Positions 1 through 64,000 of a stretch of 64,000 bases of DNA are shown piece by piece. The translations under genes and the position numbers were made by a program. Origin of the DNA: Pseudanabaena sp. UWO311 (GTDB taxonomy: Bacteria; Cyanobacteriota; Cyanobacteriia; Pseudanabaenales; Pseudanabaenaceae); assembly GCF_006937785.1 (NCBI RefSeq), contig NZ_SJEE01000011.1, positions 1-64,000 on the forward strand, in the 5' to 3' direction. The notes under the pieces were generated by a model, which worked only from the letters and a program-made list of their open reading frames with translations, had not been told where the DNA came from and did not search any database. The first letter of the stretch is position 1. Each line of letters begins with the position of its first letter.

Positions 1-268
1 TTGTTTTTTTTTATATAGGACGCGGCGCCCCGAATGTACTACACGAAGGGGGTCGGCGGCAGCTTCAGATGTTAAAAAGAAACAGATCCCCCCCCTGAGA
101 TTTACCGCCGAGATCAAATATTAACAGATGAGATTTTTCTTGATTTGGCAGTGACATCAGAGCATTTTTTTGTGAAGGCAGGATTTTAGCCCGTTTAGTG
201 ATTAAAACAAAAAGGGGGTGGCGGTGCTTTGCACCGCCACTCTCTTTTGGTTTGCAATTATTTTGCAA

Positions 269-757
269 TTATACAGAGAGATAGTGTGGTGTGGAATCTT
301 TTAGTTCTTGCAAATAGGAATTTTTTTGTAGAAGTCGCGAATGGTTTGTGAATAAATGGATTTTGTTCCAAGAGTCGCTATAGTCGGTATCTGCGATTAA
401 GGAATCAACTAGCTCATTGGAGATCGCTTGCCAATGTGGGTTAGTGGCGATGATCGCTTGTTTCCATTGAAATGTGACCTCACTATACTCTGAGCAAATT
501 TGTCTGCTGGCATAGTTAGGGTCATGCTCAATCCAAGTTAGGCGATTAGGATTAAGCTGAAAATCCTGAATAATCTGTGTGGCAAGCTTTTCAATCTGAG
601 ATGGAATAAACCAACCAATTTCACAGTTTTGGGGTGAGACGATCACGACTTGCTGTCCAAACTGTTGATAGATAATGCGTAAATGGCATTGCAGTTGCCA
701 AATTGCAGAATCCTGACCAGTAACGTGACATTGATAAAAGAGATTGATTTTTTTCAT
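269..757 (-). CDS. hypothetical protein, 162 aa
   Basis: ORF track; no family recognised. Confidence 0.6.
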   Translation of the reverse strand: MKKINLFYQCHVTGQDSAIWQLQCHLRIIYQQFGQQVVIVSPQNCEIGWFIPSQIEKLATQIIQDFQLNPNRLTWIEHDPNYASRQICSEYSEVTFQWKQAIIATNPHWQAISNELVDSLIADTDYSDSWNKIHLFTNHSRLLQKNSYLQELKDSTPHYLSV

Positions 758-860
758 AAAGTTAAAATGTGTGACCTAAGCTGCAATATCAATCAACAGA
801 GCTTGATTTAAATCGGAATGAGGCAGGTTTTTCGATGAGAGAAAGTGCGATCGCAGATCG

Positions 861-1085
861 TCATCTTTTCAAAGTTAATTGGCTAGGTTGACAAAATCGA
901 ATATTAGCCGAAAGAATTGTGGCGCTCTCTAAAAGAAGATCTTCAATAAATCCTGCTTTTAGTTGTTGGACTTCTTGATGGCTTGTAAATGCGCCAAAGT
1001 AATATAGGCACAGAGGCTGTGCAGTCAATATTTCAATGCACCAACCTAATTCAGAGCCTGAGCTATTTAGTTGAATTTGATTCAT
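861..1085 (-). CDS. DUF1816-like small cyanobacterial protein
   Basis: GWCIEILTAQPLCLYYFGAFTSHQEVQQLKAGFIEDLL...QPSQLTL resembles the DUF1816 pattern. Confidence 0.65.
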   Translation of the reverse strand: MNQIQLNSSGSELGWCIEILTAQPLCLYYFGAFTSHQEVQQLKAGFIEDLLLESATILSANIRFCQPSQLTLKR

Positions 1086-1301
1086 GCTTTTGGTGATTTA
1101 TTTCAATAGCTAGAAAAGGCTTTTTGCCCACTCAGTCAGTCCAAGTTTTTCAAGATGTGCCCGCACTACCGCTTTAAAGATTAAAAATAAAAAATGAGGA
1201 AATTCTGTAGGTAGTGAAATATTTTCTGAAAATGCTTTGTGCTGAAATAAAAATCAATATTTTTGGAAAAAGTATTGCCATGCGATTTATAGCCAATGCT
1301 A

Positions 1302-1691
1302 CTACCAGCCTAAAATCTTGGTGATTTGACCGACGAGCTTAATCGCACTAAAGGGTTTGGCGATCGCGCCTTTGACTCCCAGTTGAGAGAGTTTTTGGGT
1401 TTCAAGCAGATCTAAACGAGCGGTAATAAGTACTATAGGGATATCAGCAAGTTGAGGATCGGCTTTTAAATTTTTGAGGAAGGTAAACCCATCCATATTT
1501 GGCATCATCATATCCAGCAAAATTGCATCAGGTTTAGCCTTAGCTACTGCTGCTAATCCTTCATCGCCAGAAGCTGCGAGTGCTGGTCGCCAATTGCTGA
1601 AATTTTCTATACAAGCCTCTACAATTTGGAGAATGTAATCTTCATCATCAATCAATAAAATCGTTTTACTAGATGCCTGTTGCGTTTCCAT
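1302..1691 (-). CDS. single-domain response regulator
   Basis: REC signatures LLIDDED, ILLDMMMPNMDG, KPF. Confidence 0.9.
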   Translation of the reverse strand: METQQASSKTILLIDDEDYILQIVEACIENFSNWRPALAASGDEGLAAVAKAKPDAILLDMMMPNMDGFTFLKNLKADPQLADIPIVLITARLDLLETQKLSQLGVKGAIAKPFSAIKLVGQITKILGW

Positions 1692-1768
1692 GTTGAAGCC
1701 AATGTTGTCTTCTAATTACTAATCTCTAGTGTAAAAAATAAAAATGAGGACAATCTGAGAGAGCGTAA

Positions 1769-2143
1769 TTACCAACCGAGCATCTCGGCAATTTGATCAG
1801 AAATTTTGAGCGGCTCAAAGGGCTTCGCAATTGTCCCTGCTACGCCTAATTGGGCAAAACGTTCGCGATCGCTTACTTGTACCTTCGCGGTTAAGAAGAT
1901 TACGGGAATATTTTGAGTAGCTGGATTATTTTGTAAGTTTTGATAGACAGTGATGCCATCCATTATGGGCATCATCACATCAAGGAGAATTGCGTCAGGC
2001 TTGAGGGTTTCCACAATGCTAAGTCCTGCTTTGCCAGAATTAGCCACTTGCACCTTCCATCCTTTAAAGCTTTCTAGACATACAGCAATAACTTCCGCAA
2101 TATTTGGCTCGTCATCAATAAGTAAAATTGATTTGGTAGTCAT
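1769..2143 (-). CDS. single-domain response regulator
   Basis: REC signatures LLIDDEP, ILLDVMMPIMDG, TAK, KPF. Confidence 0.9.
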   Translation of the reverse strand: MTTKSILLIDDEPNIAEVIAVCLESFKGWKVQVANSGKAGLSIVETLKPDAILLDVMMPIMDGITVYQNLQNNPATQNIPVIFLTAKVQVSDRERFAQLGVAGTIAKPFEPLKISDQIAEMLGW

Positions 2144-2200
2144 AAATCTAGAACCTCCTCTTAGGATTGCAAATCAAATAACTTATGTGATTTAAAGCCC

Positions 2201-2241
2201 AATAATTGTTGAGTCGAGCGAAGCTCGACTCAACAATTATT
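2201..2241. repeat. perfect 19-bp inverted repeat with GAA loop
   Basis: aataattgttgagtcgagc-gaa-gctcgactcaacaattatt. Confidence 0.9.
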
Positions 2242-2247
2242 AGTTCC

Positions 2248-4719
2248 TTAGCTTATGCGATGGGGAATGGTAAACGAAAAAGTACTACCTTCTGACAATA
2301 CACTCTCTACCCAAATCTTGCCACCATGTTGTTGGACAATGCTGCGACAGATCGCCAAACCTAAACCTGTGCCTCCCATTTGGCGGGAATCGGAAGCATC
2401 TACTTGGTTAAAGCGCTCGAAAATGCTTTCTAGATGTTCTTCGGGAATACCACGACCGCGATCGCATACTCGAAACACTATCTCATTGGCAATGTGTTCG
2501 GCTTCAAGTTGCACTTGACTTTGAGGTGGCGAGAACTTAATGGCATTGCTGAGTAAATTAACTAAGGTTTGGACAAGGCGATCGCGATCGGCAAAGACTT
2601 GCTGTGGCTGGACATTACATAATATTTCGATCTGGCTTTCGGCAGCGAACGCCTGCATCGTTTCGAGCGTCTGCTGACATAGCTCAACCACATCATACCA
2701 ATTGCGATCGAGCGTGACTTTGCTGGATTCTAAACGCTCTAAGTCCAGAATGTCATTGACTAGACGAACTAATCTTTCGGTGTCTGAGGAGGCAATATTG
2801 AGCATGTTTTTGGCGGTTTCAGGTCGATTAGCTAATACACCCGAAGAGAGCAAGCCTAAAGCGCCCCGAATTGAAGCTAAAGGAGTTCTGAGTTCATGGC
2901 TAACAATAGAAATAAATTCACTTTTGATGCGTTCAACTCTCGATTTCTCCGTAATATCTTCACCAATGCTCAGTGACCCAATAATTTCGTTTTTTTGATT
3001 CCGAAGGAGCGTATTATTCCAAGCAATTATTCTTTCGTCACCCCCTTTCGTCACAATCGCATTTTGATAATATTGATGAAAGTCCTTATTCAACATATCG
3101 GCAAAATCTTCTTTGATCACGACTTGATCAATCTGAGGTAAAAAATTCGAGTGCCAATCTTTTCCAATTACTTCATCGAGATCATAGCCTGTAACATTCA
3201 GGAAAAAGGGATTGACATACTCCACTTCTCCTTGACAATTCAATCCAATAATGACTAAGCGAACATCATCCAGTAACGATTGCCAACGACGGTTTGATTC
3301 TAGGAGAGCTATTTCATTTAGTTTGTTCTGCGTAATGTCATAGAAGATCGATAGTATCGTGGCAATTTCGCCATCTGGAGCATATTCAGGAATGAGATGA
3401 GCGCGATAATATCCCATGCCCTGATCTTCTGGGAATGGATAATCGATTTCATATCGCTGGTCTTTACCTGTTTCGAGTAATTTTTGAACAGCAGATTCCA
3501 GCATAGATACATTCTTCTCAGGGAATCCCATTTCTCGAAGGGTTTTGCCCAGAAATTCCTCAGCGGGAATACCTGTAGCTCTTTCTATGGCTCGATTAAC
3601 GTAGAGGTGTCGCTGTTGTAGGTCGAGGCGCATAGTCACGTTTGGTGAATTCTCAGCGAGAGCAATAAATTCTTGTTGACGTTGAAAAAGCTCGGCAGTA
3701 CGCTCAATCACACGATTTTCTAATTCAGCATTGCTTTTTTGGAGATTTTGATAGAGTTCAGCTTGTTGCAATGCGATCGCAAGTTGTACCGATAATTGCT
3801 GAAGTAAGCGAATATCTGACTCTTGCCAAATCCGTGGAGACTCACATTGATGGGCGATGAGCAAGCCCCATAACGTATGAGTTTGATTGTCTGTGATCAG
3901 AATTGGCAAGACTAAATTTGCCCTGATCTGAAACTGTTCCATTAGTTTCAGATGGCATTCATGTAAGTTAGCCGTATAAACATCGAAAGTTGAGAAAACT
4001 CGTCCCTCTCGGTATGCCCCACCGAGATTTTCTTGAAAACAGCACTCGTCAATGTGTTGATTGAGACAGGATATCCATGGCGAGAGAACTGACTCTGCGA
4101 CAACCGTTCCACTCATATCAGGATTGAACTGATAAATAATGGAGCGATCGGCATTTAAAAAGGCTCGTACTTCTTGAACAATTGAGTTGGCAATATCTCC
4201 TATATTCAGATATTTCCGAATACGGAGCGCAATGTTGGCAATTAAAATTTCCTGCTGTTGCGATCGCTTTAATTGGCGATCGAGGGTAAGGCGATCAGCA
4301 ACTTGATTAACGCGATTGATCATCGCAGCCACAGTAATCGATCCTTTTACCAGATAATCTGAAGCCCCTAATCTCATTGCCTGTAAAATCTTTTCATTTT
4401 CAGAACCTGTGAGCGCGATCGTGCCTACCCCCAAATTTTCTGAGGTTATTGTTTGTAATAGTTCCAATCCATCGCCATCGGGAAGTTCGCAATCAATAAG
4501 GACAATATCGGGATTTTGCGATCGCCATAGCTCTAATCCTGCCTCTAGGATGTCTGCTTCCAGAAAATGATAGAGATGCGATTTATCCGATTGCAGATAG
4601 CCCATGTAGGTAGCGCGATCATCATCCACGATCAGCACAGTTAAAATCGCGGCTGATGATTGAGAAAAGTCAGCATTTCTATGGATTTGGGAAATTGGGA
4701 GCGGCGAAGATGGTGGCAT
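2248..4719 (-). CDS. hybrid histidine kinase: REC-GAF(cyanobacteriochrome-like)-PAS-PAS-HisKA-HATPase
   Basis: REC LIVDDDR/VLIDCELPDGDG; GAF with ...ECHLKLMEQFQIRANLVLPIL; His[15 protein letters not shown]; HATPase NLLSNAIKFSP, GTGLGLAI. Confidence 0.9.
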   Translation of the reverse strand: MPPSSPLPISQIHRNADFSQSSAAILTVLIVDDDRATYMGYLQSDKSHLYHFLEADILEAGLELWRSQNPDIVLIDCELPDGDGLELLQTITSENLGVGTIALTGSENEKILQAMRLGASDYLVKGSITVAAMINRVNQVADRLTLDRQLKRSQQQEILIANIALRIRKYLNIGDIANSIVQEVRAFLNADRSIIYQFNPDMSGTVVAESVLSPWISCLNQHIDECCFQENLGGAYREGRVFSTFDVYTANLHECHLKLMEQFQIRANLVLPILITDNQTHTLWGLLIAHQCESPRIWQESDIRLLQQLSVQLAIALQQAELYQNLQKSNAELENRVIERTAELFQRQQEFIALAENSPNVTMRLDLQQRHLYVNRAIERATGIPAEEFLGKTLREMGFPEKNVSMLESAVQKLLETGKDQRYEIDYPFPEDQGMGYYRAHLIPEYAPDGEIATILSIFYDITQNKLNEIALLESNRRWQSLLDDVRLVIIGLNCQGEVEYVNPFFLNVTGYDLDEVIGKDWHSNFLPQIDQVVIKEDFADMLNKDFHQYYQNAIVTKGGDERIIAWNNTLLRNQKNEIIGSLSIGEDITEKSRVERIKSEFISIVSHELRTPLASIRGALGLLSSGVLANRPETAKNMLNIASSDTERLVRLVNDILDLERLESSKVTLDRNWYDVVELCQQTLETMQAFAAESQIEILCNVQPQQVFADRDRLVQTLVNLLSNAIKFSPPQSQVQLEAEHIANEIVFRVCDRGRGIPEEHLESIFERFNQVDASDSRQMGGTGLGLAICRSIVQQHGGKIWVESVLSEGSTFSFTIPHRIS

Positions 4720-4723
4720 GGGT

Positions 4724-6331
4724 TCAGGAAATATTGCTAGAAAATATTTTTGGTGATTGGCGACGGCGTTCTAAACGGCTGAGAATGCGAGTATACAAAT
4801 CTTCCTCCACAATTGGCTTGCTGAGATAATCATCAGCGCCAGCGATAAACAATTGACGGATTGTTTCCCGATCGCTATGGGCTGACAAAAACACAATCGG
4901 TAAATCTTGCCATAGCGAAGAGATTCGCATGGATTGACACAAATCCATACCATTACAGTCTGGCATGATCAAATCCAAAATTAGTAGGTCTGGAGAAGTT
5001 GCTTCCAAAACCTGCCAAAATTGTTGGGGATTTTGCAAAGTGATCACCTCAAGATCCCAACGCTCCAGTAAAACCCGCAAAATATTCAGGATATGAGGAT
5101 CGTCATCAACAATCATTACTTTCGAGCGATCGCCTTGCTGTTGTCTCAGGTAATGAGGTTGGGGCTGAGATTTAGAAAGGATAGGAGTTGCGCTTTTAGA
5201 TGAGTCACAAACACTTACTTCTAAATTGGTAATCAATTGCAGCAACATCGCCGTATCGGACTGAGCTAAAGTAAAATCACTTTTGAGCATCTGCTCGATC
5301 TGAAATGCGATCGCCGATCCTTCTGGAAAACCTAATGAACCCATCGATCCAATGAGCCGATGCGCCTCCATATATCCGTCATAGCGCAAATCTGGATCTA
5401 AGTTGCCCTGATTCAAAGCGATCGCTACTCGCTGTAAAAGGGCGATCGATTCTGGCAAAATTGCGATTAACTTCTTAGTCACAATCGCAATTACCTCCAG
5501 CACTCGCGTTTTATCTATCTGCGGTAAGGTTTCATCAGGTAAAGGATTTGACACTACCGTGTGAACGATAGGTAGATCCATAGCTTGAACAGGCGCAGGT
5601 TTGAGGCGATATCCCAATCCATATAATGTCTCAATTGGATCTATAGGCAGTCCTGCCACCTTCAGCTTTTTACGTAATCCCTTAATGTGCGTAGTCACTG
5701 CCTCCTCACCAGGAAACTCTCCTGCCGACCACACCTGATCGATCAAACCACTACGGCTAAATACTTGTTGGGGATGTCTGAGAAACAGCTCTAATAGCCG
5801 ATATTCCTTGTGAGTGAAGCGCAAAGGTTTCTGCTTATAAGTAACTGTATTCGTTCTAAGATCCAGAAGGAGATGCTCCCATGTTAATTCTTGGGAGAGC
5901 GTATCGCGATCGCTATAGCGACGTAATAGCGCCCGAATCCGTGCAATTAACTCCTGAAATTCATAGGGCTTAACCATATAGTCATCGGCTCCTGCCTCCA
6001 ACCCCATCACTCGATCGTTTGTACTATCCTTTGCTGTTAGCAATAGCACGGGGGCATTGTGACCAGCGGCGCGAAGCTTGGTACATAGCTCGATACCATC
6101 GCTATCAGGCAACATAATATCGAGAATGATCAAATCGTAGGTATAGGTCTCGATGTATTGCCACGCAGTCTTAGCATTGAGAGCGGAATCAATTGTGTAA
6201 TGCGACTCTGCTAGTAGCTGCGAAAGTAGCTCCGTAGAATGTAGATCGTCTTCAACCAGTAAGATTTTCAAAATTTTTTCCTGTAAAACATGAATCTGCA
6301 TGACTGGTAAGAATGCTTTATAGCAAAGCAA
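4724..6331 (-). CDS. multi-domain response regulator REC-wHTH(OmpR)-Hpt-REC
   Basis: REC LLVEDDLH/LIILDIMLPDSDG; OmpR-type wHTH (FTHKEYRLLELFLRHPQQVFSRSGLIDQVW...GLGYRL); Hpt EAHRLIGSMGSLGF; C-terminal REC VMIVDDDPH/LLILDLIMPDCNG. Confidence 0.88.
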   Translation of the reverse strand: MLCYKAFLPVMQIHVLQEKILKILLVEDDLHSTELLSQLLAESHYTIDSALNAKTAWQYIETYTYDLIILDIMLPDSDGIELCTKLRAAGHNAPVLLLTAKDSTNDRVMGLEAGADDYMVKPYEFQELIARIRALLRRYSDRDTLSQELTWEHLLLDLRTNTVTYKQKPLRFTHKEYRLLELFLRHPQQVFSRSGLIDQVWSAGEFPGEEAVTTHIKGLRKKLKVAGLPIDPIETLYGLGYRLKPAPVQAMDLPIVHTVVSNPLPDETLPQIDKTRVLEVIAIVTKKLIAILPESIALLQRVAIALNQGNLDPDLRYDGYMEAHRLIGSMGSLGFPEGSAIAFQIEQMLKSDFTLAQSDTAMLLQLITNLEVSVCDSSKSATPILSKSQPQPHYLRQQQGDRSKVMIVDDDPHILNILRVLLERWDLEVITLQNPQQFWQVLEATSPDLLILDLIMPDCNGMDLCQSMRISSLWQDLPIVFLSAHSDRETIRQLFIAGADDYLSKPIVEEDLYTRILSRLERRRQSPKIFSSNIS

Positions 6332-6337
6332 AGCGTC

Positions 6338-6919
6338 TTAAAAAATGTCTTCCCAGCTAAATACTATGTCAGGGAAGACAAGCATTGCCAAAGTTTCATT
6401 TTGTTCATAGCGCTGCATCCGCTTATATCCTGATACAGATGGTTGTGAATATCCTTCTACTACTTTTTTATTCACATCGAATAGCCACATCTCTGGAATC
6501 CCATTCGCTGCGTAAAGAGTGTTTTTGACATCACGGTCATAGGCGAGAGTGCTATCTGCCACCTCAATAATCAACAAAATATCATCAGACGTAGGCAAAG
6601 CCTCAGCATAAAAATCATCACGCCATTTGAGGATCGCCAAATCGGGCTGCGGTTCAGAATGATCGCCAAGGCGAATTGGATTCTGTGTCCAGATAAAAGC
6701 TTGATTACCTAACTTGATTTGAAAAGCTCTAGATGTTTTCGCCACACAAGCTGCATGTTTCCTGCCAATGGGCGACATTACTCTGATTTCTCCGTTAATT
6801 AGTTCAAGGCGATCGCTTTCAGCAAATACTCCTGCTTCGAGCATCAGCTCATATTGCTGCACCGTGAACTTATGAACATTAGACGTAAAGCTTGGCGTAA
6901 TTAATTGAGCTGTCATCAT
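6338..6919 (-). CDS. Uma2 family (DUF820) putative endonuclease
   Basis: LELINGEIRVMSPIGRKH..., QPDLAILKW, LIIEVADSTLAYDRDVK. Confidence 0.9.
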   Translation of the reverse strand: MMTAQLITPSFTSNVHKFTVQQYELMLEAGVFAESDRLELINGEIRVMSPIGRKHAACVAKTSRAFQIKLGNQAFIWTQNPIRLGDHSEPQPDLAILKWRDDFYAEALPTSDDILLIIEVADSTLAYDRDVKNTLYAANGIPEMWLFDVNKKVVEGYSQPSVSGYKRMQRYEQNETLAMLVFPDIVFSWEDIF

Positions 6920-6994
6920 GTTTCACCTAGGATTGGTGGATTTTTATTGGACGAAAGGTGCGACAAGCGCACCCTCTTGGTTGTTGCATAAACT

Positions 6995-7201
6995 TTATTG
7001 CATAGATTTTCGAGCAAGACTGACTGCTTTGACAAAGCTATAGACACCTACAGGTAAGCTGATGAGCAAAATTGCCCAAGTCAAAGCAAAGCCAAAATCT
7101 GGCGCACCGTATGACAATTCATAAATACAACCAACAAAGGCGATCGCCGCCACAATCGAGATAAGCAAGATTAATTGAGCTTTTATATAATCGGGTGACA
7201 T
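6995..7201 (-). CDS. small two-TM hypothetical membrane protein
   Basis: two hydrophobic segments in the ORF. Confidence 0.6.
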   Translation of the reverse strand: MSPDYIKAQLILLISIVAAIAFVGCIYELSYGAPDFGFALTWAILLISLPVGVYSFVKAVSLARKSMQ

Positions 7202-7237
7202 AAGTTAGATTAGGGCTTGATGTTTAGTATTATTAAG

Positions 7238-7276
7238 TATGAAGGTGAGCAGCGCATAGCGTTGCTCACCTTCATA
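7238..7276. repeat. 18-bp inverted repeat (one mismatch, ATA loop) between divergent genes
   Basis: tatgaaggtgagcagcgc-ata-gcgttgctcaccttcata. Confidence 0.85.
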
Positions 7277-7298
7277 TTCGCATATAGACTGATACGTG

Positions 7299-9878
7299 AT
7301 GGAAACCAGATATAACCCCCAGCAGATCGAACCCAAATGGCAAAAAGTTTGGGCAGAGAAACAACTTGACAAAGTAAGCAATGATGCAATTGGTGCAGAC
7401 AAAAAGAAATTCTATGCGCTGTCAATGTTTCCCTACCCATCGGGTGATCTGCACATGGGGCATGTCCGCAATTACACGATCACCGATGTAATTGCCCGTT
7501 ACAAAAGAATGCAGGGCTATCAAGTGTTGCACCCGATGGGCTGGGATGCTTTCGGGTTGCCTGCGGAAAATGCAGCGATCGATCGCAATACCCATCCTGC
7601 GAAATGGACTTACGCGAATATCGACAATATGCGATCGCAGCTTCAGCAAGTGGGTTTGTCCTACGACTGGGATCGCGAATTAGCAACTTGTTCGCCCGAC
7701 TATTACAAATGGACACAATGGATCTTTTTGCAATTTTTGGAAGCGGGTTTGGCTTATCAAAAAGAAGCAAAAGTTAACTGGGACCCGATCGATCAAACCG
7801 TAATTGCGAATGAGCAGGTGGATAGTGAAGGCAGATCTTGGCGATCGGGTGCGATCGTTGAGAAGCGCAAATTGCGTCAATGGTTCTTAAAAATTACTGA
7901 CTACGCCGAACAACTTTTGCAAGATTTGGACAAGCTCACCGACTGGCCCTCTAATGTCAAGATCATGCAAGCCAACTGGATCGGTAAATCCACAGGCGCA
8001 GAGCTAAGTTTTCCCATTGTTGGCTGTGACGAAAAAATCACTGTATTCACCACACGCCCTGACACAGTTTACGGTGTGAGTTATGTCGTGCTTGCTCCAG
8101 AACATCCACTAGTTGAGACATTGACCAGCAGTGCTCAAAAAGAATCCGTTGAAGCATTCATTCAAGAAGTCAAAAATCTTAGCGAAATCGATCGCACCTC
8201 AGATGATCGCCCTAAACGTGGCGTAGCGATCGGCGCAAGTGTAGTTAATCCATTTACTGGAAAAGAAGTCCCAATTTGGATTGCGGACTATGTTCTATTT
8301 GAATATGGAACAGGCGCAGTTATGGGAGTTCCAGCCCATGATGTCCGCGATTTTGCCTTTGCAAAACAATACAATCTTCCTATTCAAACGGTAATCATCT
8401 CTAACTCCCCTCTCCCTATGGGAGAGGGGCAGGGGGTGAGGGAATCCGCTTACACCGAAGCAGGAATCATGACCAATTCGGGCAGCTTTGACGGATTGGA
8501 TTCCGTAACTGCGAAAACCAAAATCATCGAACTCGCGGAAGTAAACCAATGGGGAACCGCCAAAATCACCTATCGCTTGCGTGATTGGTTGATTTCCCGC
8601 CAAAGATATTGGGGCTGTCCAATTCCCGTAATTCACTGTCCTAGTTGCGGCATCGTTCCCGTCCCTCATGCTGACTTACCGATCGCCTTGCCAGAGGATG
8701 TCGAACTTACAGGTCGTGGCGCGTCACCTCTCGCCCAATTGGACTCTTGGGTAAATGTCCCTTGTCCTAAATGTGGCACAGCCGCCAAGCGCGAAACTGA
8801 CACGATGGATACCTTCATCGATTCCTCTTGGTATTTCTTGCGATTTGCCGATGCGAGGAACGATCAAGAAATAGGCGATCGCGCTGCTATCAATAACTGG
8901 ATGCCCGTCGATCAATATGTGGGCGGTGTAGAACATGCGATTTTACACTTGCTCTATTCGCGATTTATGACTAAGGTTTTACGCGATCGGGGATTGCTTA
9001 ATTTCGATGAGCCATTTGCGCGATTGTTGACTCAGGGGATGGTGCAGGGCTTAACCTACATGAACCCCAACAAAGGCGGCAAAGACAAATGGATTCCATC
9101 TTCACAGGTCAATCCCCAAGATCCCAAAGATCCCAAAACGGGAGAACCTTTGCAAGCGCTCTTTGCCACGATGTCTAAATCTAAGGGGAATGGGGTATCT
9201 CCTGAAGTGGCGATCGCTAAATATGGAGCTGATACTTTGCGAATGTTCACGCTCTTTAAAGCGCCTCCTGAAAAAGATTTGGAATGGGAAGATGCCGATG
9301 TCGAAGGTCAACAACGCTTTTTAAATCGCGTTTGGCGCTTAGTTACTAGCTTTGCGGAAACTAAACAGAACGGCATTTCTAAAAAAGTTGATAAGAATCT
9401 GCGTCGCGCTATCCACATCGCGATCAAGGAAGTTTCCGAAGATTTCGATGGTGGCTATCAACTGAATACTGCCATTTCAGAAATGATGAAGCTTAGCAAT
9501 GCTTTGCAAGATGCCGAAGATAAGAGTTCCGCAACGTTCCTAGAAGGAATCGAAACTCTCTTAACTTTACTTGCTCCCTTTGCGCCACACATCGCCGAGG
9601 AACTTTGGTCACTCATTGGATATGAAGACTCAATTCATTTACAGCCTTGGCTGACCCATGATCCAGAAGCGCTTACCGTTGATGAGATTACGCTCGTAAT
9701 TCAAATCAATGGCAAAGTGCGTGGCAGTCTTCAAGTGCCGTCTAGCGCTAGCAATGATAAGCAAGCCTTGGAAGAGTATGCTCGTAGTTCAAGTGCTGCC
9801 CAGAAGTATCTCGAAGGTAAGGAGATTAAGAAGGTGATTGCAGTTCCCGGAAAGTTGGTGAATTTTGTAGTTGTCTAG
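7299..9878 (+). CDS. leuS: leucyl-tRNA synthetase
   Basis: [43 protein letters not shown]; start placed at METRYNP. Confidence 0.97.
8405..8443. repeat. REP-like palindromic element inside leuS
   Basis: cccctctccc-tat-gggagagggg followed by cagggggtgaggg; encodes [13 protein letters not shown] in frame. Confidence 0.85.
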
Positions 9879-9905
9879 GCTTTTACATCTGAACTTTGCC
9901 TAACC

Positions 9906-9960
9906 AATCCCAATAATTTTAAAAGGTTTACAGAGTAAGCTTTTTAAAATTATTGGGATT
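9906..9960 (+). terminator. leuS terminator-like hairpin
   Basis: aatcccaataattttaaaa / ttttaaaattattgggatt, followed by a T-run. Confidence 0.75.
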
Positions 9961-10021
9961 TTTGCGTTTTAAAAACTCTCATGTATAATGTTTGTATTAC
10001 AACGCATTATTTGATAATACG

Positions 10022-10270
10022 ATGTCAACTATAGCTAAGGAAACGATTACCTTTCGGCTCGATCGCACAAAGCGTGAAGCATTAGATGCGATCGCTAAGG
10101 AACTAGATCGCGATCGCTCTTACCTGTTGAATGAGGCGATCGAGAACTATATTGAAATTTATAAGTGGCAGATTGCGGAAATTAATTTAGCGATCGCTGA
10201 GGCAGATGCTGAAGATTTTGCCAGTGATGAAGATGTAGATATTATGTTTGGGCGCTTGAATGAAGGTTAG
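10022..10270 (+). CDS. ribbon-helix-helix (CopG/ParD-like) antitoxin
   Basis: ETITFRLDRTKREALDAIAKELDRDRSYLLNEAIENYI. Confidence 0.85.
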   Translation: MSTIAKETITFRLDRTKREALDAIAKELDRDRSYLLNEAIENYIEIYKWQIAEINLAIAEADAEDFASDEDVDIMFGRLNEG

Positions 10271-10532
10271 GTGGTTACGCAAAGCCCTACATAATCTAGA
10301 AGTGATTCATGAATATATTGCTAGAGACAATCCAGAGGCAGCTTTAAAATTGGTAATCAAGATTCGCAGTGCCGTGAAGCAATTGGAAACTTTTCCAGAA
10401 ATGGGACGTGTTGGGCGAGTAAAGGAGACAAGAGAAATTGTGGTCAATCCTTATTTCATCGTGTATCGAGTTAATGGAAGTTTTGTCGATATTTTGCGAA
10501 TATTACATTCAGCGAGAAAGTTTCCAGATTAG
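10260..10532 (+). CDS. ParE/RelE family toxin
   Basis: RWLRKALHNLEVIHEYIARDNPEAA...FPEMGRVGRVKETREIVVNPYFIVYRV...ILHSARKFPD; overlaps the antitoxin. Confidence 0.92.
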   Translation: MKVRWLRKALHNLEVIHEYIARDNPEAALKLVIKIRSAVKQLETFPEMGRVGRVKETREIVVNPYFIVYRVNGSFVDILRILHSARKFPD

Positions 10533-10667
10533 ATCGCGATGAGATTTTGGCAGATGCGTTAAAATTAATTGAGCAGGAATCAGTTAATTAAATTTCAACT
10601 TTATTATGTGCATTACATAGACAATTTTATACTTTATGTCCGCAATAAATTACTCTAATAAGTAAAT

Positions 10668-11951
10668 ATGAAAATCAAACAATTAAGAATGCAATCATTT
10701 CGTGGTATCAGCGATCTCACTCTATCCTTTGACCCACAACTTAATATTCTAATTGGTAATAACGGTTCAGGAAAATCTAGTATTCTTGATTGTTTAAGTG
10801 TTTTCCTCAATCACATTTCAGACGAAATAAAGTTTTTATATCAAGCTGGTTACCATCCTAATCGATTTATATCACCCCAAGTTAAGGATATTTTTTTAGA
10901 TGACGATATCCCTACTGGTAGTAAAGAAAAGATTGAAACCCAATTGGAATCTACTCTTAATTCTTTAAACTTTCAACACATCATAAAAAAGGATAGAGGT
11001 GATACATCTAAATTATCAACTCAAATAGATGATTTACACCTAGCTACTCCTATTTTACAGGGGATTGTTAATGCTAAAAATATTCCAATAATGATTTACT
11101 ACTCGGTTAAACGAGATCTTATTTTTGATGATTTGGAACCCTCTAAAGAGGTTAATACGAGTAATAGTATTCTTGATGTTTATAATCGTGCTTTTACAGG
11201 TGGGCAAGTTATTTTTAAAGGGTTTTTTGAATGGTTTAAATTGCTTGAAGAATTAGAAAATGAACTAATTAGAGACAACCCAAATTATAGAGATAAACAA
11301 TTAGAATCAGTACGCCAAGCAATTTATACTTTTCTACCAGAATTTAAAGATCTCAGAATTCGTCGTCGTCCTGAACTACGCATGACTGTTACGAAAAATG
11401 ATGCTGAACTAACGATCAATCAATTGTCTGATGGTGAAAAAAACTTACTAGCGATGGTTGGGGACTTAGCGAGAAGATTGGCGATCGCTAATCCTGAGAT
11501 GGAAAAACCTGAACAGGGTAGCGGTGTAGTTTTAATTGACGAGATCGAGCTACATCTGCATCCTAAATGGCAACGCATGGTTATCCCTGCATTGCTGCGA
11601 ACCTTCCCCAACTGCCAATTTATAATTACAACCCACTCACCACAAGTACTAGGCGAAGTCAAAGATGGAAAAATCTATCGACTTGCTAATACAGAATCAG
11701 GCGTTACCGCAGAAATCGTTAGAACCTACGGCAGAGATAGCAATCGCATTCTTGAAGATGAAATGGGAGTTCCCAAACGGAATCAAAAAATTAAAGATGA
11801 TTTATTAAATCTATTTAGATTGATTGATGATGGTAATTTAACTCAAGCAAAAGAACTACAAACATCTTTGAAAGAAGAGATTGGCTTTGATGAGCCAGAA
11901 TTTGCTAGGGCAGATGTATTAATTCATCGGAAAGAAGTTTTGGGAAGATGA
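10668..11951 (+). CDS. AAA ATPase of the RecF/OLD-like type, PtuA-like candidate
   Basis: MQSFRGISDLTLSF...GNNGSGKSSILD, LSDGEKNLLAMVGDLARR, VVLIDEIELHLHPKWQ, TTHSPQVLGE. Confidence 0.88.
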   Translation: MKIKQLRMQSFRGISDLTLSFDPQLNILIGNNGSGKSSILDCLSVFLNHISDEIKFLYQAGYHPNRFISPQVKDIFLDDDIPTGSKEKIETQLESTLNSLNFQHIIKKDRGDTSKLSTQIDDLHLATPILQGIVNAKNIPIMIYYSVKRDLIFDDLEPSKEVNTSNSILDVYNRAFTGGQVIFKGFFEWFKLLEELENELIRDNPNYRDKQLESVRQAIYTFLPEFKDLRIRRRPELRMTVTKNDAELTINQLSDGEKNLLAMVGDLARRLAIANPEMEKPEQGSGVVLIDEIELHLHPKWQRMVIPALLRTFPNCQFIITTHSPQVLGEVKDGKIYRLANTESGVTAEIVRTYGRDSNRILEDEMGVPKRNQKIKDDLLNLFRLIDDGNLTQAKELQTSLKEEIGFDEPEFARADVLIHRKEVLGR

Positions 11952-12637
11952 GATATATCAAGATAGGTCAAGAACCGCAAAGTTTCACTGACTGGAAATC
12001 ACAAGAAAATGATGACTGGAAACCAACTTATAAAACATTGCGAGGTCAAATTAAAGCTGAAGTACATGATGCCTTATTGGCAGAGCAAGGTTATACCTGC
12101 TGTTACTGTGGTATGAGCATCACTAGCGACATTAGCCATATTGAACATCTACAACCTCAGAACGAGAAAGATCCAGATTTGTCCACAGATCTATCACTAG
12201 CAATAGATTTCAATAATCTCTTAGCATCATGTGGCTTTTCGGATAAATCCAAGATGACTGCCCCAGAATATGAAAAAGCTCTGCACTGCTTGCAGCATTG
12301 TGGCTGCAAAAGAGGAAATAATCCACTTTCAGTCTCACCATTGCAAGTAGATTGTGCTGATTTCTTTCGATATACAGGTTCTGGAGAAATACGTCCTGCC
12401 GAAGAACCTGATAAACATCAATCTGCTTCAGAAACTATCCAGACACTAAATCTCAACTATGGAAATCTAGTTGCCATGAGAGAAGAGGCTATTGATCAAG
12501 CCGTACAGGGCTTAGAAGAATTAACAGCAGAGGATCTAGCAATTCTGATTAAATCTTATGAACAGCCAAATCAACAAGCTTTTAGCTTTGCGATCGCCTA
12601 TATCCTCAAGCAATTTCTAAACCCGAAATCAACATGA
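11948..12637 (+). CDS. HNH endonuclease-like protein (TIGR02646/PtuB-like)
   Basis: QGYTCCYCGMSITSDISHIEHLQPQNE; ATGA overlap with the upstream ATPase. Confidence 0.8.
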   Translation: MRYIKIGQEPQSFTDWKSQENDDWKPTYKTLRGQIKAEVHDALLAEQGYTCCYCGMSITSDISHIEHLQPQNEKDPDLSTDLSLAIDFNNLLASCGFSDKSKMTAPEYEKALHCLQHCGCKRGNNPLSVSPLQVDCADFFRYTGSGEIRPAEEPDKHQSASETIQTLNLNYGNLVAMREEAIDQAVQGLEELTAEDLAILIKSYEQPNQQAFSFAIAYILKQFLNPKST

Positions 12638-12683
12638 TGTAAATTTGCTTGAAGGGTAGGCGATCGCACCCAAATTCAAACAT

Positions 12684-13388
12684 TCAAACATCCCCTTGCT
12701 GTGAATAATTTGCCCTCACCCATCCCCGAAACTCCTTTAAAGTCTTGCTTTCGCCTAAGAGCAGTCGCTTCTGTACATATTCCACAATAACCGCTGCGGG
12801 TAACGTCGGAAACGACAAACTATTTTCTATCGCCATATATTCCCCATTCTCTAAACCTAAAAACTCTAAACTATAACCGTCATAGGGCCAGACTTCAGGC
12901 ACACCGAGGAGAGCGTAAATTGGCAAACGGCGATCGCTAGGATTAGTGATATCCACCTCTAAAACCAGATCGGGCGGAGGATCTTGTCCGACAATGACAT
13001 TTTCTTTCTCACGGATCACCAATTCATTTTTAACGTAATAGCAAGAGTCAGGTTCTGCTCCAACCTTTAACTCTGGTATCTTCATTAATAGAGATCCTAG
13101 TCGTCTCATATCTATCTCTAATTCATCAACAAATACACCGAGTAAAGCCTCAATAAATCTATTGCTACCTTCATGCAGTAAGAGAGGCGACATAATTTCT
13201 AAAGTACCGTTAATATAATTGAATAGAGTTTTACGGCGATCGCCAACATCTGCTAGTAAGCACTCAAAAGTTTCCCAACTCACCCCATGCAACAAGACCC
13301 GATTTTCAGATAATGGTCTGGGCTTCTCGATTTTTTCACTTACTGATGTAGCAGCTTGCTCTCTTGGTAAGGTTGGAGTATTCATCAT
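12684..13388 (-). CDS. Uma2 family (DUF820) putative endonuclease
   Basis: INGTLEIMSPLLLHEGSNRFIEALL, PPDLVLEVDITNPSDRR. Confidence 0.9.
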   Translation of the reverse strand: MMNTPTLPREQAATSVSEKIEKPRPLSENRVLLHGVSWETFECLLADVGDRRKTLFNYINGTLEIMSPLLLHEGSNRFIEALLGVFVDELEIDMRRLGSLLMKIPELKVGAEPDSCYYVKNELVIREKENVIVGQDPPPDLVLEVDITNPSDRRLPIYALLGVPEVWPYDGYSLEFLGLENGEYMAIENSLSFPTLPAAVIVEYVQKRLLLGESKTLKEFRGWVRANYSQQGDV

Positions 13389-13690
13389 GATTGTTTAGAG
13401 AAAAATACGGGCAGTTGTAAACCTAGATCTTGAACTCTGAGATGAGATCTAAAAATTTAAAACCAAACTTAGCTTAACAAAGATCGCTATAGCGATCGCC
13501 AATACGCCCTACTTACAGCTATATATAAATACATAGCGCAATCAACATACGTGCTTTACAAAACTTATCGTGTCTTTCTGGTTGAAATACCTGTAAATGC
13601 GGCATTTTCTGATGAGATAGAGATATATATTTAAGTTGGAAAACCCTATACTTGGGTAGATATTATTTCGACTTTTTACATACCCTTTAA

Positions 13691-16459
<2,769 letters not shown>

Positions 16460-16499
16460 CTAATAAAAATCACATGAAATACGCTGTGTGTGTTTCATG

Positions 16500-16555
16500 T
16501 AAAACCCAGAAAGGTAGAGGCAATTCATAAATTGCCTCTACCTTTCTGGGTTTTA
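16500..16555 (+). terminator. apcE downstream 25-bp perfect hairpin
   Basis: taaaacccagaaaggtagaggcaat-tcataa-attgcctctacctttctgggtttta. Confidence 0.8.
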
Positions 16556-16664
16556 TTAAGATTCAAAATTTTGCTTCAAGAGAGAATAAATTGGTGACGG
16601 TTTTTCGGTATCATAAGCATCAGATTAAAGTAAAAAGTTAAATTTATATAAAGGGCGATAAGAA

Positions 16665-17678
16665 GTGACTATCAGGGTAGCGATTAATGGATTTGGGCGC
16701 ATCGGACGTAACTTTCTCAGATGCTGGGCTGGTCGCTCAGAGACAAACATAGAACTAGTTGGACTGAACGATACGTCCGATCCCCGTACCAACGCTCACT
16801 TGCTTAAGTACGACTCCATGCTCGGCAAATTTGCGGGCGAAGTTAGTGCTGATGACACCACAATTACTGTTAATGGCAAAACCATCAAAACAGTTTCCGA
16901 TCGCAATCCTGACAATTTACCTTGGAAAGATTGGGGCATTGATTTAGTCATCGAATCTACGGGTGTATTTATCGATAAAGTTGGCGCTGGCCGACATATT
17001 GGTGCAGGTGCTAAGAAAGTTCTAATTACTGCCCCTGGTAAAAACGAAGATGGTACGTTTGTAGTTGGTGTGAATGATAAAGATTACAACCATGATATTC
17101 ACCACATCATCAGTAATGCTAGTTGCACCACCAACTGTTTAGCACCTGTTGCCAAAGTCTTGCTAGAAAACTTTGGCATTGTCAAAGGTGTAATGACTAC
17201 CACCCACAGCTATACTGGTGACCAACGCTTGCTTGATGCTAGCCACCGCGATTTGCGCCGTGCTAGAGCTGCTGCTTTAAGCATTGTTCCAACCTCCACA
17301 GGTGCAGCTAAGGCTGTTGCGCTTGTATTACCACAACTAGCTGGCAAATTAAATGGCATTGCTTTGCGAGTGCCAACTCCTAACGTCTCAGTTGTTGACT
17401 TTGTGGTCGAAGTGGAAAAAGCCACGATCGCTCAAGAAGTTAATGAAGCATTCCGCGTTGCAGCCGAAGGCTCAATGAAAGGCATTTTGGAATATAACGA
17501 ATTGCCTTTGGTGTCAATCGACTATCGCGGTGTTGATGCATCTTCAATCGTTGACTCTTCTTTGACTATGGTCATGGGTGGCAATATGGTTAAGGTTGTT
17601 GCTTGGTACGACAACGAGTGGGGCTATAGCCAACGTGTTGTTGACTTAGCTGAAATTGTTGCTAAAAACTGGAAATAA
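16665..17678 (+). CDS. gap2: glyceraldehyde-3-phosphate dehydrogenase, photosynthetic Gap2 type
   Basis: GTG start; [45 protein letters not shown]. Confidence 0.95.
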
Positions 17679-17684
17679 TTTTTC

Positions 17685-17721
17685 AAAAAAAGAGGCGGCA
17701 CTTTGTGCCGCCTCTTTTTTT
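17685..17721 (+). terminator. gap2 terminator hairpin
   Basis: aaaaaaagaggcggcac-ttt-gtgccgcctcttttttt. Confidence 0.85.
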
Positions 17722-17803
17722 TGTTCACGCAATTTCGCTGATGTATGAGTATCCAGCGATGTAGATAGAATATTGTGAAGTCAATGTTCTTATAGCGATC
17801 GCA

Positions 17804-19771
17804 ATGAAACTTCCTGCCACTTTGGTTAATTTCGGAGCTTTTTGTAAACGTAATCATCAGCAATTAGTGGCTGGATTGATTACGTTTTCATTGTCTTTGG
17901 GCGTTTTAGGCTTAAGAGAAAATGGAGCTTTTAAGGAAGTGGAGCTTTGGGTTTATGACAGCTTGATGCGATCGCAACTTAACGAACCACCCGATCGCCG
18001 TGTTGTTATTGTCGAAATTTCTGAAGCTGATATTCAAGATTTCTCTAAGCTATATTTTGAGCGATGGCCAATTTCGGATCGCTTATTTGCCAGACTGATT
18101 AACCAAATTTCCGTTGCCAAACCTGCTGCGATCGGCATTGATAAATATCTGGATTTACCAGTTCTAGAAGGACGTAGTGAGTTGGTTAACGCCATTAAAA
18201 ATGCTGGTAATGTAGTAAATGCTAAATTTATTGCAACGGTCGAAGGTCGCAGTGGTGTTGATCCTGCGAAAGATCTAGAACAAATTAGCAGCTATGGATA
18301 TGTGAATTTACCCACAGACAAAGGGGCGCTGGTGCGGCGAGCTTCAATCGTTGGCGATTCAGGGTCTTTAGCCTTTGAGATTGCCAATTTGTATTTAAAA
18401 AATTTGCATGGTAAACAGCTTGTATTTGACCCAGCTGCAATTCAATTTACGGCTGGCAAACAAATTATTCCAAGGATAACGGCAAATTACGGTGCATATC
18501 GTAAAGAGGATGATAGCGGATATCAAATGATGATTCGCTATCGAGGAAAGGCAAGATTCTTTGAGCATATTCGAGCAACTGATGTACTTGAGAAGCGTGT
18601 TGCTCCTGAGAAACTGCGCGATCGCGTAGTCCTAATTGGTGTGACTGCGGAAAGCCTCAAAGATAGCTTTCCCACTCCTGTTAGTGTTGATGGCGAAGTG
18701 ATGTATGGGGTGGAAATCCATGCAAATATTGTCAGCCAGTTGATTAGTAGTACTTTAGACGATCGCAAATTTATTCAGGTTTGGTCAAACGAGATTGAAA
18801 ATATTTGGATTTTGTTTTGGGCGATCGCTGGTGGTGCAATGGCAGCATTTATTGCTCATGCTGGTAAAAATATAGGGCTTTTAGTTCTCTCCTCTGGTGG
18901 TTTAGTTTGGGCTAGCTATTTTGCCTTTGGTCAGGCTCTGTGGATACCATTATTTCCAGCCTTGTTGGGTTTAATTTCTTCAAATGTACTAGTCATGGCT
19001 TATCAGCTTGCAATTCAGCAATCAGAACGCAAAGTGCTGATGGGATTATTTTCACGACATGTCTCTAAGGAGCTAGCCGATATTATTTGGTCAAATCGCG
19101 AAAAATTTCTGCTAGAGGGGCGGATAACTGGACAGGAGGTTTATGTCACTGTTTTGTTTACGGATATGAGAAACTTTAGTACTGCGGCGGAGGCTCAAGC
19201 CCCTGGTGAGACGCTAAATTGGCTCAATAATTATTTGGGAACGATCGCTAATGAAGTTTTAGCTTATGGCGGTATGGTCGATAAGTACATTGGTGATGCG
19301 GTGATGGCAGTATTTGGAGTGCCGATTCCCCATAGTAATGAAATTGAACGTACCCGCGATGCTCAATCTGCTGTTGCTGCGGCTTTAGCGATCGCCCATA
19401 AATTAGCGGAAATGAATGAGGTCTGGGTAGCCCAAGGATTACCACCCGTCTCGACAGGAATTGGCATTAATTCTGGTCTGGTGATTGCAGGAAGTTTAGG
19501 TAGTTCGGAGCGATTGGAATATTCTGTATTAGGAGATGCGGTTAATGTTGCGTCGCGACTAGAGAGCTTTAATAAAGAAGTTGATGGTGGACCACATCAT
19601 ATTTTGATTAGTGAAGAGACATATCAGCGATTAGATAACAATTTCCAGACCGAGTTTGTGGGTAAATTTGCACTCAAAGGGAAAACACAGGAAACAGGAA
19701 TTTACCGAGTTTTGGATGTCCAAAAGAAGCTTAATCAACTTAGTTCCACAAGCTCATTTGAAAATAAATAA
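17804..19771 (+). CDS. CHASE2-TM-adenylate/guanylate cyclase
   Basis: CHASE2 N-terminus (RRVVIVEISEADIQDF...), three TM segments, cyclase domain VTVLFTDMRNFSTAAE...DKYIGDAVMAVFG...LGDAVNVASRLE. Confidence 0.92.
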   Translation: MKLPATLVNFGAFCKRNHQQLVAGLITFSLSLGVLGLRENGAFKEVELWVYDSLMRSQLNEPPDRRVVIVEISEADIQDFSKLYFERWPISDRLFARLINQISVAKPAAIGIDKYLDLPVLEGRSELVNAIKNAGNVVNAKFIATVEGRSGVDPAKDLEQISSYGYVNLPTDKGALVRRASIVGDSGSLAFEIANLYLKNLHGKQLVFDPAAIQFTAGKQIIPRITANYGAYRKEDDSGYQMMIRYRGKARFFEHIRATDVLEKRVAPEKLRDRVVLIGVTAESLKDSFPTPVSVDGEVMYGVEIHANIVSQLISSTLDDRKFIQVWSNEIENIWILFWAIAGGAMAAFIAHAGKNIGLLVLSSGGLVWASYFAFGQALWIPLFPALLGLISSNVLVMAYQLAIQQSERKVLMGLFSRHVSKELADIIWSNREKFLLEGRITGQEVYVTVLFTDMRNFSTAAEAQAPGETLNWLNNYLGTIANEVLAYGGMVDKYIGDAVMAVFGVPIPHSNEIERTRDAQSAVAAALAIAHKLAEMNEVWVAQGLPPVSTGIGINSGLVIAGSLGSSERLEYSVLGDAVNVASRLESFNKEVDGGPHHILISEETYQRLDNNFQTEFVGKFALKGKTQETGIYRVLDVQKKLNQLSSTSSFENK

Positions 19772-19805
19772 AAAGCGGCGCTTAGCGCCGCTTTTTATTT
19801 ATTTT
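19761..19805. terminator. bidirectional 21-bp perfect palindromic terminator containing both convergent stop codons
   Basis: aaaataaataaaaagcggcgc-tta-gcgccgctttttatttatttt. Confidence 0.85.
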
Positions 19806-21682
19806 TTAGTCAACTCTTTAACAGGTGAGGTTGAAGTTGTAGACAAATCCGTTAATGCTGGAGGCTTGTCTGTTGATTTAGCCTCAGCTTTATTCTCTGA
19901 AGTTTCTTTTTTCTCAGAAGACTTATCTACAGGTTTTGTTTCTTCAGTTTTGGCTGGGAAAAATTTACTTGTATCAAAGTTGAAATTTTTGAATACATCT
20001 GTTGGAGCAGCATTTGGTTTGAACTTCTTCGGTTCCTTCTCAGGCAAAGCATCTTTGGGTGGTTCAGATTTTGGTGTTATCAGAGTTGTATTTTTAGAGA
20101 CTTCTTTGGCGGCTTCCTGAGGAGCTTCTTTAGGTGTTGTTACTTGAGGTGAGACTTTGGGTGCGATCGGTCTTCCTGGTATTGCAATAGGGGCATATTT
20201 ACTCCTAATTGGAGCAGGAACGCTCTTGACTGGTTCTACAACATTTACAGGCTTAGCCTTGGCAGATTCTGAAGTAACCTTTTCTGACTCAGTAACTGGC
20301 GTGTTTTTAGCCTTGATGGGCGCAGTTTTTACAGGTTCGGCAGACACAGGAGCATCTTTGACTTTAATTGGTTCAACCTTGACTTGTTCTGGGACTGGAA
20401 CTGCCTTAGTCGGGATAGGTTCAACCTTGACTGGCTCAGCTACTGGTGATGATTTTGTAATAATTGGTGCGGCTGGAGCAACAGGAACTACAGGAATTAC
20501 AGGAACTACAGGAACTACAGGAATTACAGATGATGCTTTATCAACAGGTTTAGTCTCTTCCTTGGGCGCATCTGCTGGCGTAGATGTGGGGCTAACAACC
20601 TCAGTTTTAGATGATTCGGTTGGCTTTTCCGTAGGAGTGACGACAGGTGCGACAGACTCAACAGGCGAAGGTATAACTTCAGGAGCAGGTGGTACATAGT
20701 CTGGGTTAACGATCGCATCGATATTTGCAATCTTTTCGCCACGGACTAGACGCGCTAGGGTGTCAGTACCATTGGGTTGATAGTTAATGACATGGGCAGT
20801 GCTGTTAAATACATTCGCGATCGCATCTCCGTCTGGTTCTAGTAATTCTAGCTTCACCCAATTTTGTCCAGTTTTGAAGCCTTTGAGATAGATTGGCTCC
20901 CAACGATCAAAGGTAAAGCTTTGTCCATCAATGGTGGCGCGAACCTGCCAATCATCGATCGCCTCATCATCTTTGCCGAGTAAATGCAAAGGTGCATTTT
21001 GGAGATAAAAATCAAGCATGATTGGCTCAGCACCATAGGTTCCAACAGGACGGCTGTAGGTTAGCAAAGGTGTTTTTGCTTCGGGAGTATTTTCGCCAGT
21101 TTTGGTCAATACATTAAAGGTAGTCTGTGCATACGCACCTTGGTTTTTGAAGCTTTCATGCCAAGGTCGCGAAGCAAAGGCTCGAATTGTATGAGTTCCC
21201 GCGCTGAGGTGATCAAATGTTGCGGTTTGATTTAGGTCGTAAATTGCTTTGTATTCTTGGTTATCCAAAGTCACATGGATATGGGGCCCTAAACCGAAAT
21301 CAGCATTTTTGAAAATTGGCAAATTTTTGACATCAAACTTCACCGACACTTGAGTGTCATTTAGTATTTCATCAGGTTTTGGGCTGATGATAATGACCTG
21401 TGGGGCATAGCTATCAAGTAGGCGACTGAGGCGTTGAATTTCCTTGGGTGGAGAGACTTCGGTGATGTTAATGCTCGATACGACTTTTTTGTCTGGAACT
21501 TTACTGACTGGCTTATTGTCACCACCGCAAGCTGTGAGGTAAAAGCACAGGGCGATCGCCATGACCAAACTGGATAACTTTTTCCAAGGGATATTTCGCC
21601 AATAAGATTGAACTCGCGAAGTCTTTGGCTTGTCTTCGGGTTGGTTAGAGTTTGCGATCGCGCTCATAAAAACTATGCTCAA
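19799..21682 (-). CDS. putative lipoprotein with a long repetitive Pro/Lys/Val/Glu-rich C-terminal region
   Basis: signal sequence with lipobox FYLTACGG; repeats such as PVKVEPIPTKAVPVPEQVKVEPIKVKDAPV. Confidence 0.8.
   Translation of the reverse strand: MSIVFMSAIANSNQPEDKPKTSRVQSYWRNIPWKKLSSLVMAIALCFYLTACGGDNKPVSKVPDKKVVSSINITEVSPPKEIQRLSRLLDSYAPQVIIISPKPDEILNDTQVSVKFDVKNLPIFKNADFGLGPHIHVTLDNQEYKAIYDLNQTATFDHLSAGTHTIRAFASRPWHESFKNQGAYAQTTFNVLTKTGENTPEAKTPLLTYSRPVGTYGAEPIMLDFYLQNAPLHLLGKDDEAIDDWQVRATIDGQSFTFDRWEPIYLKGFKTGQNWVKLELLEPDGDAIANVFNSTAHVINYQPNGTDTLARLVRGEKIANIDAIVNPDYVPPAPEVIPSPVESVAPVVTPTEKPTESSKTEVVSPTSTPADAPKEETKPVDKASSVIPVVPVVPVIPVVPVAPAAPIITKSSPVAEPVKVEPIPTKAVPVPEQVKVEPIKVKDAPVSAEPVKTAPIKAKNTPVTESEKVTSESAKAKPVNVVEPVKSVPAPIRSKYAPIAIPGRPIAPKVSPQVTTPKEAPQEAAKEVSKNTTLITPKSEPPKDALPEKEPKKFKPNAAPTDVFKNFNFDTSKFFPAKTEETKPVDKSSEKKETSENKAEAKSTDKPPALTDLSTTSTSPVKELTKK
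20477..20530. repeat. 9-bp tandem repeat (GGAAYTACA)n inside the lipoprotein gene
   Basis: ggagcaaca ggaactaca ggaattaca ggaactaca ggaactaca ggaattaca. Confidence 0.9.
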
Positions 21683-21844
21683 CTCACATTACACAGGCAA
21701 ATATACCGAAAAATGAGCGCTTTGCTTGTAAAGAAACCTCATAATTTATAAAGTAATTTGCTAAAAAGTAACTATAGGTGGCTTTTTGATAAATTGCTTT
21801 ATGCTAAAAGCTATATCTTTACACGATCAACCAAGTTCTCATCA

Positions 21845-22714
21845 ATGCAAGTACGCCGCCAATCTGAAACCGCTAGTAGCAAAGGCTATGCGATCGCTGC
21901 CCTAACTGAAGCACCCCAAAACATTTTAGAAAAAATCGTTTGGCATAAGGAGCTAGAGGTTGCGCAGATGTATGCCACTGAGCCGATTGAGTCAATTAAA
22001 GCTAAATTAACTAGCGTTAGTCCGCCGCGAGATTTTTATGGCAGTTTGCAAAATTCCCCGATTAAGCCTGCCCTAATCGCCGAAGTCAAAAAAGCCTCAC
22101 CTAGCAAAGGGTTATTTCGTAAAGATTTTGATCCTATAGCGATCGCCCAAGCCTACGAACGCGGCGGTGCGAGTTGTCTCTCGGTACTAACTGATCGAGA
22201 ATTCTTTCAAGGCGGTTTTGAAAATTTGCAACTGGTGCGCCAAGCTGTTGAATTACCGTTACTTTGCAAAGAATTTATTATTGATCCCTATCAAATTTAT
22301 CTAGGGCGATCGCATGGTGCGGATGCAGTTTTATTAATCACCGCAATTCTTACTGATACTGAATTAACCTCACTGCAAGCATTAATCCATGAGTTAGGCA
22401 TGGCTGCACTAGTTGAAGTGCATACTCAAGCTGAGCTAGATCGTGTTTTACAAATTCCTGAGGTGCGCTTAATCGGGATTAATAATCGCAATTTAGAAAA
22501 TTTTGTTGTCGAGCTTGAGCAAACTAAAATTTTAATGGATAGACTAGATCCAGTAACTAGAGATAAATATCTTTGGGTGAGCGAGTCTGGCATTTATACC
22601 CGTCAAGATCTAGATTTTGTACAAAGTTGTGGAGCGAGATCTGTGCTAGTTGGCGAGTCTTTAATCAAACAAGAAAATATTGAAGATGCAATCACAAATT
22701 TGCTAGAAAAATAA
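21845..22714 (+). CDS. trpC: indole-3-glycerol-phosphate synthase
   Basis: ALIAEVKKASPSKG, GGASCLSVLTD, LLCKEFIIDPYQI, IGINNRNLENF, VSESGI; start placed at MQVRRQS. Confidence 0.93.
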   Translation: MQVRRQSETASSKGYAIAALTEAPQNILEKIVWHKELEVAQMYATEPIESIKAKLTSVSPPRDFYGSLQNSPIKPALIAEVKKASPSKGLFRKDFDPIAIAQAYERGGASCLSVLTDREFFQGGFENLQLVRQAVELPLLCKEFIIDPYQIYLGRSHGADAVLLITAILTDTELTSLQALIHELGMAALVEVHTQAELDRVLQIPEVRLIGINNRNLENFVVELEQTKILMDRLDPVTRDKYLWVSESGIYTRQDLDFVQSCGARSVLVGESLIKQENIEDAITNLLEK

Positions 22715-22741
22715 ATCCCTAATCTTAAGAGCTAGGAATTA

Positions 22742-23395
22742 ATGGTCACAACATTAGCAATTTCTAAACATGTTAATAGTTTGCTGGAAGTAGAAAATAG
22801 ATTCTCAGCACAACAAGCTATCGGCGATCGCTTTTTCAGTGAATGCTATGAAGACTTGCCAGAGTTGACGGAACTTGAAAAAGAACGCTGCGATCGCCTG
22901 AAGGAGCGATATCTTTACCATCGTCATCATGGACATATCAGTGAAGGGTTAATTAATCAAATTGCGATCGCGCCTTTATTGGAAATGGCAAAATTTTATG
23001 ATCCACCTTTTGATATTAGATCTGAGTATCCTGTTCAAATTGAATCTATAGAATTTGATGTAGACGAAAACGAACAAACTATTTATCAAGGTCGTATTGA
23101 TACGCTTGTGATTCACAAAAAACTATGGGTGCTGGTAATCGAATCTAAAGGTCAATCGTTTAGTATCGAATCAGGCATGGCGCAGGCGCTTACTTATATG
23201 ATGAGTAGTCCCAATCAATTGCAGTCAACCTATGGATTTATTAGCAATGGTGGGTTTTCGATTTTTCTTAAGGTGACACAAGGAGAGGTTTTTCAATATC
23301 AATTCTCTAATGATTTTTCGCTATACAATCGCAATGCAAATGAATTTTTGACTGTACTTCAGATTCTTAAAAAAATCGCTCAGTTATTTCAGTAA
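22742..23395 (+). CDS. hypothetical protein, PD-(D/E)XK-like (type I R subunit N-terminus-like)
   Basis: GRIDTLVIHKKLWVLVIESKGQSFS resembles a D-x(n)-ExK nuclease core. Confidence 0.65.
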   Translation: MVTTLAISKHVNSLLEVENRFSAQQAIGDRFFSECYEDLPELTELEKERCDRLKERYLYHRHHGHISEGLINQIAIAPLLEMAKFYDPPFDIRSEYPVQIESIEFDVDENEQTIYQGRIDTLVIHKKLWVLVIESKGQSFSIESGMAQALTYMMSSPNQLQSTYGFISNGGFSIFLKVTQGEVFQYQFSNDFSLYNRNANEFLTVLQILKKIAQLFQ

Positions 23396-23397
23396 AA

Positions 23398-24276
23398 ATG
23401 AACCCGAATTTACAGTCAGTATTGCAAATATTACAAAAGTTTTTATTGCCAGTTGGTCGTATTCTGGTGCTTGCTTACATTGGCTTGGCGATCGCTTTAT
23501 ATCTCGGACAATCAAACCTAGTCTATATGCCGAGTCAAGAGCTAATAGATACGCCTGCAACCATAGGCTTAAAATTTGATGATGTACAGCTCACAACTAA
23601 AGATAATGTCAATTTAGATTCTTGGTTTGTGCCAGCTAAAGATAACGATCAAATTGGTAAAGGTGTGATTTTGTTTTGTCATGGCAATGGTGGCAATATT
23701 GGCAATCGTGTTAGTTATTTACCAATTTTTAAAGATTTGGGGCTTGCTACTTTCCTGTTTGATTATCGAGGCTATGGCAAAAGTGAGGGTAAACCCAGCG
23801 AAGAAGGAACCTATAACGATGTCGAAACTGCGTGGCAATATCTCACTCAAGAGAAACAAATTCCACCTCAAAAAATTATTATCTACGGTGAATCATTAGG
23901 AGGTGCGATCGCCTCTTACTTAGCTCAGAAAATCTCACAACAAGATGGTAAAAATTCAGCAGGTGGTTTGATTCTTGCTTCAACATTTACCTCGATTAGC
24001 GATCGCGCTGCTGAGCTTTATCCATTTTTGCCAATTCGGTTTCTCTCTCGATTTTCCTACAACTCCATTGATCGCTTACCCAGCATCAAAATTCCTGTTT
24101 TAATTATTCATAGCTCCGATGATGAAATCATTCCCTTTCATCATGGCGATCGCAATTTTCAAGCAGCCAATCAGCCCAAAAAACTAGTTAAACTACGTGG
24201 CGATCATAACGGTGGCTTCCTAGACTCTCTCGAAACCTATCGCAAGGGGCTTAAGGAATTTATCCAAAGTATATAA
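23398..24276 (+). CDS. alpha/beta hydrolase
   Basis: VILFCHGNGGNIGNR, DYRGYGKSEG, YGESLGGAIASYLA. Confidence 0.92.
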   Translation: MNPNLQSVLQILQKFLLPVGRILVLAYIGLAIALYLGQSNLVYMPSQELIDTPATIGLKFDDVQLTTKDNVNLDSWFVPAKDNDQIGKGVILFCHGNGGNIGNRVSYLPIFKDLGLATFLFDYRGYGKSEGKPSEEGTYNDVETAWQYLTQEKQIPPQKIIIYGESLGGAIASYLAQKISQQDGKNSAGGLILASTFTSISDRAAELYPFLPIRFLSRFSYNSIDRLPSIKIPVLIIHSSDDEIIPFHHGDRNFQAANQPKKLVKLRGDHNGGFLDSLETYRKGLKEFIQSI

Positions 24277-24296
24277 TTGTGGACATCGTAAACAAA

Positions 24297-24360
24297 AATT
24301 ACGAATTACGAATTACGAATTATCAAAGAGATTTCAATTCGTAATTCGTAATTCGTAATT
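24297..24360. repeat. heptamer STRR (AATTACG) as a perfect 25-bp inverted repeat
   Basis: aattacgaattacgaattacgaatt ... aattcgtaattcgtaattcgtaatt. Confidence 0.95.
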
Positions 24361-24378
24361 ATCAATTCAGGAATATCC

Positions 24379-24780
24379 GTGCTGTTAGGTTTCGATCCAG
24401 GAAAACAAAAATGTGGTGTCGCTGTCATGGGCTTAGATCGCAAGATTCACTTTCAGGCTGTTATTCTAAGCAAAGATGCGATCGCTAAAGTTGGTGGCTT
24501 ATTAGATAGCTATCCCATTTCGCTGATGGTGATGGGTGATCAAACTGCCTCTAAGCAATGGAAAGCTGAACTACAGTCAACATTCCCAGATTTGCGAATC
24601 ATCACCGTTGACGAGCGTTATAGCAGTGAAGAGGCTCGCCTACGATTTTGGGAGATTTATCCCGCACAAGGCTTAATGAAATTAGTCCCACTTGGAATGC
24701 GATCGCCTGATCGCCCTATTGATGACATTGTTGCCATTATCCTAATTGAACGATATCTCAGTCGCCTAATTAGCTCATAA
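24379..24780 (+). CDS. ruvX: YqgF/RuvX-like RNase H-fold nuclease
   Basis: LLGFDPGKQKCGVAV, VMGDQT, TVDERYSSEEAR, IDDIVAIILIERYL; GTG start. Confidence 0.8.
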   Translation: MLLGFDPGKQKCGVAVMGLDRKIHFQAVILSKDAIAKVGGLLDSYPISLMVMGDQTASKQWKAELQSTFPDLRIITVDERYSSEEARLRFWEIYPAQGLMKLVPLGMRSPDRPIDDIVAIILIERYLSRLISS

Positions 24781-24791
24781 GTACTAAATTG

Positions 24792-24842
24792 CCCAAACCC
24801 GTAAAGTTGCGCCCCGCAGGGGCGCAACTTTACGGGTTTGGG
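24792..24842 (+). terminator. 24-bp perfect hairpin downstream of ruvX
   Basis: cccaaacccgtaaagttgcgcccc-gca-ggggcgcaactttacgggtttggg. Confidence 0.8.
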
Positions 24843-25024
24843 TTTGTAATTAATTATGCCTAGCTACTCAGACAAGAAAATATCTTGCTTCACGAGATAT
24901 TTTCTCTAAAAGTTTTGTCAAGCTTCGTAAAGTAACGTTAAGTAAGCTTGAAGCAGGGGTATATAGAAATGATATCTTTGCTCTTGATATCAAAAGCATA
25001 TACGCAATTTGGGAGAACATCTCA

Positions 25025-25468
25025 ATGTCAGAAGAAACAGCAACCTTTACTGCACCTGCCCCTAAAGGCAAAACCCCTATCTGGGGTGGTAGCACAGGTG
25101 GTTTGCTCAACTCCGCCTTCACCGAAGAAAAGTACTTAATCTCTTGGAATAGCCCAAAAGAGCAAGTATTTGAAATGCCCACAGGCGGCGCTGCAACTAT
25201 GGTCAGTGGCGACAACTTGCTTTACTTAGCTAAGAAAGAGCAAGCCCTTGCTTTGGGTACACAGTTGCGTAAATTTAAGATCACCAATTACAAAATTTGG
25301 CGCGAATTTCCTAATGGCGACCAAGTTTATCTACATCCTAGCGATGGTGTATTCCCTGAGAAGGTGAATGCTGGTCGTGTTGCCGCTAATAGCGTCAGCC
25401 GCAAGATTGGTGATAATCCTAATCCTATAAGCGTCAAGTTTACAGGTAAGGCAACTTACGATGTCTAA
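25025..25468 (+). CDS. psaD: photosystem I subunit II
   Basis: [43 protein letters not shown]...[32 protein letters not shown]. Confidence 0.98.
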
Positions 25469-25672
25469 TTAATGGCCTTGGCTATTAATACCGCTCTCAT
25501 TTATTTTTATTTTCACAAAAGCTAATGCGATCTAGCGATCTCATTAGCTTTTGTTTGTCAAGGCGGTTTTCGATCAAGCGAACCACAATAAATTTGTGAA
25601 CGCATTGCTTTGCAACACCTTCACAAATTTATTGGTTTGCTCATGATTCCAAAGCACTGCGAGTCTCATTAA

Positions 25673-25706
25673 AATAGGTAGATGGCACTTGTGCCATCTA
25701 CCTATT
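25673..25706. repeat. 16-bp perfect hairpin, TT loop
   Basis: aataggtagatggcac-tt-gtgccatctacctatt. Confidence 0.85.
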
Positions 25707-25840
25707 TGCTTTTGTAATTAATCTCATAACTTTGTCGAATCTACCTTTAGCGGTATAGCTTATTAAGAAATATAAAGTAATATTAATTCAAATAAAGATT
25801 CTTAACGTTTAGAAATCAGAACACAAAGGAGACAACTGCA

Positions 25841-25987
25841 ATGTCCGATTCTACAGAGCCTAAATTTGGTTTTAATAACTTCGCTGAAACTTGGAACGGT
25901 CGTCTTGCAATGCTAGGATTCGTTATCGGTTTGGCAACAGAATTAATCACTGGACAAGGCATTCTTACTCAAATTGGCTTGATGTAA
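25841..25987 (+). CDS. high-light-inducible protein (single-helix CAB/ELIP/HLIP)
   Basis: below the ORF-track cutoff; MSDSTEPKFGFNNFAETWNGRLAMLGFVIGLATELITGQGILTQIGLM; RBS aaggag. Confidence 0.93.
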   Translation: MSDSTEPKFGFNNFAETWNGRLAMLGFVIGLATELITGQGILTQIGLM

Positions 25988-25995
25988 TTTCATCA

Positions 25996-26046
25996 CATAA
26001 GTAAACAAAAAGGGAGCACTTAGCGCTCCCTTTTTGTTTGCTTATG
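25996..26046. terminator. bidirectional terminator hairpin between hli and the ATP-grasp gene
   Basis: cataagtaaacaaaaagggagcac-tta-gcgctccctttttgtttgcttatg (two mismatches). Confidence 0.8.
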
Positions 26047-26878
26047 CGCATTCCAAATATCTTAAAATCTTTTGGAAAAGCCCTATGATCGGCTCTTCTC
26101 CATTATCTCGAATAAAAATATCAAAATTTGGATGCGAATTCGCCTCAATCAGCCAGTAAACACCGCGATCATCTATTGCAACATCTAGCCCTACATAAGC
26201 GATCGCTGGCATCTTCTGGAAAATTGGTTTGATAAACTCATCGATCGCTGCAATAGTTTCGTGATTACTAACTTGTTTCGCGATCGCCCCTTCCCAATGC
26301 AAAGGACTGAGATTTCCTGTAAACTCAGCCTGCGAAATATCTTTGTCATACAGAACTATTTGCTCATGATTGAGACATACGGAGCGATATTCTTTAACGA
26401 TATTAATTGGCTCCTGTACTAGAGCAACATAGTCATAGTTTTTGCTATTAACATTAAAAATCACATCTAAAGCACTCCGAATCTGTAGCAAATCAAAACA
26501 CTTAAAGACATTATTCCCCCCCGATCCCCGATTCCGCTTTACAATGATTGGCAACTCAAAGTTGCTTTCAATCTCTGCAATAATTTCCTCGATAGTCGAG
26601 AATTGTAAGTACTCTTTGTATTTCTGATCACAATAGGGTGAGATAAAAGACAACGTGCGAGGCATCTTCACGATATCTTGAAATACCTGATAAAAATATT
26701 GCTTATCCTTAAAGATTTCCGCTATAGATTGCGGCGTGAGAGGGGTTGAATAGTTGGTAAAGTAATATTCGCGATCGCTGAGTTTAATCTTAACTAGATT
26801 CTGATTCGGATGCAAAATCTCATATTCAATGGATAGCTTTTTACAAGCTTCCAATAACATTTTGATGTTTGTGAGCAT
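26042..26878 (-). CDS. ATP-grasp (RimK-like) protein
   Basis: LPIIVKRNRGSGGNNVFKC, ALVQEPI, AYVGLDVAIDDRGVYWLIEANSHPNFD. Confidence 0.8.
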   Translation of the reverse strand: MLTNIKMLLEACKKLSIEYEILHPNQNLVKIKLSDREYYFTNYSTPLTPQSIAEIFKDKQYFYQVFQDIVKMPRTLSFISPYCDQKYKEYLQFSTIEEIIAEIESNFELPIIVKRNRGSGGNNVFKCFDLLQIRSALDVIFNVNSKNYDYVALVQEPINIVKEYRSVCLNHEQIVLYDKDISQAEFTGNLSPLHWEGAIAKQVSNHETIAAIDEFIKPIFQKMPAIAYVGLDVAIDDRGVYWLIEANSHPNFDIFIRDNGEEPIIGLFQKILRYLECA

Positions 26879-26936
26879 ATTTACTTGATTCTATTTCAAA
26901 AAATAGAGGAGGCTCAAAGTGCCTCCTCTCCAACTT

Positions 26937-29573
26937 TTAAGCTAGCGTATTTCTGAGCTGAGCTTCAGCAGCTTCTAGAGCTTCGGGCAACTTACTGGCA
27001 TCTTTACCACCTGCTTGAGCGAGGTTGGGGCGACCGCCGCCGCCGCCACCGCAAATTTTAGCGATCGCACCAATAAATTTACCAGCTTGTAAACCCTTAG
27101 CAATTACTTCCTTACTGAAAGAAGCAACCAGCGTAACTTTGCCATCATCAGTAAAAGAACCTAGTACTACTGCACTATGTCCAAGTTTTGCAGAGAGCTT
27201 TTCGGCAGCCGCTTTGAGAGCTTCTGCTTCGATGTCAGGAAGTTGAGCAACCAGAATTTTAAATTCGCCGACGGGTTCAGCTTCATGAATGAGAGTATCA
27301 GCCTTGACTAGAGCTAATTCCTGTTTGAGATGTTCGACTTCCTTCTGAGCAGTTTTTAGCTCATGTTGCAAACCTGTAATCCGATCGCTAATTTCTTCAG
27401 GCTTGATTTTAAAGCGATCGCTTAAATCCTTAGCAATATTGTCGCGCAGAGTTAGATATTCCAAAACTGCCTGACCTGCGATCGCCTCAATTCGACGTAC
27501 ACCAGAGGCAACACCTGCTTCAGAAATGATTTTGAATAGTCCAATTTCGCTCGTGTTTTTTACATGCGTTCCTCCGCAAAGTTCCATTGATACATTAGGA
27601 ATATCCATAACGCGGACTTCTGCACCATATTTTTCACCAAACATCGCGATCGCACCTTTGGCTTTTGCTTCGGCGATCGGCAATACTTCGATTACTGATT
27701 CATGGGCTTCGGAGATCCAGTTATTGATCTGCAATTCGATTTGCTGAAGCTCTTCAGTAGTGACCGCTCGATTGAGATTAAAGTCAAAACGCAGGCGATC
27801 GCTATCAACTAAGGAACCTGCTTGAGAAACATTAGGATCAACGATTTTCTTTAGGGCTGCTTGTAACAGGTGTGTGGCAGTGTGGTGCGCCTGAATGCGC
27901 CGACGTTCAGATACTGCAACTTGAGCATTGACGTTATCACCAACAGCAATTTCGCCACGTTCTACTTGTCCAATGTGAATGAATAGATCGGCTTGCTTCT
28001 GGACATCATTAACCTTAGCGATCGCTTCACCAATAGCGAGATAACCCGTATCACCAACCTGTCCACCTGATTCGGCATAGAAAGGAGTGCGATCTAAAAC
28101 AATTTGAACTTTGCTACCAGCGATCGCTGTTTTTACCAATTCACCATTAACGAGAATTGCTTTAATTGTGGTGGTGCTACTGAGTTCCGTATAGCCAAGA
28201 AATTCAGTAGCACCAATTTCTTTAGCAATATTCACCCAGCTATCTTTCGCCATTAGATCAATATCTTCATGGGCAGCTTGCGATCGCTCCTGTTGCTTCT
28301 TCATTTCCGACTCGAAGCCGACCGCATCAACAGTAAAGCCTTCTTCTTCGGCGATTTCTTGGGTTAATTCAAGTGGAAATCCGTAAGTATCATAGAGAGT
28401 GAAAGCATCTACGCCCGAAATCGTCTTGCCAGATTGCACTTCAGCTTTTGTAAGAATCTCTTCAAGCAGCTTTTCTCCACGTTCTAGGGTTTGTAAAAAG
28501 CGAACTTCTTCGATTTTGATCTCATCTTTGATTATTTGCTCTCTTTCGCGAGTATTGGCATAAACGGATTCTGAAAGTGCGATCGCCACTTCGGCAACTT
28601 CAGACGCAAATGTGCCTGAGATACCTATCAACCGCCCATGACGAACTACGCGACGCAAGAGACGACGCATAATGTAACCTCTTCCTACATTCGATGCATT
28701 GATGCCATCGGCAATCATATGGACAACGGAGCGAACATGATCGCCAATCACCTTTAGCGAAGTTTTTACTTTTTCATCGCTCTGATGATAATCAATTCCT
28801 GCAATATCCGCAGCTTTTTTGATGATTGGGAAGATTAAATCTGTCTCGTAGTTATTGGGAACAGCCTGCAAAACCTGTGCCATGCGCTCTAAGCCCAAGC
28901 CTGTATCAATATTTTGCTTCTTTAGTTTTGTAAGATTGCCAGCCGCGTCACGATTTAACTCCATGAACACGAGGTTATAAATCTCTAAAAAGCGTGAATC
29001 ATCTTCCAAATCAATCGCATCGTCACCCAATTCAGGATGAAAATCATAATAGATTTCTGAACAAGGCCCACAAGGCCCAGTCGCACCCGAAGCCCAGAAG
29101 TTATCATCGCCCATTCGTTGAATTCGATGAGCAGGAATGCCGATCGCATCGCGCCAAATCGCAAAGGCATCTTCATCGGTGTGATAGACGCTGACAACTA
29201 GGCGATCGGGTGGTAGTTGAAATACTTTAGTGACTAATTCCCATCCCCAAGCGATCGCTTCTTTTTTGAAATAGTCGCCAAAACTGAAATTCCCTAACAT
29301 TTCAAAAAATGTGTGGTGACGCGCCGTTCTACCGACATTCTCGATGTCATTGGTACGAATACATTTTTGAGAGGTGGTAGCGCGAGGAACCTCAGGCTCT
29401 TGTTGGCCTAAAAAAATCGGCTTAAATGGTAGCATTCCCGCGATCGTTAGTAGCACTGTAGGATCAGCAGGTACGAGTGATGCGCTAGGCATTACCTTGT
29501 GACCGCGCTCCTCAAAGAAATTGAGAAACTTCGCGCGGATTTCAGCACCAGTAAGAGAGGGAAGGCTAGCCAT
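26937..29573 (-). CDS. alaS: alanyl-tRNA synthetase
   Basis: [78 protein letters not shown]; start placed at MASLPSL. Confidence 0.97.
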
Positions 29574-29784
29574 AAAAGTTTGAATTAATGCAGACAGTAA
29601 TATAGATTCAGGAAAACTCAACAAGTTTGCAACATGAAATGAATATATTGGGCAAACCTAATATAAATTCTTACAAATTTTAACAATTTTCTACTTGTAT
29701 TATAGCGATTAGGGCATCCTTGCCCAAAATTTTGGCGATAATACCAATCCTCTAAATGGTGTTGCCATTTAGTTGAAATTAAAC

Positions 29785-29859
29785 GTAGGATGGGTTAGCG
29801 ATAGCGTAACCCATCATTGCTGACTACTTGATGCGTTACGTTGCACTAACGCATCCTAC
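29785..29859. repeat. interspersed palindromic REP-like unit
   Basis: gtaggatgggttagcgatagcgtaacccatc...gatgcgttacgttgcactaacgcatcctac, with inverted termini. Confidence 0.8.
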
Positions 29860-29999
29860 ATTTAGTTATAACAATTCACAGAAGTGTGACAACACTTCTG
29901 TGAATTAAAAACCAAACCCTGCAAGGGTTTTCAAAGCACAAAATGGCTACGCCATTTTGTGCTTTGATATGATGCCTTCCTACTGATTAGCGTGAAAAG

Positions 30000-30845
30000 C
30001 TAGAAATCTCCGTAGTCAACTTGTAGGCAAGTTAAACCCAGATCTCGCCAAACTTTGACAACCTGATCGCGATCGTCTAATACAAACGACACATTGTATT
30101 TATCAAGAATAAATTCATCATAAATCTCTCTCTTAACAATGCTGTCTTTTCTCATGTCACCAGACTTTCGCATATGCAGAGCATCAAAACATATACCATG
30201 CTTCTCTAGCCATGCTAATGTCTGAGGTTTGGACTTATCCTCTCTCCCCGAAACAAATACGATCGCCTTTCCTGATGTCTGCAAAATTGATCGCACGGGT
30301 TCATTAACCAAATCCTTCTCACAGCTAGCGCCATCATAGGGACTGCGATCGCCAATCAGAGCAAGCGTTCCATCCAGATCACAGATGATCGCATCAGGGA
30401 GGTCTGGATTATGAGCAGGTTTTGGGTTTCTAGGCGGTGCGATAAATTGGTTATACATATCGCGAATCACCTTCTCCCCAACCGAATTAAAACGCTTCAA
30501 ATCCCGCTCAATGCAAGTCTCTAGAGACACATGCCGAAAGTCCACTATCTCTAGTACCGCCAAGCCCTTGATTAGTTCTCTAATTCTTGCCTCGTGTTTG
30601 GGTGCAAGGTGAGTATTATCAACAATTACGTGCTTTCCTTCTTCTAAAGCCGCTTTAATAATCTGATCTTGTATATTTAAAACAAATTTCTCATTACCTT
30701 TGGAGAAATAAGAATTATCTAGCATGGCTCGAAGTTCGTCTTTATTAACCCGTTTAATTCCATTGGGTGATTTATCCACTTTTGCCTTCGCCCATGTGGA
30801 TTTGCCAGAAGCGGGCAAACCAATCGTGAAATAAACTGTCAGCAT
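30000..30845 (-). CDS. T4 PseT-like polynucleotide kinase / HAD phosphatase fusion
   Basis: GLPASGKSTWAK P-loop kinase domain plus HAD motifs CDLDGTLALIGDRSPYD, VFVSGREDK, FVLDDRDQVVKVWRDLGLTCLQVDYGDF. Confidence 0.9.
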   Translation of the reverse strand: MLTVYFTIGLPASGKSTWAKAKVDKSPNGIKRVNKDELRAMLDNSYFSKGNEKFVLNIQDQIIKAALEEGKHVIVDNTHLAPKHEARIRELIKGLAVLEIVDFRHVSLETCIERDLKRFNSVGEKVIRDMYNQFIAPPRNPKPAHNPDLPDAIICDLDGTLALIGDRSPYDGASCEKDLVNEPVRSILQTSGKAIVFVSGREDKSKPQTLAWLEKHGICFDALHMRKSGDMRKDSIVKREIYDEFILDKYNVSFVLDDRDQVVKVWRDLGLTCLQVDYGDF

Positions 30846-31421
30846 TTATTCAAAAATCTCGGTGAGCTTACAGATAAAATCTGGTAATAGAGGCGAAGTT
30901 ATATCATCATTCTCAAACAAAGTTGCCACTAAAACAAGCGCCGCATTCTCTCTTCGGTAGACTTGGATAGACATCTTTCTCCAATCTACAATCCAATATT
31001 CAAGTACACCCTGAATTGAATAAAGCTTTAACTTCAACTCGCGATCGCGTCTTTCTTGATCCACCCCTTCCGAAAGAACTTCTACCACCAAATCAGGCGC
31101 AGCCGTGAAATGACCCTGATTATCAAGGATATTGGCTAAGCGTCCTTGACTAACCCACACCAAATCAGGAATGACATTATCACTATCGGCAAAAATGACA
31201 CGTGGAGTTATCACTACTTGACCAAGTCGAGAGTAACGAGACCAAACAGTAAGTTCCGTAGTTAAATTACGTATTACATTTTGATGTTTGTAATGCGGCG
31301 CTCTAGTCACTAATAATTCTCCATCAATGATTTCATAGCGAGTATTATCATCTGGGAAAAGCTCTAAATCAGAAGCTGTCCAGCGTACTTTGGCGATGTT
31401 AGCCTCTGTCGTTACTGCCAT
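30846..31421 (-). CDS. Uma2 family (DUF820) putative endonuclease
   Basis: YEIIDGELLVTRAPHYKHQ, VIPDLVWVS, APDLVVEVLSEG; start placed at MAVTTEA, alternative start 31463. Confidence 0.88.
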   Translation of the reverse strand: MAVTTEANIAKVRWTASDLELFPDDNTRYEIIDGELLVTRAPHYKHQNVIRNLTTELTVWSRYSRLGQVVITPRVIFADSDNVIPDLVWVSQGRLANILDNQGHFTAAPDLVVEVLSEGVDQERRDRELKLKLYSIQGVLEYWIVDWRKMSIQVYRRENAALVLVATLFENDDITSPLLPDFICKLTEIFE

Positions 31422-32172
31422 GATTCTCTTCCTCTTGGTTATAAAGTTTTGGAGATTCTTCAACTACCACTTCTTGAGATTCTAGGGAGTTAGAAAAACC
31501 TAAAGACAACTCTAACTGATCGCCTGCTTGCTCATCTAATTCTTCTAATTTTTTATTGATAGAATTTTCTAATGATGCATCAGACGAAACTAAATCAGAA
31601 TTATTGGAAACATCTGTAATTACAGTGGGAGCTGTATCAGTTTCTACTACGTTGCGATCGTTGATCCCCTCATTTTGATTCTTATTAGCAGCTGTTCTTA
31701 TTTTGCTGGTTACTTCGATAGTCCGCTCCGCAATTACAGCAATACGCTCTGGAGAAATATCTTCAGTTGAAGCTTTGATGTTTTCTTTGGATAGGATCGC
31801 ATCAAGAGCATCTTCTGCCGACTGATCCATTTCTAAGATATTAGAGTTATTTGCTGAATCTACTTCTTCAGCGGGCTCATCAAAAAGACTTACTAGATCA
31901 GGTAACTCTTCGCGCACCATCCGAATTGGCAAGTTGGCAATCAGTGCCGTCATCCGTTTGTCAGACTCTAAACGAATATCCAATGAACCTTCATCAAGTT
32001 CTACATACTTAGAAACTACACGCATAATCTCATGGCGCATATTTTCAAATACCTGTGGCTCGATCGCAGCTCGATCATGGGCAAGGATAAATTTCAAACG
32101 CTGCTTGACTTTTGCCCCACTAGGGACATTACTTCTTTGAAATAGGCGATCTAGCAGTGTTGAAATCATCAC
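31399..32172 (-). CDS. minE: MinE cell division topological specificity factor with a long acidic C-terminal extension
   Basis: AKVKQRLKFILAHDRAAIEPQVFENMRHEIMRVVSKYVELDEGSLDIRLESDKRMTALIANLPI; immediately after minD. Confidence 0.9.
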   Translation of the reverse strand: MMISTLLDRLFQRSNVPSGAKVKQRLKFILAHDRAAIEPQVFENMRHEIMRVVSKYVELDEGSLDIRLESDKRMTALIANLPIRMVREELPDLVSLFDEPAEEVDSANNSNILEMDQSAEDALDAILSKENIKASTEDISPERIAVIAERTIEVTSKIRTAANKNQNEGINDRNVVETDTAPTVITDVSNNSDLVSSDASLENSINKKLEELDEQAGDQLELSLGFSNSLESQEVVVEESPKLYNQEEENHGSNDRG

Positions 32173-32177
32173 AAACC

Positions 32178-32981
32178 TCAGGAGTTCCCACTAATCCAAC
32201 TTGACAGACGGGCAAAAAATCCTTTAGGAGGAGCTTCGAGTTTTAAAAACTCAATATTTTTTCCTTCAAGTCGTTTTGCTACGTTTTCATAGGCAGTGCC
32301 TGCCAACGATGGCTTATCTGACAACACCAATGGTTCCCCTTTATTTGTAGAAACGATCACCTGTTCATCATCAGGAATTACACCAATCAATTTAACTGAC
32401 AAAATATCCAGCACATCCTCGACGCTCATCATGTCGTTGTTTTGTACCATCGCAGGACGAATACGATTCAGAATTAATTTAATATCCGTAATTCGATTGG
32501 CTTCGAGTAACCCAACTACGCGATCTGCATCTCGCACAGCCGAAATTTCAGGAGTCGTTACTACGATCGCTTCTTTTGCCCCAGCGATCGCATTTTGAAA
32601 TCCTGACTCAATGCCTGCGGGGCAGTCAATCAAAACGTAATCAAAATATCTGCCTAAAACCTCTACTAGAGCCTTCATATGGGCTGCTGTAATAGCCGTT
32701 TTGTTGCGCGTTTGCGGAGCTGCCAATAAAGATAAGTTTGGTTGGCGCTTATCTTTGACTAGGGCTTGGTCGAGTTTACATTCTCGCGCAATAACTTCTA
32801 GAGCCGTATATACGATGCGATTTTCTAGTCCCAATAAAAGATCGAGATTGCGTAAGCCAAAGTCAGCATCCACCAAGACTACTTTGCGTCCTAGTTTGGC
32901 GAGCGCCATGCCGAGATTTGCTGAAGATGTGGTCTTGCCGACACCACCTTTACCAGAGGTAACAACGATAATGCGACTCAT
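32178..32981 (-). CDS. minD: septum site-determining ATPase MinD
   Basis: VVTSGKGGVGKTTSSANLGMALA, DADFGLRNLDLLLGLENR. Confidence 0.97.
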   Translation of the reverse strand: MSRIIVVTSGKGGVGKTTSSANLGMALAKLGRKVVLVDADFGLRNLDLLLGLENRIVYTALEVIARECKLDQALVKDKRQPNLSLLAAPQTRNKTAITAAHMKALVEVLGRYFDYVLIDCPAGIESGFQNAIAGAKEAIVVTTPEISAVRDADRVVGLLEANRITDIKLILNRIRPAMVQNNDMMSVEDVLDILSVKLIGVIPDDEQVIVSTNKGEPLVLSDKPSLAGTAYENVAKRLEGKNIEFLKLEAPPKGFFARLSSWISGNS

Positions 32982-32983
32982 GT

Positions 32984-34072
32984 TTACGAATTACTGATTA
33001 ACGAGGGATAGTTGAGCGAATAATGATTAAATGCTGAAAAATCAACAACTTGGACAATTTTAATGGCAGGCGTGCCTTGTGTACTTACAAATGCGACTTC
33101 TGGACAGAAAGATGTACTCGGACTCTCAACACGGGCAATAAAACTAGCAATCCTAATTTGGGTTGCATCTAGGTGCAAAGCCATGACTACCGCTTGGGCG
33201 TTGCCTTTCACACCTGCATGAGCCATGCCTTTTAGCTTGCCACACACAATAATATCGCCTTCAGAGATAAGCTCTGCACCAGCATTAACATCACCGAAGA
33301 TAATAATACTGCCAGAATGACGAATTTCTGTGCCAGATCTTACCGTCATCTTAATGTATAGAGGATCATCCGTCGGTGCATTAGGAATTGGATTAAACCC
33401 TAACAGCTCGCGAAAGACAGTACCTTGCTCTACACAGAAGCCCATGCTAGCAGCATTAACCGCAGTTTGGCGACGATTGGTGACAATACAATGTAGCAAA
33501 AGCTGATAATTTTGCAGTGACTCAGATAACTCTTGGAGTTGGCGCGTATCCAACAGGCGATCTCCTGCTTGCAAATGCACCTGTGTGCGCGGCTTCCAAT
33601 CATGACCACTCGCTGCCATGCGCTGCTCTAACTGAGAAAGTATTTCTTCCCAGTTTAAAGTTAGAAGCGAAGTCTCAGAATTATTTGACTGACTACTATC
33701 TAAGTCAAATGATTTAAATTCGCCATCATCGTTTGATTTACTAAATGGCAACTTGACTTTTTTATCAGTTGGTAAAAGCAAATTCAGTTTCCCTTCAAGC
33801 GTTTTAAAACGAACCTGCGAGATCTCTGGATCGGGTACTGGATCGGGCTGAGATCTCGCAGGTTTGCTGATAGGAATAGGCTTAAGTTCACCACCTTCGA
33901 CATCTGCGACAGTTAGAGGTGCAGGCACATTACCGACATACTCGTCATTTTGAGTTACGACAATGACTTCAGGCATCTCCGCAGATGACAAATCCCCAGC
34001 GACCGACTGTAATTTTGTAGGATGCGGAGGATTAGATTTCACGGCAATATTACGCTGGTTGGCATTCATGAA
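32984..34072 (-). CDS. minC: septum site-determining protein MinC
   Basis: C-terminal RSGTEIRHSGSIIIFGDVNAGAELISEGDIIVCGKLKGMAHAGVKGN; start placed at MNANQRN, ORF start 34114. Confidence 0.93.
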   Translation of the reverse strand, partial: FMNANQRNIAVKSNPPHPTKLQSVAGDLSSAEMPEVIVVTQNDEYVGNVPAPLTVADVEGGELKPIPISKPARSQPDPVPDPEISQVRFKTLEGKLNLLLPTDKKVKLPFSKSNDDGEFKSFDLDSSQSNNSETSLLTLNWEEILSQLEQRMAASGHDWKPRTQVHLQAGDRLLDTRQLQELSESLQNYQLLLHCIVTNRRQTAVNAASMGFCVEQGTVFRELLGFNPIPNAPTDDPLYIKMTVRSGTEIRHSGSIIIFGDVNAGAELISEGDIIVCGKLKGMAHAGVKGNAQAVVMALHLDATQIRIASFIARVESPSTSFCPEVAFVSTQGTPAIKIVQVVDFSAFNHYSLNYPSLISNS

Positions 34073-34160
34073 GCTTGTTTTAAATTTAGCGCTATGCAAA
34101 TTACCTACATCCATATAAAGGTAGACCCTGCGCTTTGCGTAGGGTCTACCTTTATATGGC

Positions 34161-36650
34161 TTAAGCTGAAGGCAGCAACTGAAGGTTATTTTCAGAGCCG
34201 CTTAGAGCTTCTTGTTCAATAACTTTGACCTTGCCATCGTCATCGACATCCACTTGTACAGATGCGCCTTCACGCACTTTACCTGTCAGGATCTCTTCTG
34301 CAAGAGAATCTTCTAGTAAGCGCATAATCGCTCGACGTAATGGACGTGCACCGTAGCTAGGGTTGTAACCTTCTTGGACAAGCAGATCTTTAAATCGCTC
34401 AGTTACCGTAAGGACTATATCCTTATCGAGCATCCGCTTGAAGAACTCATTGAGCATGAGATCGGCAATCTCTTTGACTTCGGGCTTAGTCAACTGACGG
34501 AAGACGATGATTTCGTCGAGACGGTTGAGAAACTCTGGGCGGAAGTATTGCTTCAGCTCTTCATTAACTAGCGATCGGATGCGGGTATAAAGTGCATCTT
34601 CTTGGCTAGCCGCGAAGTCAAAGCCGAGTCCACCACCACCTTTTTCGATTACCTTAGAGCCGACGTTGGAGGTCATAATCAATAAGGTGTTCTTGAAGTC
34701 AACGGTGCGACCCTTGGAGTCAGTCAAGCGACCATCTTCAAGTACTTGTAAGAGTAAATTGAAAACATCGGGGTGAGCTTTTTCGATTTCGTCGAATAGC
34801 ACCACGGTGTAAGGACGACGACGCACAGCTTCAGTAAGCTGACCACCTTCGTTATAACCAACATATCCTGGGGGTGAACCGATCAATTTAGATACGGTGT
34901 GGCGCTCCATATATTCAGACATATCGAGGCGGATCATCGCATCTTCAGATCCGAAGAAGTAAGCGGCGAGAGCCTTAGTTAGCTCAGTCTTCCCAACGCC
35001 TGTAGGCCCTGAGAAGATAAAACTAGCGATCGGACGGTTGGGACTCTTAAGTCCAACACGAGCCCGACGAATTGCACGAGAAATAGCTTTAACAGCTTCA
35101 TCTTGTCCGATTACGCGGCTATGCAGGGTTTCTTCCATCTGCATGAGCTTGACAGATTCAGATTCAGTGATTTTGAGGACAGGTACGCCAGTCCAAGAAC
35201 TGACGATATAGGCGATGTCTTCTTCGGTTACATGGATCTCAGGAGCATCTTCGGCAGGTGTTTCCGCCTTTTTAGTTTGGCTGAGGGCACGAATTTGTTG
35301 CTTGAGATCAATTTCCTTATCGCGTAATTCGGCGGCTTTATCAAAGTCCTGTTTGCGAACTGCGTCATCCTTATCTTTGAGAGTTTGACGCAATTCTTTG
35401 TCTAGTTCTTTGGCTGCGGGAGGTAACTGTGAGTTGATCAGTCGTACACGAGAACCTGCTTCATCCACCAAATCAATCGCTTTATCTGGCAAGAAGCGAT
35501 CGCTGATATAGCGATCGGCTAGTTTTGCTGCGGCAACTAATGCTGCGTCATCGATCTTCAGCTTGTGATGCTCTTCATAACGCTGGCGCAGACCAATCAA
35601 AATTTCGATGGTTTCTTCGACGCTAGGCTCACCAACCATGACAGGTTGGAAGCGACGTTCTAGAGCCGCATCGCGTTCGATGTGTTTGCGATATTCATCA
35701 AGGGTTGTTGCGCCGATGCATTGTAGTTCGCCACGAGCAAGGGCTGGCTTAAGAATGTTAGCGGCATCAATCGCACCTTCAGCTGCACCAGCACCGATCA
35801 AGGTGTGAACTTCATCAATTACCAAGATCACATTGCCAGCAGTGCGAATCTCTTCCATGATCTTTTTGAGGCGTTCCTCAAATTCACCCCGATATTTTGT
35901 ACCAGCGACTAGCAAGCCAATATCTAAGGTGACAACTCGCTTTTCTTGAAGGATATCTGGTATATCACTGTTAGAAATACGTTGTGCTAGACCTTCAGCG
36001 ATCGCGGTTTTACCTACACCAGGTTCACCGATCAAAACAGGGTTGTTTTTGGTGCGGCGACCGAGGATTTGAATTACTCGTTCAATCTCTTTTTCACGAC
36101 CCACAACAGGATCTAGTTTGCCATCTTGGGCTAGCTGGGTCAGGTTTGAGCCAAACTCGTCAAGGGTTGGTGTTTTGGTGCGTCCCGATGAACCGCCACC
36201 TGCGGAGACCTCAGCAGTCTCACCTAACATGCGGATTACTTGTGTGCGGACTTTTGACAAATCAACGCCCAGATTTTCTAAAACTCTAGCGGCAACACCT
36301 TCGCCTTCGCGAATTAGTCCTAGCAATAGATGCTCAGTACCGATGTAGTTATGTCCCAACTGGCGAGCTTCTTCTAAGGACAACTCTAGGACTCTCTTGG
36401 CGCGAGGCGTGAAAGGGATTTCTACCGCGACAAAACCAGAGCCGCGTCCGATGATTTTCTCAACCTCAATCCGTGCATCTTTGAGGTTTACACCCATCGA
36501 CTTCAGTACTTTGGCGGCAACGCCAGTTCCTTCTCCGATCAGACCCAATAGAATTTGCTCTGTGCCGACAAAGTTATGACCGAGGCGGCGAGCTTCCTCT
36601 TGAGCCAGCATGATGACTTTAATTGCTTTTTCTGTAAAGCGTTCAAACAT
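34161..36650 (-). CDS. clpC: ATP-dependent Clp protease ATP-binding subunit ClpC
   Basis: [36 protein letters not shown]; two AAA+ modules [15 protein letters not shown] and [15 protein letters not shown]. Confidence 0.97.
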
Positions 36651-36933
36651 GGCGTTTCCCCATACTTTGCTGCGTTCTGGTTAAAGTTAATACTAGCACA
36701 GCCTTAACAGCATTCTGTGTGTACGGATCTCACACCTTTTTGAGTGAAATTTATAGATACCTCTTAGGGATAATTTTTGCTTTTTATGGTAGATCTTGCC
36801 ATTCATTTTGATGTGTTTTGTCTGTTTTTGTGACTCAGAAAACAGATTAAATGGCAAGTTAATGAGTTAACCAAAAAGATCGGATTGACTTGCTTGTGGC
36901 TGTTGTAATTTTGAAAGATGAGATGCAGCGCGA

Positions 36934-36991
36934 CAGCAATTCTCGTTATGAAACCAATTGTGGGCTTTCCAGCACCACAGCCGCTAGAAAA
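36934..36991. repeat. copy of the AGYAATTCTC dispersed element family
   Basis: cagcaattctcgttatgaaaccaattgtgggctttccagcaccacag. Confidence 0.55.
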
Positions 36992-36996
36992 CTAAG

Positions 36997-37043
36997 GATA
37001 AAAGAAGAAAGACGACGCAAAGCGCCAACTTTCTTCTTTTATC
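36997..37043 (-). terminator. hairpin downstream of the TauE-like gene
   Basis: gataaaagaagaaag ... ctttcttcttttatc. Confidence 0.7.
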
Positions 37044-37049
37044 TGGCAA

Positions 37050-38012
37050 CTATAAAAAATTAGTAAACAAATCTCTTTGCCCCCATAGCATCCAAATTCC
37101 GCCGACTGCCATAAATGCTAAGACAACCTGACGAAATTGATGTGGACTCATCAGCTTGAGGAGAGCTTTACCGATGAGATTGGCAGGAATAGCGGCTAAA
37201 CCGATCGCTAGTCCTGCAATCACTTGTTCCTTTGACATCGCCGCTAAGGCGCCATAGGTAAGAATTTTGACTAGATGAATGATCGTCATATGGGTAGCTT
37301 TAGTGGCAAGCATTTTCTCCTTGACTAAGCCATAGCGGAGATAAAAAGGATTTAACACAGGACCAGTTGTGCCGACTAAACCTGATACATAGGCTTTGAG
37401 GAAGCCCGCAGGCATAATATGCCAAGCTTTGAGTTGAAATTTGAGCTTTACTTCTTTAGGAATTAACTCTGACTGCTCTAGATCACTCAATTCGCTCAAT
37501 TCGCCTAACTGGTTGATCTCAATGAGTTCCTCTAACTCTTCCAACCCTTGAGAATTATCGATTAGTTTTATACTTTTTGCCTTGTCTTCTGCAACGGTTT
37601 TTTCGGGACTTTTTTCTAGTTCAAATAAAACCGCACTTACAATCAGAAATATGGCAATCACGATTTGCAGCCAATCCAAATGAATTTGCGTAAAAGTATA
37701 CGCCCCCAGAACCGCACCTAAGATCGCTCCTGGTGCATACCAAGCTGTCAATACCCAGTCAATATCACGCCAAAACAGTAAAACTCGATGGGCATTACCA
37801 AAAAACATGCCAATTGTAATTACTGGGGGAACTGCGACGGCTCCCATAAGTAGGTTAACTAACGGAATTAAAATGAATGGACTGCCACCACCCGCCAGTG
37901 TGCTAACGATCCAAGCAAAAAAGCTAACCACGCTGAGATATACAATTGGCATGAATTCTGACATTGGTTGATAATCCGTTTTGATCAGGTTCGGATGTGT
38001 GGCGCACACCAT
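37050..38012 (-). CDS. TauE/SafE family anion exporter-like membrane protein
   Basis: TLAGGGSPFILIPLVNLLMGAVAVPPVITIGMFFGNAHR, YVSGLVGTTGPVLNPFYLRYGL. Confidence 0.88.
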   Translation of the reverse strand: MVCATHPNLIKTDYQPMSEFMPIVYLSVVSFFAWIVSTLAGGGSPFILIPLVNLLMGAVAVPPVITIGMFFGNAHRVLLFWRDIDWVLTAWYAPGAILGAVLGAYTFTQIHLDWLQIVIAIFLIVSAVLFELEKSPEKTVAEDKAKSIKLIDNSQGLEELEELIEINQLGELSELSDLEQSELIPKEVKLKFQLKAWHIMPAGFLKAYVSGLVGTTGPVLNPFYLRYGLVKEKMLATKATHMTIIHLVKILTYGALAAMSKEQVIAGLAIGLAAIPANLIGKALLKLMSPHQFRQVVLAFMAVGGIWMLWGQRDLFTNFL

Positions 38013-38045
38013 ACATCCTCATAAATCTTTAGATAATTACAACAC

Positions 38046-38585
38046 ATGAGCCTCTCGACGCGAATCTATCTAAGTGAGATCGATCAAAAATTTTTATCGC
38101 AACTACGGGCGATCGATTGTGCATGTCTCGGTGATTTTTGGAGCTTAGAAGCCTATCAACGTGAAATCGAAAATCCCAGTAGTCTTATATTGGGCTTAAC
38201 TACTGAAAATTATGAACTACTTGGTTTTGGCTGTTTATGGTCGGTTCTTGAAGAAGCCCATATAACAGTATTGGCAGTGCGTCCCGAATATCAAGGTCAA
38301 GGTTTGGGTAAGTCGTTGGTATGGGGCTTGCTTAAAAAAGCTCGCGATCGCAACTTAGAATGGGCGACCCTCGAAGTACGTGAATCTAATCATGTGGCTA
38401 TCTCTTTATATGAAAGTTTTGGCTTTAAGGAAATTGGTAGAAGACCCAAATATTATGAAGTGACTGGCGAAGATGCCTTGATGTTATGGTGTAAAGGTCT
38501 CCATACAGAGGAGTTTGGGGCATTTCTAGAGCAATGGCATGAGTCCATTTCAGAGAATTTATTAGCTAAGGGCTGGAATTTGTAA
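38046..38585 (+). CDS. rimI: ribosomal-protein-alanine N-acetyltransferase (GNAT)
   Basis: LAVRPEYQGQGLGKSLVWGLLKKA, LEVRESNHVAISLYESFGFKEIGRRPKYY. Confidence 0.88.
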   Translation: MSLSTRIYLSEIDQKFLSQLRAIDCACLGDFWSLEAYQREIENPSSLILGLTTENYELLGFGCLWSVLEEAHITVLAVRPEYQGQGLGKSLVWGLLKKARDRNLEWATLEVRESNHVAISLYESFGFKEIGRRPKYYEVTGEDALMLWCKGLHTEEFGAFLEQWHESISENLLAKGWNL

Positions 38586-38591
38586 TTTTAG

Positions 38592-38644
38592 AAACCCTAA
38601 AAACTGTACCGCCTGCGCAGCAGGCGGTACAGTTTTTAGGGTTT
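38592..38644 (+). terminator. 25-bp perfect hairpin, GCA loop
   Basis: aaaccctaaaaactgtaccgcctgc-gca-gcaggcggtacagtttttagggttt. Confidence 0.8.
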
Positions 38645-38728
38645 TTAATTATGCCAAGGTACTTACGATAGAATTAGCTTAAGTTCATGAGCAATTAAGT
38701 CGCTTTAGGGTTAAAGGTCTAAACAACG

Positions 38729-39331
38729 ATGAAGATATCAGACTGGGCAAAACAGGCTATCAGCTTAGCGATCGCAAGTTTGGGATGTTGGAATATAGAG
38801 ATCGCAAATGCTAATGCTCAATTAGGCAATGTTGTTGTCTATATAGCTGGCAATAATCCTGTAACCCTAAATATTGCAAGACAAGTTGTCACTAATCCTG
38901 TAGTTGCTTCAGTTAATGGACAGACCGCCATTGTAGCTGGAGCATTCGATGCTACGACCGCAGATTCTGTGACTAGAGAATTACAACGACGCGGCGTAGC
39001 CGCACAGCAGGCTTATCAAACCTCTCAGACTTTTCAGCCGACTCAACCTACTAATACTTCACCCTATGTAACCTTACCAAGTTATTTACCTAGTAATTCT
39101 TCTACAAATAGCATTGAAAATTCGGCTCAATATCGCTATATCACCGCAGTTCCCATGCGATCTTTGGCAACTTTAGACCAAGTAAGACAATATATTCCTA
39201 GCGCGTTTGTTGCAAAGTCGGGGCGTGGTGACTATATCTATGCAGGCGGATTTCCAAATCGAGATGCCGCCGAATCTTTGAAACATTTCTTGCGATCGCA
39301 AGGACTAGATGCTCGTGTACTCTATTTCTAA
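38729..39331 (+). CDS. secreted SPOR-like hypothetical protein
   Basis: N-terminal hydrophobic segment; YIYAGGFPNRDAAESLKHFLRSQGLDARVLYF resembles a SPOR-type repeat. Confidence 0.65.
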   Translation: MKISDWAKQAISLAIASLGCWNIEIANANAQLGNVVVYIAGNNPVTLNIARQVVTNPVVASVNGQTAIVAGAFDATTADSVTRELQRRGVAAQQAYQTSQTFQPTQPTNTSPYVTLPSYLPSNSSTNSIENSAQYRYITAVPMRSLATLDQVRQYIPSAFVAKSGRGDYIYAGGFPNRDAAESLKHFLRSQGLDARVLYF

Positions 39332-39349
39332 CTTTAATTTGGGCTAACT

Positions 39350-40615
39350 ATGGACTCGATATTAAGACAAGGTAGTAAGGGTAGTGCTGTCTCTGAGTTA
39401 CAGCAACTTCTCCAAAGTAAAGGATTTTATAGTGGCAAAATTGACGGCGATTTTGGTGCTGGTACAACAAATGCTGTCCTGAAATTTCAAAAAGAGAATG
39501 GATTAGTACCTGATGGCATTGTTGGTAGTTCTAGCTGGGCTAAACTGCGTGCGGGGATACCGACTTCAGCTCAAGGCTTGCCAACATTGTTGCCAGGCTC
39601 CAAAGGGGCTGCTGTTTCTCAAGCGCAACAACTACTCAAAGACAAAGGCTATTACCAAGGTCGCATTGATGGAGATTTTGGCGTGGGTACAAGAGATGCG
39701 ATCGCTGCGTTTCAACGCGCTAATGGATTGACTGTTGACGGTAAAGTGGGCGAGCAAACATGGAAAAAATTGCAAGCGCCAGCGATCTCTAACGTGACAC
39801 CGCCAGTAACGGTTGTGGAGATTGTCCGCCCTTCATCGCCAACCCCAACACCCGTAACTCCATCGCCAACACCTTCGATTTTTGTTCCTTCTCCAACAAT
39901 CCCTGTAACAGCTAATAATCCAAGTGTTAGCACGCCATTACCAGTTCCATCTGCAAGTGCGATTAGTCTAGTCGATGCGGCGAATAGTTATAGCCGCGCT
40001 AGATTGCCCAATCAAACTGCCGCGATTAACAACTTACAAGCAAGTGTTACCCCAGAAATATTGCAACAATTTTTTCAGCGTTGGCAAATTGCTTCGGGAC
40101 AAGCAACTACCTCTACATCTTTACAAGATGCTCTCGGTGGTTACAACAGCGCCCAAATGCTCAATCAAAATCTTGCCTTGCAGTGGTTACAGAGCCAACT
40201 CTTGTCACAGGCGCTCGCGCAATTTCGTCAAGATTGGTCAAACCTTAATGCTGGAACAGGTACAGGTACAACTACTCCATTTACGCCAATACAACCTACT
40301 CCATCTCCAACTAACAATCCTCAACTCCAACTCATCAATTTGACTGCTGCTGTAAAAGCTTATACGCGCACTGCAAACCAGCTAACTGCTTTGGAAAATC
40401 TTCAAGCTTCTTTACCATTACAGACTATGCAGCAGTTTTTCCAACGTTGGTCACTTGCCTCAGGACAAACTGCGATCACTATTTCTCTGGTGGATGTGTT
40501 TCAAGACTACGACAGCCAAAAATTTCCTAGCCAAGTTACAGCCTTGCAAGAGCTAGAAAAAGAGCTAACTACAGCTAACCTAGAAAAATTCTCAAAAGAT
40601 TGGCAAACAATCTAA
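39350..40615 (+). CDS. peptidoglycan-binding protein with two PG_binding_1 domains and a novel repeated C-terminal module
   Basis: LQQLLQSKGFYSGKIDGDFGAGTTNAVLKFQKENGL twice; C-terminal repeats around LQQFFQRW. Confidence 0.88.
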   Translation: MDSILRQGSKGSAVSELQQLLQSKGFYSGKIDGDFGAGTTNAVLKFQKENGLVPDGIVGSSSWAKLRAGIPTSAQGLPTLLPGSKGAAVSQAQQLLKDKGYYQGRIDGDFGVGTRDAIAAFQRANGLTVDGKVGEQTWKKLQAPAISNVTPPVTVVEIVRPSSPTPTPVTPSPTPSIFVPSPTIPVTANNPSVSTPLPVPSASAISLVDAANSYSRARLPNQTAAINNLQASVTPEILQQFFQRWQIASGQATTSTSLQDALGGYNSAQMLNQNLALQWLQSQLLSQALAQFRQDWSNLNAGTGTGTTTPFTPIQPTPSPTNNPQLQLINLTAAVKAYTRTANQLTALENLQASLPLQTMQQFFQRWSLASGQTAITISLVDVFQDYDSQKFPSQVTALQELEKELTTANLEKFSKDWQTI

Positions 40616-40661
40616 TCCCAATTAACAAAAGTGTCGTTATACACTTTTGTTATCACCTAAT

Positions 40662-40694
40662 AAAAAAGGGCGCTCAGCGCCCTTTTTTATTTAA
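40662..40694. terminator. hairpin between convergent genes
   Basis: aataaaaaagggcgc-tca-gcgcccttttttatt. Confidence 0.8.
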
Positions 40695-41269
40695 AAACTA
40701 ACAGCACCTTGACGGCGAACTACCCAACCAGTTTGTGTCCATTCCACAACAGTTGACGGTAATCCGCTACCAGATTGCTCATTAATGTCGATCGCATCGC
40801 CCAAAGTTATTACTGAGGGAAAAGCATCATTAATTTCGAGCATTTTGCGTAAGGGTGGCTCGTTACTTTTATTGGCACTTGTGGTTAGCATTGCTCCTGT
40901 CTGCTGCAAAATGGCGATCGCTGTTTTACTATCAGGAATTCTTATACCTAAAGTTGTAAAGCCTTGATTTAAAGTACATCCGCGATCGCTAGCTGGCAAA
41001 ACCAGAGTCACCGCGCCTGCAAAATATTTCTGAGCAGTTTGTTGCCAAATCGCCAAATCAGGATGAGCTATATCTAGAAATGGGAGAAATTCTTGCCAAC
41101 TCGCAGCCATCAAAATTAACGGCTTATCAGGCGATCGCTGCTTGAGTGTAAAAATATCAGCGCTGCGATCGGGACGCACCGCCAAAGCTGGCACAGTATC
41201 TGTCGGGAAACTAACTAATTTCCCAGATCTTGCGCTCGCTACCAAAGCTGCTAAAGAAACTAAAGCCAC
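40691..41269 (-). CDS. tsaC: L-threonylcarbamoyladenylate synthase (Sua5/YciO/YrdC)
   Basis: GKLVSFPTDTVPALAVRPD, LKQRSPDKPLILM, TLGIRIPDS, TTSANKSNEPP. Confidence 0.9.
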   Translation of the reverse strand: MALVSLAALVASARSGKLVSFPTDTVPALAVRPDRSADIFTLKQRSPDKPLILMAASWQEFLPFLDIAHPDLAIWQQTAQKYFAGAVTLVLPASDRGCTLNQGFTTLGIRIPDSKTAIAILQQTGAMLTTSANKSNEPPLRKMLEINDAFPSVITLGDAIDINEQSGSGLPSTVVEWTQTGWVVRRQGAVSF

Positions 41270-41288
41270 TGAATCTTGCTGTCTCCAA

Positions 41289-41316
41289 GGAAAAAGGAAA
41301 AAGGAAAAAGGAAAAA
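41289..41316. repeat. four tandem GGAAAAA heptamers upstream of tsaC
   Basis: ggaaaaaggaaaaaggaaaaaggaaaaa. Confidence 0.95.
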
Positions 41317-41346
41317 ATAGTTGCTAAATTGATTGCCAATTGCCAA

Positions 41347-41928
41347 TCAACCATTATCTATTACTGTAATTAATTTCAAATCAACTTCCTTGTTTTCTAA
41401 TTCCGTGACAACTGCTAATATCCCAGGACCAAAAAATCGCGTTAGTTTGTCTTGTTTTTGTTGCCAAGCCGCAAAATCCATCAATGGTGAACGAAAACGT
41501 AAAACTAAACTATAGGCATCTTTAGTTTCTGCGGATTGTGAAATTTCCTCGTAGATGCCTATTAAGACGGGACGCTCTTCATCGGTAGGACTCATCCCTA
41601 GCTTTTCTAAAATTTCATCTAAATGAGCCTTGATACCGTAACGATAGCGGGTTACATCCTTGCGTAACTGCTTTTGTGTTGAAGTTTCTTGCAAATTACG
41701 CAAAGCCATAACTGCTTCAGATTCAGGAACAACTATAGGTATTGGTGTTACTTCTGAAGATTTGAAGGCAAATGCTCCCAATAAAATTGGGAAACCATAG
41801 AAAAAACCAATCAGATTTAATGTGGAATTGCCCTTAGCATAAGCCCAAAATCCGGCAGCAAAAAGAATTGTGCCAACATATAAGCCAATCGATGCTAGAG
41901 ATATTTTATTAGTCTTGGGCATAATCAA
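41347..41928 (-). CDS. DUF2854 family membrane protein
   Basis: LGMSPTDEERPVLIGIYEEI, DFAAWQQKQDKLTRFFGPGILA. Confidence 0.8.
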   Translation of the reverse strand: MIMPKTNKISLASIGLYVGTILFAAGFWAYAKGNSTLNLIGFFYGFPILLGAFAFKSSEVTPIPIVVPESEAVMALRNLQETSTQKQLRKDVTRYRYGIKAHLDEILEKLGMSPTDEERPVLIGIYEEISQSAETKDAYSLVLRFRSPLMDFAAWQQKQDKLTRFFGPGILAVVTELENKEVDLKLITVIDNG

Positions 41929-42097
41929 AAAATTAATAATACTTAATAAATGTATCTTTTAACCGCATCGATTTTTTGGAGATATTTTTTGGTGATCGCT
42001 TTATTTACATAGATATGGTCACTCAATAAAGCCCAAAGATTGAGTGGCAGTGCTTTGCGCCGTCTTTCGATCTTTGGGCTTTACTCTATCTTGCGTC

Positions 42098-42148
42098 AGC
42101 AACTATTCTCATTTCCAAAAAATGATTTTTCATAAATGAGAATTGCTG
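42098..42148. repeat. minimal palindromic copy of the AGYAATTCTC family
   Basis: cagcaactattctcatttcc...cataaatgagaattgctg. Confidence 0.65.
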
Positions 42149-42505
42149 TTTCGCCAGTTTCGGCAGGGCATAAAACTCAAAAGGGGAGACATAGATCGTC
42201 ATGCCATACTCGTTTTTGAGTTTTGATTTATCTTAGTATCAAGTGACTATGACTATTAATTTGCCAAAATTCTTTTGACAAACAAAATTTTTTGTAGTCG
42301 GGTTTACCATCGTTAGACTATAAATATATAAGTAGGAATTACGCTAGTTTGACTAAATTCAAGAATTGTAAATTAACCCTTAGACAGGTTTTTTAAAATT
42401 CTAAGTAGCCCAAACCACCATTTTTATATTTGGCAAGCTACAATCATCTAGGTGTAATTCCCCGTAGCACAAAGTTTTAGACAGTACGGATCTGAGGAAT
42501 CTGGC

Positions 42506-43693
42506 ATGAGCAAAACAGCCATCGACCTACCTATTGAAATCAAGTTGCCTGTAGGCAAACTTGGCGGAAATCTTGAAGAAATTGAAGAAGACCTTGAAGA
42601 CCTAGATGATGATATCGAACTCGAAAAGGACGATTTAATTGATGACTCAGATGAAGACGCTGACTCAGATGATGACCCTGACAAAGCTGGCAAAGCAAGG
42701 GGGACTAAAAAACGAGCTAGCCAGACTAAGAAAAAGCATTTTACTGAAGACTCGATTCGCCTCTACCTTCAAGAAATTGGTCGTATCCGATTACTCAGAG
42801 CTGATGAAGAAATTGAGCTTGCTCGAAAGATTGCCGATCTTTTAGAGCTAGAGCTGAAGCGTGAAGAGATAGCAAATGAGGTTGAATGCCATCCTGATGA
42901 TGTCAGGGAAGCAGACTGGGCAGTCAAAATGGATATGCCCCTTGGAGAGTTTCGCAAACGTCTCCACTCTGGTCGCAGGGCAAAAGACAAGATGGTGCAG
43001 TCTAACTTGCGACTGGTCGTGTCGATCGCTAAAAAGTACATGAATCGTGGATTGTCTTTCCAAGATTTAATCCAAGAGGGCAGTCTGGGCTTGATCCGTG
43101 CCGCCGAGAAGTTTGACCATGAAAAGGGTTACAAGTTCTCGACCTATGCGACATGGTGGATTCGTCAGGCTATTACTCGTGCGATCGCTGATCAATCTCG
43201 TACGATCCGCTTACCTGTCCACCTTTACGAAACTATTTCGCGGATTAAGAAAACTACTAAGTTGCTTTCCCAAGAAATGGGGCGCAAGCCAACCGAAGAG
43301 GAAATCGCCACCCGCATGGAGATGACCATTGAAAAGCTACGGTTTATTGCTAAATCTGCGCAGTTGCCGATCTCTTTGGAAACTCCCATTGGTAAGGAGG
43401 AAGATTCTCGACTTGGTGACTTTATTGAATCTGAGGGTGAAACTCCTGATGATCAAGTTGCTAAAAGTCTCTTGCGTGAGGATCTTGAAAGCGTGCTTGG
43501 CACTCTTAGCCCTAGAGAACGCGATGTCTTGCGTCTACGCTACGGACTTGATGATGGGCGCATGAAAACGCTTGAAGAAATTGGTCAAATCTTCAATGTC
43601 ACCCGTGAGCGCATCCGCCAAATCGAAGCTAAAGCCCTTCGCAAGTTGCGACATCCTAATCGAAATAGCGTGTTAAAAGAGTACATACGTTAA
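42506..43693 (+). CDS. sigA: principal sigma-70 factor (RpoD/SigA type)
   Basis: [100 protein letters not shown]. Confidence 0.97.
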
Positions 43694-43737
43694 AAAGTAA
43701 AGGGAGCGCTCAGCGCTCCCTTTACTTTTTAACGTAT
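43685..43737 (+). terminator. 25-bp perfect hairpin whose arm contains the sigA 3' end and stop
   Basis: atacgttaaaaagtaaagggagcgc-tca-gcgctccctttactttttaacgtat. Confidence 0.85.
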
Positions 43738-43833
43738 CAAACCGATTTTGGTGCTAGAAACACCAAAATTAGTTTTTTGAAAGTCAGCCGTAGGCTGACT
43801 TTCAAAAAACTGACTTTTATAGTTAGAATTGCT
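43738..43833. repeat. copy of the AGYAATTCTC dispersed element family (minus orientation)
   Basis: reverse complement agcaattctaactataaaagtcagttttttgaaagtcagcctacggctgactttcaaaaaac matches 50118-50185. Confidence 0.75.
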
Positions 43834-43934
43834 AGCCTTGTTGGTAAAACTATACATAGGCTAAACACAGGTGTTATACTTAGAAGCCTGTGAAAAAATG
43901 ACATCTTTTGAAACTAAATAAGTAAGTAACGGTT

Positions 43935-44075
43935 ATGACAAAACGTACCCTACGCGGTAGTGTCCGCAAAAAGAAGCGCACCTCTGGATTTCGTGCCAGA
44001 ATGCAAACTCCTACAGGTCGCCGAGTAATCAGAGCGCGTCGTAGCAGAGGTCGAGTTCGCCTCACAACTGTATAA
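43935..44075 (+). CDS. rpmH: 50S ribosomal protein L34
   Basis: below the ORF-track cutoff; [46 protein letters not shown]. Confidence 0.97.
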
Positions 44076-44160
44076 GCTGTATAAGCGATCTCTAGATCAG
44101 CTATTACAAGATTTAATTCATAACCACAATTTGTACGCGATTTGCAATTGTTAATCTCTA

Positions 44161-44511
44161 GTGCTTCCTAATCAAAACCGTCTGCGGCGGCGTGAAGACT
44201 TCGCGAAAGTATATGCCAAAGGTGATCGCTACAGAGGCACTTACCTAAATTTGCGAATTTTTATTGATAGCAATGACCCTTTAACAAGGATAGGCATAGT
44301 TGTCAGCAAAAAAGTAAGCAAGTTGGCGGTAACCCGTAATCGATTTAAGCGTCAACTTCGCGCCATTTTTCGTCAACTTCTGTCACAATTGAAGGATGGA
44401 TTGCAAATAGTTGTAACAGTGACTACTGTTCAGAGCAAGCCAAGTTATCAAGAACTTTGGGATGACCTAAAGAATTTATTAGCAAAGGCGAAGGTGTTGC
44501 ATGGCAGTTAA
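44161..44511 (+). CDS. rnpA: ribonuclease P protein component
   Basis: NRLRRREDFAKVYAKGDRYRG, GIVVSKKVSKLAVTRNRFKRQLRAIFR; GTG start. Confidence 0.95.
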   Translation: MLPNQNRLRRREDFAKVYAKGDRYRGTYLNLRIFIDSNDPLTRIGIVVSKKVSKLAVTRNRFKRQLRAIFRQLLSQLKDGLQIVVTVTTVQSKPSYQELWDDLKNLLAKAKVLHGS

Positions 44512-44899
44512 TGAGGAAGTTTACTTTGAAGGCGCACCCCACATTGGCGATCTAATTATTAGCTTGTTAATGAGTATTTTTGTGATCACGATTCCTTTGG
44601 GCATTGCGGCGATCACAAGAGCGCTGTGGGTACGTTATCGCATCACCAACCGACGCATTACCGTCACAGGTGGTTGGAGAGGTCAAACCCGTACAGATAT
44701 TGTGTACGCTGAAATTGCCAAGATTGTTACGGTTCCCCGTGGTTTTGGTGGTTGGGGTGACATGGTGTTTACCCTCAAAGATGGTTCTCGCCTTGAACTA
44801 AAGTCTCTGCCTAAATTTCGAGAAATATACGAATATATCGAATCGAAGCTAAGCCTCAAAGCGCAAGATATAAGCGGCGCGATCGGTAGTAAAGTCTAA
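44501..44899 (+). CDS. PH-domain membrane protein (rnpA-yidC cluster)
   Basis: RYRITNRRITVTGGWRGQTRTDIVYAEIAKI; two TM helices. Confidence 0.85.
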   Translation: MAVNEEVYFEGAPHIGDLIISLLMSIFVITIPLGIAAITRALWVRYRITNRRITVTGGWRGQTRTDIVYAEIAKIVTVPRGFGGWGDMVFTLKDGSRLELKSLPKFREIYEYIESKLSLKAQDISGAIGSKV

Positions 44900-45001
44900 A
44901 ATATTTAAGGATCGTCCAATAACTAACGTTGTAGGGCGATCTTAATTTTCATGAGTGATATTCGTTATCATTCGGATGCAAACCCAACAGTAAAGTAGAA
45001 A

Positions 45002-46303
45002 ATGGATTTCGGTGTAGGTTTTCTTTCCAACAACATAATGTTGCCTTTCCTAGATTTTTTCTACGGCATCGTGCCGAACTATGGACTGGCAATTATTGCA
45101 TTAACGTTGGTTGTCCGTTTTGTGTTGTTTCCCGTTAGCGCTAATCAGCTTCGCAGTATGCGTCGCATGAAAATCGCTAATCCTGTGATGCAACAAAGAA
45201 TCAAAGAAGTTCAAGAGCGATATAAGAGCGATCCTGCCAAGCAACAAGAAGAGCTAGCCAAGGTCAACTCCGCTAACTTCAAAGAATTTGGAAATCCTTT
45301 GTCGGGATGTCTACCTGCACTAATTCAGTTACCAATCCTGTTTGCTTTGTTTGCAACCTTAAGAGGATCGCCATTTGCAGATATTAATTATTCTCTAAAC
45401 TTTCAGATTGCGACTCCCGAAAATCAAGCAGAGATTCAACATCAGCCTTTTACCTCACCTAGCCAGAACGTTTATTTTGCCGATCGCGTGCATTTCCCAG
45501 TTCTTGCAACCGCTGTAAACGGTACTAACTTGGCGATCGGTGATCAGTCAAAGATTGTTTTACAGACTTCTCTAGGAAAAGATTTTAACGCTCTAGCTAC
45601 TGAGTATCCAGATGTAGAGTTGACAACTAGATGGAAAGTCACCAAGGGACAAGACTTAGTCGAGCTTCTAGATGATGGAACTGTAATTGCCAAGCAAGCT
45701 GGTGAAGTTACTGTCCAAGCAACAGTACCTGGATTAGCTTCAAATAAAGGATTCCTATTTATTAAAGCTCTTGGTAAGACTGGTGTTACGAACGCTGATG
45801 GCAGCATTAACTGGGATATCGTGATCATGGTATTGGGATTTGGCATCAGTCTTTATGCCAACCAAAATATTTCGAGTGGATCTACTCCTAAGCCCATCAA
45901 TGCCACACCTGAAGCTTCGCAACAGGACACGATGAACAAACTCACACCAATTATTTTCTCTGGTATGTTTTTGTTCTTCCCACTGCCATCTGGTGTCATG
46001 CTCTACATGTTGATTGCAAATATTTTCCAAACTTTGCAAGCTTTTATTGTTGCTAAAGAACCACTTCCTGAAAACTTGCAAAAGTTGGTTGCGGTTTCGG
46101 CGAATTCTGCCCCTTCTGCCAAAGCAATCTCTAAGTCTGACGCTAAAACTAGCGTCTCTAGCAAATCTGAAACTACTAAGACTGTTGATACAAAAGCTAA
46201 AGTTGTAGTTGACGATAAAGACCAAGATACTAAGAGTCCGACGAAGTCTGCTTTACCATTTGAGCCTAACTCTTCCAATAAGAAAAAGAAGAAAGGTTCT
46301 TAA
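45002..46303 (+). CDS. yidC: YidC/Oxa1 membrane insertase with periplasmic Ig-like (Big_2-type) insertion
   Basis: NYGLAIIALTLVVRFVLFPVSANQLRSMRRMK, NPLSGCLPALIQLPILFALFATLR; insertion WKVTKGQDLVELLDDGTVIAKQAGEVTVQATV. Confidence 0.95.
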   Translation: MDFGVGFLSNNIMLPFLDFFYGIVPNYGLAIIALTLVVRFVLFPVSANQLRSMRRMKIANPVMQQRIKEVQERYKSDPAKQQEELAKVNSANFKEFGNPLSGCLPALIQLPILFALFATLRGSPFADINYSLNFQIATPENQAEIQHQPFTSPSQNVYFADRVHFPVLATAVNGTNLAIGDQSKIVLQTSLGKDFNALATEYPDVELTTRWKVTKGQDLVELLDDGTVIAKQAGEVTVQATVPGLASNKGFLFIKALGKTGVTNADGSINWDIVIMVLGFGISLYANQNISSGSTPKPINATPEASQQDTMNKLTPIIFSGMFLFFPLPSGVMLYMLIANIFQTLQAFIVAKEPLPENLQKLVAVSANSAPSAKAISKSDAKTSVSSKSETTKTVDTKAKVVVDDKDQDTKSPTKSALPFEPNSSNKKKKKGS

Positions 46304-46384
46304 TTAAATTGGGTGGCGTTTTACGTCACCCAATTTAGTATTGAAGTTATATTTAATAGAAATTTGATCAGGTAAGTAGGGTTT

Positions 46385-46903
46385 ATGGAAGATACTTCAG
46401 CAGGTGCAAATTGGCTGCAAGAGCTTTTAAGTTTGATGGGTTATGCGACTTCGGTTGATATTCGTCTTGCCGAGGTATCTCCAGAACAAGTTACTGCTGG
46501 CTCTCGGAACTATTGGCTAGAAATAAATTCTGATGGTTTGCAGGAGCAGCAAATTCAAAGATTGATTGGGAAAGACGGGATAGTAATTGATTCGTTACAG
46601 TATTTGTCTAGCATTCTTCTGAATCGTCATTTACCTTCAGAAATAGCAGAAACAGAAAATCGTAATTTTTATACAGTCGAATTAAATGGCTATCGGTCAA
46701 ATCGTATAGCTGACTTACAGGCTTTGGCAGAAAATGCGGTGCAGCAGGTTCGCGAGACGCAAACTGAGTTTGTCATTAAGCAATTGTCGTCCGCCGATCG
46801 CAGGCATATTCACCAGCTTTTAGAAGGTTTTCCAGATATTGAAACCCATAGTCAGGGTCGAGAGCCAAATCGTCATTTGATTGTTAAGTTGGTGCAGAGT
46901 TGA
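46385..46903 (+). CDS. khpB: Jag/KhpB KH-R3H RNA-binding protein
   Basis: LIGKDGIVIDSLQYLSSILLN; SSADRRHIHQLLEGFPDIETHSQGREPNRHLIV (R3H). Confidence 0.9.
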   Translation: MEDTSAGANWLQELLSLMGYATSVDIRLAEVSPEQVTAGSRNYWLEINSDGLQEQQIQRLIGKDGIVIDSLQYLSSILLNRHLPSEIAETENRNFYTVELNGYRSNRIADLQALAENAVQQVRETQTEFVIKQLSSADRRHIHQLLEGFPDIETHSQGREPNRHLIVKLVQS

Positions 46904-47406
46904 TGGAAAAGTTATATATACCTCAGATCGCGAGAGCCGTGGATGCGACTGAAACTTTTGATTTCAAAGAATTTATTGAGGGGCTAGAGACATTAACTCC
47001 TGTCCAAGGTGTGATTAGTGTCAGGCATGTTGGTTCTTTTCTCGAAGTTAGTTCTAAAGCTTCGACGATTATGACTTTGACTTGCGATCGCACGTTAGTG
47101 CAATTTAACTATAGGTTGGCGATTAACAATTCTGAGAGGATTTGTCTGGCTGAGCCTTTGCCAGAAAGTGAGTACCCTAGAGAGCGAGAAATTGAAGCAG
47201 ATGACTTAGTCGAGTCTATATCTCCTAGTGGTTATTTTGATCCTAAGGCTTGGCTATATGAGCAATTAATTTTAGCTATTCCCTATCCGAAGATTGCACC
47301 TGATGCGCCTGCTCTTGAAATTACTGATGCAAATAGTTTTGACGGTTCAACGGCTACCATCGATAAGCGGTGGGAAATATTAAATTCATTAAAATTACCT
47401 GAATAA
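46900..47406 (+). CDS. YceD/DUF177 family protein
   Basis: CDRTLVQFNYRLAI; DKRWEILNSLKLPE C-terminus. Confidence 0.85.
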   Translation: MMEKLYIPQIARAVDATETFDFKEFIEGLETLTPVQGVISVRHVGSFLEVSSKASTIMTLTCDRTLVQFNYRLAINNSERICLAEPLPESEYPREREIEADDLVESISPSGYFDPKAWLYEQLILAIPYPKIAPDAPALEITDANSFDGSTATIDKRWEILNSLKLPE

Positions 47407-47447
47407 AAAGGGCGTGCTTTGCACGCCCTTTTTATTCAGGTAATTTT
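47391..47447. terminator. 27-bp perfect hairpin whose arm contains the last codons and stop of DUF177
   Basis: aaaattacctgaataaaaagggcgtgc-ttt-gcacgccctttttattcaggtaatttt. Confidence 0.88.
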
Positions 47448-47516
47448 TTAAAAGTGTTGCAAAGCAACACTTTTAAAAAATTTTCGGTTTGAGTTAAAGC
47501 GCAACGCGCTGTATGT

Positions 47517-49139
47517 TTATCCAGCGCAGGCAAATAACTTTTCTAATTGTGATTTTTCTGTAGGATTTTCGATAGTTTGAGCAATTTCCTTGGCTTTATC
47601 GTGTTGACCGATTGCCCAATAGGTACTGCTGATATCTGAGTAAGCTCTAGATCGAATGTTGGGATCTGGTGCAGTTTTGGCGATCGCAAGACTCTCTTCC
47701 AAAATTGGCACTACCTTTTCAGTTAGCCCAAATTCACCATAGGTACTGGCAATAATATTGAAAGCGAAGAGACGATCAATGGGTTGTGGTAGCGCTTTGG
47801 CGATTGCTAAGGATTGATCCCAAGCTTTAGTCGCTAAATCAGTCGATTTAATGATTTGATACTGGCGACCGATTTCTACTAGTAGCGTAAAGACATCCAT
47901 TGAAGGTGCAACCGCACTTAGTCCTTGCAGACTTTGATCAAATAATTTGATAGCCTCATCGTTTTTCTTGTCCTTGGTATAGGCGATCGCGACATTAGCA
48001 ATACCCACACTTTTTTCAACCGATTTATTATCAAGGTTGCCAATAACTTCTAGGGATTTGTCATATTGCTTTGATACTAGGTATTGATTAGCAACCAAAA
48101 AAAGCGATCTCGTCTTTAAGAGTTCAGCATTGGCAGTCGCAGATTGTTCGACAGCTTTAGGATCGGGTATAGCCTTTTCATCTGGCGTATCAGCTTTTAA
48201 GGCTTTATTTGCTAGTTTCGGAGCAGTTTTTTTAGTGGTTTTGGCATTCTTGGCTGCTTCTTTTGCTGAGGAGATCGCATTATCACGCATGGCATCAAAC
48301 TCTTGGAAGACAGCATTTAATGAGGCGATCGCTTTAGCATGATTTCCTGATTGTGCGTAGCTACCTGTAATTTCAACTCTAGCTCTAGTCTTAAGATTGG
48401 GATCTTCGATCATTGGTAACAAATCTGTTGCTGCTGAAATCGAAGCTTCAGAATTAAAATCATCACCTATTTCAGTGTAGACATTGGCGATCGCGGCAAA
48501 AGCTCGCGCTCGCACATAGGAGTCAATGATTTCAGGTGTTGCCTTAGTTGCGTCAGCTAGTAAGTTTTGAGCATTCTCCTTTTTATCTGCTTCCCCATAG
48601 GCTTGAGCGATTTTGATGTTGGCAAAAACTCTATCGACTGGATCAGGTAGTGTTTTGGCGATCGCTAAAGCGTCATTTAGCGCATTCACCGCCAGTTTAG
48701 GCTGCTCAGCTTTGGTTAGACGACCTGCTGTATCCAATAGCGCAAAAGCTTGAAGGGATGGCGTAGTGATCGTACTGGCTGTGGTTAAGCTTTTTTCTAA
48801 AACTTTTTTGGCTTGGTCGGGACGCTGCAATTCTAAATATTTGCCTGCAATTTCAGTATAGGCTGCAACTTTGGCTTCGGGAGATGTCCCTGCATCTGCC
48901 AATGATACGAAGCACTGAAGTGGAACTCCCTGAAATTTTGCTTCTCCAGAATTTTTGGGACTAGCTGCCCATACTGCACTTGTTGTGGCTAGATTGACTA
49001 ACAATGCTAAGCAGCTAGCCAGCAGCCGCATCCATATTGTTCGCATAGTTAATTTTGTCCTTGCGTAAATTATTGCGTGGGATATCTTTGAGATTCTACC
49101 CAATTCGTTAGCGATCGCACCTATAGATATCGCTATCAA
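47517..49139 (-). CDS. secreted TPR-repeat protein
   Basis: repeated AIAKTLPDPVDRVFANIKIAQAYGE-like units; the true start may be internal (MRTIWMRLLAS). Confidence 0.8.
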   Translation of the reverse strand: MIAISIGAIANELGRISKISHAIIYARTKLTMRTIWMRLLASCLALLVNLATTSAVWAASPKNSGEAKFQGVPLQCFVSLADAGTSPEAKVAAYTEIAGKYLELQRPDQAKKVLEKSLTTASTITTPSLQAFALLDTAGRLTKAEQPKLAVNALNDALAIAKTLPDPVDRVFANIKIAQAYGEADKKENAQNLLADATKATPEIIDSYVRARAFAAIANVYTEIGDDFNSEASISAATDLLPMIEDPNLKTRARVEITGSYAQSGNHAKAIASLNAVFQEFDAMRDNAISSAKEAAKNAKTTKKTAPKLANKALKADTPDEKAIPDPKAVEQSATANAELLKTRSLFLVANQYLVSKQYDKSLEVIGNLDNKSVEKSVGIANVAIAYTKDKKNDEAIKLFDQSLQGLSAVAPSMDVFTLLVEIGRQYQIIKSTDLATKAWDQSLAIAKALPQPIDRLFAFNIIASTYGEFGLTEKVVPILEESLAIAKTAPDPNIRSRAYSDISSTYWAIGQHDKAKEIAQTIENPTEKSQLEKLFACAG

Positions 49140-49192
49140 AACCTAAGAAGTAAGTGGCGGCGCAAAGCGCCGCCACTTACTTCTTAGGTTTT
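49138..49192. repeat. 26-bp perfect inverted repeat, AAA loop
   Basis: aaaacctaagaagtaagtggcggcgc-aaa-gcgccgccacttacttcttaggtttt. Confidence 0.92.
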
Positions 49193-49376
49193 GTCCCAAA
49201 CCAGCAGCCTGTCGGAGATATCAAAAATCCTTCTTGTTAGGGTGTGTTAGCCATAGAGCTATCTTTACGAATATCAAGTTTGTCTGTCTAAAGGCAGAAA
49301 ATATAAAGAGAGATTGCAGATTTCTAAACAATCTGTTACATTACTAAATATAAATTAACTGAAAGGTAATTCGATT

Positions 49377-49529
49377 ATGTCTGACGAAAGCCGTAACGTA
49401 TGGAATTGGGGTTTCACTTCTGGTGCTGAAAACTGGAATGGACGCTTAGCAATGATCGGATTTGTATCTGCATTGGCGATCGAATTAATTAGCGGTCAAG
49501 GTGTATTGCACTTCTGGGGCATCCTGTAA
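49377..49529 (+). CDS. high-light-inducible protein (single-helix)
   Basis: below the ORF-track cutoff; [50 protein letters not shown]. Confidence 0.95.
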
Positions 49530-49538
49530 TTTTTAATA

Positions 49539-49588
49539 TTTAGCCAATAAAAAAGCCTCGACTAGTCGAGGCTTTTTTATTGGCTAAA
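49539..49588. terminator. perfect 50-bp spacerless palindrome between convergent hli and rpsF
   Basis: tttagccaataaaaaagcctcgact|agtcgaggcttttttattggctaaa. Confidence 0.88.
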
Positions 49589-49606
49589 AAAAGGTGTACA
49601 CCTTTT

Positions 49607-50005
49607 TTATTCGGCAGCAGCAACAGCTACGTCAGCATCAGCTACATCGGTAGCAGCAGCTTCTTCAGCATCAGGAATAATTGCTTCAGCATCTTCTGCG
49701 TCAACAGCTTCTGGCTCTAGTTTGATTGTCATATAACGAATTACGTCATCGCCAAGACGCATGGATCTTTCTAGGCTTTCGATGGTCTTAGGAGTCGCTG
49801 TGTAATTTACTTGAATGTAAATGCCTTCGCGGTGACCTTTAATGTCATAGGCTAATCTGCGTCTGCCACGATGTTGAATCGTAATATCTTCGGATTCTTG
49901 TTGTACTAAGAAGTCTTGATATTTTGCGATCGCGGCATCGGCTTCCTGATCGGGAAGATCGGGACGCAGGATATACATGGTTTCGTACAAACGCTTAACA
50001 GTCAT
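49607..50005 (-). CDS. rpsF: 30S ribosomal protein S6
   Basis: [42 protein letters not shown]; acidic/Ala-rich tail. Confidence 0.95.
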
Positions 50006-50117
50006 TGAATTTTTTCCTTACGGTCAGTATTTGGCTTCTGAAGGTTTAAGTACAGAAGCAAGGATCTATCATCATATCGTGTTAAGGCATTCAGTAAAAC
50101 AGATTTTTATAAAACAC

Positions 50118-50247
50118 CAGTAATTCTCATTATAAAAATCGTTTTTTGAAAGCCCAGCTTAGGCAGGCTTTCAAAAAAACGATTTTTATGTTTCCAACGC
50201 CAAAGGGGTTGGAAACATAAAAATCAGTTTAATAATTAGAATTGCTG
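50118..50247. repeat. MITE-like element with inverted termini (AGYAATTCTC family)
   Basis: cagtaattctcattataaaaatc ... aaaaatcagtttaataattagaattgctg with two internal hairpins. Confidence 0.75.
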
Positions 50248-50307
50248 ATACTTGGGGATTGAATCGTCCTTTTTATATCTTGCGATGCTATAGCTGTTGC
50301 CAAATGT

Positions 50308-50370
50308 AATTAAAACCCAAGAATTGATTGACGGCGCGAAGAGCCGTCAATCAATTCTTGGGTTTTAATT
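50308..50370. repeat. 28-bp perfect inverted repeat
   Basis: aattaaaacccaagaattgattgacggc-gcgaaga-gccgtcaatcaattcttgggttttaatt. Confidence 0.92.
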
Positions 50371-50484
50371 TAGTTCTACTCCCAGTCTAAAAAGAATAAT
50401 TAGCGGCGCGGAGCGCCGCACCACTAATTATTAGGGGCTAATGAGTACACACAAGTCTCTCTGTCTTCGTTTCAATGTGTCTAA

Positions 50485-50564
50485 GCTCCCTAAATCCCCC
50501 AATTCTGGGGGGACTTTGAAAGAATTTTATTTTCTTGTTCCCTCAGAATTGGGGGTTAGGGGGC
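50485..50564. repeat. MITE-like element with CCCCCAATTCTGGGGG-type inverted termini
   Basis: gctccctaaatcccccaattctgggggga ... tccctcagaattgggggttagggggc. Confidence 0.8.
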
Positions 50565-50780
50565 AGATAATTTTTGACTAAACTAGGTTTTATGACTTAT
50601 GTGTACACGGTAGTTATTAGGGGGAAGGGATTAACACAAGCGGCGACAGCCGTATACAAAAAAGATAATGGTTATCGCGGAGAGATAACTTTTGTATTTT
50701 GGACTAATTTTATATATTAATCGTACAATTACAGTAAGTGGATCAAAAAGCCATTTAGCTTAGGCGCAATTAGAGACAGA

Positions 50781-51926
50781 GTGAAAAATATGGCAGTGAA
50801 AACTAATACGATCGCGGATGTCTTGATTGTCGAAGATGAACTTGTAGCAGCAAATGCCCTATCAGATGTTTTAGCTGATATGGGCTATCGAGTTCTGGCT
50901 ATAGCTGATAGTAGTGATGATGCAATTACTTCAATCCGTCATCAGGTTCCAGATATTGTTTTGATGGATATTAAACTTAGAGGCTCAGTTAGTGGGATCA
51001 CTGCGGCTGATGAGATTCATAAGATCGCCTCTATCCCCGTAATTTATCTAACAGCTTTTAGCGATCCTGAGACTTTAGAACAAGCGATCGCTACTTCTCC
51101 CTACGGATATCTTACTAAGCCACTTAGATATGCGGAAGTTAATGTTGCGATTATGCTGGCTTTGAAAAAGCATCATGAAGAAAAAATATTACAAGAAGCG
51201 CTGGATAAAGAAAAAGAGCTTCATATTTTAAAGTCTCGTTTACTTGCTATGGCATCCCATGAATTTTCAACGCCAATGTCAGTAATTCGATTATTAATTT
51301 GGAAATTACAAACCTTTGAAGAGCAACTGACTAAAGAAAGTAGAGCCAAAAATCTTGCTTCTATTCAATCAGCTATTAAAGATATTAACTGGTTACTTGA
51401 AGAGGTAAAATTTATTGCTTGTTCGGAGTCAGGGAAATTCCCATTTAGTCCTGAAAGTGTAGATGCGATCGCCTATTGTCAGCAATTGGTAGATAGCTTT
51501 GAGACAGAAGATAGTATTCGTAAATGTCGGATTAAATTTCATAGTCATGGACAATGTAAAAAATTGAAGCTTGACAAGAAACTGCTATGGCATATATTTA
51601 TGAATCTAGTCTCTAATGCTATTAAATATTCCTACGAAGGGGGGACTATTGATGTGGAGTTGATTTGTGAGTCAAAGCAGTTATTTTTAAGTATTAGAGA
51701 TCATGGTATTGGTATACCTGACGAGTATTTAAATAATTTATTTTTGCCATTTTTGAGGGCTGAAAATGTTGGATCTGTCAAGGGTTTAGGAATGGGGTTA
51801 TATATAGTAAAGCAAGCTGTAGAGGCTCATTCTGGCAAGATTGCTGTTGAGAGTGAAGTCAATATGGGGACAAAGTTTACAGTTGTTTTGCCTTCAGCGG
51901 ATATTGATAAAAGTGTGAAGAATTGA
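50781..51926 (+). CDS. REC-HisKA-HATPase hybrid sensor kinase
   Basis: LIVEDEL/IVLMDIKLRG REC; MASHEFSTPMSVIRLL; NLVSNAIKYSYEGG; GLGMGLYIVKQAV. Confidence 0.9.
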   Translation: MKNMAVKTNTIADVLIVEDELVAANALSDVLADMGYRVLAIADSSDDAITSIRHQVPDIVLMDIKLRGSVSGITAADEIHKIASIPVIYLTAFSDPETLEQAIATSPYGYLTKPLRYAEVNVAIMLALKKHHEEKILQEALDKEKELHILKSRLLAMASHEFSTPMSVIRLLIWKLQTFEEQLTKESRAKNLASIQSAIKDINWLLEEVKFIACSESGKFPFSPESVDAIAYCQQLVDSFETEDSIRKCRIKFHSHGQCKKLKLDKKLLWHIFMNLVSNAIKYSYEGGTIDVELICESKQLFLSIRDHGIGIPDEYLNNLFLPFLRAENVGSVKGLGMGLYIVKQAVEAHSGKIAVESEVNMGTKFTVVLPSADIDKSVKN

Positions 51927-52451
51927 AAAACCCACAAATTAAAATTTATGTATAAAACCAAGCAAAATGCAATATAAAACCCTAAAATCTTTGCTGTCCG
52001 CGCAGTGGATGATAAAGATTTTTGATATATTGTTTAATCATTTTGAGGTTCCTATTTAGCCATTTCTATTAGGATATAAAGTGCCAAAAATGAGGGTTAG
52101 CACTTTACCAACACTGTCATTTTTTGAGATCTAATCTTTATGGATATTGGTGACTATAGCAATAGTTTCTATTTTTATGTCTTTGGAGATAACTCTTTAG
52201 ACTTATTTTTATTTCTAGTTTTATGGTGATTATCTCTTGGATTTATAAGAAATAATAACTTGCAAGGTATATGGAGTAAGAATTATTTGGTTTGATGCGG
52301 TTGTAAATTGCTTTGTAATCACTGATTAAAAATGTGTTTAACAATACTTTACATATTCTGGAAACAGATGTAAGGTTTTACCCATGTTAAAAGTCTGTAT
52401 CAATTTTCCTTTATTACTGCATAGACCATGTTTCCTAAAGGAGGTAACGAC

Positions 52452-52484
52452 ATGACAGAACTGGGGATGAGCTTCAAGGCTTAA
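52452..52484 (+). CDS. candidate 10-aa micro-ORF MTELGMSFKA with consensus Shine-Dalgarno
   Basis: AAAGGAGGTaacgacATGACAGAACTGGGGATGAGCTTCAAGGCTTAA. Confidence 0.35.
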   Translation: MTELGMSFKA

Positions 52485-52804
52485 TTATCGACTGCTTACT
52501 TGTTGTGAGCAACGTGACTAAACAAAAACTTTTTAAAAACTCAACGCATATAGAAGTTTGGTCACAAGTTGTTGGCAACGAGATTATTAACCGTCTCACA
52601 AAATTTACTTTGGGTAATACCAATTCTCAAAATTGCAACGCCATTTTGAGAAATTACAATCCTTCTAATGAGTTTGGGTTTTAATTAACTAAAGTGTGAC
52701 TACACTTTAGTTAATTGGTATAAGTTTTAGTTAGCGGCATAGGCTACAAAACTTGCATTATTAACAAATAGTAAAACTAGTGAGACCTCAATATTGGAGG
52801 TTTT

Positions 52805-53578
52805 ATGAATGTTCGTGGAAAAACTGCTCTAATTACTGGAGCTTCGCGAGGTATTGGAAGGGCGATTGCATTGGAACTCGCTCAACAGGGAGTTAAATGC
52901 TTGATCCTAGTTGCTCGCGATCTGGAACGCTTAAATTCTGTTGCTTCAGAAGTGGAAGCTTTTGGAATAGAAGCGGTGAGTTTACCTCTAGATCTATCCC
53001 AGACTGTTGAAGTAAACATTGCGATCGCCCATGTATGGCGTGATTTTGGCCCCATTGATATTCTGGTTAATTGTGCTGGTGTGGCGCATCAATCTTCTTT
53101 TTTGCGATCGCGCTTTCAAGATGTGCAATCGGAAATCGAGGTCAATTTGTTGGGTATGTATGCGATCACGCGGATGGTGGCAAGGCGGATGGCGGTGCTG
53201 CGACATGGCAGCATTGTCAATGTCTCTAGCCTGATGGGTAAGGTGGCTGCGCCGACGATGGCGACTTATTCTGCAACTAAATTTGCGATCGTGGGGTTCA
53301 CTCAGGCTCTGCGTGGTGAGTTGGCTGCTTACAATATCAAGGTGTCGGCGTTACTTCCTTCTCTTACTGATACGGATATGGCGCATGATTTGGAGTGGTT
53401 TCGCTGGGTGGCGATGATGACTCCGAAGCAGGTGGCTAAGGCTCTGATTGCGGGGCTAGAGCGTGAGACTCCTGAAATCCTTGTCGGATGGCAAAGTCAT
53501 CTGGCGGTTTGGGGGCATCGTCTCTTTCCATTCCTAATGGAAAAGGTCTTGCTAATTGCTGCTCCTAAGATTGGATAG
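52805..53578 (+). CDS. short-chain dehydrogenase/reductase
   Basis: ALITGASRGIGRAIALELAQQG, NCAGVA, VNVSSLMG, YSATKFAIVGFTQALRGEL. Confidence 0.95.
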   Translation: MNVRGKTALITGASRGIGRAIALELAQQGVKCLILVARDLERLNSVASEVEAFGIEAVSLPLDLSQTVEVNIAIAHVWRDFGPIDILVNCAGVAHQSSFLRSRFQDVQSEIEVNLLGMYAITRMVARRMAVLRHGSIVNVSSLMGKVAAPTMATYSATKFAIVGFTQALRGELAAYNIKVSALLPSLTDTDMAHDLEWFRWVAMMTPKQVAKALIAGLERETPEILVGWQSHLAVWGHRLFPFLMEKVLLIAAPKIG

Positions 53579-53649
53579 AGTTACAGAAAGAGAAAGATAC
53601 TGTGGCTCTATATTCAAGCACTGGCTAAAAGCTCAAACCCACTGAAACT

Positions 53650-53687
53650 AGTATCCTATAGTCCACTTCAGTGGACTATAGGATACT
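53650..53687. repeat. 17-bp perfect hairpin
   Basis: agtatcctatagtccac-ttca-gtggactataggatact. Confidence 0.85.
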
Positions 53688-53760
53688 TTAAGCACTTGAG
53701 CACTTGGGTCGTAGAAATGGGATTGTAAATTAATTAATAGTGAACAGTAATGCTTATCCG

Positions 53761-56118
53761 CTATTGCTCACAAGCTGCAATGCGAGCGAAGAAGTCACCA
53801 TCTCCCCTACGTCCGTCTTTTCCAGACATCGGGAGATATCCCTTTACACACATGAGATTGTTCTTAGCTAAGAAAGCTTTGTCGTATTCTACCCACTTAC
53901 CCTCATTCTTCCATGCTACGCGATCGCAAAATTTATCCCAAGTTTCAGAACTTGGCAAACTAAAATCTAGAATACCACCACACTCGACATAAATATCCTT
54001 CTGGACACTAAAGCCGTACAACCCATTGCTATATTCTATCCATAGATGATTAATTGCTAATAGCTCATCACAAGGGAACTCTTTTAAATCTTTATCGCTA
54101 AACAATTGCCCCAAATCCTTGCCCACAGACGTAATCAACAAGCGTTGGGTTTCCTGATCTGCCTCATACCATTTCTTGCTTTTGAGATTTTCTTCTAATT
54201 TTAGATAGCGCGACTTGGTAACAGATCGCTTAACTTTTTCCAGTGCTTTCTGATCTGGAATTGATAAATTTAATCGCTTCTCAAACTGTTTATAGATGAG
54301 ATAAGCGAGATCATTGTGCTTTTGATTAAGAGCTTCTTGGATTAGTTTTGTAGGATTAACCATCGCCCCATAAAACAAGATCACATCTTGCCATGCACTA
54401 ATTGACAAACACTTGTAGAGCAGCTTTTCACCTTCTTCTCGCAACCATACCAGTTCGCAAGCTGCTAGAAATTCTTGAAAACTGAGATGGGCAAACTGAT
54501 AAACATCATGGGTATATCCATCCTTTTTCACTAACAACTCACTGACATCTTCGGATTGCTTCAAAAACTCTTGAGCTGAGACATCAGGATCGATTTTTTG
54601 CAGTGCGGTCTTAATGTAATCTAATAACTCATCCTTAGGAATTTGTTTAAATCCTTCCTTCTCAAAGTCTTCTAGGATTATCGATAAATCCTGTTCAACA
54701 AATGATTTCGTTCCGCCACACATCATTTCTAAAGCCACAAATTGCAATACTTCCTGACGCTGATTAATAGAATTGAGAACTAAAAAGACACCTCTAGCAC
54801 TTGCTCGTCTCCCTAACTGCAACTCGCAAATGCCTTGATATAACTCCACCTTGCGCTGTGGTAACTCCGCCCCCTGCTTATTATCTCTATGAAACCTTGC
54901 CATCATATTCAATAGCAACGCATTACCCGCAAGATCCTTCAGTTCTGGACGAGCATCAATTTGTTCTAATAACTTCTGTGCCTTTTCCTTTGCTTTAGCT
55001 TCCACATCAGGCGTATTCCGTCCACCCCTCGCATAGCGCTCCTGACAGAGATACCACTGCTCCACAAACTGTTTGCGCTGCTCTGGATTAAAATCCTGAA
55101 TCCAAAAACTCGCTGTTGGTCTTTTTGCTATGTAGTCCTCAGTGTATGCAGTAGGGCGCGATGTCAAAATAAATACAGATTCGGGATATTGGCGCATTTC
55201 ATCACTCAGCCAATTGCTCAACTTTGCCCGTTCCGCAGGTGGCACTTCATCAAAACCGTCAAACATGACCAAAGCATCACCACGCCTAAGAATATTCAGC
55301 GCCCAATTATTCGGCACAGGATCAAGAGGTTTTATCTTCGTCAATCTGCCAATGTGATAGTCAGTCAGGAGTTCGGGCAAATTGGGAGGATTTTCTTTAG
55401 TGATTTCTTTCCAGCAACCTCCCAAAATCAATAAAAAGGGAATTAAAGTCGGTACTTTGTATTTTTTATAACTTCCCTTGCAATATTCCTGTCTGCTGTA
55501 GATATAGGCAAGATGCTTTAACAGTGTTGATTTACCATAGCCGCCCCATGCCCTAATCGCGATTTGTCGCAGGCGATTATCTTCTCTTACCCGTTCTAGC
55601 AATTGCCAGATTTGCAGTTGTTCGCAGGCTTCAGTGCGATCGCGAAATTCATAATCTCTAGTCAACGAGTCAGCGCTCAATTCTAAAGGGACAAACACCT
55701 CCCGCAACAAAGGACTATTCACTGGTAGATCGTCTTCTTCGCGCATTCCCACCACATTATCCTCATGGCAGTCCCACTCTTGACACTTGAGATATTTCTC
55801 CGTAAATCCTAGCGATCGCCAAGATGCCGTTACATTTTCGCCAAGTTGTTCTATACCCTGATTTAAAGACTCTCCTAAATCTTTAGATCGCTTTTTATTT
55901 CCTTCATGAATTGGTTGAAGCAATGCCGCGCCATAGGATATACCCGCACCAATTACCGCCGATGCGATCGCCTTGGGAATATCGCTCACTATAAATAGTT
56001 GCCAAACTGCACCAATCCCACCGCCAGCAATGCCGCCAGTCTTGATCGTTTTCAAAACAATATCGGTGATCTGCTCTTCGATAGATAGCTTTGGTTTCGG
56101 TTCTGGTTCTTGAGTCAT
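53761..56118 (-). CDS. NACHT-domain STAND NTPase with C-terminal GUN4 domain
   Basis: Walker A AWGGYGKSTLLKHLA; Walker B region ALVMFDGFDEVPPAER...FILTSRP; C-terminal WYEADQETQRLL...FPCDELLAINHLWIEYSNGLYGFSVQKDIY...WDKFCDRVAWKNEGKWVEYDKAFL...GYLP matches the GUN4 pattern; start placed at MTQEPEP. Confidence 0.88.
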   Translation of the reverse strand: MTQEPEPKPKLSIEEQITDIVLKTIKTGGIAGGGIGAVWQLFIVSDIPKAIASAVIGAGISYGAALLQPIHEGNKKRSKDLGESLNQGIEQLGENVTASWRSLGFTEKYLKCQEWDCHEDNVVGMREEDDLPVNSPLLREVFVPLELSADSLTRDYEFRDRTEACEQLQIWQLLERVREDNRLRQIAIRAWGGYGKSTLLKHLAYIYSRQEYCKGSYKKYKVPTLIPFLLILGGCWKEITKENPPNLPELLTDYHIGRLTKIKPLDPVPNNWALNILRRGDALVMFDGFDEVPPAERAKLSNWLSDEMRQYPESVFILTSRPTAYTEDYIAKRPTASFWIQDFNPEQRKQFVEQWYLCQERYARGGRNTPDVEAKAKEKAQKLLEQIDARPELKDLAGNALLLNMMARFHRDNKQGAELPQRKVELYQGICELQLGRRASARGVFLVLNSINQRQEVLQFVALEMMCGGTKSFVEQDLSIILEDFEKEGFKQIPKDELLDYIKTALQKIDPDVSAQEFLKQSEDVSELLVKKDGYTHDVYQFAHLSFQEFLAACELVWLREEGEKLLYKCLSISAWQDVILFYGAMVNPTKLIQEALNQKHNDLAYLIYKQFEKRLNLSIPDQKALEKVKRSVTKSRYLKLEENLKSKKWYEADQETQRLLITSVGKDLGQLFSDKDLKEFPCDELLAINHLWIEYSNGLYGFSVQKDIYVECGGILDFSLPSSETWDKFCDRVAWKNEGKWVEYDKAFLAKNNLMCVKGYLPMSGKDGRRGDGDFFARIAACEQ

Positions 56119-56200
56119 GGTGCTTAGAGCGATCGCATTGTCAGCATTATAAACCGATAAAATAAATTGGTATGATGAAAAGCGAGAAATCAAAAAACGA
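56110..56200. promoter_or_regulatory. direct repeat DR1, probable divergent promoter (NACHT / TA1)
   Basis: ttgagtcatggtgcttagagcgatcgcattgtcagcattataaaccgataaaataaattggtatgatgaaaagcgagaaatcaaaaaacga. Confidence 0.8.
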
Positions 56201-56209
56201 TCTAAAAAT

Positions 56210-56434
56210 ATGAACTATCGCGATCGCATCACCATCGAATCAGGAAAACGTAGTGGAAAACCTTGCATCAGAGGAATGCGAATCACCGTTTATGATGTTC
56301 TGTCCTATCTAGCCTCTGGCATGACCTATCAAGAAGTCCTTGAAGACTTCCCATACCTCACCCAAGAGGATATTTTTGCCTGCCTTAGCTATGCCGCCGA
56401 CCGCGAACAACAGACCCTCCTGATTCAAGCATGA
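56210..56434 (+). CDS. DUF433 family antitoxin-like protein
   Basis: RITIESGKRSGKPCIRGMRITVYDVLSYLASGMTYQEVLEDFPYLTQEDI. Confidence 0.93.
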   Translation: MNYRDRITIESGKRSGKPCIRGMRITVYDVLSYLASGMTYQEVLEDFPYLTQEDIFACLSYAADREQQTLLIQA

Positions 56435-56763
56435 AGCTACTCTTCGATCATAATCTTTCGCCAAAATTGATTCATCGCTTAGCAGAATTGTTTCCAAATT
56501 CCAATCATGTTTATCATTTGGGATTAGATCGAGTGGAAGATCGGCAAGTTTGGCAATATGCAAAGACAAATGATTTCTTGATTGTCACAAAAGATGGCGA
56601 CTACAATGAGTTGCTAATCTTGTTGGGATTTCCGCCAAAAATAATTTGGATTCGCCGTGGCAACTGCTCAACCAACGAAATTGAGAATATTTTGAGAAAA
56701 CATTATCTTGACATTCAGGATTTAACCAACACAGAATCTTTGGGGCTGTTGACCATGTACTAA
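56431..56763 (+). CDS. DUF5615 (PIN-like) toxin
   Basis: MKLLFDHNLSPKLIHRLAELFPNSNHVYHLGLDRVEDRQVWQYAKTNDFLIVTKDGDY; ATGA overlap. Confidence 0.92.
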   Translation: MKLLFDHNLSPKLIHRLAELFPNSNHVYHLGLDRVEDRQVWQYAKTNDFLIVTKDGDYNELLILLGFPPKIIWIRRGNCSTNEIENILRKHYLDIQDLTNTESLGLLTMY

Positions 56764-56780
56764 ATTTTCTCATTTAGATT

Positions 56781-56860
56781 TTGAGTCATGGTGCTTAGGG
56801 CGATCGCATTCCGAGCATTATAAACCTATAAAATAAATTGGTATGATAAAAAATGAGCAT
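56781..56860. promoter_or_regulatory. direct repeat DR2 upstream of TA2
   Basis: ttgagtcatggtgcttagggcgatcgcattccgagcattataaacctataaaataaattggtatgataaaaaatgagcat. Confidence 0.8.
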
Positions 56861-56885
56861 TCAAACAATTAATTGATTCAATCCT

Positions 56886-57104
56886 ATGCAAATATCAACA
56901 GTCGGAAGCATCTTAGAAGCCATCTCTGTTCTCGATCCTGACGATCAACTCTTCGTCACTGAGGTTCTTAACAAAAGAATGATCGAGATCCGCCGCAACC
57001 AAATTTTAGCCAGAGCTAAAGAAGCCGAAGAGAACTATAAAAATGGTAATACTCAGACAGTTACAGTTGCAGAACTAATGATGTTGAGTGCTGACGATGA
57101 TTGA
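56886..57104 (+). CDS. antitoxin-like protein
   Basis: small ORF overlapping the downstream toxin. Confidence 0.7.
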   Translation: MQISTVGSILEAISVLDPDDQLFVTEVLNKRMIEIRRNQILARAKEAEENYKNGNTQTVTVAELMMLSADDD

Positions 57105-57366
57105 ACTGATTCTAAACGAGTCATTTTTACGCATTTTAAAAAAGTGGCGTAAAAAACATCCCGAACTCGTCAATCGATTTGAACAAAAACTTACGCTCTT
57201 TACCGATGAGCCGTTTCATCCTTCATTAAAAACACATAGTTTGAGTGGTAATTTTGCTGGATATTGGGCAATTAGTATCAATTATGAACATCGACTAATC
57301 TTTAAATTTCTATCCGATACCAAAGTTTTGTTAATCGATCTTGGTACTCATGATGATGTTTATTAG
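57088..57366 (+). CDS. YafQ/RelE-like mRNA interferase toxin
   Basis: KWRKKHPELVNRFEQKLTLFTDEPFHPSLKTHSLSGNFAGYWAISINYEHRLIFKFL...LIDLGTHDDVY. Confidence 0.9.
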   Translation: MLTMIELILNESFLRILKKWRKKHPELVNRFEQKLTLFTDEPFHPSLKTHSLSGNFAGYWAISINYEHRLIFKFLSDTKVLLIDLGTHDDVY

Positions 57367-57379
57367 AGTCAATGCGCTT

Positions 57380-57408
57380 TTGAGTCATGGTGCTTAGGAC
57401 GATCGCAT
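57380..57408. repeat. partial direct repeat DR3
   Basis: ttgagtcatggtgcttaggacgatcgcat. Confidence 0.8.
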
Positions 57409-57423
57409 ATTCAATGTATCTTA

Positions 57424-58041
57424 TTACCAAATTTCCGCAAGGCTCAAAACAAACTCAGGTAAAACATCTTCCCCAGACAGAGAAATTGGATTTTGCAAAA
57501 CTTCCTTAGACTTCCCAATGCGATAAACTTCCACTTCCCGATCTTTGCGATTAATCAGCCAGCCAAGCCTTGCGCCATTATCCTGATATTCCTGCATCTT
57601 CGCTTGCGTAGCCTTCAAATTATCGCTAGGCGACATCAATTCAATTACAAAATCTGGACAAATTGGTGCAAACTTAGACTGTTGCTCGGTCGTTAACGCT
57701 TCCCAACGCTCCTTCAAGATCCATGAAGCATCAGGAGAGCGATCGCTACCATTGGGAAGTTTAAAGCCCGTTGACGATCCAAAAATAAAGCCTAACTTAG
57801 TTTTGCGATTCCAAATTGATAAATCGGTAGTAATGCTGGCACTACGCATTCCTGTGCCGCCGCCTTCTGGAGCCATAATTGTGATATCCCCTTGAGCATT
57901 GCGCTCGAATCTGAGGTCGCTATTTTTGCGGCAAAGTTGAAAAAACTGTTCGTCAGTAAGATCGATAACAGATTCTAAGCTGATCGTTAAAGCATTCATA
58001 TTTCTCAGCAAAGTCTTGAGCCTACAGCCCGATTTTACCAC
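57424..58041 (-). CDS. Uma2 family (DUF820) putative endonuclease
   Basis: RFERNAQGDITIMAPEGGGTGMRSASI, SPDASWILKERWEAL, CPDFVIELMSPSDNLKATQAKMQEYQDNGARLGWLI. Confidence 0.93.
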   Translation of the reverse strand: MVKSGCRLKTLLRNMNALTISLESVIDLTDEQFFQLCRKNSDLRFERNAQGDITIMAPEGGGTGMRSASITTDLSIWNRKTKLGFIFGSSTGFKLPNGSDRSPDASWILKERWEALTTEQQSKFAPICPDFVIELMSPSDNLKATQAKMQEYQDNGARLGWLINRKDREVEVYRIGKSKEVLQNPISLSGEDVLPEFVLSLAEIW

Positions 58042-58063
58042 AGGTACAGAGAGGTGTTTGTTT

Positions 58064-58147
58064 CGATCGCAGTGTCAGCATTAATTATTAGCATTATAAG
58101 GCGATAAAATAAATTGGTATGATGAAAAGAGAGAAATCAAAAAACGA
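58064..58147. repeat. direct repeat DR4 without an intact downstream TA module
   Basis: cgatcgcagtgtcagcattaattattagcattataaggcgataaaataaattggtatgatgaaaagagagaaatcaaaaaacga. Confidence 0.8.
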
Positions 58148-58227
58148 GTTGAAAGCAGAAGAAAGAAATTCAATTCAGATGACAAAGGATGATCTCGCAG
58201 ATTACTAGCGATCGCCTCTCACATTAA

Positions 58228-60462
58228 TTAATCTACCGATAAGAGAGCGCCTTGCAAATTACTATCGTCAAGAATTGAACCTGTTGTATTTGCATCTCTT
58301 AAGTCAGCACCCCGCAGATCAGCACCTCGCAGATCTACCTGTTGTAAATCCGCAAATTGGAAATTTGCTCCACGCAAATCTGCACCACGTAAATTTGCAG
58401 ATTGGAAATTGGCGTAGCTACAATTACTGCCATTGAGCGCCACACCACTAAAATCAGCGTATCGTAAATCAGCCTCGACTAAATAAGCCCCACGCAAATT
58501 CAAACCCGCAAAATTGCGTTGACCAATTTTGTATTGATTGAGCAATGTATTTGCATTGAGCGTCACAAAATTGGCGATCGCCTCTGTGCCAGAGCGAACC
58601 ATTGATGCGCTCTGAACCTGCTCAAACTCAAGAGCCTGATTATGCTTTGTTGTAATAGAACTGCGATCGCCAGCTTCATCAATAATCCGCAATATCCCAA
58701 CGATTTTGCCATGGGGATCGTGGACGAGAACCGTTGAGACATTCACGTTAGTCCAACTCCCATCACCAAGTTGAAAAGTCATTGGAACACCATTGATCTG
58801 TCTACCTGCCAGCGTATCGAGAATCACAGCTTGTAACTCCAAAGCTTGAGACTCAGGAACACTCGGTACAGGATGACCGACAACAGTAGAAGTATTCCAC
58901 GCAAATAGTTTTTCTGCGGCTGCGTTCCATAATAAAACTTTGCCTTCAGGACTAACAATATCAATCGCTACAGGAACAGCCTTGATTACTGCTCTTAATA
59001 GTTCATTTGTTCTTTGGAGACTAGACTCAGCTTCACCTCTTTCGCTAATGTCGATACATACTCCATCAGCGAATATCGTGTCCGAATCGGTATGATAATA
59101 GCGGGTAATATTCTGTACCCATTTGACTTCACCAGAGACCGTAATAACGCGAAATTCATGACGGAAAGTGGCAAGCTTATCAAACCCAGCTCTGATTAGA
59201 GCCTTAAATTGATCAACATCTTCAGGATGAACTAAATCTAATAATTGGTATGGAGAAGAAATAACATATCTTGGTGAGATCCCGACTAGATCGATTAGAC
59301 CATCACTAATAAATGGAATGGAAATTTTTCCATCGGAGTTGATTGATAAACGATAGAGAGTTGCAGGCATACTTGATGCGATCGCTGCTAATCTAAGTTC
59401 GCTATCTTGCAGCGCTGATTCCGTGCGTTTACGTTCTGTAATATCACGGGAATTAATAACTAAGCCCTGAACATTTGTATCCTGTAAAAGATTACAACAA
59501 ACTGATTCTAAATAAATCCAATTCCCGTTGATATGCCGATGACGCATCACTATTGGCGTTGATACAGACAAAGCATCCACTGATTGAGTTAGGAAATCTT
59601 GAAAAATCGGCAGGTCTTCAGGATGAATAAAGCTAATAAATTTACTGCCCATCACGTTTTCAGGCATATAGCCTAAAGTTCTTAAGATCGCAGGGCTGCA
59701 ATAATTAATAGTAGTATCAATATCTAGAATATTTACGATATCTGAAGAATGCTGCATCATTGCTCGTAATTTAGCTTCATTATGGGCAAGATTGCGCGAA
59801 ATACGGCGCTGTTCTTCTCTCTCTACACGGATTTGGCGATCCATCAGGTTGAGCTTGGCGTTCATTTCGGCAACACGAATTTCTAAGCGCTGATGAGAAT
59901 GCTGCAATTTATCAACTTCTTGCTTTCTTTGAGTAATATCTTGAATCCACCACCTCAGTCCAGTTACTCTTCCATCTAGCGGTACACGAATGCTGATAAT
60001 TGTAAAACTTGCATCAAAGGGCTGTCCTGTCGGAAACTGCATCCGAAAGTCTAAACTCTTGATATTTTGCCCCCGTTGTAGTTGTCCTAATAATCTTTGG
60101 AATTGTTCTTTGTAGGAGGGATAGACAAAGTTTTCTAAGTTTTGACCAATCGGCAGTGAACCAAACATCAGAGTTGCCGCACGGTTGGCTTCAGTAATGT
60201 CGCCATTAGCATCAGTAACAAAGTAGCCGTCAGGAGCAAAGTCAAACAGTTCGCGATATCGCTCTAATTCTCCAGCAATTGATTGCTGATAAACTTCTAA
60301 TTCTGTTAAGCTAGATCGCAAAACATTGCTAGCATCCTCTAGATTGAGATTTCTTGTCTCGATTTCGATAGAAGATGATACTGGAGACGCTGCAATATGT
60401 TCTAACTCTTGTAGTTGCTGAATCGAGGTTGCGATCAATTCGAGGCAAAGGCGCATTCCCAT
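58228..60462 (-). CDS. multi-PAS/PAC protein with C-terminal pentapeptide repeats and no HisKA/HATPase
   Basis: four or five PAS segments (ALRTLGYMPENVMGSKFISFIHPEDL etc.); C-terminus ANLRGADLRGANFQFADLQQVDLRGADLRGADLRDANT. Confidence 0.88.
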   Translation of the reverse strand: MGMRLCLELIATSIQQLQELEHIAASPVSSSIEIETRNLNLEDASNVLRSSLTELEVYQQSIAGELERYRELFDFAPDGYFVTDANGDITEANRAATLMFGSLPIGQNLENFVYPSYKEQFQRLLGQLQRGQNIKSLDFRMQFPTGQPFDASFTIISIRVPLDGRVTGLRWWIQDITQRKQEVDKLQHSHQRLEIRVAEMNAKLNLMDRQIRVEREEQRRISRNLAHNEAKLRAMMQHSSDIVNILDIDTTINYCSPAILRTLGYMPENVMGSKFISFIHPEDLPIFQDFLTQSVDALSVSTPIVMRHRHINGNWIYLESVCCNLLQDTNVQGLVINSRDITERKRTESALQDSELRLAAIASSMPATLYRLSINSDGKISIPFISDGLIDLVGISPRYVISSPYQLLDLVHPEDVDQFKALIRAGFDKLATFRHEFRVITVSGEVKWVQNITRYYHTDSDTIFADGVCIDISERGEAESSLQRTNELLRAVIKAVPVAIDIVSPEGKVLLWNAAAEKLFAWNTSTVVGHPVPSVPESQALELQAVILDTLAGRQINGVPMTFQLGDGSWTNVNVSTVLVHDPHGKIVGILRIIDEAGDRSSITTKHNQALEFEQVQSASMVRSGTEAIANFVTLNANTLLNQYKIGQRNFAGLNLRGAYLVEADLRYADFSGVALNGSNCSYANFQSANLRGADLRGANFQFADLQQVDLRGADLRGADLRDANTTGSILDDSNLQGALLSVD

Positions 60463-60492
60463 AAAGCATCCTTGTTTTTATCATTCTTTCTG

Positions 60493-60606
60493 CTACTTAG
60501 AGCACTTTGTGCCTACTCAAAATGCAATGACATTTTTGAAAGTACCGCGAAATGGTACTTTCAAAAATGTCATTGTATCTCTTGGCTATGCAAAGTGCTG
60601 TAAGTA
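60493..60606. repeat. MITE-like element: CTACTTASAGCACTTTG inverted termini around a 22-bp perfect hairpin
   Basis: ctacttagagcactttg ... caatgacatttttgaaagtacc-gcgaaat-ggtactttcaaaaatgtcattg ... caaagtgctgtaagtag. Confidence 0.8.
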
Positions 60607-60750
60607 GTATAGCAAGATAAATGGCAGTGGGATATGAAGCGAAGAGTTGGCTTTTATGTTGAAAAATACTGCGGACGCTTTTGCGAACTACCTCAATAAA
60701 ATCGAAAAATGTTGCGGCGGGCTTATCCCTCCGCGACATTTTTCGAGCAA

Positions 60751-62082
60751 TTAATTTGGGTTTCGAGATTTGGTAATCACACTTTTATTAAGCTGTGGCT
60801 TTTGTGGTTTACTGGGCGATTTGCTTGGCGCAGCCACTGATGACGGCTTGCCTGCATGATTACGATCGCTATTTCCCCCCCGTCGAGGCTGATGCTTAGA
60901 TTGCCTTCCAACTTGAATCGGCTCAGGCTTAGCACGGGGATCAGGCTCGAAACCAGCTATGATTTCTTGGGGCAGCGATCGCTTGATTAATTTCTCGATA
61001 TCTGACAAGAACTTTCGCTCATCGACACATACCAGCGAGATTGCCTCGCCAGATGAGCCAGCGCGTCCAGTACGTCCGATCCGATGTACATAATCTTCAG
61101 GGACATTTGGTAACTCGTAGTTGACGACATGGGGCAGTTCGCTAATATCTAAGCCCCGCGCAGCGATATCTGTGGCAACTAATACTTGCAAACTGCCATC
61201 TTTAAACTTGCCAAGGGCGCGAGTGCGGGCTGCTTGGCTTTTATTGCCATGAATTGCCATTGCTACAATGTCATCTTGATGTAGTTGCTTTACTAGGCGA
61301 TCCGCACCATGCTTAGTACGGGTAAATACCAGTACCTGATACCAGTTATGAGTCTTGATCAAATGAGTTAGCAAGTCTCTCTTGCGATCGCGATCTACAG
61401 GAAAAATCCGCTGAGTAACTAGATCGGCTGTGGCATTCTGACCAGCAACTTCAACCAATACTGGCTGATTGAGTAAAGTACTGGCAAAGGATTTGATCTC
61501 ATTGGAAAAAGTTGCCGAAAACAGTAGATTTTGGCGTTCTTTAGGTAATAATGCTAGAATTCGCCGAATATCACGGATAAAGCCCATGTCCAACATGCGA
61601 TCGGCTTCATCTAATACCAAGATTTCTACCTTGGATAGATCCAATCTGCCCTGTTGCACATGATCTAGCAATCGCCCTGGTGTTGCTACCAAAATTTCGA
61701 CACCACCCCTGAGTCGGTTGATCTGGGGATTAATATTAACGCCGCCATAGATCACCATTGATTGCAGAGGTAAATGTCTGCCATACATGCGCACGCTTTC
61801 TTCGACTTGAGCTGCAAGCTCACGGGTAGGTGTGAGGATCAGCGCCCGAATTGGGATTTTGCCCGTTGGCGATCGCTTAACGACCTTGTTAGATAGTAGA
61901 TGCAAGATTGGTAATGTAAATCCTGCGGTTTTGCCAGTACCTGTTTGTGCGCCAGCTAGTAGATCTTGACCTGAGAGAACAACGGGGATCGCCCGTAACT
62001 GAATCGGTGTGGGCTCAGTATAGCCGCGTGCAGTGACAGCGCGAACGATTTGATCAGACAAACCAAGGGCTGAGAAAGACAT
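60751..62082 (-). CDS. rhlE: DEAD-box RNA helicase (RhlE-like)
   Basis: [65 protein letters not shown]; basic tail. Confidence 0.95.
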
Positions 62083-62381
62083 AGAACTCCAAATTGTGTG
62101 TCAGTTTTTTATCGGTCTGTCGCTGTTAATGTTGCCATTTTTATTCGTGCCAATTCATTCATACCAATTCTTAGAGGGTTGCGACATTTCTAAGAATCTA
62201 AAACCTTACCCAGAGGGATTTTAAAGCTTCAAATATGGCTAAGCCATTTTTGAAATTGGTGTCAGATGGAGCAGAGACAGGAGGATTTAATGAGTCAGCA
62301 GTATCAATAACTGGGAGCAGATACTGTAGGTCTAGATTCTAGCAGAGGTTGGTAATTTATGGTGAAATTGATGATTAGAGC

Positions 62382-62457
62382 CAGTAATTCTCATATGAAA
62401 ACTATTTTGGTATTTTCAGCACCGCAGGTACAGCAAACTCCAAAATTGGTTTTGGGT
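62382..62457. repeat. copy of the AGYAATTCTC dispersed element family
   Basis: cagtaattctcatatgaaaactattttggtattttcagcaccgcag...ccaaaattggttttggg. Confidence 0.55.
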
Positions 62458-64000
62458 TTAGCCAGTCTCTATCAGTTTATTGAGATAGTTTAAAATATTG
62501 CGAAGTTGGAAACCTTTTGCCAATTCTATGATTTTTCCAGTAAATGTTTTTAGTCCATCATCAGACCTTTCTAAATCTTTTAAAAGCTTTTGGAGAGAAT
62601 CTAAATCGCCTGCTTGTATCAGTTCTATTAACTTTAAAATGATTTGTCGAGAAGGTAGCAAAATGTTGTTGGCGATCGCTTGATCTGCTAAAGATGATTG
62701 AGAAGAAGCTTCGGAATCGGCAAAATAGCAGTACTCCCACTCTAAGTTCAAATTTGCTTGAATTATGTCCATTAATGGCTGCATGGTGATGGGTTTCACT
62801 AGAATATCAGCGCAACCAGCTTCTATACATTTCTGGCGATCGCTTTCAATGATATCTTCCAATATCATAATTATAACAACGTTCTTCAGCTTAGAATTCT
62901 GACGGATTTTACGCAGAATATTCCAATTATCATCATCTAAATTTTTTAATCCGAGTAAAAGCAAATCAGGAATATACGCGGATGTTTTATCAAAACTATC
63001 AAGTCCACCTTCAGCTTCGATGATGTCAAAATCTAAAGGTGTAAGCATATCTATCAATACATTACGGTCTAATTGTTCTGAATCCGCTACGACGATTTTA
63101 AGCTTTTCGCCTTTATAACCAATGATTTCAAGATTCAGTTGGATCTGCTCAGTCGTTTTTGTATTTATGTAAGTAGGCAAATCAATTTCGATCCAGAAAG
63201 TACTACCTTGCCCTACGGTACTTGCTACATTTAGCTCCCCTCCCATCAACTCGATTAGGCGCTTGCTAATCGGTAAACCCAAGCCAGTTCCTGATTGCAT
63301 TTTGATGGGATCACCAACTTGTTCAAAGGATTGGAATATTTTGGGCAAATCCTCTGGCGCGATCCCCACACCACTATCGATGACATCAAAACGAATTTTG
63401 CCATCAACTAGACTCTGCACTGTCAGAGTTACAGTCCCCTTGTCTGTAAACTTGATGGCATTACCTACAAGATTAAACAACACTTGGCGCAAACGCTTAG
63501 CATCACCATAAACAAGCTTAGGAATTTGTCCAATTATCTTATAAATAACTTCAATACCTTGACTGCTTGCCTGAACCTGAAATATGTCGATTAGACTATT
63601 GAGAAGTTCATCTAAGTGGAACATATCACGATCAATCTCTAATCTACCTGCCTCAATTTTGGATAGATCGAGAATGTCATTAATTAATGTAAGTAAATGC
63701 TGACCACTTCGCAGGATAACATTTAGCCCATCTTGATGTTTAACGGGGTCATCGCTCAGTTTTAGAAGTTGAGCATAGCCTAGAATTCCATTAAGAGGGG
63801 TTCTCAGTTCATGACTCATATTAGTCAAAAACTGACTTTTTGCTTTATTTGCGCTATCAGCAGCTTCTTTAGCAATTTCGAGTTCAATAGTGCGCTCTTG
63901 GACTCGCTTTTCTAAATTCTGATTAAATTGATAGAGCTTTTTGTTTAAGATAGCCATCTTTTGACGGCCTTCGGCAAGATTTACGATACTGCTGTATGCT
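62458..64000 (-). CDS. hybrid histidine kinase (HisKA-HATPase-REC), 5' end beyond the window
   Basis: [42 protein letters not shown], degenerate REC; the frame stays open upstream ([14 protein letters not shown]) to the window edge. Confidence 0.9.

Follow-up and report, generated by a model that had tools for sequence, protein, structure and literature searches.

The window, that is, the whole 64,000-nucleotide stretch of Pseudanabaena sp. UWO311 DNA analyzed here, carries a gene whose product joins a NACHT domain to a C-terminal GUN4 domain (Table 1). Both domains, proposed in a preliminary description made from the sequence, were confirmed by profile searches, in which each exceeds its curated Pfam cut-off (NACHT, E 4e-11, 43.4 bits against 26.7; GUN4, E 5e-30, 104.9 bits against 29.2). 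The NACHT motifs of the open reading frame comprise a Walker A (GGYGKST), a Walker B (DGFDE) and a TSRP motif, with motif residues that are invariant in the alignment of homologues, while the C-terminus has Synechocystis and other GUN4 chains (1z3x, 1y6i) as its PDB sequence relatives (E ~4e-9). An AlphaFold model built from 55 family members reaches a mean pLDDT of 79, with most of the GUN4 region at 82–93, and its best Foldseek matches are NLRC4 (4kxf, E 8e-13), NOD2 and NLRP3; the NLRC4_HD2 match in the region between the two domains falls below the Pfam cut-off (E 0.001). The NLR-like STAND layout that had been suggested for this protein is borne out by these profile, model and structural matches, which support its description as an NLR-type STAND/NACHT switch with GUN4 in the position of the C-terminal sensor. 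The hydrophobic N-terminal stretch that had also been pointed out is present, and the first 100 residues, rich in glycine and hydrophobic, are poorly conserved and modeled with low confidence; residues 13–95 are possibly a membrane or effector segment.

Table 1. Features of the NACHT-GUN4 gene and of its 3′ end in the window
Feature	Coordinates	Strand	Basis or remark
NACHT-GUN4 open reading frame, 785 aa	53761..56118	(-)	start ATG at 56118, stop at 53761
N-terminal glycine-rich hydrophobic region, residues 13-95	55834..56082	(-)	low conservation, hydrophobicity; AlphaFold pLDDT mostly <60
NACHT domain, residues 192-355	55054..55545	(-)	Pfam, invariant residues, Foldseek
Winged-helix/HD2-like helical region, residues 356-633	54220..55053	(-)	weak NLRC4_HD2 match; Foldseek to NLRC4, NOD2
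GUN4 domain, residues 634-766	53821..54219	(-)	Pfam; PDB sequence matches
GYLP, 5′ border of variable region (GGACACCTCCC-type in relatives)	53830..53841	(-)	
Variable region of the window copy, 36 nt, 12 codons after GYLP	53794..53829	(-)	similar only to the corresponding region of L075
Decayed 3′ element (TTCTTCGCTCGCATTGCAGCTTGTGAGCAATAG...TTTCTACGAC), distal half lost	53708..53793	(-)	alignment with L070, L075

Homologues of the window protein were found at E 1e-20 in 189 of the 390 cyanobacterial genomes searched (one per species), many of them aligning end to end. The recovery of 60 full-length homologues, which were extracted with up to 8 kb of flanking sequence and aligned with the window protein, establishes the NACHT-GUN4 architecture as a real family. 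Further relatives have the NACHT part in common and longer C-termini, and three of the ones checked also end in GUN4. The genome of origin encodes a second NACHT-GUN4 protein (contig C47, 68% identical to the window protein) together with a canonical gun4 (L001), kinase-GUN4 genes and further GUN4 pieces. In another genome, a NACHT-GUN4 gene (L058, G023:C57) is approximately 50% identical to that of the window, yet it is flanked by the same Uma2, SDR and histidine-kinase genes; the two are divergent alleles at one locus.

The window gene is adjoined by toxin-antitoxin-like genes and a Uma2 gene, and ribosomal protein S6 (assigned by sequence) and other ordinary genes lie close by. The preliminary description had seen this neighborhood as fitting a defense or abortive-infection island, a reading that is not supported as a general context. 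The toxin-antitoxin pairs, like most of the Uma2 genes, are found again chiefly in Pseudanabaena relatives, and a survey of the surroundings of 50 homologues found the 84 nearest neighbors no richer in PADLOC matches (E 1e-10) than 85 genes located 7–9 kb away. The PADLOC NACHT models returned no match to the window protein. A match to PADLOC PD-T4-6 (PDLC04062) was dismissed as evidence of defense because it covers only the GUN4 part of the model; since the C-terminal part of PDLC04062 matches GUN4, cyanobacterial GUN4 proteins may be miscalled as PD-T4-6. The defense-island argument for NACHT-GUN4 is weak, and an immune role would be suggested by the architecture and by analogy with diversified NACHT sensors (PMC10907252).

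All the GUN4 landmarks named in the preliminary description are present, and the last of them, GYLP (GHLP in relatives), is the exact point at which conservation stops. Beyond it the protein sequences of the family cannot be aligned, whereas the DNA farther 3′ is strongly conserved. The variable region so delimited, which sits where canonical GUN4 has its LxNxLR loop, is bounded by the GHLP codons (5′ border GGACACCTCCC) and by TCTCTTCTC on the side of the conserved 3′ element. Across 177 clean NACHT-, kinase- and AAA-linked GUN4 genes, its length ranges from 14 to 344 nt (median 56) and its base composition (G 37.5%, T 32%, A 19%, C 12%) is nearly equal at the three codon positions; neighboring coding DNA has A 30%, G 27%, T 25% and C 18%. 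Only 5 of these 177 variable regions contain an in-frame stop, whereas 97 and 95 have one in the two remaining frames and approximately 100 would be expected, a scarcity indicating that the tail is translated and that selection maintains its open frame. The residues of the tail itself are unconstrained, with none conserved. A telomerase-like repeat template was considered as a source and rejected: no repeat dominates, although GGG/TTT runs and certain G/T hexamers are mildly overrepresented.

The borders of the variable region are sharp to the base. Sister genes with 82–93% identical upstream DNA, such as several genes in one Dolichospermum locus (L183) and the Pseudanabaena pair L070 and L205, agree at almost every base as far as GHLP and again once the element begins, with no match in between, and the similarity of variable regions in sister pairs mostly equals that of random pairs. 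Unrelated variable regions were also seen where the flanks of sister genes exceed 90% identity. One pair with 98% identical upstream DNA (L150/L152) retains the same variable region, which implies that turnover is not fast and either proceeds over the time in which species diverge or is episodic. Internal copies of the 5′ border are clear by eye in L057, L053 and L158. Tandem arrangements also occur: in L154, each of the three GUN4 copies is followed by a separate variable region and element; in L262, the first variable region and element are followed by another such pair; and L183 is likewise tandem. Searches for a donor found none. Within the same locus, match lengths were as in shuffled sequences (146 cases, with one 19-nt match in L171), three long variable regions matched only themselves in their own whole genomes, and long variable regions had no match among phages. 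Pfam returned nothing significant for the peptides encoded by three long variable regions. The peptide FEFAHSSFKEFFTAMEA, encoded by the long variable region at L052:3610-3751, looks similar on inspection to the NACHT FAHLSFQEFLAA motif and has no Pfam match; this region could represent a capture of foreign gene DNA.

The element that follows spans approximately 125 nt and runs beyond the stop codon. It starts with (T)CTCTTCTCTCGC, continues through ..AGACTTGTRAACTGTAACATATAA.. and ends near TTACCTGGCAC; its start is CT-rich, it supplies stops in three frames and it forms an imperfect palindrome. Outside a variable core, most positions from -1 to +29 are more than 95% conserved in 192 copies. 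Among 57 NACHT-GUN4 copies the element is entered in the three reading frames 25, 18 and 14 times, and the conservation is at nucleotide level in all three. The stops lie at +21, +28 and +35, one per frame, and all three frames are stopped within 45 nt in 141 of 191 elements, compared with 12% in shuffles. The palindrome, which contains a GTAR tetranucleotide, pairs at 57% of positions against 13–37% when slid, with modest covariation, and a copy of the element's distal motif on the far side is seen in L068 only.

The element was found in 128 of the 390 cyanobacterial genomes, with a single match for a reversed-pattern control, and all named genomes with the element, among the matches listed, are cyanobacterial; Fischerella sp. 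PCC 9431 is one of the strains that carry it. It lies at the 3′ end of a GUN4 gene in 193 of 204 non-redundant copies, and most exceptions are contig ends. Its hosts are NACHT-, kinase- and other GUN4 genes, and two plasmid copies terminate AAA_35-GUN4 genes. No copy was found in the viral contigs scanned, and an Rfam search of five element loci returned no family for it. Copies with no GUN4 upstream are rare (L219:1215-1239, L157:1501-1525, L151:1501-1525), and in L151 the element is preceded by a short G/T-rich segment that directly continues a truncated kinase gene.

Clustering of the neighboring open reading frames yielded one recurrent family besides GUN4 genes and ordinary large families, a Y1 (HUH) transposase (PF01797); Y1_Tnp is also the commonest Pfam family among the nearest neighbors of NACHT-GUN4 homologues. 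The transposase gene is present in 51 of 157 element loci, and in all 55 element-transposase pairs it lies downstream of the element and convergent with it, mostly within 300 nt. Full-length transposases are 67–95% identical to the reference across cyanobacterial orders, and their motifs SNH[VI]H (HUH) and LRYIH-N (Tyr, Asn) are invariant or nearly so. The transposase model (pLDDT 67, a moderate confidence) has its best structural match in the REP-bound RAYT 4er8, and the scores against the NCBIfam RAYT family NF047646 (68.8 and 70.1 bits) fall below its cut-off of 80. Counting the transposase as present at 60% identity or above, the element occurs in 55 of the 65 genomes that have it and in 73 of the 325 that do not, so that many element-bearing genomes contain no transposase at that identity; the p value of 2e-21 overstates independence, since the loci share ancestry. 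TnpAREP enzymes cut single-stranded DNA at CT, remain attached to the 5′ end and accept any 3′-OH (PMC8266576), a chemistry that a CT-rich element start beside a random segment would fit. Intact units comprising a NACHT-GUN4 gene, a variable region, an element and a full-length Y1 transposase are found in L094 (G345), L045 (G124), L068 (G276), L086 (G317) and others. Another cyanobacterial family with small genomes (f2; G067, G132, G241 and others) has several copies of a related Y1 transposase (~48% identity) per genome and no element, and constitutes a comparison set free of the GUN4 cassette.

In the window itself, the element pattern has no match at 3 mismatches, and the genome of origin encodes no close Y1 transposase at E 1e-30. 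Read together with the decayed remnant listed in Table 1, the window copy is an inactive descendant, or relic, of the cassette. Positions 53764-54018 of the window are close to the gene at L075:8037-10322, with 73% identity over the second half of GUN4 and 64% over the tail, against 16–47% elsewhere, and this difference indicates that the 3′ module was exchanged by recombination. A perfect 18-bp inverted repeat, AGTATCCTATAGTCCACT..AGTGGACTATAGGATACT, at window positions 53650-53687, just past the point where the distal half of the element is lost, may be a terminator or another repeat.

We consider it probable that these proteins are NLR-type switches with a cassette-diversified GUN4 tail, and propose the RAYT-like transposase as the diversifier. 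In such a switch the N-terminus would be the likely output, NACHT the ATP-driven oligomerizing core and the C-terminal GUN4 the sensor, and in the window protein and other multidomain cyanobacterial GUN4 proteins a diversified C-terminal tail stands in place of the loop that closes the GUN4 pocket. The cassette proposed to drive this tail consists of the 5′ border GGACACCTCCC (GHLP), a random-length G/T-rich variable region and the ~125-nt element. The HUH transposase would introduce nicks into single-stranded DNA at CT sites within or close to the element and join unrelated single-stranded DNA, generating a new tail per event; selection would retain the read-through tails, and an NLR-like or kinase output would thereby acquire a diversified surface for sensing. 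The observations above show the architecture, the cassette with its sharp borders and its use of three frames, the selection for read-through and the linkage to the transposase; the part of the transposase in producing the variation, the route by which it may do so and the role of the tail in deciding specificity are parts of the proposal that we infer.

The tail may also be viewed as incidental, with GUN4 acting as a tetrapyrrole sensor in which porphyrin or bilin toggles NACHT on or off, a trigger along the lines of that suggested in the preliminary description. The GUN4 fold is intact in these proteins, and GUN4 fusions have been proposed as sensors of photosynthesis status (PMC7159879). 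In Synechocystis GUN4, it is the LxNxLR loop after GHLP that contacts the bilin (PMC10156173); the window protein reads GYLPMSGKDGRRG in this region, with Gly at the position of Asn211, and the loop is gone in nearly all homologues, with Asn at this position in 1 of 58; bilin sensing by NACHT-GUN4 proteins is therefore unlikely. At two pocket positions, the window protein keeps Phe196 and has Tyr in place of Trp192, and neither W192 nor F196 is kept across the family. Chlamydomonas GUN4 N219G loses bilin binding and keeps porphyrin binding (PMC10156173), so porphyrin could still be bound. The proposed trigger is weakened by the absence of the bilin-binding loop. A fixed ligand would, moreover, leave a hypervariable segment at the mouth of the pocket unexplained, and we regard a tetrapyrrole switch with an incidental tail as rather improbable.

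If, alternatively, a RAYT-type element simply preferred GUN4 3′ ends, inserting there and leaving filler DNA that the protein does not use, the tail would be a non-functional scar. The location of transposase and element at the very 3′ end, the absence of conserved residues in the tails and the frequent truncation of the transposase would all follow, but the strong depletion of in-frame stops would not. Nor would the sister genes, whose variable regions differ while the element is kept, indicating that events recur at occupied sites; a scar is on balance unlikely. Variation could also be produced by a classical diversity-generating retroelement (DGR) or by gene conversion from silent cassettes, and in other bacteria DGRs do vary the sensors at the C-termini of NACHT proteins (PMC10907252). 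The segments described here, however, vary in length and share no sequence, no reverse transcriptase recurs near the elements, the one reverse transcriptase of the genome of origin is retron-like by inspection and lies away from the locus, and the donor searches described above found no copies. With neither the pairing of reverse transcriptase and template repeat nor the fixed-length variable repeat that define a DGR, this origin is very improbable.

The known examples of targeted protein diversification in bacteria come mainly from reverse-transcriptase DGRs, phase variation and cassette conversion. Against this background, we tentatively advance, as a serious possibility rather than an expectation, that in cyanobacteria a transposase inserts random stretches of DNA, of random length, at the 3′ ends of sensor genes, independently of reverse transcription, yielding a combinatorial C-terminal recognition loop on NLR-like and kinase proteins. 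An HUH transposase tied to random-length variation at the binding face of a sensor would, if confirmed, constitute a new diversification route, comparable in purpose to that of DGR-diversified NACHT sensors and, likewise in purpose, a bacterial analogue of the junctional diversity of antigen receptors. It would also explain the presence of GUN4, a tetrapyrrole-binding fold, on so many cyanobacterial signaling and conflict proteins. The benefit of RAYT enzymes to their hosts is an open question (PMC6006769), and enzymes of this type would gain a testable host function.

Relative to known systems, the NACHT-GUN4 proteins share with the anti-phage bNACHT STAND NTPases the tripartite layout, with a central NACHT, a C-terminal sensor and an NLRC4/NOD2-like fold; they differ in having a GUN4 sensor with a hypervariable tail and no recognised nuclease effector. 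With the DGR-diversified NACHT/CLec sensors (PMC10907252) they have in common a C-terminal segment of a NACHT protein that is diversified at a defined site, but the cassette has a variable region of variable length, lacks a reverse transcriptase and template repeat, has GUN4 in place of the C-type lectin and is linked to a Y1 transposase. RAYT/TnpAREP enzymes and their REPs (PMC8266576, PMC6006769) resemble the mobile components in the HUH-Y1 protein, with 4er8 as the closest structure, beside an imperfect palindrome with GTAR and a CT-rich flank; REPs, however, are many, dispersed and intergenic, whereas the element is present in 1–6 copies per genome, nearly all at the ends of GUN4 genes. 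Canonical GUN4, the Mg-chelatase cofactor, shares the core fold and is encoded separately in the same genome, the NACHT-GUN4 family differing from it in the replaced LxNxLR loop and in the fusion of GUN4 to NACHT, kinase or AAA domains. GUN4 fused to kinases, caspases, TIR and other components has been reported in cyanobacterial conflict systems (PMC7159879, PMC8195603), and the available parts of those two reports do not describe the hypervariable tail, the element or the transposase. Across the literature compared, which comprised no preprints and few subscription papers, this suggests that the cassette is a previously undescribed form of sensor diversification free of reverse transcriptase.
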